In this document: positions 1 through 53,349 of the stretch, in pieces
Layout: every line of letters starts with the position of its first letter
How positions within the stretch are numbered: position 1 is the stretch's first letter
Program-made: the position numbers and the translations under genes
Assembly (NCBI GenBank): GCA_947643715.1
Contig: CANRXB010000016.1
Location: 1 to 53,349, forward strand
Direction: 5' to 3'
DNA from: an uncultured bacterium
GTDB lineage: Bacteria > Bacillota > Clostridia > Oscillospirales > Oscillospiraceae
DNA length: 53,349 bases
The notes under the pieces: model-generated
The model's input: only the letters and a program-made list of their open reading frames with translations
Database searches by the model: none
What the model was told of the DNA's origin: nothing

Positions 1-652
1 CGGCGGGGTCGTCCTCCAGCTTCTCCCGCAGACGGCGGATGGCCACGTCCACCGCGCGCACGTCGCCCACATAGCCGCCGTCGTAATTCCAGACCTGCTC
101 CATCAGCGACTCCCGGGACACCGCCTGCCCCCGGCTGGAGGCAAGGGTCTTGACCAGCTCGTACTCCCGCTGGGTGAGCTCCAGCGCCTCGCCGTCCTTG
201 TACACCAGCATGGCATCCAGATCCACCTGGATCCGGCCCAGCTCCAGCCGGTTCCCGGCCGTGCGGACCGCGGGGCGGGCCATCATATCGGTGCGGCGGA
301 TGTTGCTCTTCACCCGGGCCAGCAGCTCCCGCATGGAGAAGGGCTTGGTGATATAGTCGTCCGCCCCCAGCTCCAACCCCAGCACCTTGTCCGTCTCCTC
401 TTCCCGGGCGGTGAGCATGATGATGGGGGTGGCCCGCCCCTGCTCCCGCAGGGTGCGGCACACCTGGAAGCCGTCCATCTTGGGCAGCATCAAATCCAGC
501 AGGATCAGATCCGGATCCTGCTCCAAGGCCAGGCGCAGCCCGGTCGCGCCGTCCAGGGCCTCCAGCGTCTCGTAGCCCTCCCGGGCCAGGTTGAAGGTGA
601 GGATGTCCACGATGTTCCGCTCGTCCTCCACCACCAGGATCTTCTTACCCAT
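1..652 (-). CDS. OmpR/PhoB-family response regulator (3' end outside window)
   Basis: DNA-binding response regulator of a two-component system. Reading from the ATG at 652, the receiver domain starts MGKKILVVEDE, has the phospho-acceptor Asp at residue 53 (LILLDLMLPKMDG) and the TK pair in ITKPFSMREL. The winged-helix output domain contains TQREYELV and GDVRAVDVAIRRLREKLED, a wording close to the WalR/PhoB/ResD branch. About 217 residues are visible and only the last few of a usual 225-235 are missing. A GGGAGG ribosome site lies 6 nt before the start. It is the second gene after the NUDIX hydrolase (18-nt gap, same strand). The partner histidine kinase would be expected beyond the left edge. 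The exact regulon cannot be told from sequence. Confidence 0.93.
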   Translation of the reverse strand, partial: MGKKILVVEDERNIVDILTFNLAREGYETLEALDGATGLRLALEQDPDLILLDLMLPKMDGFQVCRTLREQGRATPIIMLTAREEETDKVLGLELGADDYITKPFSMRELLARVKSNIRRTDMMARPAVRTAGNRLELGRIQVDLDAMLVYKDGEALELTQREYELVKTLASSRGQAVSRESLMEQVWNYDGGYVGDVRAVDVAIRRLREKLEDDPA

Positions 653-670
653 TTCGTCCCTCCCGCATCG

Positions 671-1237
671 TCAGACTGCCGGGCCTGTCCGCCCGGCGGC
701 CTCCGCCCGAATCAGCCTGTCCGCCCGGAACAGCGCCGCCACCGTCTTGGCGTCGTTGATCCGCCCGTCCTCCGCCATGGCCAGCGCCTCGGCGAAGGGC
801 AGCTTGAAGGGCTCCAGGAACTCGCCCTCGTCCAGATGCCTGTGGCCGAAGCTCAGGTCCCGGGCCAGATATAGATAGAGCATCTCATCGGTGTAGCCCA
901 CGCTGGGCATGATATGGCCAAGCGCGTCCCACCGGCCCGCGCTGGCGCCGATCTCCTCGCTCAGCTCCCGCTGGATGGCGTCGAGGGGATCCTCCCCCGC
1001 CTCCAGCTTGCCCGCCGGGATCTCGGTGACCACCTTGTGGTAGGGATAGCGGTACTGCCGCTCCAGATAGACGTTCCCGTCCCCATCCAGGGCCACCGCC
1101 GCCACTCCGCCGGGATGGTGGACGAACTCCCGCACGGAGGTCCTCCCGCTCGCCAGTTCCACCTCGTCCTGATACACCTTCAGCAGCACCCCGCTGAAGA
1201 TCTGCTGGCTGGCCAGCGTCTTTTCCCCCAGTTCCAT
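671..1237 (-). CDS. NUDIX hydrolase, ADP-ribose pyrophosphatase type
   Basis: Predicted Mg2+-dependent pyrophosphohydrolase of nucleoside-diphosphate sugars such as ADP-ribose. The 188-residue product carries the full NUDIX box, GKLEAGEDPLDAIQRELSEEIGA, matching GX5EX7REUXEEXGU. It also has the N-terminal strands (LLKVYQDEVEL..SVREFVHHPGGVAAVAL) seen in the NudF/ADPRase group. I chose the ATG at 1237 because GGGAGG lies 8 nt upstream; an in-frame ATG at 1330 would add 31 residues with no NUDIX similarity. It is followed by the response regulator gene on the same strand. Exact substrate is not determined by the motif. Confidence 0.9.
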   Translation of the reverse strand: MELGEKTLASQQIFSGVLLKVYQDEVELASGRTSVREFVHHPGGVAAVALDGDGNVYLERQYRYPYHKVVTEIPAGKLEAGEDPLDAIQRELSEEIGASAGRWDALGHIMPSVGYTDEMLYLYLARDLSFGHRHLDEGEFLEPFKLPFAEALAMAEDGRINDAKTVAALFRADRLIRAEAAGRTGPAV

Positions 1238-1320
1238 ATCGAATACCTCCCGACCTCTGTACTTTTGAGCGACGGAGCCCCGCTCCATATCGCCGTCCAC
1301 GCCCACGACCTCGCCTCCGC

Positions 1321-1344
1321 CATGAGGCACGCGAGCGCCTCATG
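1321..1344 (-). repeat. Inverted repeat in the NUDIX gene leader
   Basis: CATGAGGC and GCCTCATG, perfect 8-bp arms 8 bp apart, in the 260-bp divergent region between the NUDIX gene and the DUF815 gene. A weak -10-like TAAAAT for the minus strand lies at 1388-1393, which would put this hairpin in the untranslated leader of the NUDIX gene. Function unknown. Confidence 0.35.
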
Positions 1345-1450
1345 ACCATTCCAGCTCCAATGGAACATGTTTTTCCGTGTCCCAGCCATTTTACCACACC
1401 GGACCGAAAATAGAAAGCCGAAAGTGATATTTTCCCAGGGAAATGGGGGA

Positions 1451-1479
1451 TTGTCTTTTCAGCCGCTTTCCACTATAAT
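1451..1479 (+). promoter_or_regulatory. Sigma-A promoter of the DUF815 gene
   Basis: TTGTCT, 17-bp spacer, perfect TATAAT. The transcript would start near 1486, only about 14 nt before the ATG at 1500. Confidence 0.7.
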
Positions 1480-1499
1480 ATCCCATCGAGGTGATCTCC

Positions 1500-2693
1500 A
1501 TGAATGTGACGACCATGCTGGCCGCCCTGCGGGGCGTGACGGCATATAAAGACGTGCTCTCCCAGCCGGTGATGGAGCGGGCCCTCCGGCTGCTCTCCTG
1601 CACCGCCTATGGGGACGGCCTGGGCGGGCTCGAGGCATACACGGACCTGTTCTATCAGCTCCGGGTGGAGGGCCATCCCGGCCTGGGCCATTGGCTGGGC
1701 GAGGCCCTGCGGTGGTCGGAGGGGCCCTATCCCCTGCTGGCGGAGCGGGACGGCAGGGACCCGGCGCTGGAGCAGGCCGCCCGGCTGGACATCTCCGCGT
1801 TCCAATTGCTGGCCGGCGTGGACTGCGACAAATGGCTCTCCCAGCTCGGAAAGCTGCTGGACAGCGACTATCAGGGCGTGCTCACCGGCTTGCCCCGGTG
1901 GCAGCGCGGGATCCCCTTCTCCTTCGACGCGCTCACGCAGGCTTACCGGCAGGAGGGCGCGGGGCCCTTCGCCCGATACCGGGCCTTCGTGTGGGAGGAT
2001 GGCGCCCTCCTCCCCGTGGCCTGCCCGGACTCTCCCGCCGCGCATGAGCTCCTGGGCTACGACAGCCAGCGGGCACAGGTGGAGCGCAACACCAGGGCCC
2101 TCGTGGAAGGGAAGGCCGTGAACAACGTCCTGCTCTATGGGGAGAGCGGCACAGGCAAGTCCGCCACGGTCAAGCATCTGCTCACCCTTCCGGGGATGGA
2201 GGAGCTGCGGCTCATCGAGGCGGACAAAGCGGACCTGAGCGGGCTGCCCTCCCTGATCCGGAAGCTGGATGGCCGGCGGCAGAGGTTCATCGTGTTCATC
2301 GACGACCTCACCTTCGACCGGGACGACCCCACCTATTCCGTACTTAAGACCATCCTGGAGGGCGGCGTGGAGCGCAGGCCGAGCAACGTGGCGGTCTATG
2401 CCACCTCCAACCGCCGCCACCTGGTCCGCCAGACGATCTCCGAGCGGGCGGGGGACGAGATGGACCGCTCCGAGACCATCCGGGAAAAGACCTCCCTCGC
2501 CGACCGCTTCGGCGTGCGGGTATTGTTCCAGGGGCTGGACAAAAAGAGTTTTTTGGATCTGGTGGACATGCTGGCGGACCGTCACGCAGTGGATCTGCCC
2601 CCCGACCAGCTCCACCAGCAGGCAGTAGCCTGGGAGCGCCTCCACGGGGCCCAGACGCCCAGGACAGCGCTGCAATTCGTTTTGTCGCTGTGA
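1500..2693 (+). CDS. AAA-type ATPase of the DUF815 family
   Basis: A 397-residue DUF815-type protein, a family of AAA-like ATPases with no firmly assigned role. The C-terminal half has a Walker A loop (LLYGESGTGKSATVKHLL), a Walker B strand (RFIVFIDDLTFD) and the characteristic ATSNRRHLVRQT stretch. The N-terminal half (about 190 residues) is helical and poorly conserved. GAGGTG lies 6 nt before the ATG at 1500, so I prefer it to the GTG at 1491. It is a single-gene transcription unit by its own promoter and is divergent from the NUDIX gene. No accessory domain indicates a substrate. Confidence 0.85.
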   Translation: MNVTTMLAALRGVTAYKDVLSQPVMERALRLLSCTAYGDGLGGLEAYTDLFYQLRVEGHPGLGHWLGEALRWSEGPYPLLAERDGRDPALEQAARLDISAFQLLAGVDCDKWLSQLGKLLDSDYQGVLTGLPRWQRGIPFSFDALTQAYRQEGAGPFARYRAFVWEDGALLPVACPDSPAAHELLGYDSQRAQVERNTRALVEGKAVNNVLLYGESGTGKSATVKHLLTLPGMEELRLIEADKADLSGLPSLIRKLDGRRQRFIVFIDDLTFDRDDPTYSVLKTILEGGVERRPSNVAVYATSNRRHLVRQTISERAGDEMDRSETIREKTSLADRFGVRVLFQGLDKKSFLDLVDMLADRHAVDLPPDQLHQQAVAWERLHGAQTPRTALQFVLSL

Positions 2694-2821
2694 TCCCAGG
2701 CCCGCAGTGCGGGTGGATCTTTTCGTCGTTTTTTGCCGGGAGCGAGCCGAAACTGTCGTTTTTTGGCGCTCCATGGCTGCGGCGCGGCGGCGGCCTTCCA
2801 GAGAAAACCAGCGGCTGATTT

Positions 2822-2851
2822 TGAATACGCTTCCAAATCCTGCGGATAATA
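2822..2851 (+). promoter_or_regulatory. Candidate sigma-G (or sigma-F) promoter of spoVT
   Basis: TGAATA, 17-bp spacer, GATAATA. The -35 fits the sigma-G consensus TGHATA and the -10 matches CATAMTA except for its first base. spoVT of Bacillus subtilis is transcribed in the forespore by sigma-G, so the fit is meaningful. The 215-bp gap before spoVT otherwise contains a short weak hairpin (CCCGCA/TGCGGG then TTTT) just after the DUF815 gene. Confidence 0.5.
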
Positions 2852-2908
2852 CACAAGGAACGATATAAAAAATGCCGTGGCCCCCACGGCAGAAGCAGGA
2901 GGAAAACC

Positions 2909-3442
2909 ATGAAAGCAACCGGGATCGTGCGCCGCATCGACGACCTGGGCCGGGTGGTGATTCCCAAGGAGATCCGCCGCACTATGCGTATCCGCGAAGG
3001 CGACCCCTTGGAGATCTACACGGACCGCGAGGGCGGCGTCATTTTCAAAAAATACTCTCAACTGGGCGATGTGTCCGACTTCGCCGCCCAGTTGTGCGAC
3101 ACCATCAGCCGGGTGGCGGGCCTGCCCGCCGTCATCACCGACCGCGACAGCGTCATCGCCGCAGGCGGGATCCCCCGCCGGGAGGTGGTGGACAAACGAG
3201 TGTCCCCCCAGGTGGAACAGCTCATGGAGGAACGCCGGAGCGTCCAGGCCGACCAGCCGATGACCTTATGCGATGGTGTCGACAAGTATCGGGTGCTCAT
3301 CGCCGTCCCCATCCTGTCCGAAGGCGACGTACTGGGCTGCGTCGCTTTCGTGTCCGATGGCGACACCCCTGCCCTGAGCGAGGTGGAGCTGAAACTGGCC
3401 CAGACCGTAGCCGGCTTTCTGGGCCGCCATATGGAGAGCTGA
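2909..3442 (+). CDS. spoVT: Stage V sporulation protein T (SpoVT)
   Basis: Forespore transcription factor that tunes sigma-G-dependent genes. The 177-residue length and architecture match SpoVT. An N-terminal AbrB swapped-hairpin DNA-binding domain (MKATGIVRRIDDLGRVVIPKEIRR) is followed by a GAF-like sensor domain from about residue 55 (FAAQLCDTISRVAGLPAVITDRDSVIAAGG...GCVAFVSD). A strong AGGAGG lies 7 nt before the ATG. Plain AbrB would stop near residue 95, so the GAF half decides the identity. It is monocistronic here, with a long hairpin downstream. Confidence 0.95.
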   Translation: MKATGIVRRIDDLGRVVIPKEIRRTMRIREGDPLEIYTDREGGVIFKKYSQLGDVSDFAAQLCDTISRVAGLPAVITDRDSVIAAGGIPRREVVDKRVSPQVEQLMEERRSVQADQPMTLCDGVDKYRVLIAVPILSEGDVLGCVAFVSDGDTPALSEVELKLAQTVAGFLGRHMES

Positions 3443-3502
3443 ACTGATCCGGCCTTTGAACGTGGAGTGAGCTCCCGGGCGCATCCGGCTCAGGGCGAAC
3501 GA

Positions 3503-3548
3503 GAAGGACCGAGGGGCAAGCGCTGTGACGCTCGCCCCTCGGTCCTTC
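3503..3548 (+). terminator. Hairpin terminator after spoVT
   Basis: Arms 3503-3522 and 3529-3548 (starting GAAGGACCGAGGGGC) pair over 20 bp with one mismatch and a 6-nt loop. A T-rich but interrupted tail (CATGTCTTTCCC) follows, so efficiency is uncertain. Confidence 0.6.
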
Positions 3549-3610
3549 CATGTCTTTCCCACCCGAACCGGGCGCCGTGCCCGGCCTTCCCGCTATCCTA
3601 AGATCTCATC

Positions 3611-3639
3611 TTGCTTTCGCGCAAAAAGGGCAATATAAT
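3611..3639 (+). promoter_or_regulatory. Sigma-A promoter of the ECF sigma / anti-sigma operon
   Basis: TTGCTT, 17-bp spacer, perfect TATAAT; transcript start near 3646, about 70 nt before the sigma gene. Confidence 0.65.
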
Positions 3640-3717
3640 AGGGATGAAAAAAATTTTTTCGGACGTGCGATAAAACACCTCCCCCGTGCGTTCCTTATGC
3701 GACAGGAGAAATGGACC

Positions 3718-4299
3718 ATGCTGACTCTGTTGGGAGTTCAAACGGCGGAAGGACAGGAAGGCCGCCGGAGCCGGGAGCTGGAACGGCTCTTGCTCCAGGT
3801 GGGAAAGGACGACCGGGACGCTTTCGCCCAGTTTTACGAGCGTACCCGCGCAGCGGTATACGCTCTGGCGCTGTCCCTGCTCCACGATGCGCATGAGGCC
3901 CAGGACGTGGCGCAGGACGTTTTCGTCAAGGTGTGGGAGAACGCCCCGTCCTACCGCCCCCAGGGCTCGCCGATGGCGTGGCTGCTCACCATCGCCCGGA
4001 ACCTGGCCCGCACGCGGCTGCGCCAGAGCGGGCGGCAGGTGGAACTGGACGAACAGGCATGGGACGCCATCCCCGCCGAAGCCTCCGGCCTGCCGCCGGA
4101 GGACCGCCAGCTCCTCCAGGACGCGCTGGCCGGGCTGGAGGAAGAGGAACGCAGGATCGTCCTGCTCCACGCCGTCGCCGGGCTCAAGCACCGCGAGACC
4201 GCCCTGCTGCTGGAAAAGCCGTTGTCCACCGTCCTGTCGAAATACCACCGCGGGCTGAAGAAACTGCGCAGCCTGATGAAAGGAGAGAGCGACCGATGA
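3718..4299 (+). CDS. ECF-type RNA polymerase sigma factor
   Basis: Sigma-70 family regulator of 193 residues containing only regions 2 and 4, the ECF layout. Region 2 runs from about residue 26 (DDRDAFAQFYERTRAAVYALALSLL.. then AQDVAQDVFVKVWENA). Region 4 runs from about residue 135 (LEEEERRIVLLHAVAGLKHRETALLLEKPLSTVLSKYHRGLKKLR). AGGAG lies 10 nt before the ATG at 3718. The stop overlaps the next start (ATGA), so sigma and anti-sigma are translationally coupled. Only the partner resembles the SigI system; the sigma itself looks ECF, not SigI. Target promoters are not evident in this window. Confidence 0.9.
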   Translation: MLTLLGVQTAEGQEGRRSRELERLLLQVGKDDRDAFAQFYERTRAAVYALALSLLHDAHEAQDVAQDVFVKVWENAPSYRPQGSPMAWLLTIARNLARTRLRQSGRQVELDEQAWDAIPAEASGLPPEDRQLLQDALAGLEEEERRIVLLHAVAGLKHRETALLLEKPLSTVLSKYHRGLKKLRSLMKGESDR

Positions 4300-5873
4300 C
4301 CGACCGGGAACTGGAACAGCGTTTGGCCGACGCTATGGCACGCACCGCCCCCGACGATCTGGGATCGATCCTCTCCCGCTGCGGTGAACGAAACGGGAGC
4401 GTGATGGAATTGGAACATCAGAACATCGTCGGTCTGGACACGATCGGAACGAAGCCCCGGAAGAGACCGGGCCGCTGGCTGGCCGCCGCCTGTGCGGCGC
4501 TGGCGCTGTTGGGCGCGGGCGGAGGCGGCCTGACCTATTATCACCAGAACTGGGCCGTGGCTTCGGTCGTGTCCCTGGACGTCAATCCCAGCATCGAGCT
4601 GAAGGTGAACCGGGTAGAACGGGTCATCTCCTGCACCGCCCTCAACGATGACGCCGCGGCTGTCCTGTTCAGCATGGGCGGAGGCGCCGACCTGAAGGGC
4701 ACCAAGGTGGACGTGGCGGTGAACGCCATCGTGGGCGCGCTGGTGAAAGCGGGCTATATGCAGAGCATCTCCTCCGCCATCCTGATCTCTGTGGAGGACC
4801 ACGACCAGGACCGGGCCGCCCGGATCCAGCAGGAGCTGGTGGCCTCGGTGGACGGCGTGCTCCAGTCCCAGGCCCCGGGCGCCTCCGTGCTCAGCCAGGT
4901 CATCACGCAGGAGCCGGCAGCGGAGCATAGGGCCTTCGACTCCGGCATCTCCGCCGGGAAGGCCGCGCTGGTGCGCAAGGTGATGGAGATGAACGGCACC
5001 ATAGCGACCGACAGCACTACGGCCTTCGATGCACTGGCCGCATTGTCGGTGGAGGAGCTGAACGACCTGCTGGAGACCAGGGCCCAGCAGATCCCCATCG
5101 GCAAGCCCGCCGCCGCCCTGGCTGCGGAGACCTATGCCGGCACCCTGGAGCTCGATTCTGTCACCACCGACGTGGACCCGGAGCTGGACGAGTCCCCCGC
5201 CCACTATGAAGTGGAGCTGACCACCGCCTGGGGCGAGTTCGAGTATATCGTGGACGCCTGGACAGGAGAGGTCCTGCGCGGCCAAAAGGACGTTTTGTCC
5301 CTCGCCTCCGTCCCTGGCTGGGGCGCCCAGACGCCTGGGAACGCTCCGGGGACGTCCGGCTCCCAGACTCCAGGCGATGTGCAGGGACCCGCGCCCACTC
5401 CTCAGCCTCCCGCCCCCAGCACCCAGCCCTCCGCACAGGACGTGGGCCGGGAAGCTGCCATCCAGGCAGCGTTGGACCATGCCGGATCCAGCGCGTCCGA
5501 GATCGCCGGTCTGAAGGTGGAGCGGGAGTGGGACGATGGCAGGCTGGAATATGAGGTGGAGTTCTGGTGCGGCACCACCGAGTATGACTACACCATCGAC
5601 GGCTATTCCTGCGCCGTCCTCAAATACGAATCGGAGCAGCATCCCGGCGGCGGGGACGCCTCCGCCGACATCGGCCAGGAAGCCGCCAAAGCCGCCGCGC
5701 TGGCCCATGCGGGCGTGACCGAGAGCCAGACCACCAAGCTGAAAGTGGAGATGGACTGGGACGACGGCCGGCTGGAATATGAGGTGGAGTTCGACGTGGG
5801 CAGCGTGGAGTACGAATACACCATCGACGGCGCGACCGGCGCAGTGCTGGAGTACGAACAGGACTGGGACTGA
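4296..5873 (+). CDS. RsgI-like membrane anti-sigma factor with PepSY ectodomains
   Basis: Predicted single-pass anti-sigma factor of 525 residues. Residues 1-60 are cytoplasmic and would bind the sigma factor, and about 61-80 form the membrane helix. Immediately outside, residues 89-170 match the RsgI juxtamembrane domain (VSLDVNPSIELKVN), including the Asn97-Pro98 bond at which RsgI proteins self-cleave. The ectodomain then holds a PepSY-like unit near residues 290-335 (HYEVELTTAWGEFEYIVDAWTGEVL) and a Pro/Gln-rich linker. Two more PepSY repeats follow at about 382-448 and 458-525, each with an LEYEVEF...YTIDG core. RsgI proteins usually end in carbohydrate-binding modules; PepSY repeats instead suggest a peptide or protease-related signal. 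It is coupled to the ECF sigma gene by a 4-nt overlap. Confidence 0.85.
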   Translation: MTDRELEQRLADAMARTAPDDLGSILSRCGERNGSVMELEHQNIVGLDTIGTKPRKRPGRWLAAACAALALLGAGGGGLTYYHQNWAVASVVSLDVNPSIELKVNRVERVISCTALNDDAAAVLFSMGGGADLKGTKVDVAVNAIVGALVKAGYMQSISSAILISVEDHDQDRAARIQQELVASVDGVLQSQAPGASVLSQVITQEPAAEHRAFDSGISAGKAALVRKVMEMNGTIATDSTTAFDALAALSVEELNDLLETRAQQIPIGKPAAALAAETYAGTLELDSVTTDVDPELDESPAHYEVELTTAWGEFEYIVDAWTGEVLRGQKDVLSLASVPGWGAQTPGNAPGTSGSQTPGDVQGPAPTPQPPAPSTQPSAQDVGREAAIQAALDHAGSSASEIAGLKVEREWDDGRLEYEVEFWCGTTEYDYTIDGYSCAVLKYESEQHPGGGDASADIGQEAAKAAALAHAGVTESQTTKLKVEMDWDDGRLEYEVEFDVGSVEYEYTIDGATGAVLEYEQDWD

Positions 5874-5903
5874 GTCCAGGAACGCGCGGGACGCCCCATC
5901 GAA

Positions 5904-5947
5904 AAAGCAGGCGGGAGCCCGGCCCCAGAGCCGGATCCCGCCTGCTT
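5904..5947. terminator. Bidirectional terminator between the anti-sigma gene and sigF
   Basis: AAGCAGGCGGGA..CCGG / GCCGG..CCCGCCTGCTT hairpin between convergent genes. AAAAA precedes it (a U-tract for the minus strand) and TTC follows it on the plus strand. Confidence 0.75.
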
Positions 5948-6660
5948 CATTCTTTCAGCGCCTCCCGCAGCCGCTCCACCGCACGGCGCTCGATGCGGGA
6001 CACCTGTACCTGGCTCACCCCCAGCACCTTGGAGACCCGATCCTGGGTGAGGTTCTTATAGAACCGCAGGAGGATCACCATGCGCTCCCTCTCCGGCAGG
6101 GCGTCGATCGCCTGACGCAAGGTGAGACGCTCCACCAGCTCGTCCTCGATCCCCTCGTCCCCCAGCACCGTCTCCAGGGAGAAGCTGTCCTCGCCGCTCT
6201 CCCCCTGGAGGGAGGCCACGGACAACACGGCAGTGTCGGCTGCGGCGATCTCCTCCGGCTCCAGCCCGGTGGCCTGGGCCAGCTCCCCCACTGTGGGCTC
6301 CCGGCCCAGCCGCTGGGTGAGCTCCAGCCGCCGCTGGCGCAGGGCCATCGCCCGCTCCTTCATCCCCCGGCTCACCTTCACCGCACCGTCGTCCCGCAAG
6401 AAGCGGCGGATCTCCCCTGCGATCTTGGGCACGGCATAGGTGGAGAACTGGGTGCCGTAAGCCGCGTCGAACCCCCGGATGGCCTTGAGGAAGCCCAGGC
6501 AGCCGAGCTGATACAGGTCCTCCGGATCCACTCCCCGGCCGTAGTACCTCCGGGCCACCGACCAGATCAGGCCGCTGTTGTCGATCAGCAGCCGCTCGCA
6601 GGCGTCATTGTCCCCGGCCTGGGCGGCCTCCAGCAAGGCGGGGGCGTCCAGCCCCCTCAC
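5947..6660 (-). CDS. sigF: Sporulation sigma factor SigF (SpoIIAC)
   Basis: The first forespore-specific sigma factor, kept inactive by SpoIIAB until septation. The 237-residue protein has regions 2 (NSGLIWSVARRYYGRGVDPEDLYQLGCLGFLKAIRGFD), 3 and 4 (FYKNLTQDRVSKVLGVSQVQVSRIERRAVERLREAL), with the SigF/SigB/SigG-type ending. Position as the third gene of spoIIAA-spoIIAB-sigF separates it from SigG, which usually lies elsewhere. Its ATG overlaps the spoIIAB stop by 4 nt, so the two are translationally coupled. Region 1 is absent, as normal for this group. Confidence 0.96.
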   Translation of the reverse strand: MRGLDAPALLEAAQAGDNDACERLLIDNSGLIWSVARRYYGRGVDPEDLYQLGCLGFLKAIRGFDAAYGTQFSTYAVPKIAGEIRRFLRDDGAVKVSRGMKERAMALRQRRLELTQRLGREPTVGELAQATGLEPEEIAAADTAVLSVASLQGESGEDSFSLETVLGDEGIEDELVERLTLRQAIDALPERERMVILLRFYKNLTQDRVSKVLGVSQVQVSRIERRAVERLREALKE

Positions 6661-7100
6661 CGGGGGGCGCCCGCCCGGCGGGCGATCCGCTTGCGCATGG
6701 TCACGACGGTGCCCTTCCCAGGCTGGGAACGCACCTTCAAGCCGTCCATGAAGCTTTCCATAATGGTGAAGCCCATACCTGAGCGCTCCTCTCCCCCGGT
6801 GGTGAACAGAGGCGTGCGCGCCTTGTCCACGTCCGGGATGCCCACGCCGGAGTCCTTGATCTGGATCTCCATCACGCCCTGCTCATACATCCGCAGCCGC
6901 ATGACGATCTTGCCCAGACGATCCGGATAGGCGTGGACGATGGCATTGGTCACCGCCTCGGAGACAGCGGTCTTGACGTCCGCCACTTCGTCCAGGGTGG
7001 GGTCGAGTTGGGAGGCGAAGCAAGCCGCCACCGCCCGGGCGAAGCCCTCGTTGGCCGAGCGGGAATCGAACGTGACGGTCACCTGATCCATAGCTTTCAT
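6657..7100 (-). CDS. spoIIAB: Anti-sigma F factor SpoIIAB
   Basis: Serine kinase and anti-sigma factor that binds SigF and phosphorylates SpoIIAA. The 147-residue product has the GHKL (Bergerat) ATP fold: N box EAVTNAIVHAYPD, G1 box IKDSGVGIPDVDKA, and G2-like GEERSGMGFTIMESFMD. GGAGGG lies 9 nt upstream of the ATG at 7100; a second ATG three codons on (MDQVTV) is possible. It is 15 nt downstream of spoIIAA and overlaps sigF. The C-terminal tail RIARRAGAPR is slightly longer than in Bacillus. Confidence 0.95.
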   Translation of the reverse strand: MKAMDQVTVTFDSRSANEGFARAVAACFASQLDPTLDEVADVKTAVSEAVTNAIVHAYPDRLGKIVMRLRMYEQGVMEIQIKDSGVGIPDVDKARTPLFTTGGEERSGMGFTIMESFMDGLKVRSQPGKGTVVTMRKRIARRAGAPR

Positions 7101-7115
7101 CGTATGTAGCCCTCC

Positions 7116-7421
7116 TCAATCTAAGGTAATGAGCCGCCCTACTCCGGCGGCGTCCAACACCCGGCGTGCCTGGGTGGGGATGGACGTCACCCGCAGAGTG
7201 CCTCCGATATGCTCCGATCGACGCAGGGCCCGGAGCAGTACGGCGATGCCGGAGCTATCCATGAACGTGACGCCGGACATGTCCAGCACCAAACGGGCGG
7301 GCAGGCGGCTGGCGATGACATCGTCCAACTGGGCCATCATGGCCCGGGCGCCGTGGTGGTCGATCTCGCCGGACAAGGTGACGGTGAGGGCGTCGTCCCG
7401 GCTGGTCACTGTGATGGACAT
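7116..7421 (-). CDS. spoIIAA: Anti-sigma F factor antagonist SpoIIAA
   Basis: STAS-domain protein that, when unphosphorylated, releases SigF from SpoIIAB. The 101-residue product contains the phosphorylatable serine motif VTFMDSSGIAVLLRA and the usual start (MSITVTSRDDALTVTLSGEIDHHGA). A GGAGGG site lies 7 nt before the ATG. It is the first gene of the spoIIA operon. Only about 20 bp separate this start region from the valS terminator, so the operon promoter, expected to be sigma-H type, is not obvious (see findings). Confidence 0.95.
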   Translation of the reverse strand: MSITVTSRDDALTVTLSGEIDHHGARAMMAQLDDVIASRLPARLVLDMSGVTFMDSSGIAVLLRALRRSEHIGGTLRVTSIPTQARRVLDAAGVGRLITLD

Positions 7422-7446
7422 GGCTTGTCCCTCCTGTGTGATGGCT

Positions 7447-7485
7447 AAAAAATGAGCGCGGCGTGTCCTTACACGTCGCGCTCAT
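7447..7485 (-). terminator. Intrinsic terminator after valS
   Basis: On the minus strand a 15-bp stem (arms 7485-7471 and 7466-7452, one mismatch, AAGG loop) is followed by six T. It sits between valS and spoIIAA, both on this strand. Confidence 0.85.
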
Positions 7486-7541
7486 TATAACCGATCCCAT
7501 TGGTCAAAATCTGCCGAAGGGCCGCTCGTTATGGGAAAAAT

Positions 7542-10181
7542 TTACATTTCCTTCAATCGCTCTTCCAGTTTCGCGATGAGGGCCTCCAGCTTCGCGGCCC
7601 GCTCCTTCTCTGCGGCCACCACTGCCTCCGGAGCTTTGCTCAGGAAACCGGGGTTGGCCAGCTTGCCTGCCAGCCCTTTGAGCTCGGCCTGTTTCTTGCC
7701 CAGGTCCTTGGTGAGCCGGGCCTTCTCCTTTTCCAGATCCACCAGCTCGGCCAGGGGCATATACACCTTGGCGTCGTGGGTGATGTCCGCCACCAGGCCG
7801 GTGAGATCGGAAGGCTCGCCGGTGCGCACCTCGACGGACGAGGCATAGGCCAAGCGGGCAAGGAAGCCTTTCCCCGCCTCGAACGCCTCCGGCTTGGAGG
7901 CGACGATGATCACAGCCGCCTTTTTGGAGGGAGGCACGTTCATCTCGGCCCGGCGGGCGCGGATGGTGCGCACCACGTCCATGACGGACTCCATGGCGCT
8001 CTCCGCCTCCTGGAAATCCAGCGCCTCATCGTAGCGCGGCCAGCTTTGCAGCATGAGGTACCCGCCGTCGATGCCGGGGGCGTGGGGCAGGGCCTGCCAG
8101 ATCTCCTCCGTGATGAAGGGCATGAACGGGTGCAGGAGCTTCAGCGTCTCCGTGAGCACATACACCAGCACCTGCTGGGCCTGCACCTTGGCGGCCTCGT
8201 CGTCCCCTTGCAGGCGGGCCTTGGTCAGCTCGATATACCAGTCGCAGTAGTCGCTCCAAATGAAATCGTACACCTTGGCGGAAGCCACTCCCAACTCGTA
8301 GGCGTCCATATTCTCGGTGACTTCTTTGATCAGGCGGTCCAGCTTGGACAAGATCCAGCGATCCTCCTGCTCCAGCTCGTCCGGCAGGACGCACCGGTCG
8401 ATCGTGAGGTTCATCATCACGAACCGGCTGGCGTTCCAGATCTTGTTGGCGAAATTGCGCATCGCCTCGCATTTTTCCACATAGAAGCGCATATCGTTGC
8501 CCGGTGCGTTGCCGGTGATCAGGTTGAAACGCAGGGCGTCCGCGCCGAACCTGTCCGCCATCTCCAGCGGATCGATGCCGTTGCCCAGGGACTTGGACAT
8601 CTTGCGGCCCTTGTCGTCCCGCACCAGGCCGTGGATGAGCACCGTGTGGAAGGGGGGCTTTCCCGTATGCTCACAGGCGGAGAAGATCATCCTGGCCACC
8701 CAGAAGAAGATGATGTCATAGCCTGTGACCAGCACGTCGGTGGGGTAGAAGAAGTCCAGGTCCTCCGTCTTTTCCGGCCAGCCCAGGATGGAGAACGGCC
8801 ACAGCGCGGAGGAGAACCAGGTGTCCAGCACGTCCGGGTCCCGCACGATGTCCTTGGAGCCGCATTTCTCACACTGGCAGGGGTCCTCCATGGAGACGGT
8901 CATATGGCCGCAGTCCCCGCAGGTCCACGCGGGGATCTGGTGGCCCCACCAGAGCTGGCGGGAGATGCACCAGTCCCGGACGTTCTCCATCCAGTTCAGA
9001 TAGGTCTTGGAGAAGCGGTCGGGGACGAACCTGGTCTCCCCCTCCTCCACGACGCGGATGGCCTCCCGGGCCAGGGGCTCCATCTTCACGAACCACTGGG
9101 CGGAGATCAGCGGCTCCACATCGTGGTGGCAGCGGGAGCAGGTGCCCACATTGTGCTCGTGGGCCTCCACCTTCACCAGATAGCCCTGCGCCTCCAGGTC
9201 CTCCACGATGGCGCGCCTGGCCTCGTAGCGGTCCATCCCGGAGTACCGCCCGTAGCCCTCCACCACCTTGCCATGGTCGTCCAGCACGCGGATGGTCTCC
9301 AGATCGTGGCGCAGCCCCACCTCGAAATCGTTGGGATCGTGGGCGGGCGTCATCTTCACGCACCCGGTGCCGAATTCCACGTCCACGTACTCGTCCGCCA
9401 CGATGGGCATCTCCCGGCCCACCAGGGGCAGCACGCAGGTCTTGCCCACGAGGTCGGCGTACCGCTCGTCGTTGGGGTTGACGGCCACGCCGGTGTCGCC
9501 CAGCATGGTCTCCGGCCGGGTGGTGGCCACGATGACCCAGCGGTCCTCCTCCCCCTGGATGGGGTAGCGGATGTGCCAGAGGTGGCCCGGCTTGTCCTGG
9601 TACTCCACCTCCACGTCGCTCAGGGCGGTGACGCAGTGCGGGCACCAGTTGATGATGCGGCTGCCCTTATAGATAAGGCCCTTCTCATACAGGCGGACGA
9701 ACACATGGCGGACGGCCTTGGACAGCCCTTCGTCCATGGTGAACCGGGCCCGTTCCCAGTCGCAGGAGCAGCCCAGCTTCTTCTGCTGCTCCAGGATGCA
9801 GTCGCCGTACCGGTGCTTCCATTCCCAGACGCGCTCCAGGAACTTCTCTCTTCCCAGGTCGTAGCGGCTGAGCCCCTCTTTGGTGCGCAGCTCCTCCTCC
9901 ACCTTGGCCTGGGTGGCGATGCCGGCGTGGTCGGTGCCGGGCACCCACAGCGCAGCATAGCCCTGCATCCGCTTATAGCGAATGAGCATGTCCTGCAGCG
10001 CGTCGTCCATGGCGTGGCCGATATGGAGCTGGCCGGTGACGTTGGGGGGCGGCATGACGATGGTGAAGGGCTTCTTGTCCGGATCGCGCACGCCCCGGAA
10101 GCAGCCGTTCTCCTCCCACTGCCGGTAGATGCGTCCCTCGACCTCTTTGGGGTCGTAGATCTTAGGTAATTCTTTGTTCAT
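7542..10181 (-). CDS. valS: Valyl-tRNA synthetase
   Basis: Class I aminoacyl-tRNA synthetase that charges tRNA-Val, with an editing domain against threonine. The 879-residue product is a normal bacterial length. It has the HIGH-type motif [15 protein letters not shown] near residue 45, the editing domain with [17 protein letters not shown], and the KMSKS loop [16 protein letters not shown]-terminal coiled-coil arm ([29 protein letters not shown]) ends the protein. AGGAGG lies 7 nt before the ATG at 10181. It is the second gene behind a valine T-box leader, 11 nt after the YcxB-like gene, so its expression should rise when tRNA-Val is uncharged. Confidence 0.97.
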
Positions 10182-10192
10182 GGCATATCCTC

Positions 10193-10843
10193 CTAATCTT
10201 CATGACGTGATCTCTTGGCGATGTCCTCTTCCATGCGGCTGAAAAAGCCCTCTGCGTCCCCCGCTGCGAGGTCCTTCTTTTGCAGCAGGAGCGCGCCGCT
10301 CTCTCCCCAGCCCACCAGCCACGCGCTGCGGGACTGGGACACACGCGTCAGCTCGGACCATGGCGCCGTCCTGACGGCCTGTCCTCGTTCGAGGCAGGCC
10401 ATCCCGCTCCGGTCGAAACGGACGCATACGTCCTCCCCATCGAGGCCGCGCATCCGGGCGAGCAGCTCCGCTGCGGCCTTCCTGGCCTGGGACGAAGGGC
10501 CGGACGGACGCCTCCGCCCAGGTGACAGCAGCAGGACCAGCCCCAGGACCGTCCCCAGCGCTCCGGCGGCGAGCGGGACCGGGAGCCCTTTGGGATCCGT
10601 CAGCCCCGGTATCAGCAGGAAAACGCCCAGCGCCAGCAGGACGGCCCCGTATACGCGATATCTGATCCCGCGCCTCCCCGATCCGGGCCCCTTGGCAGCG
10701 CAGTCCTCCAGCCGGTCGGTGAGCCGCCAAAGGCCGGGCATGACGCTGCGGCTCTTGGCTTCCAGCAGCTCGTCCATGAGCTGGGCCGCTTCCCCGTCCA
10801 GGGCGGGATCGTCATATGCGCTCAAACGGAACAGGAGCTCCAT
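10193..10843 (-). CDS. Two-helix membrane protein with YcxB-like C-terminal domain
   Basis: Unknown function. The 216-residue product has a helical, acidic N-terminal segment and two adjacent membrane helices at about 65-81 and 88-107. Its cytosolic C-terminal domain ([27 protein letters not shown].. LLLQKKDL) follows the YcxB-like / PH-like pattern of a short strand, W-S-E-L and a basic 'KKDL' end. I chose the ATG at 10843 because GGAGG lies 7 nt upstream; an upstream in-frame start would run through the T-box leader and is not credible. It lies between the T-box and valS, 11 nt from valS, so it is co-expressed on valine starvation. Confidence 0.8.
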
Positions 10844-10858
10844 GCTGTGCCTCCAATC

Positions 10859-11098
10859 AAAAACGCCCCGAGCCGATTTGGCTCGGGGCGGACGCATGGT
10901 CCGTGGTACCACCCGGATTCCCCTAGACGGGGCACTCGAACCCTTAACGCGGGGAACGGCGGGGCTTGAGCGGCGCACAGGCCGGTTCTGCTCCACGGCT
11001 CGGGGACGACTTCGCCCGGCTCCGCTACGGCCTCGCACCAAAACGGCCGCTCTCTGGAACGGAGGATCGGGGTACTGCTTCCCTTCCTAGCCTTTTAC
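10859..11098 (-). promoter_or_regulatory. T-box leader, valine-specific
   Basis: tRNA-sensing riboswitch. On the minus strand, stem I has the conserved distal loop CAGAGAGCGG..GGTGCGAGGCCG. A specifier region GAAGTCGTCC offers GTC (valine) at 11010-11008, with an overlapping alternative GTC at 11007-11005. The T-box bulge TGGTACCACGG lies at 10911-10901. The intrinsic terminator CGCCCCGAGCC / GGCTCGGGGCG plus T5 lies at 10890-10859. Uncharged tRNA-Val would stabilise the antiterminator and allow transcription into the YcxB-like gene and valS. Confidence 0.92.
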
Positions 11099-11104
11099 CC
11101 TAGT

Positions 11105-11133
11105 AGTATATGCAAACCGGGCCGGTTTGTCAA
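11105..11133 (-). promoter_or_regulatory. Sigma-A promoter of the T-box / valS transcript
   Basis: Perfect TTGACA (11133-11128), 17-bp spacer, TATACT (11110-11105); start near 11098. Confidence 0.85.
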
Positions 11134-11168
11134 GGAAAGGTTTTTGTCACAGGTTTCCAAAAAACCCA

Positions 11169-11197
11169 TTGTAATTTTCTTTGAAATCGTGTACACT
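11169..11197 (+). promoter_or_regulatory. Sigma-A promoter of the two small membrane protein genes
   Basis: TTGTAA, 17-bp spacer, TACACT; start near 11204, followed at once by the AGGAGG of the first small gene. Confidence 0.6.
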
Positions 11198-11227
11198 AGA
11201 CACATCCATACGAGGAGGGACAGCTAT

Positions 11228-11338
11228 ATGAAAATAGCCAGCTTTATCCTGAATACCGCAGCGGTCGCCTTGGCGGCGGCGTCGGTGGCCTGCGCGGTGG
11301 TGGCCCACCTGTGTGCGTCCCTCCAGGACGCGGACTGA
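11228..11338 (+). CDS. 36-residue membrane protein
   Basis: A very small gene with its own promoter and a clear AGGAGGG site 9 nt before the ATG. The product (MKIASFILNTAAVALAAASV...) is one hydrophobic helix covering about residues 5-30 and a short polar tail ending LQDAD. The N-terminus resembles that of the next gene (MKxAxFxLxxxAxAxAxAxVxCxxxA), so the two look like a short/long duplicate pair. No known function; a peptide of this type could bind a larger membrane complex, but that is speculation. Confidence 0.6.
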   Translation: MKIASFILNTAAVALAAASVACAVVAHLCASLQDAD

Positions 11339-11355
11339 CCAAAGGAGGAACAGAA

Positions 11356-11550
11356 ATGAAAACTGCCCGCTTCGTGCTGAAGATCGTGGCCATCGCCATG
11401 GCGATTGCCGCAGTCGTATGCACCATCGCAGCGTTTTGGGACCAGATCATGGACCTGATCGACAGCATCATCGACAGGGTGGAGGAACGGCGCGCCGAGC
11501 GCTGCTTCCAGCCCTCTGAGTTCGACGATTACGACGACGACATCATGTGA
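11356..11550 (+). CDS. 64-residue single-helix membrane protein
   Basis: Small protein with AAAGGAGG 8 nt before the ATG, 17 nt after the preceding small gene. Residues 1-28 (MKTARFVLKIVAIAMAIAAV...) form a membrane helix. An amphipathic charged helix follows (WDQIMDLIDSIIDRVEERRAER), then an acidic C-terminus (SEFDDYDDDIM). Small proteins of this shape are frequent in gut Clostridia but I know no function for them. Together with the 36-residue gene it forms a two-gene unit ending in a perfect hairpin. Confidence 0.7.
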   Translation: MKTARFVLKIVAIAMAIAAVVCTIAAFWDQIMDLIDSIIDRVEERRAERCFQPSEFDDYDDDIM

Positions 11551-11556
11551 CGTGAG

Positions 11557-11589
11557 CAGAGCCGCCCGGCCATCGGCCGGGCGGCTCTG
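11557..11589. terminator. Hairpin between convergent genes
   Basis: Perfect 15-bp arms (CAGAGCCGCCCGGCC and its complement) with a 3-nt loop, between the small membrane gene and the DUF1015 gene. No strong T-run on either side. Confidence 0.6.
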
Positions 11590-11594
11590 TGCGT

Positions 11595-12884
11595 TCAGCG
11601 GATCTTCCTGGCCTCCAGGTAGAAGCGTTTGTCGTGGGCCTCGCCCATGGAGAAGGTCTTGCGCGGGAGCACCCCGTCCCGCAGCACGCAGGGGAACAGC
11701 TCATCCTTCGCCATCGGCGGCAGGAGGAAGGCGATGTTGCCGGGCCGGGCGGCGAACTCCCGGGCCACGTCCTCGCCATGGATGTAGTCCACCCGGCCGG
11801 GGCGGTCCATGAGATAGTCGTCCAAAAAGCTCTGGAGCGCCCCCACAGGAAGCCGCGCGGCGCTGGCGGGGACGGTGACGGTCCCTTCCCCTCCCGTCCA
11901 TATATACCGCAGGGGGAGGCCGTCCCCCTCGGCCATGCTGCCCCGGCGGGCGCCGGGATAGCGGCGCACCAGAGCGTCCAGCAGCTCCTCCGGGCCGGTG
12001 TGGAACACCACCCGGTGGATGGGCTCGAACTCCAGGCTCTCGTCATGGAGGTCTACCAGCTCGCACAGGGTGTACCGGGAGGGGAGCGTATCCCACTTCT
12101 CCGGGGGCATGAGCCGTTTCTGGCGCTCGTAGCACTCCTTGGCGGTGGCCAGGGAGTGGTTCCCGTCCCCCACGGCGAACAGCATCACCGCCTGATCCCG
12201 AACGCCATATCTGGCACTGAACGCGGCGGGGTCCGCCAGGGCGGAGAGCGCCGCGGCCACCTGCCTGAGCTGCCTTTCCCCCAGCAGCCAGCCCTTCACA
12301 TGCCCACCCTGCTCCATCAGCTCGAAATCGTAGAGCTTCTCCATGGAGCCGGTCTGGGCCCCCAGCGGCTCGATGACGGTGCGGCCCGGATCGTCGGTGA
12401 GCAGCATGGCATGGGGCAGCTCGATGGGGGCGTTCTTGCGCACCGCCACCCGGGGCGGGATGCGGGAGAGGACCACCCCTTCCGTGCCCCGGATGAGCAC
12501 ATCGGTCCCCAGCTCATAGTCATAGGCCGTCAGGTCCGCCATGCCCACCAGCCCCCGGCGCACCTTCCCGCTGGACAAGGTACGCTCTACGTAGACCATG
12601 GCCCCAGGCAGGGTCTTGAACCGGCCCTCCCGGACATACCGGGCCATGGTGCTGTTGATGTCCATGATGTCCATCTCCACCTGGGGGCCGTCCAGGCTGC
12701 TCTCGGGCAGGATGAGCCGGAGAGAGGATGGGGCGCGGCCCACCCGCTCTTCCACCCGCTGCCAGTACTCCGGCTGGGAGGTGTACTGGTCGCAGGCCAC
12801 CACGGACCACTTGTCGTAGTCGCAGTCCTGGGGCAGCAGGATGTCGGCGGGGCGGAACGGGAGCCGTTCAAAGATGTCCTCCAT
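11595..12884 (-). CDS. DUF1015 family protein
   Basis: A 429-residue member of the DUF1015 family, whose biochemical role is not established. Family features include the N-terminal RPADILLPQDCDYDKWSVVACDQYTSQPEYW, the central VRKNAPIELPHAMLLTDD, and a C-terminal AVGDGNHSLATAKECYE motif with potential metal or phosphate ligands. AAAGGAG lies 8 nt upstream of the ATG. It is the last gene of an Lrp regulator / aminotransferase / ThrH-like phosphatase series on this strand. DUF1015 genes often accompany serine biosynthesis genes (serA, serC), so a role near serine or threonine metabolism is a reasonable inference. Confidence 0.88.
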   Translation of the reverse strand: MEDIFERLPFRPADILLPQDCDYDKWSVVACDQYTSQPEYWQRVEERVGRAPSSLRLILPESSLDGPQVEMDIMDINSTMARYVREGRFKTLPGAMVYVERTLSSGKVRRGLVGMADLTAYDYELGTDVLIRGTEGVVLSRIPPRVAVRKNAPIELPHAMLLTDDPGRTVIEPLGAQTGSMEKLYDFELMEQGGHVKGWLLGERQLRQVAAALSALADPAAFSARYGVRDQAVMLFAVGDGNHSLATAKECYERQKRLMPPEKWDTLPSRYTLCELVDLHDESLEFEPIHRVVFHTGPEELLDALVRRYPGARRGSMAEGDGLPLRYIWTGGEGTVTVPASAARLPVGALQSFLDDYLMDRPGRVDYIHGEDVAREFAARPGNIAFLLPPMAKDELFPCVLRDGVLPRKTFSMGEAHDKRFYLEARKIR

Positions 12885-12926
12885 GGCGAAATCTCCTTTC
12901 TGAGATCGGAGCGGGGCCGGTCCCGC

Positions 12927-13526
12927 TCACAGCGCGGCTTTGATGGCTGCGAGCAGATCGCCGAACTCCTCGAACGCGGGCAACTCGGGGTGGCTGGCTT
13001 TGATGGCCTCGGTGGACTTGAACAGGAAGCCCGCCTTGCCGGCCTGGATCATGGCCAGGTCGTTGAAGCTGTCGCCGGCGGCGATGGTGTCGAAGCCGCA
13101 GGACTGGAGGGCCTTCACCGTAGTGAGCTTGGACTGCTCGCACCGCATCCGATAGCCGGCGATCTCGCCGTCCTCAGCCACCTCCAGGGTGTTGCAGAAC
13201 AGCGAGGGCCAGCCCAGCTTGGCCATCAGGGGCTTTGCGAACTGCTCGAAGGTGTCGCTCAAGATCACCACCTGGGTGATGGTCCGCAGCTCGTCCAGGA
13301 ACTCCTTCGCCCCCGGGAGGGGATCGATCTTGGCGATGGTGGCCTGGATCTCCTTCAAGCCCAGGCCGTGCTCTTTGAGGATGGCCAGCCGGTAGGCCAT
13401 CAGCTTGTCGTAGTCCGGCTCGTCCCGGGTGGTCCGGCGCAGCTCCGGGATACCGCTGGCCTCAGCGAAAGCGATCCAGATCTCGGGGACCAATACGCCC
13501 TCCATATCCAGACAGACGATGTTCAT
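12927..13526 (-). CDS. thrH: ThrH-like phosphoserine phosphatase / homoserine phosphotransferase
   Basis: HAD-superfamily enzyme expected to hydrolyse phosphoserine to serine and, in characterised ThrH, to move phosphate to homoserine. The 199-residue product reproduces ThrH motifs. These are the nucleophile Asp7 in NIVCLDMEGVLVPEIWIAFAE, motif II VVILSDTFEQFAKPLMAKLG, and motif III AAGDSFNDLAMI. The second motif I residue is Glu (DME), as in ThrH and unlike SerB's DxDxT. It lies downstream of an aminotransferase and upstream of DUF1015 on one strand, which fits amino acid synthesis. Whether both activities are present cannot be told. Confidence 0.85.
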   Translation of the reverse strand: MNIVCLDMEGVLVPEIWIAFAEASGIPELRRTTRDEPDYDKLMAYRLAILKEHGLGLKEIQATIAKIDPLPGAKEFLDELRTITQVVILSDTFEQFAKPLMAKLGWPSLFCNTLEVAEDGEIAGYRMRCEQSKLTTVKALQSCGFDTIAAGDSFNDLAMIQAGKAGFLFKSTEAIKASHPELPAFEEFGDLLAAIKAAL

Positions 13527-13546
13527 GCGCAGCTTCCTTTCTTCGG

Positions 13547-13566
13547 CGCCTCCCCCTCGGGAGGCG
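13547..13566. repeat. Short hairpin between aminotransferase and thrH genes
   Basis: CGCCTCCC / GGGAGGCG, 8-bp arms with a 4-nt loop in the 45-bp intergenic gap; probably an mRNA processing or partial termination element. Confidence 0.35.
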
Positions 13567-13571
13567 TTCTT

Positions 13572-14741
13572 TCAGTGCAGGCTCTTCAGGAACCGCTCCA
13601 GCCGTTTGAGCACCTCGTCCAAGTCGTGCATAGAAGCGGCATAATTGGCCCGGACATAGCCCTCGCCGCCGGGGCCGAAGGCGGAACCGGGGATCACCGC
13701 CACCCGCTGCTCCGCCAGGAAGCGGTCGCAGAACTGTTCGCTGGTCAGCCCGGTGGACTTGATGCAGGGGAAGGTATAGAACGCCCCCAAGGGCTCGAAG
13801 CAGGGCAATCCCAGGCTGCGGAAGCCGTCCACCAGGAACCGGCGGCGGCCGTCGTACTCGTCCCGCATGGCCTCGATATCGCCGTCCCCGTGGTCCAGGG
13901 CCTCGATGGCCGCGTACTGGCTGGTGGTGGGGGCGGACATGATGGCATACTGGTGGAGCTTGGTCATGGCGGCGATCAGCGGCTTCGGCCCGCACACGTA
14001 GCCCAGCCGCCAGCCTGTCATAGAATATGCCTTGGAAAAGCCGTTCACCACCACCGTCCGCTCATACATATCCGGGATAGCAGCCATGGAAACGTGCCTC
14101 TGGCCATAGGTGAGCTCCGCGTAGATCTCGTCGGTCACCACCATGATATCGGTCCCCCGCAGCACCTCCGCCAGCGCCTCCAGGTCGGCCCGGCCCATGA
14201 CGCCGCCAGTGGGGTTGTTGGGGAAGGGGAGCACCAGCACCTTGGTGCGGGGGGTGATGGCGGCGCGCAGCTCATCGGCGGTGAGCCGGAAATCGTTCTC
14301 CGCCTTGGTCTCCACCATCACGGGCACGCTGTGGAGCATGGACACCAGCGGCCCGTAGCACACGAAGGAGGGCGAGGGCACGATCACCTCGTCCCCCGGC
14401 TCCAGCAGGCAGCGGAAGGTGAGGTCCAGCCCCTCGCTGCCCCCCACCGTGACCAGGATCTGGCCGATGGGGGCATATCCCAGGCCGAACCGCCGCTCCA
14501 GATACCGGGCGATGGCCTGGCGCAGATCGCTCAGGCCGGCGTTGGGGGTATACTTGGTGAAGCCTTTCTCCAGGGAATAGATGCCCGCGTCCCGGATGTG
14601 CCAGGGCGTGACGAAGTCCGGCTCGCCGATGCCCAGGGAGATGCCTCCCTCCATGCCCTGGAGCATGTCGAAATATTTCCGGATCCCGGAGGGCTGGATG
14701 TCCTGCACCCTCCGGCACATGATCTTTCCGTAGTCCATCAT
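13572..14741 (-). CDS. PLP-dependent class I/II aminotransferase
   Basis: Fold-type I aminotransferase of 389 residues. The PLP lysine lies in VVNGFSKAYSMTGWRLGYVCGPK; NPTGGVMG, the Asp in VTDEIYAEL and the C-terminal Arg region (EGYVRANYAAS) are also present. The start region (DIQPSGIRKYFDMLQG.. ISLGIGEPDF) is typical of the aspartate/aromatic (PatA/AspC-like) branch. The gene opens with ATGATG overlapping the stop of the Lrp gene, so it is translationally coupled to its likely regulator. Substrate is uncertain: aspartate, alanine or phosphoserine-related amino donors are all possible given the ThrH neighbour. Confidence 0.9.
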   Translation of the reverse strand: MMDYGKIMCRRVQDIQPSGIRKYFDMLQGMEGGISLGIGEPDFVTPWHIRDAGIYSLEKGFTKYTPNAGLSDLRQAIARYLERRFGLGYAPIGQILVTVGGSEGLDLTFRCLLEPGDEVIVPSPSFVCYGPLVSMLHSVPVMVETKAENDFRLTADELRAAITPRTKVLVLPFPNNPTGGVMGRADLEALAEVLRGTDIMVVTDEIYAELTYGQRHVSMAAIPDMYERTVVVNGFSKAYSMTGWRLGYVCGPKPLIAAMTKLHQYAIMSAPTTSQYAAIEALDHGDGDIEAMRDEYDGRRRFLVDGFRSLGLPCFEPLGAFYTFPCIKSTGLTSEQFCDRFLAEQRVAVIPGSAFGPGGEGYVRANYAASMHDLDEVLKRLERFLKSLH

Positions 14742-15220
14742 TCGAACACGAACCTTTCCTCCTGGGCCTCCTGCACGGGGAAGATCAGGTGTTTTTCTTT
14801 GTATTTCTTCAAAATGAAGTGGGTAGCGGTGCCTGTGACCCCTTCGATCGGGGCCAGCTTCTCCCCTACGAAATGGGCCACCTCCTTCAAGGTGCGCCCC
14901 GAGATGATGACCGTCAGGTCATAGGCCCCACCCGACATGAGGTAGAGGCTCTCCACCTCTTCATATTGATAGATGCGCTGGGCGATGCGGTCGAACCCCT
15001 CCCCGCGCTGGGGCGTGACGCTCACCTCGATCAGCGCCGTGACCGACTCCCGATGGGTGCGGTCCCAATCCACGATGGTCTTATATCCCAGGATGATGCG
15101 GTCTCTTTCATATCCCGCCACTGCCTCCGACACCTCGTCCTGGGTCAGTCCGGTCATGGCCGCCAGTTGGGCATGGGTCAGGGTGGAGTCATCTTCCAAA
15201 AGCTGGAGCAGGTCTTTCAT
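14738..15220 (-). CDS. Lrp/AsnC family transcriptional regulator
   Basis: Amino-acid-responsive regulator of 160 residues. An N-terminal winged HTH (LTHAQLAAMTGLTQDEVSEAVAGYERDRIILGYKTIVDW) is joined to the RAM ligand-binding domain (VTALIEVSVTPQRGEGFDRIAQRI...YLMSGGAYDLTVIISGRTLKEVAHFV). I chose the ATG at 15220, with AGGAGGG about 10 nt upstream, over an in-frame upstream start that would translate the promoter. It is first in an operon with an aminotransferase, overlapping by 4 nt. Its promoter carries a large inverted repeat that may be an autoregulatory operator. Confidence 0.9.
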   Translation of the reverse strand: MKDLLQLLEDDSTLTHAQLAAMTGLTQDEVSEAVAGYERDRIILGYKTIVDWDRTHRESVTALIEVSVTPQRGEGFDRIAQRIYQYEEVESLYLMSGGAYDLTVIISGRTLKEVAHFVGEKLAPIEGVTGTATHFILKKYKEKHLIFPVQEAQEERFVFE

Positions 15221-15257
15221 GAGCAGGTCCCTCCTGTGCTGCGAAACGTTGCTCCAT

Positions 15258-15310
15258 ATTATACACGCAGCGAGGAGGAAAGGCAATCCCCTTTTCCTCC
15301 TCGCTGCGTG
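15258..15310 (-). promoter_or_regulatory. lrp-type gene promoter with 18-bp inverted repeat
   Basis: Minus-strand TTGCCT (15286-15281), 17-bp spacer, perfect TATAAT (15263-15258). A perfect 18-bp inverted repeat (15264-15281 and 15293-15310, CACGCAGCGAGGAGGAAA and complement, 11-bp loop) places one arm over the whole promoter spacer. It could be an operator or a T-less terminator of the upstream unit. Confidence 0.65.
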
Positions 15311-15409
15311 CTTTCCACCTATGTATCGTGCTCTCCGAGCCTCGGACGGCCCCTGTGCCCCCGGCACATTGGGGACACAGGGCCGGGGGAGCGCGGCGGG
15401 CCGACGGCC

Positions 15410-16057
15410 TCATCCAAGCTCCTCCGGCCGGAAGGCGGGCACCGCCTGGGGCCGCTGGACCAGATCCGCCAGCCCGGCCAGCGCGTCCTCCCCCAGTGGG
15501 CGGGACACTCCGGCCCCCGTCTCCACCCGCAGGGAGAAGCCCTCCCGGTCGGCCTCGAACAGCGCCGCGCCGGGGACGGGACGGTCCGTCACCTCATACC
15601 CCAGCCGCTCCAGGGCCAGCGTGAGGGCGGCCGGGCCCTTGGCACAGGCCGCGCCCAGCTCCCCCTGATATCCTTCCCCGCGGTCGGCCACCCAGGCGCA
15701 GTCCGCCCCCACCAGGAGGTCCCATTCCCCTGTACAGGCCCGCTCGGGCTCCTGCACAGGGGCCGGTGTGAAGCGTTCGCGCCGGCCATCCAGAAGGAAC
15801 AGCTCCACCTCCTGCCCCTCCTGCCGGACGAACACAGACGCGGGGAACTCGTAATACCGGGCCAGCCATGCCCCGCAGGCAGCGCAGCCGCCGTCGTGGA
15901 ACTTGGCCTCGCCCCCCGCCAGGGCCACGCCGCACCCTACGGCCCGGGCCAGCGCCCGGGCCAGCGGCCCGCCGCCGCTGCCGATGGCCACTGTGCCCAG
16001 CCCGCCCAGCCGCAGGCCCAACTCATAGAATTCCCGTCCCAGATCCGTCCGGTCCAT
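15410..16057 (-). CDS. Unrecognised 215-residue protein
   Basis: I do not recognise the family with confidence. The N-terminal region has a glycine-rich turn at about residues 23-30 (VAIGSGGG) followed by ALARAVGCGV. A conserved-looking HDGGCAACGAWLARYY with a Cys-X2-Cys pair lies near residues 58-61, and the rest is an alpha/beta pattern. The overall rhythm faintly recalls an N-terminal phosphohexomutase domain, but the catalytic serine loop is absent, so this is only a guess. I prefer the ATG at 16057 (GGAGG 9 nt upstream); an in-frame ATG at 16129 overlaps the WYL gene stop as ATGA. It follows the WYL regulator on the same strand. Confidence 0.6.
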   Translation of the reverse strand: MDRTDLGREFYELGLRLGGLGTVAIGSGGGPLARALARAVGCGVALAGGEAKFHDGGCAACGAWLARYYEFPASVFVRQEGQEVELFLLDGRRERFTPAPVQEPERACTGEWDLLVGADCAWVADRGEGYQGELGAACAKGPAALTLALERLGYEVTDRPVPGAALFEADREGFSLRVETGAGVSRPLGEDALAGLADLVQRPQAVPAFRPEELG

Positions 16058-16125
16058 TAGGCGGCACCTCCGTCCCAGGGCCTCGCGGCCCCGTTTTGGG
16101 AAAGTCTCCCCATTCCGCACGCAGA

Positions 16126-17127
16126 TCATTCATCCGCCTGGGGCCGCTCATGGCGGTACACCGCCGCCACCTCCTCCAGCCGGCGCTCGAACTCCGCCGC
16201 GGCCCAATCCGGAGCCAGCACCTCCACCCCGGTCCCCAGGCCGAACAGCCAGCCCCACAGCGGCGGGCTGATCACCAGGTCCAGGGCCACGGTGAAATGA
16301 TCCTCTCCGTCGGGGACGAGGGGCACGTCCAGCCCGAAACGGTCGATGGCCACTCCCGCCAAACGGTCCTCGAAGCGCAGGTGGAGCCGGCAGGGCTCCC
16401 CCGCGAACATCCCGAAGTGCCGCTGGGCATAGCCTTCCGGGTCCCATCCCTCCTGGGAGTGGCCGTTCATGCCGGTGATGGTGATGTCCGCCATCTTGTC
16501 CACCCGGTAGTGGCGCAGCTCCTTGCGCAGCTCGTCCCATCCGGCCAGGTAGTAGTTCTCGCTGTCCCAGATGAGGCCGAAGGGGGTGAGCCGGTACTTG
16601 GCCCCCTTCCGGCGGAACACCTTCTCCCGGGCCGCATTGTACTCGAAATAGCGGAACGTCACCACTTTGTTGGCCGCGATGGCCCCCTGCAAGCGGTCCA
16701 CATTGTAAAAGATGCTCTCGTTCATGGTCTTGACCCGCCGGTCCACGTACACCTGCCGTTGGAGCTGCTTGGCCTGATAGACGCTGGTGAGCCCCTCCAG
16801 CTTGCGGATGAGCGACTCGCTCTTGCGTTTGGTGAGGAACCGGCTGGACTGCACCGCGTCCACCAGCAGCTTCAGCTCCGCTATCTGGAAATCACGCTCC
16901 CCGATGAACCATCCGCCCCCCCGGCCCCGGCGGCTCTGCACGTCCAACCCCAGTCCGCGCAGCTGTTCCATGTCGTCATAGATGCTCTTGCGCTCGGCGG
17001 CCAGCCCCCATCGGGCCAGTTCCTCCTGCATCTCCTGCCGGGAGACCGGGTGCTCCTCATCGCTGCGTTCCATCAGCAGCTTCGCCAGAATGGGCAGCTT
17101 TCGTTTGTAGTTCGCGCTCTTGCTCAT
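16126..17127 (-). CDS. WYL-domain helix-turn-helix regulator
   Basis: Transcription factor of 333 residues. An N-terminal winged HTH (KLPILAKLLMERS..SRQEMQEELARWGLAAERKSIYDDMEQLR) precedes a WYL sensor domain from about residue 140. Within it lie KVVTFRYFEYN, YRLTPFGLIWDSENYYLAGWDE and the arginine-rich RHYRVDKM, and a WCX C-terminal extension follows. WYL domains bind nucleic acid or small ligands and often control DNA-damage or defence responses; nothing here identifies the signal. GGAGG lies 8 nt before the ATG at 17127; a GTG two codons earlier is possible. The protein-coding unit downstream (15410-16057) is probably co-transcribed. Confidence 0.88.
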   Translation of the reverse strand: MSKSANYKRKLPILAKLLMERSDEEHPVSRQEMQEELARWGLAAERKSIYDDMEQLRGLGLDVQSRRGRGGGWFIGERDFQIAELKLLVDAVQSSRFLTKRKSESLIRKLEGLTSVYQAKQLQRQVYVDRRVKTMNESIFYNVDRLQGAIAANKVVTFRYFEYNAAREKVFRRKGAKYRLTPFGLIWDSENYYLAGWDELRKELRHYRVDKMADITITGMNGHSQEGWDPEGYAQRHFGMFAGEPCRLHLRFEDRLAGVAIDRFGLDVPLVPDGEDHFTVALDLVISPPLWGWLFGLGTGVEVLAPDWAAAEFERRLEEVAAVYRHERPQADE

Positions 17128-17185
17128 AGCCACCGCCTCCTTTCGTCCACTATCCTAACATAAATAGGGTCCGATATTCAGGCAT

Positions 17186-17214
17186 ATTATAGCAGGGGCG
17201 CGGCGATCTGGCAA
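17186..17214 (-). promoter_or_regulatory. Sigma-A promoter of the WYL regulator gene
   Basis: Minus-strand TTGCCA (17214-17209), 17-bp spacer, perfect TATAAT (17191-17186). An imperfect inverted repeat with TATC..GATA and CCTA..TAGG lies just downstream (17147-17175), a possible operator. Confidence 0.65.
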
Positions 17215-17259
17215 GCCGGGACGCCCCCGCAGGGCGGCGGAGGAGGCGATTTTTCGCTC

Positions 17260-17288
17260 TGGTCATTTCCCGCTCCATATGATATACT
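17260..17288 (+). promoter_or_regulatory. Sigma-A promoter of the NYN gene
   Basis: TGGTCA, 17-bp spacer, TATACT; start near 17295. Confidence 0.5.
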
Positions 17289-17335
17289 GTGCTCATCATC
17301 CGCGCTGTTCTGGCGGAAAGGAGGACCTATATCTA

Positions 17336-18085
17336 ATGGAAAACGAACTGCGCCTGGCCGTCCTCATCGACGCGGACAACGCCCCCCGCACCGCCCTGCG
17401 GGAGATCATGGCGGAAGTAGCGGTGTACGGCTCGGCCACCATCAAGCGCATCTATGGCGACTGGACCGCCCCCAACATGGGCAGTTGGAAGCCGCTGCTG
17501 CTGGAGCACGCCATCACCCCCTTCCAGCAGTACAGCTACACCACCGGGAAGAACGCCACCGATTCGGCCATGATCATCGACGCCATGGACATCCTGTATT
17601 CGGGCAATTGCGGCGGCTTCGTGCTGGTGTCCAGCGACAGCGACTTCACCCGCCTGGCCACCCGCCTGCGGGAAGCCGGGATGAAGGTGTACGGCATGGG
17701 CGAGAAAAAGACCCCCAAGCCCTTCATCGTGGCCTGCGACAAATTCGTCTATATCGAGTCGCTGAAGGCCGCCGAGCAGGAGGAAGCCCCCTCCCCCACC
17801 GGCAAGGCCGCGAAGAAGAAGTCCCCTCCCCCGCCGGAGACCGCCACCCTGTCCGTCCGGGAACTCATCGCCCAGTCGGTGGAGGACCTGGCCGACGAGG
17901 ACGGCTACGCCTACCTGGGCGACCTGGGCACCCTGCTCATCAAGAAGCAGCCGGATTTCGACGCCCGGAACTACGGCTTCGCCAAGCTGTCCCGATTCAT
18001 CGCCGCCTTGGGCGGCTTCGAGATCGACGAGCGCCACAACGCCAAGTATCAGGGCACCCAGGTGTTCGTGCGCAACAAAAAGTAG
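17336..18085 (+). CDS. NYN-domain (LabA/DUF88-like) protein with C-terminal OST-HTH/LOTUS domain
   Basis: Predicted RNase-fold protein of 249 residues. The PIN-like NYN domain (residues 5-145) carries the acidic residues of the family: LIDADNAP, DSAMIIDAMDIL and VSSDSDFTRLATRLREAG. A Lys/Pro-rich linker (about 155-175) leads to a C-terminal OST-HTH/LOTUS-type domain (LIAQSVEDLADEDGYAYLGDLGTLLIKKQPDFDARNYGFAKLSRFI), expected to bind RNA. AGGAGG precedes the ATG at 17336 by 11 nt. Such proteins are widespread and thought to act on RNA, but the target is unknown. It has its own promoter, divergent from the WYL regulator. Confidence 0.85.
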   Translation: MENELRLAVLIDADNAPRTALREIMAEVAVYGSATIKRIYGDWTAPNMGSWKPLLLEHAITPFQQYSYTTGKNATDSAMIIDAMDILYSGNCGGFVLVSSDSDFTRLATRLREAGMKVYGMGEKKTPKPFIVACDKFVYIESLKAAEQEEAPSPTGKAAKKKSPPPPETATLSVRELIAQSVEDLADEDGYAYLGDLGTLLIKKQPDFDARNYGFAKLSRFIAALGGFEIDERHNAKYQGTQVFVRNKK

Positions 18086-18225
18086 CCCCCTGCCCGCCGC
18101 CGGGATCTCTTCCCACGGCATCTCATATTTGTCCAAAAAAGCTATTAAGTCTGGACCGCATCCGGTCGAGATATAAATGGTAGACTGTACACCGCGCAAA
18201 AAAAATCAGATAGGAGGAACCCAAG

Positions 18226-19032
18226 ATGAACATACTCGTCTGTGTCAAGCAGGTGCCTGACACCACCGAGATCAAGATCGACCCGGTGAAGAACACCCTC
18301 ATCCGTGACGGTGTGCCCAGCATCGTCAACCCCTTCGACGGCTACGCCCTGGAGGCGGCCGCCCGCATCAAGGACAAGAACCCCGATACCAAGATCGTGG
18401 TGCTGTCCATGGGCCCCCCGCAGGCCACCGCGGCGCTGAAGGAGTGCCTGGCCATCGCCGCCGACAAGGCGTACCTGGTGTCCGGCCGGACCTTCGGCGG
18501 CTCCGACACCCTGGCCACCAGCTACATCCTGTACAACGCCGTGAAGAAGGTGGAGGAGCTGGAGGGCGCGAAGTTCGACGCCATCTTCTGCGGCAAGCAG
18601 GCCATCGACGGCGACACCGCCCAGGTCGGCCCCGAGCTGGCCGAGCATCTGGGCTATCCCCAGGTCACCTACGGACTGGAGGCGGAGCTGGACGGCGACA
18701 CGCTGAAGGTGCACAAGGAAGTGGAAGAGGGCGTGGAGGTCATCGGCGTGAAGTTCCCCTGCCTGGTCACCTACACCAAGCCCGCCTGGGACCCCCGCTA
18801 CCCCACCATCAAGCGGAAGATGGCCGCCAACAAGGCGGAGATCCCCGTGCTGGGCGACGATGCCTTCCCCGACATCGACACCACCCGCATCGGCCTGAAG
18901 GGCTCCCCCACCAACGTGAAGAAGACCTTCGTGCCCCAGAAGAAGACGGGCGGCGTGAAGATCAAGGAAGAGGACAGCGCCGCGTCCGCCAAGAAGCTGT
19001 TCGAGCTGCTCAGCGCGGCCAGCATCATTTAA
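18226..19032 (+). CDS. etfB: Electron transfer flavoprotein beta subunit
   Basis: Beta subunit of the ETF heterodimer that exchanges electrons with butyryl-CoA dehydrogenase; in anaerobes the complex bifurcates electrons from NADH to ferredoxin and crotonyl-CoA. The 268-residue product has the ETF-beta start (MNILVCVKQVPDTTEIKIDP), the AMP/FAD-binding stretch (DAIFCGKQAIDGDTAQVGPELAEHLGYPQVTY) and normal length. AGGAGG lies 8 nt upstream of the ATG. It is first of etfB-etfA-bcd. I could not identify a convincing promoter in the 140-bp gap after the NYN gene. Confidence 0.96.
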   Translation: MNILVCVKQVPDTTEIKIDPVKNTLIRDGVPSIVNPFDGYALEAAARIKDKNPDTKIVVLSMGPPQATAALKECLAIAADKAYLVSGRTFGGSDTLATSYILYNAVKKVEELEGAKFDAIFCGKQAIDGDTAQVGPELAEHLGYPQVTYGLEAELDGDTLKVHKEVEEGVEVIGVKFPCLVTYTKPAWDPRYPTIKRKMAANKAEIPVLGDDAFPDIDTTRIGLKGSPTNVKKTFVPQKKTGGVKIKEEDSAASAKKLFELLSAASII

Positions 19033-19047
19033 GGGAGGGGAAGCACA

Positions 19048-20052
19048 ATGGAAGCCAAGACCAAAGACCTGTGGGTATTTGTTGAGACCAACGAGGACGG
19101 CACCGCGAAGAACGTGGGCATCGAGCTGCTGACCCCCGGCAAGATGATGGCCGGCAAGCAGGGCGGCGCTCTGGTGGCCGTCGTGATCGGTTCCGGTGTG
19201 GACGAGGCGGTGAAGGCCGCCTCCGAGCACGGCGCGGACAAGGTGATCGTGGTGGACGGCCCCGAGTACAAGCACTACAGCACCGACGCCTACGCCATCG
19301 CCCTGTGCACCCTGGTGGAGAAGTACGGCCCCACCAGTATGCTGATCGGCGCGACCAACAACGGCCGCGACCTGGGCCCCCGCGTCTCCTGCCGCCTGCA
19401 CACCGGCCTGACCGCCGACTGCACCGCGCTGGACATCGACGAGGAGACCGGCAACGTGGCGTGGACCCGTCCCGCCTTCGGCGGCAACCTGATGGCCACC
19501 ATCATCTGCCCCAACCACCGTCCCCAGATCGGCACCGTGCGTCCCGGCGTGTTCAAGAAGAGCGACGTGACCGCCGCCAACGCCGAGATCGTGAAAGAGG
19601 ACGTCCATGTGGCCGACGACCAGATCCGCACCCAGGTGCTGGAGATCATCAAGGACATGGGCGGCGAGAACGTGGACCTGGAGGGCGCTGAGATCATCAT
19701 CTCCGGCGGCCGCGGCGTGGGCGGCCCCGAGGGCTTCGAGCCCATCAAGGCCCTGGCCGCCGAGCTGGGCGCCACCGTGGGCGCTTCCCGCGCCGCTGTG
19801 GACGCGGGCTGGATCGCCCACGCCCATCAGGTGGGCCAGACCGGCAAGACCGTGGGTCCCAAGCTGTACATCGCCTGCGGCATCAGCGGTGCCATCCAAC
19901 ACCTGGCCGGTATGAGCGGCTCCGATGTCGTCGTGGCCATCAACAAGGATCCCGACGCCCCCATCTTCGACGTGGCCGACTACGGCGTGGTGGGCAACCT
20001 CTTCGAGGTGCTCCCCGTCCTGGTGGACGAGATCAAGAAGGCCCGCAGCTGA
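19048..20052 (+). CDS. etfA: Electron transfer flavoprotein alpha subunit
   Basis: FAD-carrying alpha subunit of ETF, 334 residues. The C-terminal FAD domain shows [38 protein letters not shown], then [23 protein letters not shown] and the terminal [20 protein letters not shown]. The N-terminal domain ([25 protein letters not shown]) lacks a ferredoxin extension. GGGAGGGG lies upstream and etfB ends 15 nt before. High codon bias towards C/G-ending codons fits strong expression. Partner of the acyl-CoA dehydrogenase downstream. Confidence 0.96.
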
Positions 20053-20190
20053 ATCCAGGATACGGCACCGGTCTGTCCTGAAGCAAAGGACAAGCCGCCG
20101 GGAGACGTCCCGTCCCCCGGCGGTAGGGCCGTGCTCCCGGACAGCTCGGCGTTTCGTCATCTCATCAATCAATGAAAGGACAGATGCTCT

Positions 20191-21333
<1,143 letters not shown>

Positions 21334-21363
21334 GATCCTTTCCTCTTCAGCTCACGACACAGA

Positions 21364-21393
21364 GAAACGCCCCGCCGAAAGGCGGGGCGTTTC
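21364..21393 (+). terminator. Terminator of etfB-etfA-bcd
   Basis: Perfect 13-bp stem GAAACGCCCCGCC / GGCGGGGCGTTTC with a GAAA loop, between the convergent bcd and GNAT genes. Confidence 0.8.
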
Positions 21394-21425
21394 AGCGCGT
21401 ATGGGCCGCGATGTCCCGAGGGCGA

Positions 21426-21869
21426 CTACAGCGCTTTCCTCAGGTAGACCATATCCACCAACTGCACGCCGCACTCGTAGATGGGATGGTCGTAGTGGTC
21501 CAGAAAGAAGTTTTTCACACGATGGGAGCGCACGAAGCCGCACGCTTCATAGAAGGGGACCGTCAGGGGACTGTCCCCTGTCCCGACCTCCAAGACGCTG
21601 TGGCTGTCTCGATAGATGCTTTCGATGTAGCGGATGAGCGCCCGGCCATACCCCTTCCCGTGGTGATCCGGCTGGGTCGCGATGTTCTTGATCTCGAGCA
21701 CGCCGCCTCCCTCGTCCGTGACCACGCATTCGCCTTTTATCCCATCGTCGTCCAGCACATACATGACGCCACGCTCCAGATAGCGGTCGATCATGTCCTC
21801 CTGCTCGTCTGCCAACAGCAGCAGGGAAAGATATCGTTTTTTGCCCCATCCGACTCGTCTGATCTCCAT
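21426..21869 (-). CDS. GNAT family N-acetyltransferase
   Basis: Acetyl-CoA-dependent acetyltransferase of 147 residues. Motif A, which binds the CoA pyrophosphate, is IATQPDHHGKGYGRALIRYI near residues 63-82. The later motif B area is SPLTVPFYEACGFVRSHRVKNFFLDHY. The N-terminus (ADEQEDMIDRYLERGVMYVLDDDGIKGECVVTDEG) is typical of small stand-alone GNATs. AGGGAG lies 8 nt upstream of the ATG. It is divergent from mutY; its own promoter is not clear. Substrate cannot be predicted. Confidence 0.88.
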   Translation of the reverse strand: MEIRRVGWGKKRYLSLLLLADEQEDMIDRYLERGVMYVLDDDGIKGECVVTDEGGGVLEIKNIATQPDHHGKGYGRALIRYIESIYRDSHSVLEVGTGDSPLTVPFYEACGFVRSHRVKNFFLDHYDHPIYECGVQLVDMVYLRKAL

Positions 21870-21934
21870 CCGTCACACTCCCTGATCGTTCGTGTCCCGT
21901 CTCCATCCCGTCACACGGATCGCGTCGTTCTATG

Positions 21935-21963
21935 TTGAAAAGATCCTCTCCGCATGGTAGAAT
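21935..21963 (+). promoter_or_regulatory. Sigma-A promoter of mutY-tdk-radical SAM
   Basis: TTGAAA, 17-bp spacer, TAGAAT; start near 21970. Confidence 0.7.
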
Positions 21964-21995
21964 GGGATACATCCCACCGAGATCGGAGGTCCACC

Positions 21996-23036
21996 GTGGA
22001 TCCATTGAAAGAACTTCCCGTCCCCCTGCTGGAGTGGTTCCGGGACAACGCCCGGACCCTGCCCTGGCGGGACGATCCTACGCCGTATCATGTCTGGCTG
22101 TCGGAGATCATGCTCCAACAGACCCGGGTGGCGGCGGTATTGGACTACTATGAACGGTTCCTGGCCGAAGCTCCCGATATAGCCGCCTTGGCCTCCCTCC
22201 CCGAAGAACGGTTGATGAAGCTGTGGCAGGGGCTGGGGTACTACTCCCGCGCCCGGAACCTACAAAAAGCCGCGAGGATCATCGTCGATGTGTATGGCGG
22301 CGAGTTCCCTTCCGACCACGCTTCGGTCCGGGCACTGCCCGGGATCGGGGACTACACCGCCGGAGCCATCTGCTCCATCGCCTTCGGCCAGGCCGTCCCT
22401 GCTGTGGACGGCAACGTGCTGCGGGTCTATGCCAGGATCGTCGGAGACGACGGTGATATCACTTCCCCGCAGATGAAAAAGAAGGTGACGCAGGCGCTGG
22501 AGGACATCATCCCAATAGATGCGGCGGGCGCCTTCGATCAGGCGCTGATGGAATTGGGGGCCACCGTCTGCCTCCCCAACGGCGCGCCGCTCTGCGACCG
22601 ATGTCCGGTGAAGGGCCTTTGCACCGCCCGGGCCCAGGGCCGCATCGAGACGCTGCCGGTGAAGGCCCCAAAAAAGCCCCGGCGGATCGAGGAACGCACC
22701 GTGTGGCTCATCTTCCGCTCCGGCCGGGTCGCCTTGCGCCGCCGCCCGGAGCATGGGCTCCTGGCCGGGCTCTGGGAGTTCCCCAATGAGCCGGGGAGCG
22801 GCCCGATCCCGGCAGAGTGGGGCATCGAGCTCCTGTCCTGGGAGCACGCCGGGCAGGCCAAGCACGTTTTCTCACATATCGAATGGCACATGACGCTGCG
22901 GACCGCGGCTGCGGCTGCGGACAGCCTGCCCCCCGGCTGGGTATGGGCGGACCGGGCCGCGCTGGAGCACCGGTATGCCGTCCCCGGGGCGTTCGACGCG
23001 GCGCTGCGCCTTGCGAAAGAAAGATCGAAAGGGTAG
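21996..23036 (+). CDS. mutY: A/G-specific adenine glycosylase MutY
   Basis: Base-excision repair enzyme removing adenine opposite 8-oxoguanine. The 346-residue product has the catalytic Glu in WLSEIMLQQTRV and the helix-hairpin-helix with catalytic Asp (LPGIGDYTAGAICSIAFGQAVPAVDGNVLRVYARI). The [4Fe-4S] cysteines are CLPNGAPLCDRCPVKGLC; the first spacing is seven residues rather than the Escherichia coli six, as in other Clostridia by memory. A C-terminal NUDIX-like 8-oxoG recognition domain follows. I chose the GTG at 21996 with GGAGGT 5 nt upstream; an ATG at 21954 lies inside the promoter. tdk starts 8 nt after its stop. Confidence 0.94.
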   Translation: MDPLKELPVPLLEWFRDNARTLPWRDDPTPYHVWLSEIMLQQTRVAAVLDYYERFLAEAPDIAALASLPEERLMKLWQGLGYYSRARNLQKAARIIVDVYGGEFPSDHASVRALPGIGDYTAGAICSIAFGQAVPAVDGNVLRVYARIVGDDGDITSPQMKKKVTQALEDIIPIDAAGAFDQALMELGATVCLPNGAPLCDRCPVKGLCTARAQGRIETLPVKAPKKPRRIEERTVWLIFRSGRVALRRRPEHGLLAGLWEFPNEPGSGPIPAEWGIELLSWEHAGQAKHVFSHIEWHMTLRTAAAAADSLPPGWVWADRAALEHRYAVPGAFDAALRLAKERSKG

Positions 23037-23044
23037 GATGATCC

Positions 23045-23632
23045 ATGGCAAAATTGTATTTCCGCTACGGCGTGATGGGGTCCAGCAAGTCGGCCAATGC
23101 CCTGATGGTGCGTTACAACTATGAGGAACGGGGTCAACAGGCCCTGATGGTGAAGCCCGCCGTGGACCAGCGGGAGGGGACCTGCGTCGTCAATTCCCGC
23201 ATCGGGTTGAGCTATTCCTGCATATGGTTCGAGGAGCTGGAAAAAATGCCGGCAGAGACCATCCGGGCCTATCAGTGCGTCATCGTGGACGAAGCGCAGT
23301 TCCTCTCCCACGCTCAGGTGAGCTACCTCACCCAGATCGTGGACGACATGAACGTGCCCGTGATCTGCTATGGGCTCCGGGCGGACTTCAGCGGGAGGCT
23401 CTTCCCCGGCTCCGAGGCGCTGCTGGCCTGCGCGGACATCATCGAAGAGGTCAAGACCATCTGCTGGTGCGGCAAAAAGGCCATCTGCAATGCTCGCTTC
23501 GACGCCAACGGCGTAGTGCTCAAGGAGGGGGAACAGGTGGTGCTGGGAGCCAACGACTGTTACATCGGCCTGTGCCGGAGGCATTGGAAAGAGGGAGATC
23601 TGGGCCCGGCCAAAGGCCCGCAGCCGTCATGA
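23045..23632 (+). CDS. tdk: Thymidine kinase (type II)
   Basis: Phosphorylates thymidine in the salvage pathway. The 195-residue product has a P-loop of the form FRYGVMGSSKSANAL, the Walker B/catalytic base in VIVDEAQFLSHAQV, the lasso-like region with GLRADFSG, and zinc-site cysteines (CWCGKKAICNAR and GLCRRHW). The P-loop reads GSSKS instead of the usual FSGKT, a variant that merits note but keeps the Lys-Ser. The start has only a weak GGAT site 8 nt after mutY, suggesting coupling. Its stop overlaps the next gene's ATG by 4 nt. Confidence 0.92.
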   Translation: MAKLYFRYGVMGSSKSANALMVRYNYEERGQQALMVKPAVDQREGTCVVNSRIGLSYSCIWFEELEKMPAETIRAYQCVIVDEAQFLSHAQVSYLTQIVDDMNVPVICYGLRADFSGRLFPGSEALLACADIIEEVKTICWCGKKAICNARFDANGVVLKEGEQVVLGANDCYIGLCRRHWKEGDLGPAKGPQPS

Positions 23633-24519
23633 GCGGCGCGATGCTCTGCAGCCTCTGCCCCCACCGATGCGGGGCCCTTCGGGACGAGGCCCACGGCGAG
23701 GGCCTGTGCCGGATGCCCAGCCTCCCCGTATGCGCTCGCGCCGCCCTCCACTTCTGGGAGGAGCCATGTCTCTCCGGGAGCGCAGGAGCGGGCACGATAT
23801 TCTTTTCCGGCTGCACGCTCGGCTGTGTCTTTTGCCAAAACTACCCCATCAGCCGGGAAGATCTGGGCAAGGCCCTCACTGCGGACGCTCTGTACGCCGT
23901 TTTCCAACGTCTTGCAGACCAAGGAGCGACGTGTATCGAATTGGTCACCCCCACACACTTCACCCACGTATTGGCCCAGGTGTTGGAGCGGCCCATCCCC
24001 AACGGTCTGCCGGTCGTCTGGAACAGCAGCGCTTATGAGCGAGTGGAGACGCTGAGATCTTTGGCCGGGAAAGTGGACGTTTACCTGCCCGATCTGAAAT
24101 ACGTCACCCCCTCGCTGGCCGCCAGATATTCCGGTGCGGAGGATTACCCGGAGGCGGCCAAAGCGGCCATCCTAGAGATGTACCGTCAGCGGGGGCCTGT
24201 GCGCATGGAGGACGGGATGCTGAGAAGCGGCGTCATCATCCGCCATCTCATCCTGCCCGGGCATGTCGCGGAGGCCAAGCGGGTGATGGACTGGGTCGCG
24301 GAGACCTTCCCTCCGGGAGCCGTGTCGTTCTCCCTCATGGCCCAGTACACCCCGGCAGGGGAACTGGACGGCTTCCCGGAGCTGCGGCGCACCCTGCGGC
24401 CCTCCGAGCTGCGCTGTGCCAAGGCATATATGGAGAACGTCGGTCTGGCAGGCTACGTCCAGGAGCTGGACTCCGCCGGAACGGACCTCATCCCTACTTT
24501 CGACCTGACCGGATTATGA
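23629..24519 (+). CDS. Radical SAM protein, PflA-like family
   Basis: Radical SAM enzyme of 296 residues. The [4Fe-4S]/SAM motif is SGCTLGCVFCQNYPIS (CX3CX2C) near residues 60-70. It is preceded by a Cys-rich N-terminal segment (CSLCPHRCGA..GLCRMPSLPVCARA) typical of the family annotated 'putative pyruvate formate-lyase activating enzyme'. No glycyl radical partner gene is adjacent, so the activating role is only a family-level guess. The ATG overlaps the tdk stop (ATGA); last gene of the mutY unit, with a terminator that begins inside its stop codon. Confidence 0.88.
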   Translation: MSGAMLCSLCPHRCGALRDEAHGEGLCRMPSLPVCARAALHFWEEPCLSGSAGAGTIFFSGCTLGCVFCQNYPISREDLGKALTADALYAVFQRLADQGATCIELVTPTHFTHVLAQVLERPIPNGLPVVWNSSAYERVETLRSLAGKVDVYLPDLKYVTPSLAARYSGAEDYPEAAKAAILEMYRQRGPVRMEDGMLRSGVIIRHLILPGHVAEAKRVMDWVAETFPPGAVSFSLMAQYTPAGELDGFPELRRTLRPSELRCAKAYMENVGLAGYVQELDSAGTDLIPTFDLTGL

Positions 24520-24550
24520 GAACGGCTCGGACATGTTCCGAGCCGTTCTC
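24518..24550 (+). terminator. Terminator after the radical SAM gene
   Basis: Perfect 14-bp stem GAGAACGGCTCGGA / TCCGAGCCGTTCTC with a 5-nt loop; the first arm includes two bases of the TGA stop. Confidence 0.7.
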
Positions 24551-24592
24551 CTGTCTCCCCGGCCAACGCAGGGACGTCGCCCCAAGACAGAC

Positions 24593-24622
24593 AAGGGCGG
24601 CGGAGTGTCCTCCGCCGCCCTT
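24593..24622. terminator. Hairpin after eno
   Basis: Perfect 12-bp stem AAGGGCGGCGGA / TCCGCCGCCCTT with a 6-nt loop between the convergent radical SAM and eno genes. Confidence 0.7.
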
Positions 24623-24642
24623 TCGTCCCTATCAGGGAACGA

Positions 24643-27568
<2,926 letters not shown>

Positions 27569-27620
27569 AGCGATACCTCATCGATCGCACTGTGTCCGTT
27601 CTTGACGGCTCCAGCGCTCT

Positions 27621-28394
27621 TTATTCCTGATTGGCGGCATTGACGATCGCCATGAAATCGTCGGGCTTCAGGGAAGCGCCGCCGATGAGGCCGCCGTCGA
27701 TGTCGGGCTGAGCCAGCAGCTCATGGGCGTTCTTGGCGTTCATGGAGCCGCCGTACTGGATGGTGACGGCACGGGCCACCCGCGCGCCGTACTGCTTGCG
27801 GATGATGGCACGGATGTGGGTGCACACCGCGCCCGCCTGCTCGGCGGTGGCGGTCTTGCCGGTGCCGATGGCCCAGATGGGCTCATAGGCCACCACCACC
27901 CGGCGGACCTGGCTCTCGTTCAGCCCGGCCAGGGCGACCTTCACCTGATAGGAGATGAGCTCCTCGGTGACGCCCAGCTCCCGCTGCTCCAGGCTCTCGC
28001 CCACGCAGACGATGGGCCGCAGGCCGGCCTCCAGAGCGGCGTGGACCTTCTTGTTCACGGTGAAATCGGTCTCATTATAGTACTGCCGGCGCTCGGAGTG
28101 GCCGATGATGACATATTTCGCCCCCACGTCCTTGAGCATCTCCACAGTGACCTCGCCGGTGAACGCGCCGGAAGCCTCGTAGTGGCAGGTCTCGCCGCCG
28201 ATGGCCACCCGGGTCTCTTTGAACAAGCGCACAGCGCCGGGGATGTTCACACCTGGGACGCACAGCACCACCTCGCACCACTTGTGGCGCCCGAGCTGAG
28301 GCTTGATGGCCTCGGCGAACGTCTTGGTGTCGGTGATGGTCTTGTTCATCTTCCAGTTGCCGGCGATGATCGTCTTGCGGTACTTGAGGTTCAT
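27621..28394 (-). CDS. tpiA: Triose-phosphate isomerase
   Basis: TIM-barrel enzyme converting dihydroxyacetone phosphate to glyceraldehyde 3-phosphate. The 257-residue product has the N-terminal Lys (AGNWKMNKT), the electrophile His in VIIGHSERRQYYNETD, the catalytic Glu in VVVAYEPIWAIGTGKTATAEQA (loop 6), and the phosphate-binding IQYGGSMN and GGLIGGASL. AGAAGGGAG lies upstream. A 165-bp GC-rich gap with no clear signal separates it from pgk; both probably share a transcript. Confidence 0.97.
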   Translation of the reverse strand: MNLKYRKTIIAGNWKMNKTITDTKTFAEAIKPQLGRHKWCEVVLCVPGVNIPGAVRLFKETRVAIGGETCHYEASGAFTGEVTVEMLKDVGAKYVIIGHSERRQYYNETDFTVNKKVHAALEAGLRPIVCVGESLEQRELGVTEELISYQVKVALAGLNESQVRRVVVAYEPIWAIGTGKTATAEQAGAVCTHIRAIIRKQYGARVARAVTIQYGGSMNAKNAHELLAQPDIDGGLIGGASLKPDDFMAIVNAANQE

Positions 28395-28559
28395 TTGTTT
28401 GAACTCCCTTCTGATATTTGAAAAAGGTTCGATCGAAGCGTCGAACGCGCCGCCGCAAGCTCCGATCCTCCCGCTCCCGGCGGGGGACCTGCTCGCTCCG
28501 CCGCGACTGCTCCCCGGCCGTCCCGGCCCCGCTGGCGGGACCTGCGGCCGTCCATAGGC

Positions 28560-29831
28560 TCAGGCGTCCAGCAGACAGGCCACGCCGGGCAGCTCCTTGC
28601 CTTCCATGAACTCCAGGGACGCGCCGCCGCCGGTGGAGATATGGGTCATCTTATCGGCGTAGCCGAGCTGCTGCACCGCAGCCGCGCTGTCGCCGCCGCC
28701 GATGATGGTGATGGCGTCGGTCTTGCTCAGGGCCTCGGCCACCGCCTCGGTGCCCTTGGCGAAAGCGGCGAACTCGAACACGCCCATGGGGCCGTTCCAG
28801 ATGACGGTGCCCGCGCCGGCCACGGCCTGGCAGTACAGCGCCACGGTCTCAGGGCCGATGTCCAGCCCCTGCCAGCCGTCGGGGATCTCGCCGGACTTCA
28901 CCACCTGGCTCTTGGCGTCGGGGGCGAAGGCGTCGGCGACCACGGTGTCCACGGGGAGCAGCAGCTTCACGCCCTTGTCCGCGGCCTTCTTCACCATGTC
29001 GTTGGCGTAGTCCTTCCAGTCCTCTTCCAGCAGGCTGTCGCCCACCTTGCCGCCCTGGGCGGCGGAGAAGGTATAGGCCATGCCGCCGCCGATGATGATG
29101 GTGTCGGCGATCTCCAGCAGGTTGTTGATGACGCCGATCTTGGAGCTCACCTTGGAACCGCCCAGGATGGCCACCAGGGGGCGCTTGGGATCGGCCAGGG
29201 CGCCGCCGATGAAGTCCAGCTCCTTCTGGATCAGGAAGCCGGACACGGCGGGCAGGTAGTCGGCCACGCCGGCGGTGGAGGCATGGGCGCGGTGGACCGC
29301 GCCGAACGCGTCGGACACATAGACCTCGGCCATCGCGGCCATCTTCTTGGCCAGCTCGGGGTCGTTCTTGGTCTCGCCCTTCTCGAAGCGGGTGTTCTGG
29401 AGCAGCAGGATCTGGCCGGGCTCCAGCGCGGCGGCCTTGGCCTGGGCGTCGGGGCCCACCACGTCGTCAGCCAGGATCACCGGCTTGCCCAGCAGCTCGC
29501 TCAAACGGGCGGCCACGGGCTCCATGCGCAGCTCCGCCAGAGACTTCTTCCACTTCTCCTCGGTGATGGAAGCGGGATCCTTCCCCTTCTCCGTCTGCTT
29601 CTTCACATAGGACTCGAAGGTGGCCACGGGCTTGCCCATATGGGAGCAGGCGATGACCGCCGCGCCCTGATCCAGCAGGTACTGGATGGTGGGCAGCGCG
29701 GCGCGGATACGCTTGTCGTCGGTGATGACGCCGCTGCCGTCCTTGGCCATCGGCACGTTGAAGTCGCAGCGCAGCAGCACCTTCTTGCCCTTGACGTCCA
29801 CGTCCTTGACAGTCTTTTTGTTGTAGTTCAT
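28560..29831 (-). CDS. pgk: Phosphoglycerate kinase with an N-domain insertion
   Basis: Generates ATP from 1,3-bisphosphoglycerate. The product has [64 protein letters not shown] and the C-terminal [13 protein letters not shown], so it is intact. At 423 residues it is about 30 longer than usual. The excess sits at about residues 69-98, after SHMGKP (Lys/Glu-rich stretch [21 protein letters not shown]). Similar longer forms occur in related gut Clostridia as far as I recall. It starts 52 nt after trmL, with AAAGGAG before the ATG. Confidence 0.96.
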
Positions 29832-29883
29832 GATAAAAACTCCTTTCGATCCGATATCACGACTTGAAGCGATAGGCTGGGGT

Positions 29884-30369
29884 CTATCTTGACACCATTT
29901 CCCCCGTACCGCTCAACCCGGGAAAGCCCTGCTGCTTGAGGGCCTCATAGGCCAGCACGGCCACCGAGTTGGACAGGTTCAGGCTGCGGGCGTCGGCGCG
30001 CATGGGGATGCGGATGCAACGGTCCCGGTGGGCCGTGCGGAAAGCTTCCGGCAGGCCGGCGGTCTCCTTGCCGAAGAACAGCCAGCAGCCGTCCCGGAAC
30101 CGGGCCTGGGAATAGTCCCGGGGCGCTTTCGTGGTGGCCAGCCACAGCTCGGACACCTGCTCGCGGGCGAACAGATCGTCCAGGCTGGACCAGAGCGTGA
30201 GATCCACCATGGGCCAGTAATCCAGCCCGGCCCGCTTCACCGCTCTCTCACTGATATCGAAGCCCAGGGGCTCCACCAGGTGCAGGCGGCTGCGGGTGGC
30301 GGCGCAGGTGCGGGCGATGTTGCCGCAATTCTGCGGGATCTCCGGTTCGACTAAAACGATATTGACCAT
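29884..30369 (-). CDS. trmL: tRNA (cytidine/uridine-2'-O-)-methyltransferase TrmL
   Basis: SPOUT-class enzyme methylating the ribose at the wobble position of tRNA-Leu species. The 161-residue product has the TrmL start ([24 protein letters not shown]), the middle [29 protein letters not shown] and the knotted SAM site [31 protein letters not shown] lies 5 nt upstream. It has a strong promoter and precedes the glycolytic genes, so its promoter may drive pgk-tpiA-gpmI-eno as well. Confidence 0.94.
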
Positions 30370-30401
30370 AATATCTCCAAAACCTTCTCTCGACCATGCA
30401 C

Positions 30402-30430
30402 ATTATAGTCGCTTGACAAAAAAATAGCAA
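30402..30430 (-). promoter_or_regulatory. Sigma-A promoter of trmL and probably the glycolytic run
   Basis: Minus-strand TTGCTA (30430-30425), 17-bp spacer rich in T, perfect TATAAT (30407-30402). Confidence 0.7.
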
Positions 30431-30630
30431 GAGAAAATGTGGCGAAACTGTCAAAAATTTACCCATTTTTGCTGTCACTTTGCCTAGCGCTCCCCCTTTT
30501 CCCAGGCTCTCCCCTGCCAGATGGAGAAATCTGGGTACCCAAAAGGAATTTTTTGTCCCTACGCAACCTCCCGGCTCTCCGGAGGGTATTGCTTACAGGA
30601 CGGACCCGATCCGGGCCCGGACAGAGATGG
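30431..30630. other. 200-bp AT-richer intergenic stretch
   Basis: Non-coding between divergent promoters. It contains the inverted repeat CAAAAAT-N6-ATTTTTG (30452-30471) and two CTGTCA copies (30448-30453 and 30472-30477), which could be a binding site near the trmL promoter. I see no gene or known RNA in the rest. Confidence 0.3.
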
Positions 30631-30659
30631 TTGCCATTTCCTCCCGCATGTGCTAGAAT
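30631..30659 (+). promoter_or_regulatory. Sigma-A promoter of the DUF4358 lipoprotein operon
   Basis: TTGCCA, 17-bp spacer, TAGAAT; start near 30666. The leader to the first lipoprotein gene is about 180 nt and includes a small open frame and a GGCGGC-tgc-GCCGCC hairpin at 30815-30829. Confidence 0.65.
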
Positions 30660-30707
30660 GTCCCAGGCCACCGCATGGGACGCGGACACACAGGGAGGGA
30701 CGAGGGC

Positions 30708-30791
30708 ATGGGCACCACGACCATCGGCATCGATGCACCGGGCACGCTCGTCCGGCGCATCAGCATCCATATCGAGGACCGCCGAGGATAG
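30708..30791 (+). CDS. Possible 27-residue leader peptide
   Basis: Short open frame (MGTTTIGIDAPGTLVRRISI...) located about 40 nt after a sigma-A promoter, with GGGAGGG 9 nt before its ATG, in the leader of the lipoprotein operon. No homology known to me. It could be a regulatory leader peptide, a small gene, or chance. Confidence 0.35.
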   Translation: MGTTTIGIDAPGTLVRRISIHIEDRRG

Positions 30792-30848
30792 CCCTGTCCT
30801 CCAGGCGGCATCACGGCGGCTGCGCCGCCCAGAGGAGGAAGTCCCACC

Positions 30849-31349
30849 ATGAAAAAGATCGTCTGCATCGCCCTTGCCGCTATCCTTTGCCTGTCTGTAT
30901 TGTCCGCCTGCCAAAGCGGACAGGCACAGGAGCCGGTGGACCTGTCCGCTTTCGCCCAGACTCTGCTGGAAGCCCACGAGTGGGGCCCCTTCCTACAGGA
31001 GAGCGATCCGGAGAACGAGACCGACAAGATGTTCCTGGACCAGGGCCTGCCCGGCCTGTTAGACCTGGACCTGGAACAGCGGGTGCTCTACATGTGCAAC
31101 ATCACCATGAACAATGGGGAATTCTACCTGGTCCAAGCCAAAAACGCCGAGGACGCCGCCAAGGTGGAAGAGATCTTCCAGCCCCGGGTAGACTACATGG
31201 TGGAGGGCGGGGCCTTCTACCCCGGCCCCACCGAGCTTTGGACCAACTCTTCCCAGGTAGTGGCCCATGGCGACTATGTCATGATGGTGTGTCATGAGGA
31301 GTGCGACGCCATCGTCAGCCAGTTCGATGCCCTGTTCGACCAAGCGTAA
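30849..31349 (+). CDS. DUF4358-type lipoprotein, copy 1
   Basis: Surface lipoprotein of 166 residues with a signal peptide and lipobox LSAC at Cys21. The mature domain (VDLSAFAQTLLEAHEWGPFLQ...NNGEFYLVQAKNAEDAAKVEEIFQPRVDYM..GDYVMMVCHEECDAIVSQFDALF) follows the DUF4358 pattern: a VDL-AFA helix, a central strand with E-Y-LVQAK, and a final Y-M-V-CHE. The family function is unknown. It is followed 40 nt later by a close paralogue and then by an MBOAT acyltransferase pair, a context in which DUF4358 genes recur. GGAGG lies upstream of the ATG. Confidence 0.8.
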   Translation: MKKIVCIALAAILCLSVLSACQSGQAQEPVDLSAFAQTLLEAHEWGPFLQESDPENETDKMFLDQGLPGLLDLDLEQRVLYMCNITMNNGEFYLVQAKNAEDAAKVEEIFQPRVDYMVEGGAFYPGPTELWTNSSQVVAHGDYVMMVCHEECDAIVSQFDALFDQA

Positions 31350-31389
31350 GCTCATGATCCAATCGACAAAACAAAAGGAGAGATCCAAG

Positions 31390-31881
31390 ATGAAAAAGAT
31401 CGTTGCTCTATGCGCCGCCGCGGTGCTCTGCCTGTCCCTGCTGTCCGCCTGCGCGAGCAAGCAGGAGAAGCAGGTGGACCTGGCCGCCTTCGCCCAGACC
31501 CTCCAGGATGACCACGAGTTCTCCGGCTTCGTGGAGAGAGTAGACCTCACGGACGAGGAATTCGGGGCCGTCATGCTGGAGAATTCCTACCCCGGCCTCA
31601 AGGACATGGACTTGGCCCAGGTGGAGGTATACCTCAGCATGGTGTCCTTCAACACCGGCGAGTTCGCTCTGGTCCAGGCCAAGAGCGCTGAGGATGCCGC
31701 CAAGGTGAAGGAGATCTTCGAGGGCCGCATCACTTCCATGACCGAGGAGGGCATGAACTACCCTGATACCGTGGAGCAGTGGACCAAATCCGCCAAGGTG
31801 GCGGACAACGGCAGCTATGTCATGCTGGTGTGCCATCCGGACGTGGACGCCATCGTCGACGAGTTCAACGCCCTGTTCTGA
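31390..31881 (+). CDS. DUF4358-type lipoprotein, copy 2
   Basis: Paralogue of the preceding gene: 163 residues, lipobox LSAC at Cys21, and matching blocks VDLAAFAQTLQDDHEFSGFV, NTGEFALVQAKSAEDAAKVKEIFEGR and GSYVMLVCHPDVDAIVDEFNALF. AAAGGAG lies 9 nt before the ATG at 31390. It differs mainly in the middle (EFGAVMLENSYPGLKDMDLAQVEVYLSMV). A tandem duplication with divergence is the simplest history. It probably works at the outer membrane face with the acylation machinery downstream, but this rests on context only. Confidence 0.8.
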   Translation: MKKIVALCAAAVLCLSLLSACASKQEKQVDLAAFAQTLQDDHEFSGFVERVDLTDEEFGAVMLENSYPGLKDMDLAQVEVYLSMVSFNTGEFALVQAKSAEDAAKVKEIFEGRITSMTEEGMNYPDTVEQWTKSAKVADNGSYVMLVCHPDVDAIVDEFNALF

Positions 31882-31884
31882 TGC

Positions 31885-31918
31885 GAGGAGGGAGCGGCGC
31901 CGGCCGCTCCCTTTCCTC
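31885..31918 (+). terminator. Partial terminator between lipoprotein genes and MBOAT gene
   Basis: GAGGA-GGGAGCGGC / GCCGCTCCC-TTTCCTC hairpin with a 4-nt loop and a short T-rich tail. No promoter fits between it and the next gene, so it probably lowers rather than stops transcription. Confidence 0.55.
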
Positions 31919-31945
31919 TAAGATCTTTTCGGTGAGGTGACGGCC

Positions 31946-33346
31946 GTGATCTTTTCCAGTCCGTATTTTTTGTTCCTATATCTCCCTATCGTATTACTGC
32001 TCTACTACGTTTCTCCCCTGAGATGGCGCAATCTGGTGCTGCTGGCCGTCAACCTGGTGTTCTACGGCTGGGGCGAACCGGTGTATATCCTCATCATGTT
32101 CGCCTCCATCGCCATCGACTACACCCATGGCATCCTGGTCACTCGGTGCAAGGCCCGCGGCAACAACGCGGGCGCCCGGGCGGCAGTGGCCTCGTCGGTG
32201 ATATTCAACCTGGGACTGCTGGGCGTGTTCAAGTACAGCGACTTCCTCATCGGCAGCGTCAACGCCCTGCTGGGGACCAGCATCCCTCTCACCGGCCTCG
32301 AGCTGCCCATCGGCATCTCCTTCTACACCTTCCAGACCATGAGCTACACCATCGACGTATACCGGGGCGACGCCCGGTGCCAGAAGGACATCATCACGTT
32401 CGGCACCTTCGTCACCCTGTTCCCCCAGCTCATCGCCGGCCCGATCATCAAGTATAAGGACCTGGACGACCAGTTGGAGCAGCGCGATCATCACGTCGAG
32501 AAGTTCGCCTCCGGCGTACAGCGCTTCGTCATCGGCGCGGCCAAGAAGGTGCTGCTGGCCAACGCGCTGGGCCCCTTGTGGGACGTGTACCTGGCCACCC
32601 CGCCGGGACAGCTCACCACCTTGGGCGCATGGCTGGGCATCGTCGCTTTCTCCCTCCAGCTCTATTTCGACTTCTCCGGTTACTCCGACATGGCCATCGG
32701 CCTGGGCCGGATGCTGGGCTTCGAGTTCCTGGAGAACTTCGATCATCCCTATCTGTCCAAGTCCGCCAGCGAGTTCTGGCGGAGGTGGCATATCTCCCTG
32801 GGGAGCTGGTTCCGGGAGTACCTCTACTTCCCCCTGGGCGGCAGCCGGGTGGGGAAAGGCCGGATGATCTTCAACCTGCTGGTGGTCTGGGCGGCCACCG
32901 GCATCTGGCACGGCGCGAGCTGGAACTTCCTGATCTGGGGCCTCTACTACTTCTTCTGGATCACGCTGGAGAAGCTGTGGCTGGGCGCATGGCTGGAGCG
33001 GGCCCCCGGCTGGCTGGGCCACCTCTACGGCATCGCGGTCGCGGCCGTGGGTTGGGCCATCTTCGCCGTGGAGGACTTCCCCACGATGGGGAACTACCTC
33101 GCGGCCATGTTCGGCCTCGGCGCGGGGCTCCTGGACAGCACGTTCCTCTACTACCTGCGCAACTATCTGATCGTCCTCGTCATCGCGTGTATAGCGGCCA
33201 CCCCCTTTGGGGCGAACGTCTGGCGGAAACTGCCGGAGCGGGCGCGCCAGGTGGCCTTCCCCGTGCTGATGTGCGCGGGGCTGGTGCTCACCACCGCCTA
33301 TCTGGTGGACGGCACCTACAACCCCTTCCTCTACTTCCGTTTCTGA
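31946..33346 (+). CDS. MBOAT family membrane O-acyltransferase
   Basis: Polytopic membrane enzyme of 466 residues, related to DltB/AlgI, that moves acyl groups across the membrane for O-acylation of a surface polymer. It starts IFSSPYFLFLYLPIVLLLYY and has the diagnostic FWRRWHISLGSWFREYLYFPLGGSR and the catalytic His region GIWHGASWNFLIWGLYYFFW. I chose the GTG at 31946 (GAGGTG upstream), giving the common M-(I/V)FSS start. Paired with a DHHW/AlgX-like gene 48 nt downstream. The polymer acylated is not known. Confidence 0.92.
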   Translation: MIFSSPYFLFLYLPIVLLLYYVSPLRWRNLVLLAVNLVFYGWGEPVYILIMFASIAIDYTHGILVTRCKARGNNAGARAAVASSVIFNLGLLGVFKYSDFLIGSVNALLGTSIPLTGLELPIGISFYTFQTMSYTIDVYRGDARCQKDIITFGTFVTLFPQLIAGPIIKYKDLDDQLEQRDHHVEKFASGVQRFVIGAAKKVLLANALGPLWDVYLATPPGQLTTLGAWLGIVAFSLQLYFDFSGYSDMAIGLGRMLGFEFLENFDHPYLSKSASEFWRRWHISLGSWFREYLYFPLGGSRVGKGRMIFNLLVVWAATGIWHGASWNFLIWGLYYFFWITLEKLWLGAWLERAPGWLGHLYGIAVAAVGWAIFAVEDFPTMGNYLAAMFGLGAGLLDSTFLYYLRNYLIVLVIACIAATPFGANVWRKLPERARQVAFPVLMCAGLVLTTAYLVDGTYNPFLYFRF

Positions 33347-33394
33347 TCCTCCGGGACCGGCGGGAGCCATGCTTTTTGAAAGGATCGGAGGTCC

Positions 33395-34525
33395 ATGAGC
33401 AAGAAATACTCTGTATTCATCACCGCATCGTTCTGTCTGTTCATCTTCGGCTTCGGCGCCGCCTTGATCCTCTCCCCCAGCCGGGACTTCTCCGAGCAGG
33501 AGAACCGCTACCTGGCCCAGTTCAAGGCCCCCACGCTGGACACCCTGCGTTCCGGGAAGTTCATGGAGGACTTCGAGGACTATGTGGTGGACCAGTTCCC
33601 CCTGCGGGACGGGTGGATCCAGCTCAAGGCTCTGTCTGAGCGCGCGCTGGGCAAGAAGGAGAACAACAAGGTCTATTTCGGCACCGACGGACAGACCCTG
33701 TTCGCCCATTTCAACGCCGCCTCCCGCGACGATCTGGCCCAACGGGTGGGGTATGTGGACAAACTGGCGGGCAATGTGGACGTGCCGGTGTACCTCGCCC
33801 TCATCCCCGACAAGAGCTACGTGTGGTCCGGGCTGCTGCCCGCCGGGGCCCCCAACGTGGACGACGGCTCCACCATCGCCCAGGTGAAGGAGCTGTGCGG
33901 GGACGGCGTTCGGTCCATCGATCTGTCCGATGCCCTGTCCGGCGACGATGTGTTCTACCGCACGGACCATCATTGGACCACCATGGGAGCCTATCAGGGC
34001 TATCTGGCCCTGGCCCGCGCCATGGGCGTCCTGGAGGGCTCCGGCGACGCCCCCTCCTACGAGCTGCGTTCCGACGCTTTCTACGGCACCACATGGTCCT
34101 CCGCAGGGGCGGGCTGGGTGCCGCCGGACAGCATCTACGCCTCGATCCCGGAGGGCGGCACGAAAGGGCGCGTCACCGTCACCGGGTATCCCAAGGGGCT
34201 GCCGGTGGAGAGCACCATGTACCACGAGGAAAAGCTGTCGGCGAAGGACAAATACGCCTATTTCCTGGGGGGGAACCAGCCCTTGTGCGTCATCAAGGAC
34301 CCGGACGCGGCGGGCGGCAAGCTGCTGGTGATCCGGGACTCCTACTCCGATTGCCTGGCCCCCTTCCTGGCCGAGTCGTTCCAGGAGGTCCACCTATTCG
34401 ACCCCCGGTACAGCAACATGTCCCTGAAAGGATATGTGTCGGACAACGACATCGATCAGGTGCTCGTACTGTACTCGGTGAGCAATTTCACTACGGACCG
34501 GAACCTGTTCAAGCTCGGACAATGA
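33395..34525 (+). CDS. DHHW family (AlgX/AlgJ-like) extracytoplasmic protein
   Basis: Partner of the MBOAT acyltransferase: 376 residues, a signal-anchor helix at about 7-27 (FITASFCLFIFGFGAALI), then an SGNH-hydrolase-like domain. It carries the family-naming DVFYRTDHHWTTMGAYQGY block near residue 190 and a later VIRDSYSDCLAPFLAESF block holding the nucleophile-type serine. By analogy with AlgJ/AlgX it would transfer acetyl groups outside the membrane. GGAGG lies 5 nt before the ATG. The gene ends at a hairpin shared with the convergent liv cluster. Confidence 0.9.
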   Translation: MSKKYSVFITASFCLFIFGFGAALILSPSRDFSEQENRYLAQFKAPTLDTLRSGKFMEDFEDYVVDQFPLRDGWIQLKALSERALGKKENNKVYFGTDGQTLFAHFNAASRDDLAQRVGYVDKLAGNVDVPVYLALIPDKSYVWSGLLPAGAPNVDDGSTIAQVKELCGDGVRSIDLSDALSGDDVFYRTDHHWTTMGAYQGYLALARAMGVLEGSGDAPSYELRSDAFYGTTWSSAGAGWVPPDSIYASIPEGGTKGRVTVTGYPKGLPVESTMYHEEKLSAKDKYAYFLGGNQPLCVIKDPDAAGGKLLVIRDSYSDCLAPFLAESFQEVHLFDPRYSNMSLKGYVSDNDIDQVLVLYSVSNFTTDRNLFKLGQ

Positions 34526-34529
34526 AAAA

Positions 34530-34566
34530 GACAGCGCCCCGCAGCATCACGCTACGGGGCGCCGTC
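34530..34566. terminator. Bidirectional terminator between DHHW gene and livF
   Basis: AGCGCCCCGCAGC / GCTACGGGGCGCC stem (imperfect) with a 5-nt loop. AAAAA on its left gives a U-tract for the minus strand; TCTCTTTC follows on the plus strand. Confidence 0.75.
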
Positions 34567-34570
34567 TCTT

Positions 34571-35272
34571 TCAGCCGCCCAGATAGGCTTTCTTGACGGC
34601 CTCATCATGCAAAAGCTCATCGCCGGTCCCGGTGGCCACGATCTTGCCGGTCTCCAGCACATAGCCCCGGTCGGCCACGGACAGGGCCATCCGGGCGTTC
34701 TGCTCCACCAGGAGGATGGTGGTGCCCGCCTGATGCAGCTTCCGGATGATATCGAAGATCTGCTCCACCAGGATGGGGGCCAGCCCCATGGAGGGCTCGT
34801 CCAGCATGAGCAGCTTGGGGTCGGACATCAGCCCACGGCCCATGGCCAGCATCTGCTGTTCGCCGCCGGACAGGGTGCCCGCCACCTGCTTCCTGCGCTC
34901 CTTCAGGCGAGGGAACTGCTCGTACACACGCTCCAGGCCGGGCTCGATATCGGCCCGGGCCCGGGTGTACGCCCCCATCTCCAGGTTCTCCTCCACCGTC
35001 ATCTGCTGGAAGATGCGCCGCCCCTCGGGGACGTGGGCCATGCCCAGCTCCACGATCTTGTGAGCGGGCACGTTCCCCAGCGTCTTGTCCAGGAACTGGA
35101 TGGAGCCGGTGCGGGAGTGGAGAAGGCCGCACACAGTGTTCAGGATGGTGGACTTGCCTGCGCCGTTGGCTCCGATGAGGGTGACGACTTCGCCGTCGTC
35201 CACCCGGAAGGACACGCCCTTGATGGCGTGGATCGCGCCATAATATACGTTGATGTCATCGACTGTCAGCAT
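34571..35272 (-). CDS. livF: Branched-chain amino acid ABC transporter ATP-binding protein LivF
   Basis: One of two ATPases energising leucine/isoleucine/valine uptake. The 233-residue product has Walker A GANGAGKSTILN, Q-loop region, signature LSGGEQQMLAMGRGLM and Walker B LLMLDEPSMGLAP, with LivF-type VNVYYG-like start (DINVYYGAIHAIKGVSF). GAGGAGGGGG precedes the ATG; livG ends 12 nt before. It is the last gene of livK-livH-livM-livG-livF. Substrate assignment rests on family and operon order. Confidence 0.93.
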   Translation of the reverse strand: MLTVDDINVYYGAIHAIKGVSFRVDDGEVVTLIGANGAGKSTILNTVCGLLHSRTGSIQFLDKTLGNVPAHKIVELGMAHVPEGRRIFQQMTVEENLEMGAYTRARADIEPGLERVYEQFPRLKERRKQVAGTLSGGEQQMLAMGRGLMSDPKLLMLDEPSMGLAPILVEQIFDIIRKLHQAGTTILLVEQNARMALSVADRGYVLETGKIVATGTGDELLHDEAVKKAYLGG

Positions 35273-35284
35273 GTATCCCCCTCC

Positions 35285-36133
35285 TCACTGCTGCTTGCCC
35301 AGGTACGCCTCGATCACCGTGGGGTCGGACTGGATCTGTTCGGCGGTCCCCTTGGCGATGATCTGACCGAAATTGAGCACACAGATGCCCTCGCAGATGC
35401 CCATGACCAGGCTCATGTCGTGCTCGATGAGCATGATCGCGATCTTGAAGGTGTCCCGGATCTTCACGATGTTCTCCATCAGCTCCGCCGTCTCGGAGGG
35501 GTTCATGCCCGCCGCCGGCTCGTCCAGCAGCAGCAGGGACGGGCCGGTGGCCAGGGCCCGGACGATCTCCAGCCGCCGCTGAGCGCCGTAGGGCAGGCTG
35601 CCCGCCTGGTGGTCCGCCATGTCCTGCATGTCGAAGATGGACAACAGCTCCAGCGCCCGCTCGTGGGCCGCTTTCTCCTGCCGCCAGTACTTGGGCAGGC
35701 GCAGGATGCCCGATAACATGGAATACTTCTCCTGATTGTGCAGGCCGATCTTCACGTTGTCCTCCACGCTCAGGTTGGAGAACAGCCGGATGTTCTGGAA
35801 GGTACGTGCGATGCCCATGCGGTTGATCTGGGCGGGGGTCTTGCCGTGGGTATCCAGTCCGTCCAGCAGGATGGTGCCCCGGGTGGGCTGGTACACCTTG
35901 GTGAGCAGGTTGAACACCGTGGTCTTGCCCGCGCCGTTGGGGCCGATGAGCCCGGCGATCTCTGTGCGGCCCACGGTGATGTTGAACTCGTTCACGGCGG
36001 TGAGACCGCCGAAATCGATGCCGAGATGGCTGCACTCCAGGATGGGAGAGGTGCCCAGGTCACGCTCCGGGATGATCGAGTGGCTGGGCACAGGGACCAT
36101 CTTGCCCTTTGGGAACTGTTTCTTCTCAGCCAT
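35285..36133 (-). CDS. livG: Branched-chain amino acid ABC transporter ATP-binding protein LivG
   Basis: Second ATPase subunit, 282 residues. It has Walker A GPNGAGKTTVFNLLT, signature SLPYGAQRRLEIVRALA (LivG-typical YG in place of SGG), Walker B LLLLDEPAAGMNP and H-loop LIEHDMSLV. It carries a roughly 28-residue basic, proline-containing N-terminal extension (MAEKKQFPKGKMVPVPSHS) before the usual ILECSHLGIDFGGL. The start overlaps the end of livM by 8 nt, indicating coupling. Confidence 0.93.
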   Translation of the reverse strand: MAEKKQFPKGKMVPVPSHSIIPERDLGTSPILECSHLGIDFGGLTAVNEFNITVGRTEIAGLIGPNGAGKTTVFNLLTKVYQPTRGTILLDGLDTHGKTPAQINRMGIARTFQNIRLFSNLSVEDNVKIGLHNQEKYSMLSGILRLPKYWRQEKAAHERALELLSIFDMQDMADHQAGSLPYGAQRRLEIVRALATGPSLLLLDEPAAGMNPSETAELMENIVKIRDTFKIAIMLIEHDMSLVMGICEGICVLNFGQIIAKGTAEQIQSDPTVIEAYLGKQQ

Positions 36134-37178
36134 TGCTCACGGCCCCCTTTCGCTTGGGGATGATACGGCCCAACATGCTCTTGAGCTGGTCATTGTTGGT
36201 GGCCAGCATCACCAGGATGAGCACGATGGCGTAGATCAGCATACGGTACTCGGCGATGTCGAACTTGCGCAGCAGCTCAGGCAGGACATAGAGCAGAGCG
36301 GCGGCGATGATGGACCCCCGGATGGAACCCAGCCCGCCCAGCACCACGAACACCAACACCAGGATCGAGGTGTTGAAATCGAACTTGGAGGCCACAGTGG
36401 AGGAGTAGTTCAGCCCGAACAGCGCCCCGGCGGCCCCGGCCAGCGCCGCGGAGGTGACGAAGGCCATGAGCTTGTATTTGGTGACGTTGATGCCTACGCT
36501 CTCCGCGGCGATGCGGTTGTCCCGAAGGGCCATGATGGCTCTTCCGGAACGGCTGTTCACCAGGTTCTGCACCACCAGGAGCGTGATGAGTATCAGGATC
36601 GCGCCGGCGGTGAAGGAGGCCAGCTTGGCCACGCCCACCGCGCCCATGGGCCCTTTGATGATGGCGGTGCCTCCGGGGGCCAGCACGAAGCGGTCCGAGC
36701 TGGCGGCCACATGGATGCCGGTCTCGTCCACCCCTACGTAGAGCACCATGATGATGTTCTTGATGATCTGCCCGAAGGCCAGGGTGACGATGGCCAGATA
36801 GTCTCCCTGGAGCCGCAGCACGGGCACGCCCACGATGACGCCGCCCAGCGCGCCTGCCAGCGCGCCCACTACCATGGACACGGCCAGACGGACCGGGGCC
36901 ATGGGGATGAGGTCTTGCAGCAGGATGGAGGCCACGATGCCGGAAAAGGCCCCCAGGCTCATGAAACCGCCGTGGCCTAGGCTGAGCTCGCCCAGGATGC
37001 CCACCGTCAGGTTCAGGGACACCGCCATGACGATGTAGCAGCAGGCGGGCACCAGCAGGCTCTGGAGGGAGTTGGACAGGACGCCCTTCCCGATCAGGAT
37101 CTGGAGGACGATGAACGCGGCGATGATGATGCCATAGTTGACGAACCCGTTGAGGGAGTTCTTGTTGATCTTTTTCAT
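36126..37178 (-). CDS. livM: Branched-chain amino acid ABC transporter permease LivM
   Basis: Inner-membrane permease of 350 residues with about nine hydrophobic segments. The family block VSLNLTVGILGELSLGHGGFMSLGAFSG is near residue 55 and the EAA-type cytosolic loop (ALRDNRIAAESVGINVTKYKLMAFVTSAALAGAAGALFG) near residue 220. GTGAGG lies upstream; livH ends 7 nt before its start. The C-terminus (RIIPKRKGAVSNG) overlaps livG. Confidence 0.93.
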   Translation of the reverse strand: MKKINKNSLNGFVNYGIIIAAFIVLQILIGKGVLSNSLQSLLVPACCYIVMAVSLNLTVGILGELSLGHGGFMSLGAFSGIVASILLQDLIPMAPVRLAVSMVVGALAGALGGVIVGVPVLRLQGDYLAIVTLAFGQIIKNIIMVLYVGVDETGIHVAASSDRFVLAPGGTAIIKGPMGAVGVAKLASFTAGAILILITLLVVQNLVNSRSGRAIMALRDNRIAAESVGINVTKYKLMAFVTSAALAGAAGALFGLNYSSTVASKFDFNTSILVLVFVVLGGLGSIRGSIIAAALLYVLPELLRKFDIAEYRMLIYAIVLILVMLATNNDQLKSMLGRIIPKRKGAVSNG

Positions 37179-37185
37179 GGCCGCC

Positions 37186-38064
37186 TCACACTTTCTCAGG
37201 CACGTACTTGCCCAGCAGCCCAGCAGGCCGCACCAGCAGCACGATGATGAGCACGGCGAACACCACGGCGTCGGACAGGTCCGTGGAGATGTACGCCTTG
37301 GCGAAGGTCTCGATGACGCCCAGCAGGATGCCCCCCAGCAGCGCCCCGGGGACGGAGCCGATGCCGCCGAACACAGCCGCGGTGAAGGCCCGGATACCGG
37401 GCAGAGAGCCTGTGGTGGGCGAGAGCACCGGATAGGCCGAGCACATCAGCACCCCGGCGATCGCCGCCAGGGCGGAGCCGATGGCGAAGGTCATGGAGAT
37501 GGTGGCGTCCACATCGATGCCCATGAGCTGGGCGGCGGCCTTGTCCTCGGAGCAGGCCCGCATGGCCTTGCCCATCTTGGTCTGGCCGGTGAATACGCTC
37601 AGGGCGACCATGACGACGATGCAGCACACCACGGACAGGATGGCCACATAGGAGATGCTGAGCTGGCCGGGGACGAGCACCAGGCTGCCCTCCACGATCG
37701 GGCGGAAGGTCTTGGTGGCCGCGCCCCAGAGGATCTGGGCGCTGTTCTGGAGCAGGTAGCTCACGCCGATCGCGGTGATGAGCACCGCCAGGGAGGGCGC
37801 GGCGCGCAGCGGCTTATAGGCCAGGCGCTCGATGACGATGCCCAGCACGGTGCACACCGCCACCGCCAGCAGCACGCCCACCACAGAGGGCAGGCCGGCG
37901 TTGCCCATGGCCAGGAAGCACACATAAGCGCCCACCATGATGACGTCTCCATGGGCGAAGTTGAGCATCTTGGCGATGCCGTATACCATAGTATAGCCCA
38001 GGGCGATGATGGCATAGATGCTCCCCAGGCTGATGCCGGTGATCGCGTTGTTCAAGAACGACAT
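37186..38064 (-). CDS. livH: Branched-chain amino acid ABC transporter permease LivH
   Basis: Second permease, 292 residues, about eight membrane segments. The LivH start MSFLNNAITGISLGSIYAIIALGYTMVYGIAKMLNFAHGD is unmistakable, and the EAA-like loop MRACSEDKAAAQLMGIDVDATISMTFAIGSALAAIAG is present. AGAGGTG lies 6 nt before the ATG. A strong terminator-like hairpin separates it from livK, so permease expression relies on read-through. Confidence 0.94.
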   Translation of the reverse strand: MSFLNNAITGISLGSIYAIIALGYTMVYGIAKMLNFAHGDVIMVGAYVCFLAMGNAGLPSVVGVLLAVAVCTVLGIVIERLAYKPLRAAPSLAVLITAIGVSYLLQNSAQILWGAATKTFRPIVEGSLVLVPGQLSISYVAILSVVCCIVVMVALSVFTGQTKMGKAMRACSEDKAAAQLMGIDVDATISMTFAIGSALAAIAGVLMCSAYPVLSPTTGSLPGIRAFTAAVFGGIGSVPGALLGGILLGVIETFAKAYISTDLSDAVVFAVLIIVLLVRPAGLLGKYVPEKV

Positions 38065-38115
38065 ATACTCACCTCTTTTTTCTCTTGCGGGGACTTTCCC
38101 GGAGATACGACGAAG

Positions 38116-38147
38116 CCACGGCAGGAAAGCGGGCCTTTCCGCCGTGG
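38116..38147 (-). repeat. Hairpin in the livK-livH gap
   Basis: CCACGGCAGGAAAG / CTTTCC-GCCGTGG arms (one bulge) between the livK terminator and livH; possible mRNA stability or processing structure. Confidence 0.4.
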
Positions 38148-38151
38148 CCGG

Positions 38152-38183
38152 AAAAAAGGGCTGCCGGACCGCTCCGGCAGCCC
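38152..38183 (-). terminator. Intrinsic terminator after livK
   Basis: On the minus strand an 11-bp GC stem GGGCTGCCGGA / TCCGGCAGCCC followed by six T. Because livHMGF lack another clear promoter, it probably sets a high binding protein to permease ratio. Confidence 0.8.
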
Positions 38184-38221
38184 TTTCCCGGGTCTGGGAC
38201 TCTTTTTATGTCAGGCGCGGA

Positions 38222-39460
38222 TCACTGGGTGACGTACACGCCGCTCTCCACCTTGACCACCACGGGGGCCTTGGAGATCTCGCCGGTCTCCAGCCACTTC
38301 ATGCCGGTGCCGGTGAGGCCGTCCACCTGGAACTGGCCGCCGGTGAACATGGCGATCAGGGCGTCGCACAGCTGGGCGTGGTCCATGCCGGCGATGCCGT
38401 CGATCTGGCAGCAAGCCTCATAGATCGCGTACATGCAGTCATAGCCGTCGGCCGCGAACTGGTTGGGCAGGATCCCGTGGTCCGCCTGATACTTGGTCAC
38501 GAAATCCACAGTGCGCTCGTCGGTGCCGGAGGCGTTGAAGGGGGTCATCAGCAGCAGGCCCTCGGCCAGAGACTTGTCGAAGCCCTCCATGTCCAGCATA
38601 CCGTCCATGCCGTCGCCGCCGAAGAACGTGGGGGCGTAGCCCATCTGCTTGGCCTGGGCCAGGATGAGGGAGGCGGGGGTGTAGTAGATGGGCAGGAACA
38701 CCACGTCCGCTCCGGCGTCCTTGCAGGCGTTGAGCTGCACGGTGTAGTCGGTGGTCTTGTCATCGGGGAAGGTCTGGGTGGACACGACCTCCAGGCCCAG
38801 CTCCGCCGCCTTGGTGATGAACGCGTCGGCGATGCCGCTGGAATAAGCGTCGCCGTTGTTGTAGATGACGGCCAACTTGGTGCCCAAGCTGCTGTTCTTC
38901 AGGTACTCGGCCGCCGCCATGCCCTGGCCGGGATCGGTGAAGCACATCTGGAACGCGTTGTCCTTATCGGCGGTGACATCGGGAGAAGAGGCGGAGGGGG
39001 TGAGCTGGAAGTACCGGTCGGCGAAGGTCTCGGAGGCCACGGCCACGCAGGGGGCCGTGGTGGTGCAGCCGTAGATCACATCGACGTCCCAGTCCTTCAA
39101 GGTGTTGTACGCGGACACGGCGGTATCGGTGACGCCGGTGTCGTCCTGGAAATCATATTCCAGCTTGATGGGGCCGCCCAGGGCATTGATCTCGTCCACA
39201 GCGATCTGAGCGCCCCACTGGGTGGCCAGGCCGTACTGGGCCAGGTCGCCGGTGATAGGGCCGATGCCGCCGACCTTGATGGTGACGGTCTCTGTGTTGC
39301 CCTGAGTATCTCCGTCGCCCCCGTTGGGCTGGCTGGACTGGGTCCCCGCCTGGGAAGCAGGGGGCTGGCTGGCCTCGCCGCCGTCGCTGGAGCAGCCGGC
39401 CAGCAGGCCCAAGCTCATGACGCCCGCCATGAACAGGGCCGCAAGTTCCTTCTTCTTCAT
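38222..39460 (-). CDS. livK: Branched-chain amino acid ABC transporter substrate-binding lipoprotein
   Basis: Extracellular amino acid receptor of 412 residues, lipid-anchored through LLAGC (Cys23) after a basic signal peptide (MKKKELAALF). A Ser/Gln/Gly-rich linker leads to the two-lobed type I periplasmic-binding fold (VTIKVGGIGPITGDLAQYGLATQWGAQIAVDEINALGG..; VIYGCTTTAPCVAVASETF). GGAGG lies 7 nt before the ATG. It is first in the operon, with a near-perfect promoter flanked by an inverted repeat. Confidence 0.93.
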   Translation of the reverse strand: MKKKELAALFMAGVMSLGLLAGCSSDGGEASQPPASQAGTQSSQPNGGDGDTQGNTETVTIKVGGIGPITGDLAQYGLATQWGAQIAVDEINALGGPIKLEYDFQDDTGVTDTAVSAYNTLKDWDVDVIYGCTTTAPCVAVASETFADRYFQLTPSASSPDVTADKDNAFQMCFTDPGQGMAAAEYLKNSSLGTKLAVIYNNGDAYSSGIADAFITKAAELGLEVVSTQTFPDDKTTDYTVQLNACKDAGADVVFLPIYYTPASLILAQAKQMGYAPTFFGGDGMDGMLDMEGFDKSLAEGLLLMTPFNASGTDERTVDFVTKYQADHGILPNQFAADGYDCMYAIYEACCQIDGIAGMDHAQLCDALIAMFTGGQFQVDGLTGTGMKWLETGEISKAPVVVKVESGVYVTQ

Positions 39461-39511
39461 TCTGGTTTCCTCCTAGCTATGTGATATGCCGCAGGTCCTC
39501 TAAGCATCGAA

Positions 39512-39574
39512 GGGGGCACTATTGCGCCCCCCAGATCGTTGACAATTATATACTCGCCATCCCCTATTGTCAAC
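39512..39574 (-). promoter_or_regulatory. livK promoter with flanking inverted repeat and leader hairpin
   Basis: Minus strand: perfect TTGACA (39573-39568), 17-bp spacer, perfect TATAAT (39550-39545). A 9-bp perfect inverted repeat GTTGACAAT-N19-ATTGTCAAC (39538-39546 and 39566-39574) overlaps both boxes, an operator candidate. A GGGGGC/GCCCCC hairpin (39512-39531) lies in the leader. Confidence 0.8.
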
Positions 39575-39641
39575 TGTAAAAACCCACAATGAGCCTAGAC
39601 GGCAAAAGGGCGCCATGTTATATTGTGACGGATATCCGCCC

Positions 39642-40373
39642 TCAGACCACCAGTCCGCCGTTGGGCGCGATCACTTGGCCGGTGAGGAAGGAGGCGTCCT
39701 CCGAGGCCAGGAACGCGATGGCGGCAGCGGCCTCGTCCGGCGTCCCGATGCGGCCCAACGGGGTCTCCTCTGCCAGCGCCGCCAGGTCGTCCGGCGATAG
39801 ATGGGCATTCATTTCCGTATCGATCGCCCCGGGAGATACGCAGTTCACCCGGATATCGGAAGGGCCGAGCTCTTTGGCCAGGGCCTTGGTATAAGCGATC
39901 ACCGCGCCCTTGGTGGCGGAATAAGCGACCTCACAGGAGGCGCCCACCTGCCCCCACATAGAGGACACTGTGACGATGGAACCGGACTTTCGCTCCAACA
40001 TATGGGGGAGCACCGCCCGGCAGCAGTGATGGACGCCATCTACGTTGACGGCGAACAAACGCCGCCATCGATCCTCGTCGATCTGACTGATGAGACCGAC
40101 GTGGGATATCCCAGCGGCACAAACCAAAATGTCAAGTTGACAAAAATTTTCTAACACATTGTCAACCATCCGGCGCACTTGCCCCGGGTCGGCCACATCG
40201 GCCTGTACGGCCAGAGCCGGTACGCCCGATCCCCGCAGTCCTTCCACCAGCGTCCGGGCCCTGTCCGCACTCTCATGGTAGCCCACGGCCACCCCCCAGC
40301 CCAGGCGGGCGAAGCGAACGGCAGCGGCGGCTCCGATGCCCCTGGAACCGCCGGTGATGAGCGCATATCTCAT
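39642..40373 (-). CDS. SDR family oxidoreductase (FabG-like)
   Basis: NAD(P)-dependent short-chain dehydrogenase of 243 residues. The cofactor turn is ALITGGSRGIGAAAAVRFA, with an acidic/basic selector after strand 2 (GYHESADRAR). The motif LVCAAG replaces NNAG (Cys-Ala instead of Asn-Asn), and the catalytic Ser (VSSMWG) and YSATK are present. The ending ASFLTGQVIAPNGGLVV matches 3-oxoacyl-ACP reductase-like enzymes. No fab genes are adjacent, so FabG activity is uncertain. GGAGGAGG lies upstream. Divergent from tRNA-Val with overlapping promoters. Confidence 0.88.
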   Translation of the reverse strand: MRYALITGGSRGIGAAAAVRFARLGWGVAVGYHESADRARTLVEGLRGSGVPALAVQADVADPGQVRRMVDNVLENFCQLDILVCAAGISHVGLISQIDEDRWRRLFAVNVDGVHHCCRAVLPHMLERKSGSIVTVSSMWGQVGASCEVAYSATKGAVIAYTKALAKELGPSDIRVNCVSPGAIDTEMNAHLSPDDLAALAEETPLGRIGTPDEAAAAIAFLASEDASFLTGQVIAPNGGLVV

Positions 40374-40400
40374 CGCAGATCCTCCTCCGTTTTTCTTTGG

Positions 40401-40429
40401 AGTATATCACAGGAAAAAAAACTTGACAA
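40401..40429 (-). promoter_or_regulatory. Promoter of the SDR gene
   Basis: Minus-strand TTGTCA (40429-40424), 17-bp T-rich spacer, TATACT (40406-40401). The -35 overlaps that of the tRNA promoter by five of six bases. Confidence 0.75.
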
Positions 40430-40451
40430 GCGGCGTCGATGCCGCTATAAT
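40423..40451 (+). promoter_or_regulatory. Consensus promoter of tRNA-Val
   Basis: Perfect TTGACA, 17-bp spacer containing GCGGC..GCCGC, perfect TATAAT; start near 40458, about 26 nt before the tRNA. Confidence 0.85.
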
Positions 40452-40483
40452 ATGTCTTGTCCTGATTCGAAAGGAAAATATTT

Positions 40484-40560
40484 GGACGATTAGCTCAGCT
40501 GGTATGAGCATCCGCTTGACGTGCGGGAGGTCACAGGTTCGAGTCCTGTATCGTCCACCA
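40484..40560 (+). tRNA. tRNA-Val (anticodon GAC)
   Basis: Complete cloverleaf of 77 nt with encoded CCA. Acceptor GGACGAT / ATCGTCC, D arm GCTC..GAGC, anticodon stem CCGC/GCGG with loop TTGACGT (GAC at 40518-40520), and T arm with GGTTCGAGTCC. The discriminator base is A557. It reads GUC and GUU codons, and its anticodon and discriminator fit the T-box leader upstream of valS. Confidence 0.97.
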
Positions 40561-40561
40561 C

Positions 40562-40599
40562 AGATCCGCTTGAAACTGTTGGTTTCGGGCGGATCTTTC
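40562..40599 (+). terminator. Terminator of the tRNA transcript
   Basis: AGATCCGC..GAAAC / GTTTC..GCGGATCT stem with a TTTCTACTTTT tail directly after the CCA. Confidence 0.8.
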
Positions 40600-40723
40600 T
40601 ACTTTTCGTCACTTTTAGGTGTCGTTGATTTTCGGGTTTTTTGCCTGACCACATACTGGTGGAGCTTGTCCAGGAGAGCTTTCTGAGCTGATGGACGCAC
40701 TTGGGATATAGGAGGGGAAGACG

Positions 40724-41731
40724 ATGCGGAACATCAAAAAAGCCTCAAAGAAAGGGGTCCGACTCCTGCTTATGGGATCGGGCGGCATCCTCGCGGCGCT
40801 GCTCCTTGCGGTAGCAGCCTTGTTTACGATCCCATTGACGGAGCGGGTGGACGCTGCTCCTGTAGCCGGCTCCGCCGACTGGATGGCACGGCTGCCGGAC
40901 GACGTGCCTCTGGGCGAACTGTCCATCCCAGGCACCCACGATGCCGGGACGCAGTATGTGCAGCTTGGCTTTTTCTCAAAGTGCCAGGCCCGGAGCGTTG
41001 GCCAGCAGCTCGAGGACGGCTTCCGCTATCTTGACATCCGCCTTGCCGTCAGCGGGGACGGGCTCGGCCTGAACCACGGCTTCTGCGAATGCCGGACCGG
41101 CGCCGCGCCTTGGTCTGGCCGGCTCATGCTGGAGAATGTGCTGGAAGATTGCTACTCCTTTCTCTCCGCTCATCCCACCGAGACCGTGATCTTCGCGGTC
41201 AAGCAGGAGTACGGGGACGAGAGCGTGGCGGAGTTCCAGCGCGTCCTCGACCGCTATATCCAGAAAGATACCGAGCGCTGGTATCTTGGCAGCGAGCTGC
41301 CCTCTTTAGGCGAAGCCCGCGGCAGGCTCATCCTCCTGCGCCGGTATGATGACGAGGCGGAACTTGGCAGCAATGCCGGTATCGCGCTCATCTGGCCGGA
41401 TCAGAACGGCTATGATGACCCCGCAAGGGCGTTTTCCGACCAGGGCTGCTTCGTGGGCAGCCTGACCCTCGCCGTGCAGGATCGGTATGAGTATGACGAG
41501 GAGGAGAAGTGGGCCGCATTCTGCGCCGAGACAGACGATCCCGATGCAGTGGTGCTGCGGTTCCTCAGCACCAAGGGGCATATGACGTTCGGGCATCCAT
41601 ATCGTTACGCCAAAGAACTCTCCCCCCGGCTGCTTGCGCTTTGCGAGAGTCCGGATATATCTCTGGGGTGGACGGTCATCGACTTTGGCAATGCCCGACT
41701 CGCCGCGGCGATCTATGAACAGAATTTCTGA
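40724..41731 (+). CDS. Membrane-anchored PI-PLC-like phosphodiesterase
   Basis: Phosphatidylinositol-specific phospholipase C X-domain protein of 335 residues. An N-terminal basic stretch and membrane helix (about 13-36) place the catalytic domain outside the cell. Catalytic features are SIPGTHDAGT (His72), the RYLDIRLAVS strand (Asp104, Arg106) and LNHGFCECRT (second His, 118); no Ca2+-type Y domain is present. Bacterial PI-PLCs cleave GPI/PI lipids without calcium. AGGAGGGG lies 6 nt before the ATG. It stands alone after the tRNA terminator and before the two-component system. The activity on real substrates is not shown by sequence. Confidence 0.88.
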   Translation: MRNIKKASKKGVRLLLMGSGGILAALLLAVAALFTIPLTERVDAAPVAGSADWMARLPDDVPLGELSIPGTHDAGTQYVQLGFFSKCQARSVGQQLEDGFRYLDIRLAVSGDGLGLNHGFCECRTGAAPWSGRLMLENVLEDCYSFLSAHPTETVIFAVKQEYGDESVAEFQRVLDRYIQKDTERWYLGSELPSLGEARGRLILLRRYDDEAELGSNAGIALIWPDQNGYDDPARAFSDQGCFVGSLTLAVQDRYEYDEEEKWAAFCAETDDPDAVVLRFLSTKGHMTFGHPYRYAKELSPRLLALCESPDISLGWTVIDFGNARLAAAIYEQNF

Positions 41732-41830
41732 TCGTCGCGCGGCCCCCGCCGACCCTTGTTGCTTTTCCATCGTTCTATCTCCCTCGGATCCAAAAATACT
41801 GACGCCGCCGTTCTGCCATGCCCCAGGTCC

Positions 41831-41890
41831 GGCGTCGACTTGAATCACGAAACCGGCGCTTTCCACGTCAAAAACGACCGAATCGACGCC
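41831..41890. repeat. Widely spaced inverted repeat before the LytTR regulator gene
   Basis: GGCGTCGA (41831-41838) and TCGACGCC (41883-41890), 44 bp apart, in the 248-bp gap after the PI-PLC gene. May be chance in GC-rich DNA. Confidence 0.25.
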
Positions 41891-41907
41891 GTAAGATCCA
41901 AAGCAGC

Positions 41908-41936
41908 TTGACGAAACTGCCCAAAAGCCGTATACT
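41908..41936 (+). promoter_or_regulatory. Sigma-A promoter of the LytTR two-component operon
   Basis: TTGACG, 17-bp spacer, TATACT; start near 41943. Confidence 0.75.
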
Positions 41937-41979
41937 GAGCTAAAATAAGAACAGTGCGCCCGACTGGGAGGTGGCCCCC

Positions 41980-42702
41980 TTGCTCAAGATCCTGATCCTG
42001 GAGGATGAACGGCCCCAGATGGACAAGCTGGTGGCGTTTCTGGAGCGCTACAAGGGCGAGGATCCCAGCTTTGGATACCACTTGGAAACCTACGACCAGG
42101 GATTGGCCCTTCTGGACGCCTATCGATGCGACGCGGACCTGATCTTTCTGGACATCCGGGTGCCGGATATGCTGGGGATGGACGTGGCCCGGCGCATCCG
42201 TCGAATGGACGAGGCGGTCATGATCATCTTTGTCACCAGCCTCACTCAGTACGCCGTAGACGGCTACTCCGTCCGGGCTTTCGACTACATTTTGAAGCCG
42301 GTACGCTATGCGTCCTTTTCCGCCAAGCTGGAGCGGGCGCTGCGTGTGCTCTCCCGCCAAAAGCAGGAACTGGTGCTGGAGCTGCGCACAAAGGCAGACG
42401 TGCGCAAGGTCCCGGCGGACAGCGTGATCTATGTGGAGACCGCCGCCCGCCACGACCTGCTGTTCCACACCGGCGGCGAGGCCATCCGCCAGTGGGGCAC
42501 CCTGTCCCAGTATGAGGAACAGCTCCGGCCGGTCCACTTTGCCCGCCCCTGCTCCAGCTTCCTGGTAAACCTCAAATACGTGCGCGGCGTCAAGAAGGAT
42601 ATGGTGATCCTGGGCGGGACCGAAATCGAGATCCCCCTGTCCCGGTCCAAACGCAGGGATTTTCTGGCGGCGCTGGCCCAATACAAAGGGGGGAGCGCCT
42701 GA
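41980..42702 (+). CDS. LytTR-family response regulator (AgrA/LytR type)
   Basis: DNA-binding response regulator of 240 residues. The receiver domain starts LKILILEDE with the phospho-acceptor Asp58 in LIFLDIRVPDMLGMDVA and Lys in FDYILKPVRY. The C-terminal LytTR domain runs from about residue 140 (ADVRKVPADSVIYVETAARHDLLFHTGGEAIR...FARPCSSFLVNLKYVRGV). GGGAGG lies 8 nt before a TTG at 41980, which I take as start; a GTG at 41971 would sit on the ribosome site. It overlaps the kinase gene by 1 nt (TGATG). LytTR domains bind pairs of short direct repeats, which I find before two downstream genes. Confidence 0.92.
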   Translation: MLKILILEDERPQMDKLVAFLERYKGEDPSFGYHLETYDQGLALLDAYRCDADLIFLDIRVPDMLGMDVARRIRRMDEAVMIIFVTSLTQYAVDGYSVRAFDYILKPVRYASFSAKLERALRVLSRQKQELVLELRTKADVRKVPADSVIYVETAARHDLLFHTGGEAIRQWGTLSQYEEQLRPVHFARPCSSFLVNLKYVRGVKKDMVILGGTEIEIPLSRSKRRDFLAALAQYKGGSA

Positions 42703-43994
42703 TGCCCGCGTGGTACGCCGAATTCCGTTTGCCCATCCTCCTGCTGCAATCTGTGGTAGGCGTGTTCGTGTTCGCCTACTCCCTGCGCAAGCGCCGCCGC
42801 TTTCCTCTCCGGCTCGTGCTGGGCACGTCGGCGGGCTTTGCCGTGCTGCACGGCCTCAGGATCGTCTTTTTCCCGGACATAGGACAGCGCGTGAACAGCC
42901 CGGGGCGCATCGTGATGACCTTTGCCGTCTACCTCGTGCTGATCCTCCTGTGCTGGCTCTTTTTTGAGGAATCCTTCTGGACGGCCCTGTTCGTGGCCGC
43001 TTCCGGATATATCGCCCAGGATCTTGGCGGAACGGTGAAGACCCTGCTGAAACTGGATCCCTGGGTGGATCGGCTGTGCCAGGACGATCTTGGCATCCTG
43101 CTGGTGGACCTGGCGGCGTATTTCGGGATGTATGCGGCGCTGTATCTCGCCTTTCGCCCGTTCACCCGCAGCCGGGAGGAAAATTTCAACAACCGCATGA
43201 AAGCGGTGTTCTCCACCATGGTGCTGGCCTTCGGCCTGGGGATGGCCCGGATCACGCAGGGCAATACCGGCCGGAACGAGACCGCTGTGTTCGCCGAGAG
43301 CGTCTACCAGTTGCTGTGCGGGACGTATATCCTCCTGCTCCAGTTCGGCGTCATGGAGCGGGCCAAGCTCAGCCGCAGCGTGGAGGATATGCGGGAGCTG
43401 GTCCACCTGCAGCGGGAGCAGTTCCGTCAGTCCGAGGAGAGCGCCGCCTTGGTCAACGAAAAGTACCACGACCTGAAGGGCCTGCTGGAGAACTTCCAGG
43501 GCCAGATTTCCCAGGAGCAGACCGACCAGATCAAGCAAAAGGTGGAGAAATACGATACCTTCGTGGACACCGGGAACCGGGTGCTGGACATCGTGCTGGC
43601 GGAGAAGCGGGCGGCCTGCGCCCGCCGGGGCATCGAGCTGACCGCCTTCGCGGACGGCGGAGCGCTGGACTTTATCGAGGAGCTGGACCTGTACGCCCTG
43701 GTCAGCAACGCCCTGAACAACGCGATCGACGCGGTCGTGGAGCTGCCGGAGGGGGAGCGGTTCATCATCCTCACCGCCTCCGCCGAGGGGGACATGGCCG
43801 CCATCCACATGGAGAACCCCTACACCGGCGATATCGCTATGGAGGGCGGCCTGCCCAAGAGCCGCCGGGACGCCCGGTATCACGGCTTCGGCGTAAAGAG
43901 CATGAAACGGACGGTGGAAAAATACGGCGGCACGCTGGCGGTCACACTGAACCACGGAAAATTCCTCTTGGACCTCATCCTGTTCCGGCCATAG
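42702..43994 (+). CDS. AgrC-like sensor histidine kinase (GHKL type)
   Basis: Membrane sensor kinase of 430 residues. About seven hydrophobic segments fill residues 8-220, the layout of AgrC-type peptide-pheromone receptors. A coiled-coil linker (SRSVEDMRELVHLQREQFRQSEESAALVNEKY) precedes the phospho-accepting His in NEKYHDLKGLLENFQ, near residue 256. The GHKL ATPase follows, with N box YALVSNALNNAIDAVVELPEG and a G-rich FGVKSMKRTVEKYGG. No agrB or agrD peptide gene is nearby, so the signal is unknown. It is translated in overlap with the regulator and ends at a strong terminator. Confidence 0.92.
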   Translation: MPAWYAEFRLPILLLQSVVGVFVFAYSLRKRRRFPLRLVLGTSAGFAVLHGLRIVFFPDIGQRVNSPGRIVMTFAVYLVLILLCWLFFEESFWTALFVAASGYIAQDLGGTVKTLLKLDPWVDRLCQDDLGILLVDLAAYFGMYAALYLAFRPFTRSREENFNNRMKAVFSTMVLAFGLGMARITQGNTGRNETAVFAESVYQLLCGTYILLLQFGVMERAKLSRSVEDMRELVHLQREQFRQSEESAALVNEKYHDLKGLLENFQGQISQEQTDQIKQKVEKYDTFVDTGNRVLDIVLAEKRAACARRGIELTAFADGGALDFIEELDLYALVSNALNNAIDAVVELPEGERFIILTASAEGDMAAIHMENPYTGDIAMEGGLPKSRRDARYHGFGVKSMKRTVEKYGGTLAVTLNHGKFLLDLILFRP

Positions 43995-44018
43995 GGCCGG
44001 GATCCCCTGTTCCGTTTC

Positions 44019-44049
44019 GCGGTCCCCCTCCCCGGGGACCGCTTTTTTT
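44019..44049 (+). terminator. Terminator of the two-component operon
   Basis: GCGGTCCCC / GGGGACCGC with a 6-nt loop followed by seven T. Confidence 0.88.
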
Positions 44050-44061
44050 GCGCCCAAAGCG

Positions 44062-44129
44062 CCAATTTTGATGTGAGAGCGGCCACTTTCGTCAGCGGCG
44101 TATACATGATGACTGCGATCTGGTATGTT
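44062..44129 (+). promoter_or_regulatory. Paired direct repeats (LytTR-type sites) and -10 box, site A
   Basis: CCAATTTTGATG (44062-44073) and CCACTTTCGTCA (44083-44094) start 21 bp apart. A -10-like TATGTT (44124-44129) begins 30 bp after the second copy ends (29 bp between). No -35 hexamer is properly spaced, as expected for an activator-dependent promoter. It precedes the lipoprotein hydrolase gene. Confidence 0.6.
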
Positions 44130-44140
44130 CCGGCACAGAA

Positions 44141-44157
44141 CGGTACGAAACGTACCG
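44141..44157. repeat. Palindrome CGGTACG-aaa-CGTACCG
   Basis: Perfect 7-bp arms with a 3-bp centre, positioned about where transcription from the site A -10 box would begin; candidate operator or leader hairpin. Confidence 0.45.
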
Positions 44158-44196
44158 GGAGGAAACGGATCGGAAAGACAAGGAAGGAGCGTCATC

Positions 44197-45075
44197 ATGA
44201 GAAAGCAAGCGATCGCCCTATGGCTGGCCACAGTGGCTATCCTGTCCCTGCTGGCCGGGTGCGGCCAGGGCGCGGGGACGTCCACCCCCGCGCCCACCCC
44301 CAGCCAGGAGGCGGCCCCCGTCCGCGTGGAGGAGCTGTGGCTGGAGAGCGAGGGAAAGAAGATCTATGGCAAGATGTACCTGCCCGGGGAGGAGAAGGAC
44401 AGCTATCCCACCGTCATCCTCAGCCACGGCTTCAACAGCTCGTCCATGCTCAACGAGGGCTACGCCGAGTCCTTCGCCAAACAAGGCTACGCCGCTTACA
44501 TATTCGACTTTTGCGGCGGCAGTCCCAGCACCAAGTCCGACGGCGCCACCACCGAGATGAGCGTGCTCACCGAGTATCGGGACCTGTCTGACGTGATGGA
44601 CCAGATCAAGGCCCTAGACTATGTGGACGGCGAGCAGATGTTCCTGTTCGGACTGAGCCAGGGCGGCTTCGTCTCCGCCTACACCGCCGCCCAGCGCCCC
44701 GACGACGTGAAGGGGCTGGTGCTGTTCTACCCTGCCTTCGTCCTCCAGGAGACCTACTTCCAGCAGTATGGCTCGGTGGAGGATATCCCCGACGAGGAGT
44801 TCGAGTCCATGGGCGTCCCCCTGGGCGCCATCTACGCCAAGGACGCCCGGAGCTTTGACATCTACGAAGAGATCGGCAAGTACAAAGGCGACGTGCTCAT
44901 CTGCCACGGCGACAAAGACACCCTGGTGGACCTGAGCTATTCCGAGAAGGCCGTCGCGGTCTACGACAGCGCCGAGCTGAAGGTCATCCAATACGGCGAG
45001 CACGGTTTCCAGGGCAAGCTGGCCCGGGAGGCCACCGGCTATACGGTGGAATTCCTCCAGGCCCACACCGCTTGA
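44197..45075 (+). CDS. Lipoprotein alpha/beta-hydrolase
   Basis: Extracytoplasmic serine hydrolase of 292 residues, anchored through LLAGC (Cys22) and a Thr/Pro-rich linker (TSTPAPTPSQEAAP). The alpha/beta-hydrolase core has the oxyanion strand VILSHGFNSSS, nucleophile elbow LFGLSQGGF (Ser near 154), the acid in LICHGDKDTLV and the base in YGEHGF. Closest in feel to cinnamoyl/feruloyl esterase or acyl-esterase families. AAGGAGC lies upstream of the ATG at 44197. It follows the LytTR system's terminator and has its own repeat-bearing promoter; an esterase working with the GH3 enzyme downstream on plant glycosides is an inference. Confidence 0.88.
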   Translation: MRKQAIALWLATVAILSLLAGCGQGAGTSTPAPTPSQEAAPVRVEELWLESEGKKIYGKMYLPGEEKDSYPTVILSHGFNSSSMLNEGYAESFAKQGYAAYIFDFCGGSPSTKSDGATTEMSVLTEYRDLSDVMDQIKALDYVDGEQMFLFGLSQGGFVSAYTAAQRPDDVKGLVLFYPAFVLQETYFQQYGSVEDIPDEEFESMGVPLGAIYAKDARSFDIYEEIGKYKGDVLICHGDKDTLVDLSYSEKAVAVYDSAELKVIQYGEHGFQGKLAREATGYTVEFLQAHTA

Positions 45076-45143
45076 CCGGTTTTGACACCAGACCCACCAC
45101 TTTTGACAATGCGCTCCACCCAGGCAGGAACGCCTGTTATACT
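45076..45143 (+). promoter_or_regulatory. Paired direct repeats (LytTR-type sites) and -10 box, site B
   Basis: CCGGTTTTGACA (45076-45087) and CCACTTTTGACA (45097-45108) start 21 bp apart. The -10 box TATACT (45138-45143) has exactly 29 bp between it and the second copy, the same as site A. The TTGACA within the repeats is too far from the -10 (29 bp) to act as a normal -35. A CAGGC-N6-GCCTG repeat (45121-45136) lies just upstream of the -10. Confidence 0.65.
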
Positions 45144-45197
45144 CGTCCCAGAAAGGCACCCCAGAAACTCTTACAAAACAAAATGGAGGAGAAACAC

Positions 45198-45806
45198 ATG
45201 AAAAAGTTCGTCAAAGCTCTTGCCCTCGTGATGTCCGCCCTCACCCTCTGCCTGACCCTCACCGCCTGCGGCGGCTCCGGCTCCGCCGGTCTCTCCAAAG
45301 CCTTCACCGGCGGCGACTCCCGCTACCTGGACGGCATCGGCTGGTACGCCAGCGACGTGTACACCCTGAAGATCAACGCCGACAGCACCTATGAGCTCAC
45401 CTTCCAGGAGCACATCTTCGGCACTACCGATCCCGGCATCAAAGGTATGCGCACCATCATCTACACCGGCAAGTGCACCTCCGCCGCCAGCGCCGACGGT
45501 TGGGAGACCCACGTGGACTACACCCTCCAGCCCGCCGAGCGCATCTACTTCGAGCAGCACGAGAAGGGCTACGGCCGCTCCGCCCTGTCGGGCCACATGG
45601 TGCTGGACAGCGCCAACTGGACCGACGCCATGACCCAGAATTTCGATCCCGAGGGCGGCGCCAAGGGGGCCAAGGAGTTCCTGTCCGAGTTCGCCGAGAC
45701 CCTGACCATCACGGTGGAGGATCCCGCCCTGGACCCCGAGGACGTCTCCCTGGGCTGCCGGATCGTCACCAACCCCGAGCTGAAGCTGCTCTCCAGCGCC
45801 GGCTGA
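45198..45806 (+). CDS. Lipoprotein of unknown function
   Basis: Secreted, lipid-anchored protein of 202 residues (signal peptide MKKFVKALALVMSALTL.., lipobox LTAC at Cys24). The mature part is predicted mostly beta: SRYLDGIGWYASDVYTLKINADSTYELTFQEHIFG, then FYTGKC-like and ISGHMVLDSANWTDAM-type strands, a lipocalin- or beta-sandwich-like rhythm. I recognise no family. GGAGG lies 9 nt before the ATG. It is followed 70 nt later, after a hairpin, by the GH3 gene and most likely shares its promoter, so it may be a surface binding partner of that enzyme. Confidence 0.75.
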   Translation: MKKFVKALALVMSALTLCLTLTACGGSGSAGLSKAFTGGDSRYLDGIGWYASDVYTLKINADSTYELTFQEHIFGTTDPGIKGMRTIIYTGKCTSAASADGWETHVDYTLQPAERIYFEQHEKGYGRSALSGHMVLDSANWTDAMTQNFDPEGGAKGAKEFLSEFAETLTITVEDPALDPEDVSLGCRIVTNPELKLLSSAG

Positions 45807-45814
45807 TAGAAGCA

Positions 45815-45844
45815 AACGGCCGCCGGCGACCACCGGCGGCCGTT
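45815..45844 (+). terminator. Hairpin between the lipoprotein and GH3 genes
   Basis: Perfect 12-bp stem AACGGCCGCCGG / CCGGCGGCCGTT with a 6-nt loop and no T-run; probably attenuates rather than stops transcription into the GH3 gene. Confidence 0.5.
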
Positions 45845-45876
45845 CCCCGTTCTCACGACACAAAGGAGGTACTCTT

Positions 45877-48864
45877 GTGAAGGAAAAGAAACCTAAAGTC
45901 AAGGGCCGCGGCCTTTGGACCGCCCTTTCCATCATCTTTACCGTCCTCTTCGCGTTCACCATGATCGCCGGGCCCATCGCCAGCAACTACGCCTCCATCA
46001 TCAACATGGTGCTGGGCATCGAGGCCACCAAAACCGTGGGCGACCCGGGCAAGACCTACTTCGAGGCCGACTTCACCAGCGCCCAGCAGGTGGAGGAGGC
46101 AGAGAAGGTAGTGGAACAGGTGGTGGCCAACGGCTCCGTGCTGCTGCTCAACCGGGAGAACGCCCTGCCCCTGGCTCCCGGCTCTAAGATCACCCTGGCC
46201 GGCGTCAGCTCCGCCAGCTTCGTCTACGGCGGGACCGGCTCCGGCGGCATGGACACCTCCAAGGCCCAGAGCCTGAAGGACGCTCTGGAGGAGGACGGCT
46301 TTGCCGTCAACCCCACCCTGTGGTCCTTCTACACCGAGGGGGCGGGCAAAAACTACCGCCGCACCCTGGCCAGCGGAAGCCTGAACAACTTCATCTTCGA
46401 CAACGCGGGCTACACCGTCAACGAAGCCCCCTTGAGCGCCTACTCCGCCAAGGAGTGGGATTCCGTGAAGGAGTACGGCGACGCGGCGGTCTTCGTCATC
46501 TCCCGGGTGTGCGGCGAGGGAGCCGACCTGCCCTGGTACGGCGCGGGGGACGGAAACGGCAATATCCTGGAGCTGTCCGGCGAGGAGCAGGCCCTGCTGT
46601 CCAAGCTGGCCGAGCTGAAGTCCGCCGGGGACTTGAAAAAGATCGTCGTCCTGCTGAACGTGGCCAACGCGGTGGAGCTGGATTTCCTGGAGCCCTCCGT
46701 GTGCGGCGTGGACTACGGCGTAGACGCCTGCCTGTGGGTGGGCGAGGTGGGCCAGAGCGGGATCCGGGCCGTGGGCGATCTGCTCAACGGCACGGTGAAC
46801 CCTTCCGGTAAGCTGGTGGACACCTACTGCTATGACAACCTCACCTCCCCCGCCCTGCAGAACGCCCACGCCACCGCCTACACGAACGCCGCCGCCCAGG
46901 GCCTCTCCTTCGACGCCAACGACCAGTATTACGTGGTCTACCAGGAGGGCATCTACGTGGGCTACCGCTACTACGAGACCCGGTATGAAGACGTGGTGAT
47001 GGGGACCGGCAACGCCGGGGACTACGACTACGCCTCCACCGTGGCCTATCCCTTCGGCTATGGCCTGAGCTACACCCAGTTCACTTACGGCCCGCTGTCC
47101 ATGGCGGAGCAGGGGGACGAGCTGGCGTTCACCGTGGACGTGACCAACTCCGGCGCCGTGGACGGCGCGGAGGTGGTGGAGATCTTCATGCAGTCCCCCT
47201 ACACCGATCACGACCGGCAGAACGGGATCGAGAAGGCCGCCGTAGAGCTGGTGGGCTACCAGAAGGTCGGTCTGGCCGCCGGGGAGACCTCCACCGTCAC
47301 CATCACCGTGCCCAAAACCGAGCTGCGGACCTACGACGCCAACGGGGCCGGGACCTATATCCTGGACGCCGGAAACTACTACTTCGCCTGCGGCAATGGG
47401 GCCCACGAGGCGCTGAACAACATCCTGGCCGCGAAGGGCTTCACCACCGAGGACGGCATGACCGCCAACGGCGACGCAGCCCTGGCCGCCAAGTACACCG
47501 TGGCCGATCTGGACACCACCGTGTTCGCCACTGCCGTCACCGGCATGTCCATCACCAACCGGCTGGACCACGCCGACCTGAACCGCTTCGACAGCGATCC
47601 CTCCAACGACATCGTCTACCTCACCCGCTCCGACTGGCAGGGCACCATGCCCAAGGCCCAGCTCACCTCCCAGAGCTATCAGGCCGCCGCCCAGCTCGCC
47701 GCCAGCGATGAGATGGTGTCCCTCATGAACGCCCTGTACCAGAAGGACACCTCCGGGACCATGCCCACCTTGGGCAAGGAGGGGGATCTCAACCTGGCCC
47801 AGTTCATCGGCGTGCCCCTGGACGGGACCACCGAGGTGGACGGCCAGAGCTACACCTGGGACGACCTGATGGATCAGGTGACCTTCAACGAGATGGCCCG
47901 GCTCATCGGCCAGACCTACCACAGCACCGTGCCCGTGTCCAGCGTGTCCAAGCCCGCCACCAAGGACGAAAACGGCCCCCAGGGCATCACCGCCACCCTC
48001 ACCGGCGGCGGTTCCTCCACCAGCTATACCTCCGAGGACCTGCTGGCCGCCTCCTTTGACCCGGCGGTGGCGGAGGCGGTGGGCCGCAGTATGGGCAACG
48101 ACTGCCTGCTGGCCAACGCCAAGGCCTACTCCGGCATCTATGGCCCCGGCGTGAATATCCACCGCACCCCCTACTCCGGGCGCAACTTCGAGTATTACTC
48201 CGAGGACCCCTTCATCTCCGGCAAGACCTGCGCCGCCGAGGTGGCGGGCATCCAGTCCAAGGGCGTGTACGTGTACTTGAAGCACTTCGCCCTCAACGAC
48301 CAGGAGACCGCCCGGGACGGCATCTGCGTGTGGACCAACGAGCAGGCAGCCCGGGAGATCTATCTGCAAGCTTTTGAATATCCCGTGGTAGGATCCGGCG
48401 CGTACTGCGTGATGACCAGCTTCAACCGGATGGGCTGCATCTGGGCGGGCGGGGACAAGGACCTGCTCACCGGGATCCTTCGAGGGGAATGGGGCATGCC
48501 CGGTTTCATCCTCACCGACTTCTCCAACAACAACGACTACATGGACGTGCTCAACGGCCTGATGGCCGGGGGCGACGGCTGGGACTGCAACGACGGCGCC
48601 AAATGGACCGAGAAGCTGGTCCAGCACAAGGACGACCCCACTGTGGTGAACGCCATGCGGGAGGCCGCAAAGCGCATCCTGTACACCGTGGCCAACTCCA
48701 ACGCCATGAACGGCGTCAGCGCCAATATGCAGGTCATCGAGATCCGCCCCTGGTGGAAGAACGCCATCGTAGCGGCCGATGTAGTGTTTGGTATGCTGGC
48801 TGCGGTCTCCATTCTCATGCTGGTCAAAACCATCAAGAAAAGCAAAGAGCCCAATATCAGGTAG
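45877..48864 (+). CDS. Glycoside hydrolase family 3 beta-glucosidase, domain-reversed and doubly membrane-anchored
   Basis: Beta-glycosidase of 995 residues starting at GTG with an ideal AAAGGAGGT 7 nt upstream. A membrane helix at about 13-37 is followed by the GH3 C-terminal domain first (VVANGSVLLLNRENALPL, near residue 85). An Fn3-like domain follows (AFTVDVTNSGAVDGAEVVEIFM, near 420). The GH3 TIM-barrel comes last (GPGVNIHRTPYSGRNFEYYSEDPF; KHFALNDQE), with the nucleophile Asp881 in ILTDFSNNND. This is the order known from Ruminococcus/Butyrivibrio enzymes. A second helix at about 950-980 ends the protein, so the catalytic part would be held to the outer face by both ends. Substrate is unproven. 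Confidence 0.92.
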   Translation: MKEKKPKVKGRGLWTALSIIFTVLFAFTMIAGPIASNYASIINMVLGIEATKTVGDPGKTYFEADFTSAQQVEEAEKVVEQVVANGSVLLLNRENALPLAPGSKITLAGVSSASFVYGGTGSGGMDTSKAQSLKDALEEDGFAVNPTLWSFYTEGAGKNYRRTLASGSLNNFIFDNAGYTVNEAPLSAYSAKEWDSVKEYGDAAVFVISRVCGEGADLPWYGAGDGNGNILELSGEEQALLSKLAELKSAGDLKKIVVLLNVANAVELDFLEPSVCGVDYGVDACLWVGEVGQSGIRAVGDLLNGTVNPSGKLVDTYCYDNLTSPALQNAHATAYTNAAAQGLSFDANDQYYVVYQEGIYVGYRYYETRYEDVVMGTGNAGDYDYASTVAYPFGYGLSYTQFTYGPLSMAEQGDELAFTVDVTNSGAVDGAEVVEIFMQSPYTDHDRQNGIEKAAVELVGYQKVGLAAGETSTVTITVPKTELRTYDANGAGTYILDAGNYYFACGNGAHEALNNILAAKGFTTEDGMTANGDAALAAKYTVADLDTTVFATAVTGMSITNRLDHADLNRFDSDPSNDIVYLTRSDWQGTMPKAQLTSQSYQAAAQLAASDEMVSLMNALYQKDTSGTMPTLGKEGDLNLAQFIGVPLDGTTEVDGQSYTWDDLMDQVTFNEMARLIGQTYHSTVPVSSVSKPATKDENGPQGITATLTGGGSSTSYTSEDLLAASFDPAVAEAVGRSMGNDCLLANAKAYSGIYGPGVNIHRTPYSGRNFEYYSEDPFISGKTCAAEVAGIQSKGVYVYLKHFALNDQETARDGICVWTNEQAAREIYLQAFEYPVVGSGAYCVMTSFNRMGCIWAGGDKDLLTGILRGEWGMPGFILTDFSNNNDYMDVLNGLMAGGDGWDCNDGAKWTEKLVQHKDDPTVVNAMREAAKRILYTVANSNAMNGVSANMQVIEIRPWWKNAIVAADVVFGMLAAVSILMLVKTIKKSKEPNIR

Positions 48865-48885
48865 ATCCGTTTCATCTCGTGCTTC

Positions 48886-48933
48886 GAACAGCCATTCCCC
48901 GGCTTTCTGTCGAAAGCCGGGGAATGGCTGTTC
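48886..48933 (+). terminator. Terminator-like hairpin after the GH3 gene
   Basis: Perfect 22-bp inverted repeat (48886-48907 and 48912-48933) with a TGTC loop; no T-run follows, so it may act by structure or as a 3' end stabiliser. Confidence 0.7.
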
Positions 48934-49186
48934 TACGGGAGGGGTCTGGCATCGTTGGGTCCAGAAAAGCAGAGAGCACAGTATTTGTAATGTGATCCGT
49001 CCTTGTATTCATGGTATCTTGGAACAGATTATGGGACCTATTCTGGCCTGGCGTTCAGGCCGACTCGCTCGTGCATCGGCTCCGAGGAAAAGCATCCCTC
49101 GACTCGATCGAAAAAATGTGCTATACTGGGGATATCGTACGATACGACATGCGAACGAAACACCCATCAAGAAAAGAGGGATCGAT
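48934..49186 (+). promoter_or_regulatory. Intergenic region with HAD-gene promoter and operator-like palindrome
   Basis: No gene in the first 165 bp, apart from a GGCCTG-gcgtt-CAGGCC hairpin (49045-49061). A promoter TCGACT, 17-bp spacer, TATACT lies at 49099-49127. A perfect 12-bp palindrome TATCGTACGATA (49133-49144) covers the expected transcription start. Confidence 0.55.
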
Positions 49187-49846
49187 ATGGTCCAAGCGGT
49201 ATTCATCGACTATATGGGCACCACAGTGGACGAACACAGCCCAGAGATGGCGGAGATCGTCCGCCGCATCTGTAAGAACAGCGACGTCCATGACCCCAGA
49301 CAGGTCCAGCAGTTCATCCTGGACGACCGCCGCCGGTATGAGGCGGACAGCTATCTGGACGCTTATCTCACCGAGGACGAGATTGTGGATCGGCTGATCC
49401 TGGACATGGGGACGCAGATCGGGCTGAAAGACGACCCCGCCGCCCTGCGCAACCTGATCCGCAGCCACTGGGTCAACGCTTCGGTGTATGCGGACGCGCG
49501 CGCCTTTTTCGAGCGGTGCCCCGTCCCGATCTATATCATCACCAATAATGGCCTCCCCTACATGGAGCAAGCCCTGCGGTCGAATGATTTGGGTGCTGCG
49601 GGAGTGGTCAGCGCAGACACGGTCCGGGCCTATAAGCCCCACCGGGAACTATTCGAGGAGGCCCTGCGGCTCAGCGGCCGCGCCCCGGAGGATGTGGTCC
49701 ACATCGGGGACTCCTATGACACCGACGTGGTGGGTGCGCGGACGGCAGGCATCCGGCCTGTGCTGCTCCTGCGCGGGAAAGCGCCCCGTGAAGGGGTGGA
49801 ATGCACGGACAGCTTGACCCAGGCGCTGGACATGCTTTTCAGATAA
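49187..49846 (+). CDS. HAD-superfamily hydrolase
   Basis: Phosphatase-like protein of 219 residues with the four HAD motifs. Motif I is AVFIDYMGTTVDEHSPEM, with Asp7-X-Met in place of the usual D-X-D. Motif II is IYIITNNG, motif III is the Lys in RAYKPHRELFEEAL, and motif IV is VVHIGDSYDTDVVGAR. The cap is helical (type C1). The second motif I Asp, normally the general acid, is Met9, as in beta-phosphonoacetaldehyde-like variants, so ordinary phosphatase chemistry is uncertain. GAGGG lies upstream of the ATG. A flavin reductase-like gene begins 13 nt downstream and is likely co-transcribed. Confidence 0.87.
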   Translation: MVQAVFIDYMGTTVDEHSPEMAEIVRRICKNSDVHDPRQVQQFILDDRRRYEADSYLDAYLTEDEIVDRLILDMGTQIGLKDDPAALRNLIRSHWVNASVYADARAFFERCPVPIYIITNNGLPYMEQALRSNDLGAAGVVSADTVRAYKPHRELFEEALRLSGRAPEDVVHIGDSYDTDVVGARTAGIRPVLLLRGKAPREGVECTDSLTQALDMLFR

Positions 49847-49859
49847 GGAGGACACGATC

Positions 49860-50420
49860 ATGCGGAAAAACTTTGGAGCCAAGCCTTACACCTACCCCCA
49901 GCCGGTGTTCATCATCGCCACCTATGGGCCGGACGGCGTCCCGGACGCCATGAACGCCGCCTGGGGCGGCATCAGCGATACCGCCGAGCTGGCCCTGTGT
50001 CTGAGCGCCGGACACAAGACCACCAAGAACATCCTGGAGCGCAAGGCGTTCACCGTCAGCATGGCGGACGCTGCCCACGTGGCGCAGTGCGACTATGTGG
50101 GCGTGGTGTCCGCCAACGATGTGCCCGACAAGCTGGCGAAAGCCGGGTTCCACACGACCAAAAGCGAGTTCGTGGACGCGCCCCTCATCGATGAGCTGGC
50201 CATGGCGGTGGAGTGCAGGCTGGTGAGCTATGACCCGCAGACCGGGCGTTTGCTGGGCGAGATCGTCAACGTCAGCGCAGACGAAAGCGTCCTCACCCCG
50301 GACGGCAAGGTGGACGTGGACAAGCTGGCCCCCATCGCCTTCGACCCGATCGGCAGCGCGTATCACCGGCTGGGCGCGAAGGTGGGCAACGCTTTCGCGG
50401 ACGGTCTGAAGCTGAGATAG
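49860..50420 (+). CDS. Flavin reductase-like / flavoredoxin family protein
   Basis: FMN-binding split-barrel protein of 186 residues. The start FGAKPYTYPQPVFIIATYGPDGVPDAMNAAWGGISD and the later HKTTKNILERKAFTVSMADAAHVAQCDYVGVVSANDVPDKL are characteristic of the flavoredoxin/flavin reductase group of strict anaerobes. Such proteins carry electrons or reduce flavin. AAGGAGG lies 7 nt before the ATG. It is the second gene after the HAD hydrolase and ends at a perfect 17-bp hairpin. The physiological partner is not evident. Confidence 0.9.
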   Translation: MRKNFGAKPYTYPQPVFIIATYGPDGVPDAMNAAWGGISDTAELALCLSAGHKTTKNILERKAFTVSMADAAHVAQCDYVGVVSANDVPDKLAKAGFHTTKSEFVDAPLIDELAMAVECRLVSYDPQTGRLLGEIVNVSADESVLTPDGKVDVDKLAPIAFDPIGSAYHRLGAKVGNAFADGLKLR

Positions 50421-50427
50421 CCGGTAA

Positions 50428-50467
50428 GACAGGCCCTCCCTTTCGATCGGGAAAGGGAGGGCCTGTC
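50428..50467 (+). terminator. Terminator of the HAD / flavoredoxin operon
   Basis: Perfect 17-bp stem (50428-50444 and 50451-50467, GACAGGCCCTCCCTTTC and complement), 6-nt loop, followed by ATTG. Confidence 0.7.
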
Positions 50468-50574
50468 ATTGCCCGGGAAAAGCAGCGCGGCGATCCGGCA
50501 GCATCGATGTGTCCACTGCCGTTACCGTATCGTTGTTTATGTGGCGGCCGGAACATGCGCAGCTCACTTCTTCG

Positions 50575-50603
50575 TTGACATCCACATCCTGACATGCTAT
50601 CCT
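50575..50603 (+). promoter_or_regulatory. Sigma-A promoter of the 359-residue membrane protein gene
   Basis: Perfect TTGACA, 17-bp spacer, TATCCT; start near 50610. Confidence 0.7.
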
Positions 50604-50655
50604 GGGATGCAAGGCGGCTCAAAGCCTTCCGCGATACGGAAAGGAGCGGCATGAT

Positions 50656-51735
50656 ATGATCTTGAACGGCATCATGTTTTTTCTGTCCTTGACGGCTTCT
50701 TTTTTCCTGTTCTTCTTCAATGTGCCCTATTGGACGGGACAGGATATGGCAGATATGTCGAAAAGCGGCATATGGAGGGCGCCCTTTCGCTTCCTGTCCC
50801 GCATAGGGTTCGGATGCTTCAAGCTTTATAAGATCGTCGTCAAAAAGATATCGGATGCTTGCCTTTCGCGCCTTCGGGGCCATCGGGAGATCGAGAAAGA
50901 TGTGTGGTCGGGCATCGAGGGCCTTTTGGATGTATCGTGCTCGGCGGGAGTCCTGTTTTTGCTGATCTCGGGCTATAACTGCTTCATGGATGGGCTGTTC
51001 CCCGCCGGAGTGGATATCCTGGCGGAAGGCAACGACGGCAGCCTTCTGGGAAAGCTCAGTGAGGCAGTGGTCTTTCTTCGGGTAGCAGCCGATCTCAACG
51101 CAGGAGACGCAGATGGGACCATCCTGACCGCCGCGGTGAGAACAGCGATCGCGATGGCCCAATATGTCGCCATCAACACCCTGTTCTTCTCCATCCTCTT
51201 CGGATTCCTACAGGAGCTGCTGGTGAAGAAGCCCTTTTGGGATCTGGTGGCGAACAAGCTGGACATCTGCTCCGTGGCGGAGCCGGAAGAGGGAGCGTCC
51301 CCCTTGCGGAGACTGCTGGGGCAGATAAAAGAGGCCGCGATCGACTTTTTCAACAAGACGACGGTCCATATCTCTTTGGGCGATACCGTCTCCTTGACGT
51401 TGTTTTTGCTGGGGCTGCTGATCTACAGCTTCGTCATGACGTGGTTGGGGAAAAACGATCTGGGGCTGCTGGATGTGGTCCAGCAGGTGCTGGAGGCCAT
51501 CGGCGTGGTTCAGATCGTGGCATCCTTCCTCGTGACATATCTTGTGGGCAAGCTGTGCGAAAAAGCGGCGAACGCAGTGGTGGAGGTCCTTCCTCAAGGC
51601 TTGCAGGATGCGATCCGCTCCGCATCCGATCGGGGGAACGAATGGGTAAAACGCGAGGATGCCAGTCGTCACACCTGGGCCCAAGGGAGTCGCAGCGGCA
51701 TCAAAGAGATGGACCTCGAAGGCTCCGACAAATGA
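50656..51735 (+). CDS. Unrecognised polytopic membrane protein
   Basis: A 359-residue protein with about five membrane segments: residues 4-24 (GIMFFLSLTASFFLFFFNV), about 97-117, 170-190, 243-263 and 280-300. They are separated by charged loops, including one with GHREIEKDVWSGIEG. The C-terminal 60 residues are hydrophilic and helical. I recognise no family. AAGGAGC lies upstream of the ATG at 50656; an ATG at 50651 meets a stop at once. Codon use is less GC-extreme than in most neighbours (many TTT, TAT and CGG/ATA codons), hinting at a different origin. Monocistronic by promoter. Confidence 0.7.
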   Translation: MILNGIMFFLSLTASFFLFFFNVPYWTGQDMADMSKSGIWRAPFRFLSRIGFGCFKLYKIVVKKISDACLSRLRGHREIEKDVWSGIEGLLDVSCSAGVLFLLISGYNCFMDGLFPAGVDILAEGNDGSLLGKLSEAVVFLRVAADLNAGDADGTILTAAVRTAIAMAQYVAINTLFFSILFGFLQELLVKKPFWDLVANKLDICSVAEPEEGASPLRRLLGQIKEAAIDFFNKTTVHISLGDTVSLTLFLLGLLIYSFVMTWLGKNDLGLLDVVQQVLEAIGVVQIVASFLVTYLVGKLCEKAANAVVEVLPQGLQDAIRSASDRGNEWVKREDASRHTWAQGSRSGIKEMDLEGSDK

Positions 51736-51805
51736 GGCAGGACGATGGGGAGGGGGATGAGAGCGGTAAGACGGCAGGAGAAGTGAAAAGATCGCGGAAC
51801 GGATG

Positions 51806-51835
51806 CCGGATGGGCCCGATCGGGCCCATGTCCGG
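51806..51835. repeat. Long palindrome in the convergent gap
   Basis: A perfect 20-bp palindrome at 51810-51829 (ATGGGCCCGA and complement) extended by CCGG on each side. A second stem GTCCCG-GATCC / GGATC-CGGGAC follows at about 51838-51865. Together they occupy the 158-bp gap between convergent genes; no T-run is present. Confidence 0.5.
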
Positions 51836-51893
51836 AGGGTCCCGATCCTTGGATCGAAACGGGACGGTCCTGCCTACGAAACCGGTGGTGACG

Positions 51894-52292
51894 TCACTCC
51901 CGTCCCGGCAGCCAATCCGCGAACCGGAGCAGCCAGGGGGTGGCTCCTTGTGGGGCACTGGCGGTCATCTCTCCCGGCGACAGCGGCTCTCCGTCCACGG
52001 CCAGCGCGCGCCGGCCGTGGTTCCAGACGATCAGCAGCCGGTCCGGGGAGGTCACGATGTCCACCCTGCGCCCTCTGGCGTGATATTCGACTACAGGTAC
52101 GTCGGCCGCTTCCCGGTAAAGGGAGACCATGTCGCCGTCCAGATCGGATCCGAACTCGTAGTCCAGCCATGCCTCCCCTCCGTCCCGCAGCTCTGCCGCA
52201 CCGAACAGGAGCCCGTCCCGCTGATTATCCAACGCCACGATGACGGCTCCTTCCGGACCTCTGATGAAAAAGTCTGTCGTCTTGCCTTCCAT
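51894..52292 (-). CDS. Orphan protein A (132 residues)
   Basis: Unrecognised small soluble protein. The sequence alternates short strands and acidic loops: DFFIRGPEGAVIVALDNQRDG, then MVSLYREAADVPVVEYHARGRR, then LLIVWNHGRRALAVDGEPLSPGEMT. Its second half resembles orphan protein B at 52667-53194 (V.FCN.GKERLTVDGEWVEPGEYT), so the two divergent genes look like distant paralogues. I chose the ATG at 52292 because AAAGGAG lies 8 nt upstream; an ATG two codons earlier is too close. The leader contains a terminator-like hairpin directly before the ribosome site. Confidence 0.65.
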   Translation of the reverse strand: MEGKTTDFFIRGPEGAVIVALDNQRDGLLFGAAELRDGGEAWLDYEFGSDLDGDMVSLYREAADVPVVEYHARGRRVDIVTSPDRLLIVWNHGRRALAVDGEPLSPGEMTASAPQGATPWLLRFADWLPGRE

Positions 52293-52310
52293 GACCATTT
52301 CTCCTTTCGC

Positions 52311-52354
52311 AAAACAAAAGGGCCACGAGCCTCCGCTGCCGGAGGATCGTGACC
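52311..52354 (-). terminator. Terminator-like hairpin in the leader of orphan gene A
   Basis: Minus strand: arms 52354-52340 and 52335-52321 (GGTCACGATCCTCCG / CGGAGGCTCGTGGCC, 15 bp with wobble/mismatch) followed by CTTTTGTTTT. It lies about 20 nt before the start codon, so it would attenuate the gene. Confidence 0.6.
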
Positions 52355-52398
52355 GCATATCGCTTGATCCGATGCAATATCAACTTCTATGTCCGGAT

Positions 52399-52426
52399 GG
52401 TATCACAGTGCGCCCCGGATCGTCAA
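52399..52426 (-). promoter_or_regulatory. Candidate promoter of orphan gene A
   Basis: Minus-strand TTGACG (52426-52421), 16-bp spacer, GATACC with an upstream TG; the leader would be about 100 nt. Confidence 0.45.
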
Positions 52427-52468
52427 GCCCAATCTTCCGGCATCCCAAAAGAATTTTCCACAAAGCCC

Positions 52469-52497
52469 TTGACAGCGCCGCGCGGCTGTGCTATGAT
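52469..52497 (+). promoter_or_regulatory. Sigma-A promoter of orphan gene B
   Basis: Perfect TTGACA, 17-bp GC-rich spacer, TATGAT; start near 52504. Confidence 0.75.
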
Positions 52498-52503
52498 GCA
52501 CCC

Positions 52504-52666
52504 AATCGAAAGAGCTTACAATTTGATCGTTTAGTTTGCCATGCGTATGCGGCGAACCGTGGTTCCTGAATCACAGGTTTTGTTGTTGCGCATTTTTTAG
52601 CGCCTGTTTTTCGGGGATCTACCGGAAAGCAGGCTTTTTTGTATATTGAAAAACGGAGGATCTTTT
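52504..52666 (+). promoter_or_regulatory. Structured leader with two tandem terminator-like hairpins
   Basis: About 160 nt from the promoter to orphan gene B. Hairpin 1 (52547-52598) joins ATGCG to CGCAT, with an inner AACC-GTG / CAC-A-GGTT stem, and is followed by six T. Hairpin 2 (52602-52640) is a 13-bp stem GCCTGTTTTTCGG / CCGGAAAGCAGGC followed by six T. A second ATGCG at 52541-52545 offers alternative pairing with CGCAT. The region matches no riboswitch class I know. Confidence 0.6.
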
Positions 52667-53194
52667 ATGAATGTCAAAAACATCGATGGTATCGTCGACG
52701 AGATCCAGCAGGATCCCAATCTCAAAACTGGTGATAAACTCATCATCTGCCTGGACCGATCCTACGACTCGATGCTGGAGGATGCCTGCCTGCTCACTGC
52801 CGATGGGAAGATCCAGGACGCCTTCTGGACGACCTATAGTAGTGGCGACCAGGCGGACGAGGCTGCGGTCCGGCTGGTCGAGGACGGAGACGATCTGGTG
52901 GCCTTTCACGAAAGTCGGCCCAGTTCCCGGGACGGCCGCCCCAACGGTATCCGCGTACACCACGAGGATCTGGACTTCCCCTGTGTCGTGTTCTGCAACA
53001 GCGGCAAAGAGCGCCTGACAGTAGATGGTGAGTGGGTCGAACCCGGCGAATATACGTCTGTTCAGGAGGTGGACCCCCACAGCCCGGAGGGCCAGAAAGT
53101 CTTGCAGGAGTATCTCAAAAGCTTGGGGAGGCTGGACAGGTCCGAGGAGCCGCGCCGCCTATCGTATCGGCAGAGGAACGAGGAGCGAGGATAG
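52667..53194 (+). CDS. Orphan protein B (175 residues)
   Basis: Unrecognised acidic soluble protein. It has NVKNIDGIVDEIQQDPNLKT at the start and DKLIICLDRSYDSMLEDACLLTADGKIQDAF in the middle. The block CVVFCNSGKERLTVDGEWVEPGEYTS near residue 125 is similar to orphan protein A. The C-terminal 30 residues are highly charged (RSEEPRRLSYRQRNEERG). GGAGG lies 8 nt before the ATG at 52667. It has its own strong promoter and a leader with two terminator-like hairpins. The reading frame stays open after its TAG to the end of the window. Confidence 0.7.
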   Translation: MNVKNIDGIVDEIQQDPNLKTGDKLIICLDRSYDSMLEDACLLTADGKIQDAFWTTYSSGDQADEAAVRLVEDGDDLVAFHESRPSSRDGRPNGIRVHHEDLDFPCVVFCNSGKERLTVDGEWVEPGEYTSVQEVDPHSPEGQKVLQEYLKSLGRLDRSEEPRRLSYRQRNEERG

Positions 53195-53204
53195 GATCGA
53201 GATC

Positions 53205-53349
53205 ATGGACAGCAAGGCGCCTTTTTTGATGGGACCTATTGGGACTACTGCCTCCACATCGCGCCGGACTGCTTCCACGTTTTCCCGGATGGGATGGTGT
53301 CATCGCCAGTGATAAAATGTAAAAAAACGCCGAGGAAAAAATGTAGAAT
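53205..53349 (+). pseudogene. Possible frameshifted or cut-off gene at the right edge
   Basis: An ATG at 53205 after a weak GAGG-rich stretch opens MDSKAPF. One base of slip in the T6 run at 53222-53227 would join it to a protein-like frame reading FFDGTYWDYCLHIAPDCF and on to the window edge. That frame is the same as orphan gene B's, open after its TAG. Whether this is a broken gene, a sequencing indel or a separate gene starting later cannot be decided here. Confidence 0.3.

Follow-up and report, generated by a model that had tools for sequence, protein, structure and literature searches.

Systems that pair a LytTR regulator with a GHKL kinase are usually read as quorum sensing. Here we asked which promoters such a pair would control when it is encoded directly beside genes for a hydrolase, a lipoprotein and a GH3 enzyme, and what it might respond to. 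The window, by which we mean the whole stretch of DNA analysed (53,349 bp), is one whole contig (G000:C16) of a genome of 2.63 Mb in 93 contigs that is 96% complete. A first-pass annotation had proposed that two pairs of direct repeats in this window mark a candidate local regulon of the adjacent regulator. Our analysis supports that proposal at the level of sequence: the pairs are conserved together with the gene cassette, have no other matches in the genome by the pattern searched, and show a LytTR-like spacing and position relative to the promoters.

A LytTR regulator and a GHKL kinase beside a GH3 cassette

The genes of the cassette are as follows.

41980..42702, + strand, response regulator with receiver and LytTR domains (TTG start; in-frame GTG upstream at 41971)
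42702..43994, + strand, sensor kinase of the GHKL type (HATPase_c_5; 73.8 bits, cut-off 22)
44197..45075, + strand, alpha/beta-hydrolase lipoprotein (Hydrolase_4 / Abhydrolase_1)
45198..45806, + strand, lipoprotein with no Pfam or NCBIfam match, kept in the cassette across Clostridia
45877..48864, + strand, GH3 enzyme in permuted order (C domain, Fn3-like domain, N domain) with one predicted transmembrane segment per end

The LytTR domain attributed to the regulator was confirmed, scoring 49.6 bits against a Pfam cut-off of 22.6, and the receiver domain reaches 56.8 bits (cut-off 30.2). Among solved full-length structures, ComE is the closest relative of the regulator; against the AgrA equivalog model of NCBIfam it reaches 47.6 bits where the cut-off is 400, so it is not AgrA itself. 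In the kinase, five transmembrane segments predicted by a simple hydropathy scan are followed by the GHKL ATPase domain, and 27 homologues show no variation at H256 or at the ATP-site residues. Sequence comparison returned no solved relative of this kinase. AgrC has six to seven transmembrane segments, and the likeness to AgrC noted earlier holds as far as the GHKL domain and several membrane segments are concerned, but does not extend to an Agr quorum-sensing circuit. AgrB has no match in the window's own genome and none in 39 of the 42 genomes of the genus, the other three having one. Because the own genome has no AgrB match, we rejected such a circuit and regard Agr-type peptide sensing as unlikely here; a different peptide signal is possible.

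The N and C domains of the GH3 protein score 63.1 and 78.4 bits (Pfam cut-offs 27 and 31, respectively). Its closest solved chains are named beta-glucosidase, while its best NCBIfam match, an arabinopyranosidase model, stays far below cut-off at 264 of 1300 bits. Judged by family, the hydrolase would be an esterase and the GH3 protein a beta-glucosidase.

Two half-site pairs lie directly upstream of the predicted target promoters

The repeats, promoters and hairpins around these genes are listed below.

41845..41877, - strand, third half-site pair, reverse-facing, TCGTTTTTGACG-N9-CCGGTTTCGTGA, upstream of the regulator; spotted by alignment inspection
41908..41936, + strand, regulator operon promoter, TTGACG-17-TATACT, both hexamers identical in G022 and G024
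44019..44042, + strand, intrinsic terminator of the regulator operon (-20.7 kcal/mol, z -4.1), 19 bp upstream of the first half-site
44062..44073, + strand, half-site 1 of the hydrolase promoter, CCAATTTTGATG (3 mismatches to CCACTTTTGACA)
44083..44094, + strand, half-site 2 of the hydrolase promoter, CCACTTTCGTCA (2 mismatches to CCACTTTTGACA)
44101..44129, + strand, predicted hydrolase promoter, TATACA (44101-44106), 17 bp, TATGTT (44124-44129)
45076..45087, + strand, half-site 1 of the lipoprotein-GH3 promoter, CCGGTTTTGACA (2 mismatches to CCACTTTTGACA)
45097..45108, + strand, half-site 2 of the lipoprotein-GH3 promoter, CCACTTTTGACA (0 mismatches)
45115..45143, + strand, predicted lipoprotein-GH3 promoter, TCCACC (45115-45120), 17 bp, TATACT (45138-45143)
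45815..45844, + strand, hairpin between the lipoprotein and GH3 genes (-26.2 kcal/mol, z -5.1), lacking a T run and perhaps acting in mRNA stability

All four 12-mers of the earlier description were found again at their positions, the copies of each pair starting at a distance of 21 bp from one another, with 29 bp between copy 2 and the -10-like hexamer, TATGTT (44124-44129) or TATACT (45138-45143). The terminator of the regulator operon separates that operon from the hydrolase promoter, and the second pair begins directly after the hydrolase stop codon. The accompanying claim that neither promoter has a usable -35 was only partly borne out: the candidate hexamers are indeed poor (TATACA matches 4/6 and TCCACC 3/6), but a degenerate -35 exists in both, separated from copy 2 by 6 bp and from the -10 by 17 bp. 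G022 and G024 have TTTACA or TTTACC at this position and distant relatives mostly TTG-type hexamers; given the sequences in G022 and G024, the best reading of TATACA and TCCACC is as degenerate versions of a -35 at standard 17-bp spacing. Each half-site pair is thus placed directly upstream of the -35, at a distance of 6 bp from the 12-mer or of 9 bp from a 9-bp core. For a transcript start 6-7 nt downstream of the -10, the core G is calculated to fall at about -50/-51 and -71/-72.

This layout equals that of published LytTR sites, as the first-pass annotation had suggested, at least in the parts of those reports drawn on here (PMC2714321, PMC6193735, PMC10602386). Proven LytTR sites are described as 9-bp repeats that are separated by 12 bp and placed immediately before the -35 (PMC2714321), repeats of the LRS set lie 4-11 bp from the -35 (PMC6193735), the critical G residues for C. 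difficile RgaR are at -51 and -72 (PMC10602386), and AgrA sites precede promoters whose spacer length is poor (PMC4227749). The GTT core of the PlnC consensus (TACGTTAAT) is present in the relatives' sites as CCRGTT..G; in the window, GTT occurs in one copy of four (45076), the other three having ATT or CTT. The two copies of the hydrolase-promoter pair agree with each other at only 7 of 12 positions.

Single 12-mers with up to 3 mismatches occur 23 times in the window against 23.37 expected, and we dropped the statistical argument from single copies as this is chance level. When the pair was searched as CCNNTTTYGNYR-N9-CCNNTTTYGNYR with at most 1 mismatch, the own genome gave 2 matches, both exact and both the window sites, and the backward-read control gave 0. 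The CCNNTTTYGNYR pattern was derived from the four copies and fits them by construction, while the control and the absence of other sites are independent of that choice. The genome scan for stray pairs that had been proposed as a check therefore uncovered none beyond the two sites. Many pairs elsewhere, as a candidate objection to the regulon, was set aside for the own genome on these counts. Across all 42 genomes of the genus, matches with one mismatch are no more frequent than background (60 versus 65 in the control), which speaks against the regulon; 6 of the 60 are the cassette sites of G000, G022 and G024, two each. A stricter pattern taken from the first-pass annotation matches the 45076 pair only, as the 44062 copy does not fit it at the last positions.

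Both pairs are kept in close relatives, where surrounding DNA has diverged

The order regulator-kinase-hydrolase-lipoprotein-GH3 is common to G022 and G024, two genomes of the same genus whose regulators are both 86% identical to that of the window. Both half-site pairs are kept in these genomes together with their spacing and downstream hexamers, and the surrounding intergenic DNA has diverged. Loss of the repeats in relatives that keep the genes, which had been named as an outcome that would speak against the regulon, is thus not what the two close relatives show.

The reverse-facing pair upstream of the regulator, absent from the earlier list of repeats, is present in G000, G022 and G024. 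The gene that it faces in G022 and G024 is divergent and encodes an alpha/beta-hydrolase. The window is without this gene and has a PI-PLC-X-domain gene instead, and the -35/-10 region of the third pair is degenerate there. A tRNA-Val gene (gac; 40484-40560) is located just 5' of the PI-PLC-X-domain gene.

A 21-bp pair and a fixed -10 position recur in distant relatives

Alignment searches with the kinase, from which the best 80 of 277 named-genome matches were taken, brought in records of Gemmiger, Butyrivibrio, Flavonifractor, Christensenella, Olsenella and Tractidigestivibacter. GH3 played no part in this search, and a GH3 gene is found in 72 of these best 80 loci, or in 44 of the 45 among them that extend at least 4 kb upstream and at least 5 kb downstream.

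The lipoprotein gene is preceded by a gap of at least 60 bp in 36 loci, 21 of them non-redundant at 90% lipoprotein identity (G022 and G024 included). A 21-bp pair matching at 9/12 or better is present in 15 of these 21 promoters; all other spacings from 10 to 40 give 4 or fewer, and over 200 single-base shuffles the count averaged 0.8 and reached 4 at most. In the 6 promoters that fail this 9/12 test, the pair is weak or absent. Repeats near the window resemble CCGGTTTTGACA and those of rumen Clostridia resemble CCAGTTACGATG, and in one register they read CCRGTTWYGAYR. For the -10 we examined 23 promoters (the 21 plus the window's two), 15 of which were picked by a motif-pair score of at least 19, a selection that fixes the 21-bp period and leaves the -10 position free. 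A hexamer that matches the -10 at 4/6 or better stands exactly 29 bp away in 14 of the 15 chosen promoters and in 3 of the 8 unchosen ones. Averaged over the chosen 15, the -10 match reaches 4.07 at 29 bp and no more than 2.87 at any other gap from 15 to 35, and the -35 match peaks at 6 bp; the exception is L157, which has no -10 at the expected place.

We rejected the view of the lipoprotein as a widespread family: it is rare, occurring in 2 of 295 sampled genomes of the order, own genome included. G270, the one further lipoprotein homologue in the 295-genome sample, also failed the automatic repeat test; by eye, weak half-sites are followed by TTGAAA-17-TATGAT at the expected spacing.

The same relationship was then followed in a wider set made up of regulator-selected loci (L044-L119 plus the window) and kinase-selected loci (L120-L199), some belonging to both. 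Pooling gave 143 regulator-kinase modules, 126 of them with a GH3 gene within 7 genes. After removal at 75% regulator identity or above, 80 of 86 modules have GH3 within 7 genes, a proportion that is not representative of LytTR systems at large, since the loci were picked for their similarity to the regulator or the kinase of the window. Our evidence is restricted to intergenic promoters, because spacings in coding DNA follow a 3-bp period, of which 21 is a multiple. Among the 80 GH3 modules, 25 have a 21-bp pair matching at 10/12 or better, compared to 8 at 20 bp and at most 6 at each remaining spacing (shuffles: mean 1.4, maximum 5); 55 of the 80 are without such a pair. De novo searches for repeats upstream of GH3 in the first paralogous loci mostly gave no clear pair at the strict threshold, and the clear 21-bp peak appears in the pooled promoter set only. 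A 21-bp excess is also seen in the 'near' promoter class (13/183; RR class 7/80, 'far' class 5/190), and the signal is therefore not confined to GH3 genes. One operator shared by all LytTR-GH3 modules was rejected as an explanation, as modules with strong pairs differ in repeat sequence.

The window's own genome contains 16 LytTR genes, several of them in paralogous pairs beside other GH3 genes, and 7 of the 16 lie within 8 kb of one of the 11 GH3 genes that score over cut-off (rough binomial tail 3e-5). On contig G000:C31 (L054), 20 kb carry two regulator-kinase pairs and several GH3 genes. The regulator-kinase-GH3 neighbourhood also occurs outside Clostridia, in L198 (Litchfieldia salsa) and in L182, L186, L195 and L197 (Actinobacteria, bacterium OL-1).

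Some relatives carry a possible composite operator-terminator element

In 19 of 77 post-kinase gaps, the second half-site of a pair with 20-21 bp spacing overlaps the 5' arm of the terminator-like hairpin of the regulator operon, whereas the same test at other spacings gives 0 to 2. This composite element spans 10 regulators that are non-redundant at 75%, with a -10 matching at 4/6 or better 26-32 bp further on. The hairpin contains the -35 of the target promoter, and the -10 of that promoter comes after the T run. The loci concerned include L124-L127, L129, L137, L139, L144, L156, L164, L165, L166 and L187. The window differs from this layout, its terminator being upstream of the operator.

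Putative esterases are encoded in the relatives' operons at L139 and L162, and L133 (2594-3805) has a glucuronoyl-esterase-like protein (PF22244, E 8e-30) in a cassette-like operon context. These esterases provide circumstantial sequence evidence that fits a role of plant cell-wall glycosides and esters.

A model for the cassette and its alternatives

The anatomy of the sites, their conservation and their position can be read directly from the DNA. Taking them together, we consider it likely that both repeat pairs are operators of the adjacent LytTR regulator, through which it would activate the hydrolase gene and the lipoprotein-GH3 unit. In the proposed sequence of events, an external signal would activate the membrane GHKL kinase, which, as in other members of its family, would phosphorylate the regulator. 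A regulator dimer would then bind the two half-sites (core CCRGTT..G), one per monomer and two helical turns apart, and by analogy with the family the bound dimer, sitting just upstream of a weak -35, would recruit RNA polymerase and activate transcription. Two units would be switched on in this way, the hydrolase lipoprotein gene and the lipoprotein-GH3 operon. Use of plant glycosides by the cassette is plausible, and we speculate that the signal is probably a plant-derived glycoside or its hydrolysis product.

The presence of 16 LytTR genes in the genome, several in paralogous pairs beside other GH3 genes, raises the question of whether the sites might belong to another of these regulators or be common to several of them. 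We think this unlikely, since the sites are kept where the whole cassette is kept, the genome holds no further matches to the pattern, and paralogous modules with strong pairs have different repeat sequences. The adjacent regulator could also act in the opposite sense, repressing or poising the promoters and releasing them on signal. PlnD is a precedent, described as a LytTR-family repressor acting on the same kind of repeats (PMC2714321), and with a -35 present, some transcription without an activator is conceivable. However, the sites lie upstream of the -35 and not over it, and the window's -35 hexamers are poor (3/6 and 4/6), which is the arrangement of an activator and makes repression quite improbable in our view. 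A further reading, in which an unrelated DNA-binding protein uses the repeats or they arose by chance, agrees with the chance-level count of single 12-mers, but the 21-bp peak (25 of 80 versus 8 or fewer at any other spacing), the fixed promoter geometry and the LytTR gene next door leave very little room for it.

A wider reading is one that we put forward tentatively and would not yet favour: that a large GHKL/LytTR family in gut Clostridia, and in some Bacilli and Actinobacteria, senses plant glycosides or their products and not peptides, using a private half-site pair for each surface GH3, and that in a subset the second half-site also serves as a terminator arm, in a composite, insulated switch. 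If these systems are dedicated sugar or aglycone switches, many 'AgrA/AgrC-like' annotations in gut Clostridia would point to the wrong biology. Private operators give each sensor a predicted target promoter, so that a half-site-pair reporter could be used in screens for the signal, and the regulon may set the time at which enzymes for cleaving plant glycosides appear on the surface of gut bacteria.

Comparison with known systems

A LytTR regulator and a GHKL-type membrane kinase are common to the window and to agr (AgrC-AgrA). The promoters resemble those of PlnC/PlnD, AgrA, VirR/RgaR and HdrR of the LRS set in having direct half-sites 21 bp apart, a GTT core and a poor or oddly spaced -35, as far as the cited portions describe them (PMC2714321, PMC6193735, PMC4227749, PMC10602386). 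Unlike in those systems, the putative targets here are a hydrolase lipoprotein and a surface GH3 enzyme instead of bacteriocin, competence or virulence genes, and the kinase lies near a glycosidase gene set with no peptide-processing gene nearby.

The GH3 protein shares with the permuted beta-glucosidases 5wug and 5k6l the placement of the catalytic N domain after the C domain, its N domain aligning to residues 568-748 of 955 and 525-710 of 921, respectively, but unlike them it has a predicted transmembrane segment at each end. Gram-positive polysaccharide utilization loci of Roseburia likewise combine glycosidase genes with their own regulators, and Ros-7 is listed with a LytTR regulator and kinase (PMC5320581). 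According to the same listing, Ros-7 comprises GH25, GH43 and GH51 together with transporters (PMC5320581), whereas here no transporter lies between the regulator and GH3.

A close precedent is Butyrivibrio proteoclasticus B316, in which all 3 of 3 LytTR regulators are close to a secreted GH3 with a C-terminal transmembrane helix, and for which Kelly et al. 2010 propose carbohydrate sensing (PMC2914790). The main text of that paper contains neither 'promoter' nor 'binding site' (PMC2914790), and within the open-access literature, subscription papers and preprints being outside this scope, we found no printed operator or promoter for a LytTR-GH3 module. To this precedent the present analysis adds the candidate operators, the conservation of the cassette and its wider distribution. 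The linkage of LytTR and GH3 is therefore not new (PMC2914790); what appears to be new in that literature is the placement of predicted LytTR operators in a conserved sensor-GH3 cassette. The cassette is a well-supported candidate regulon.
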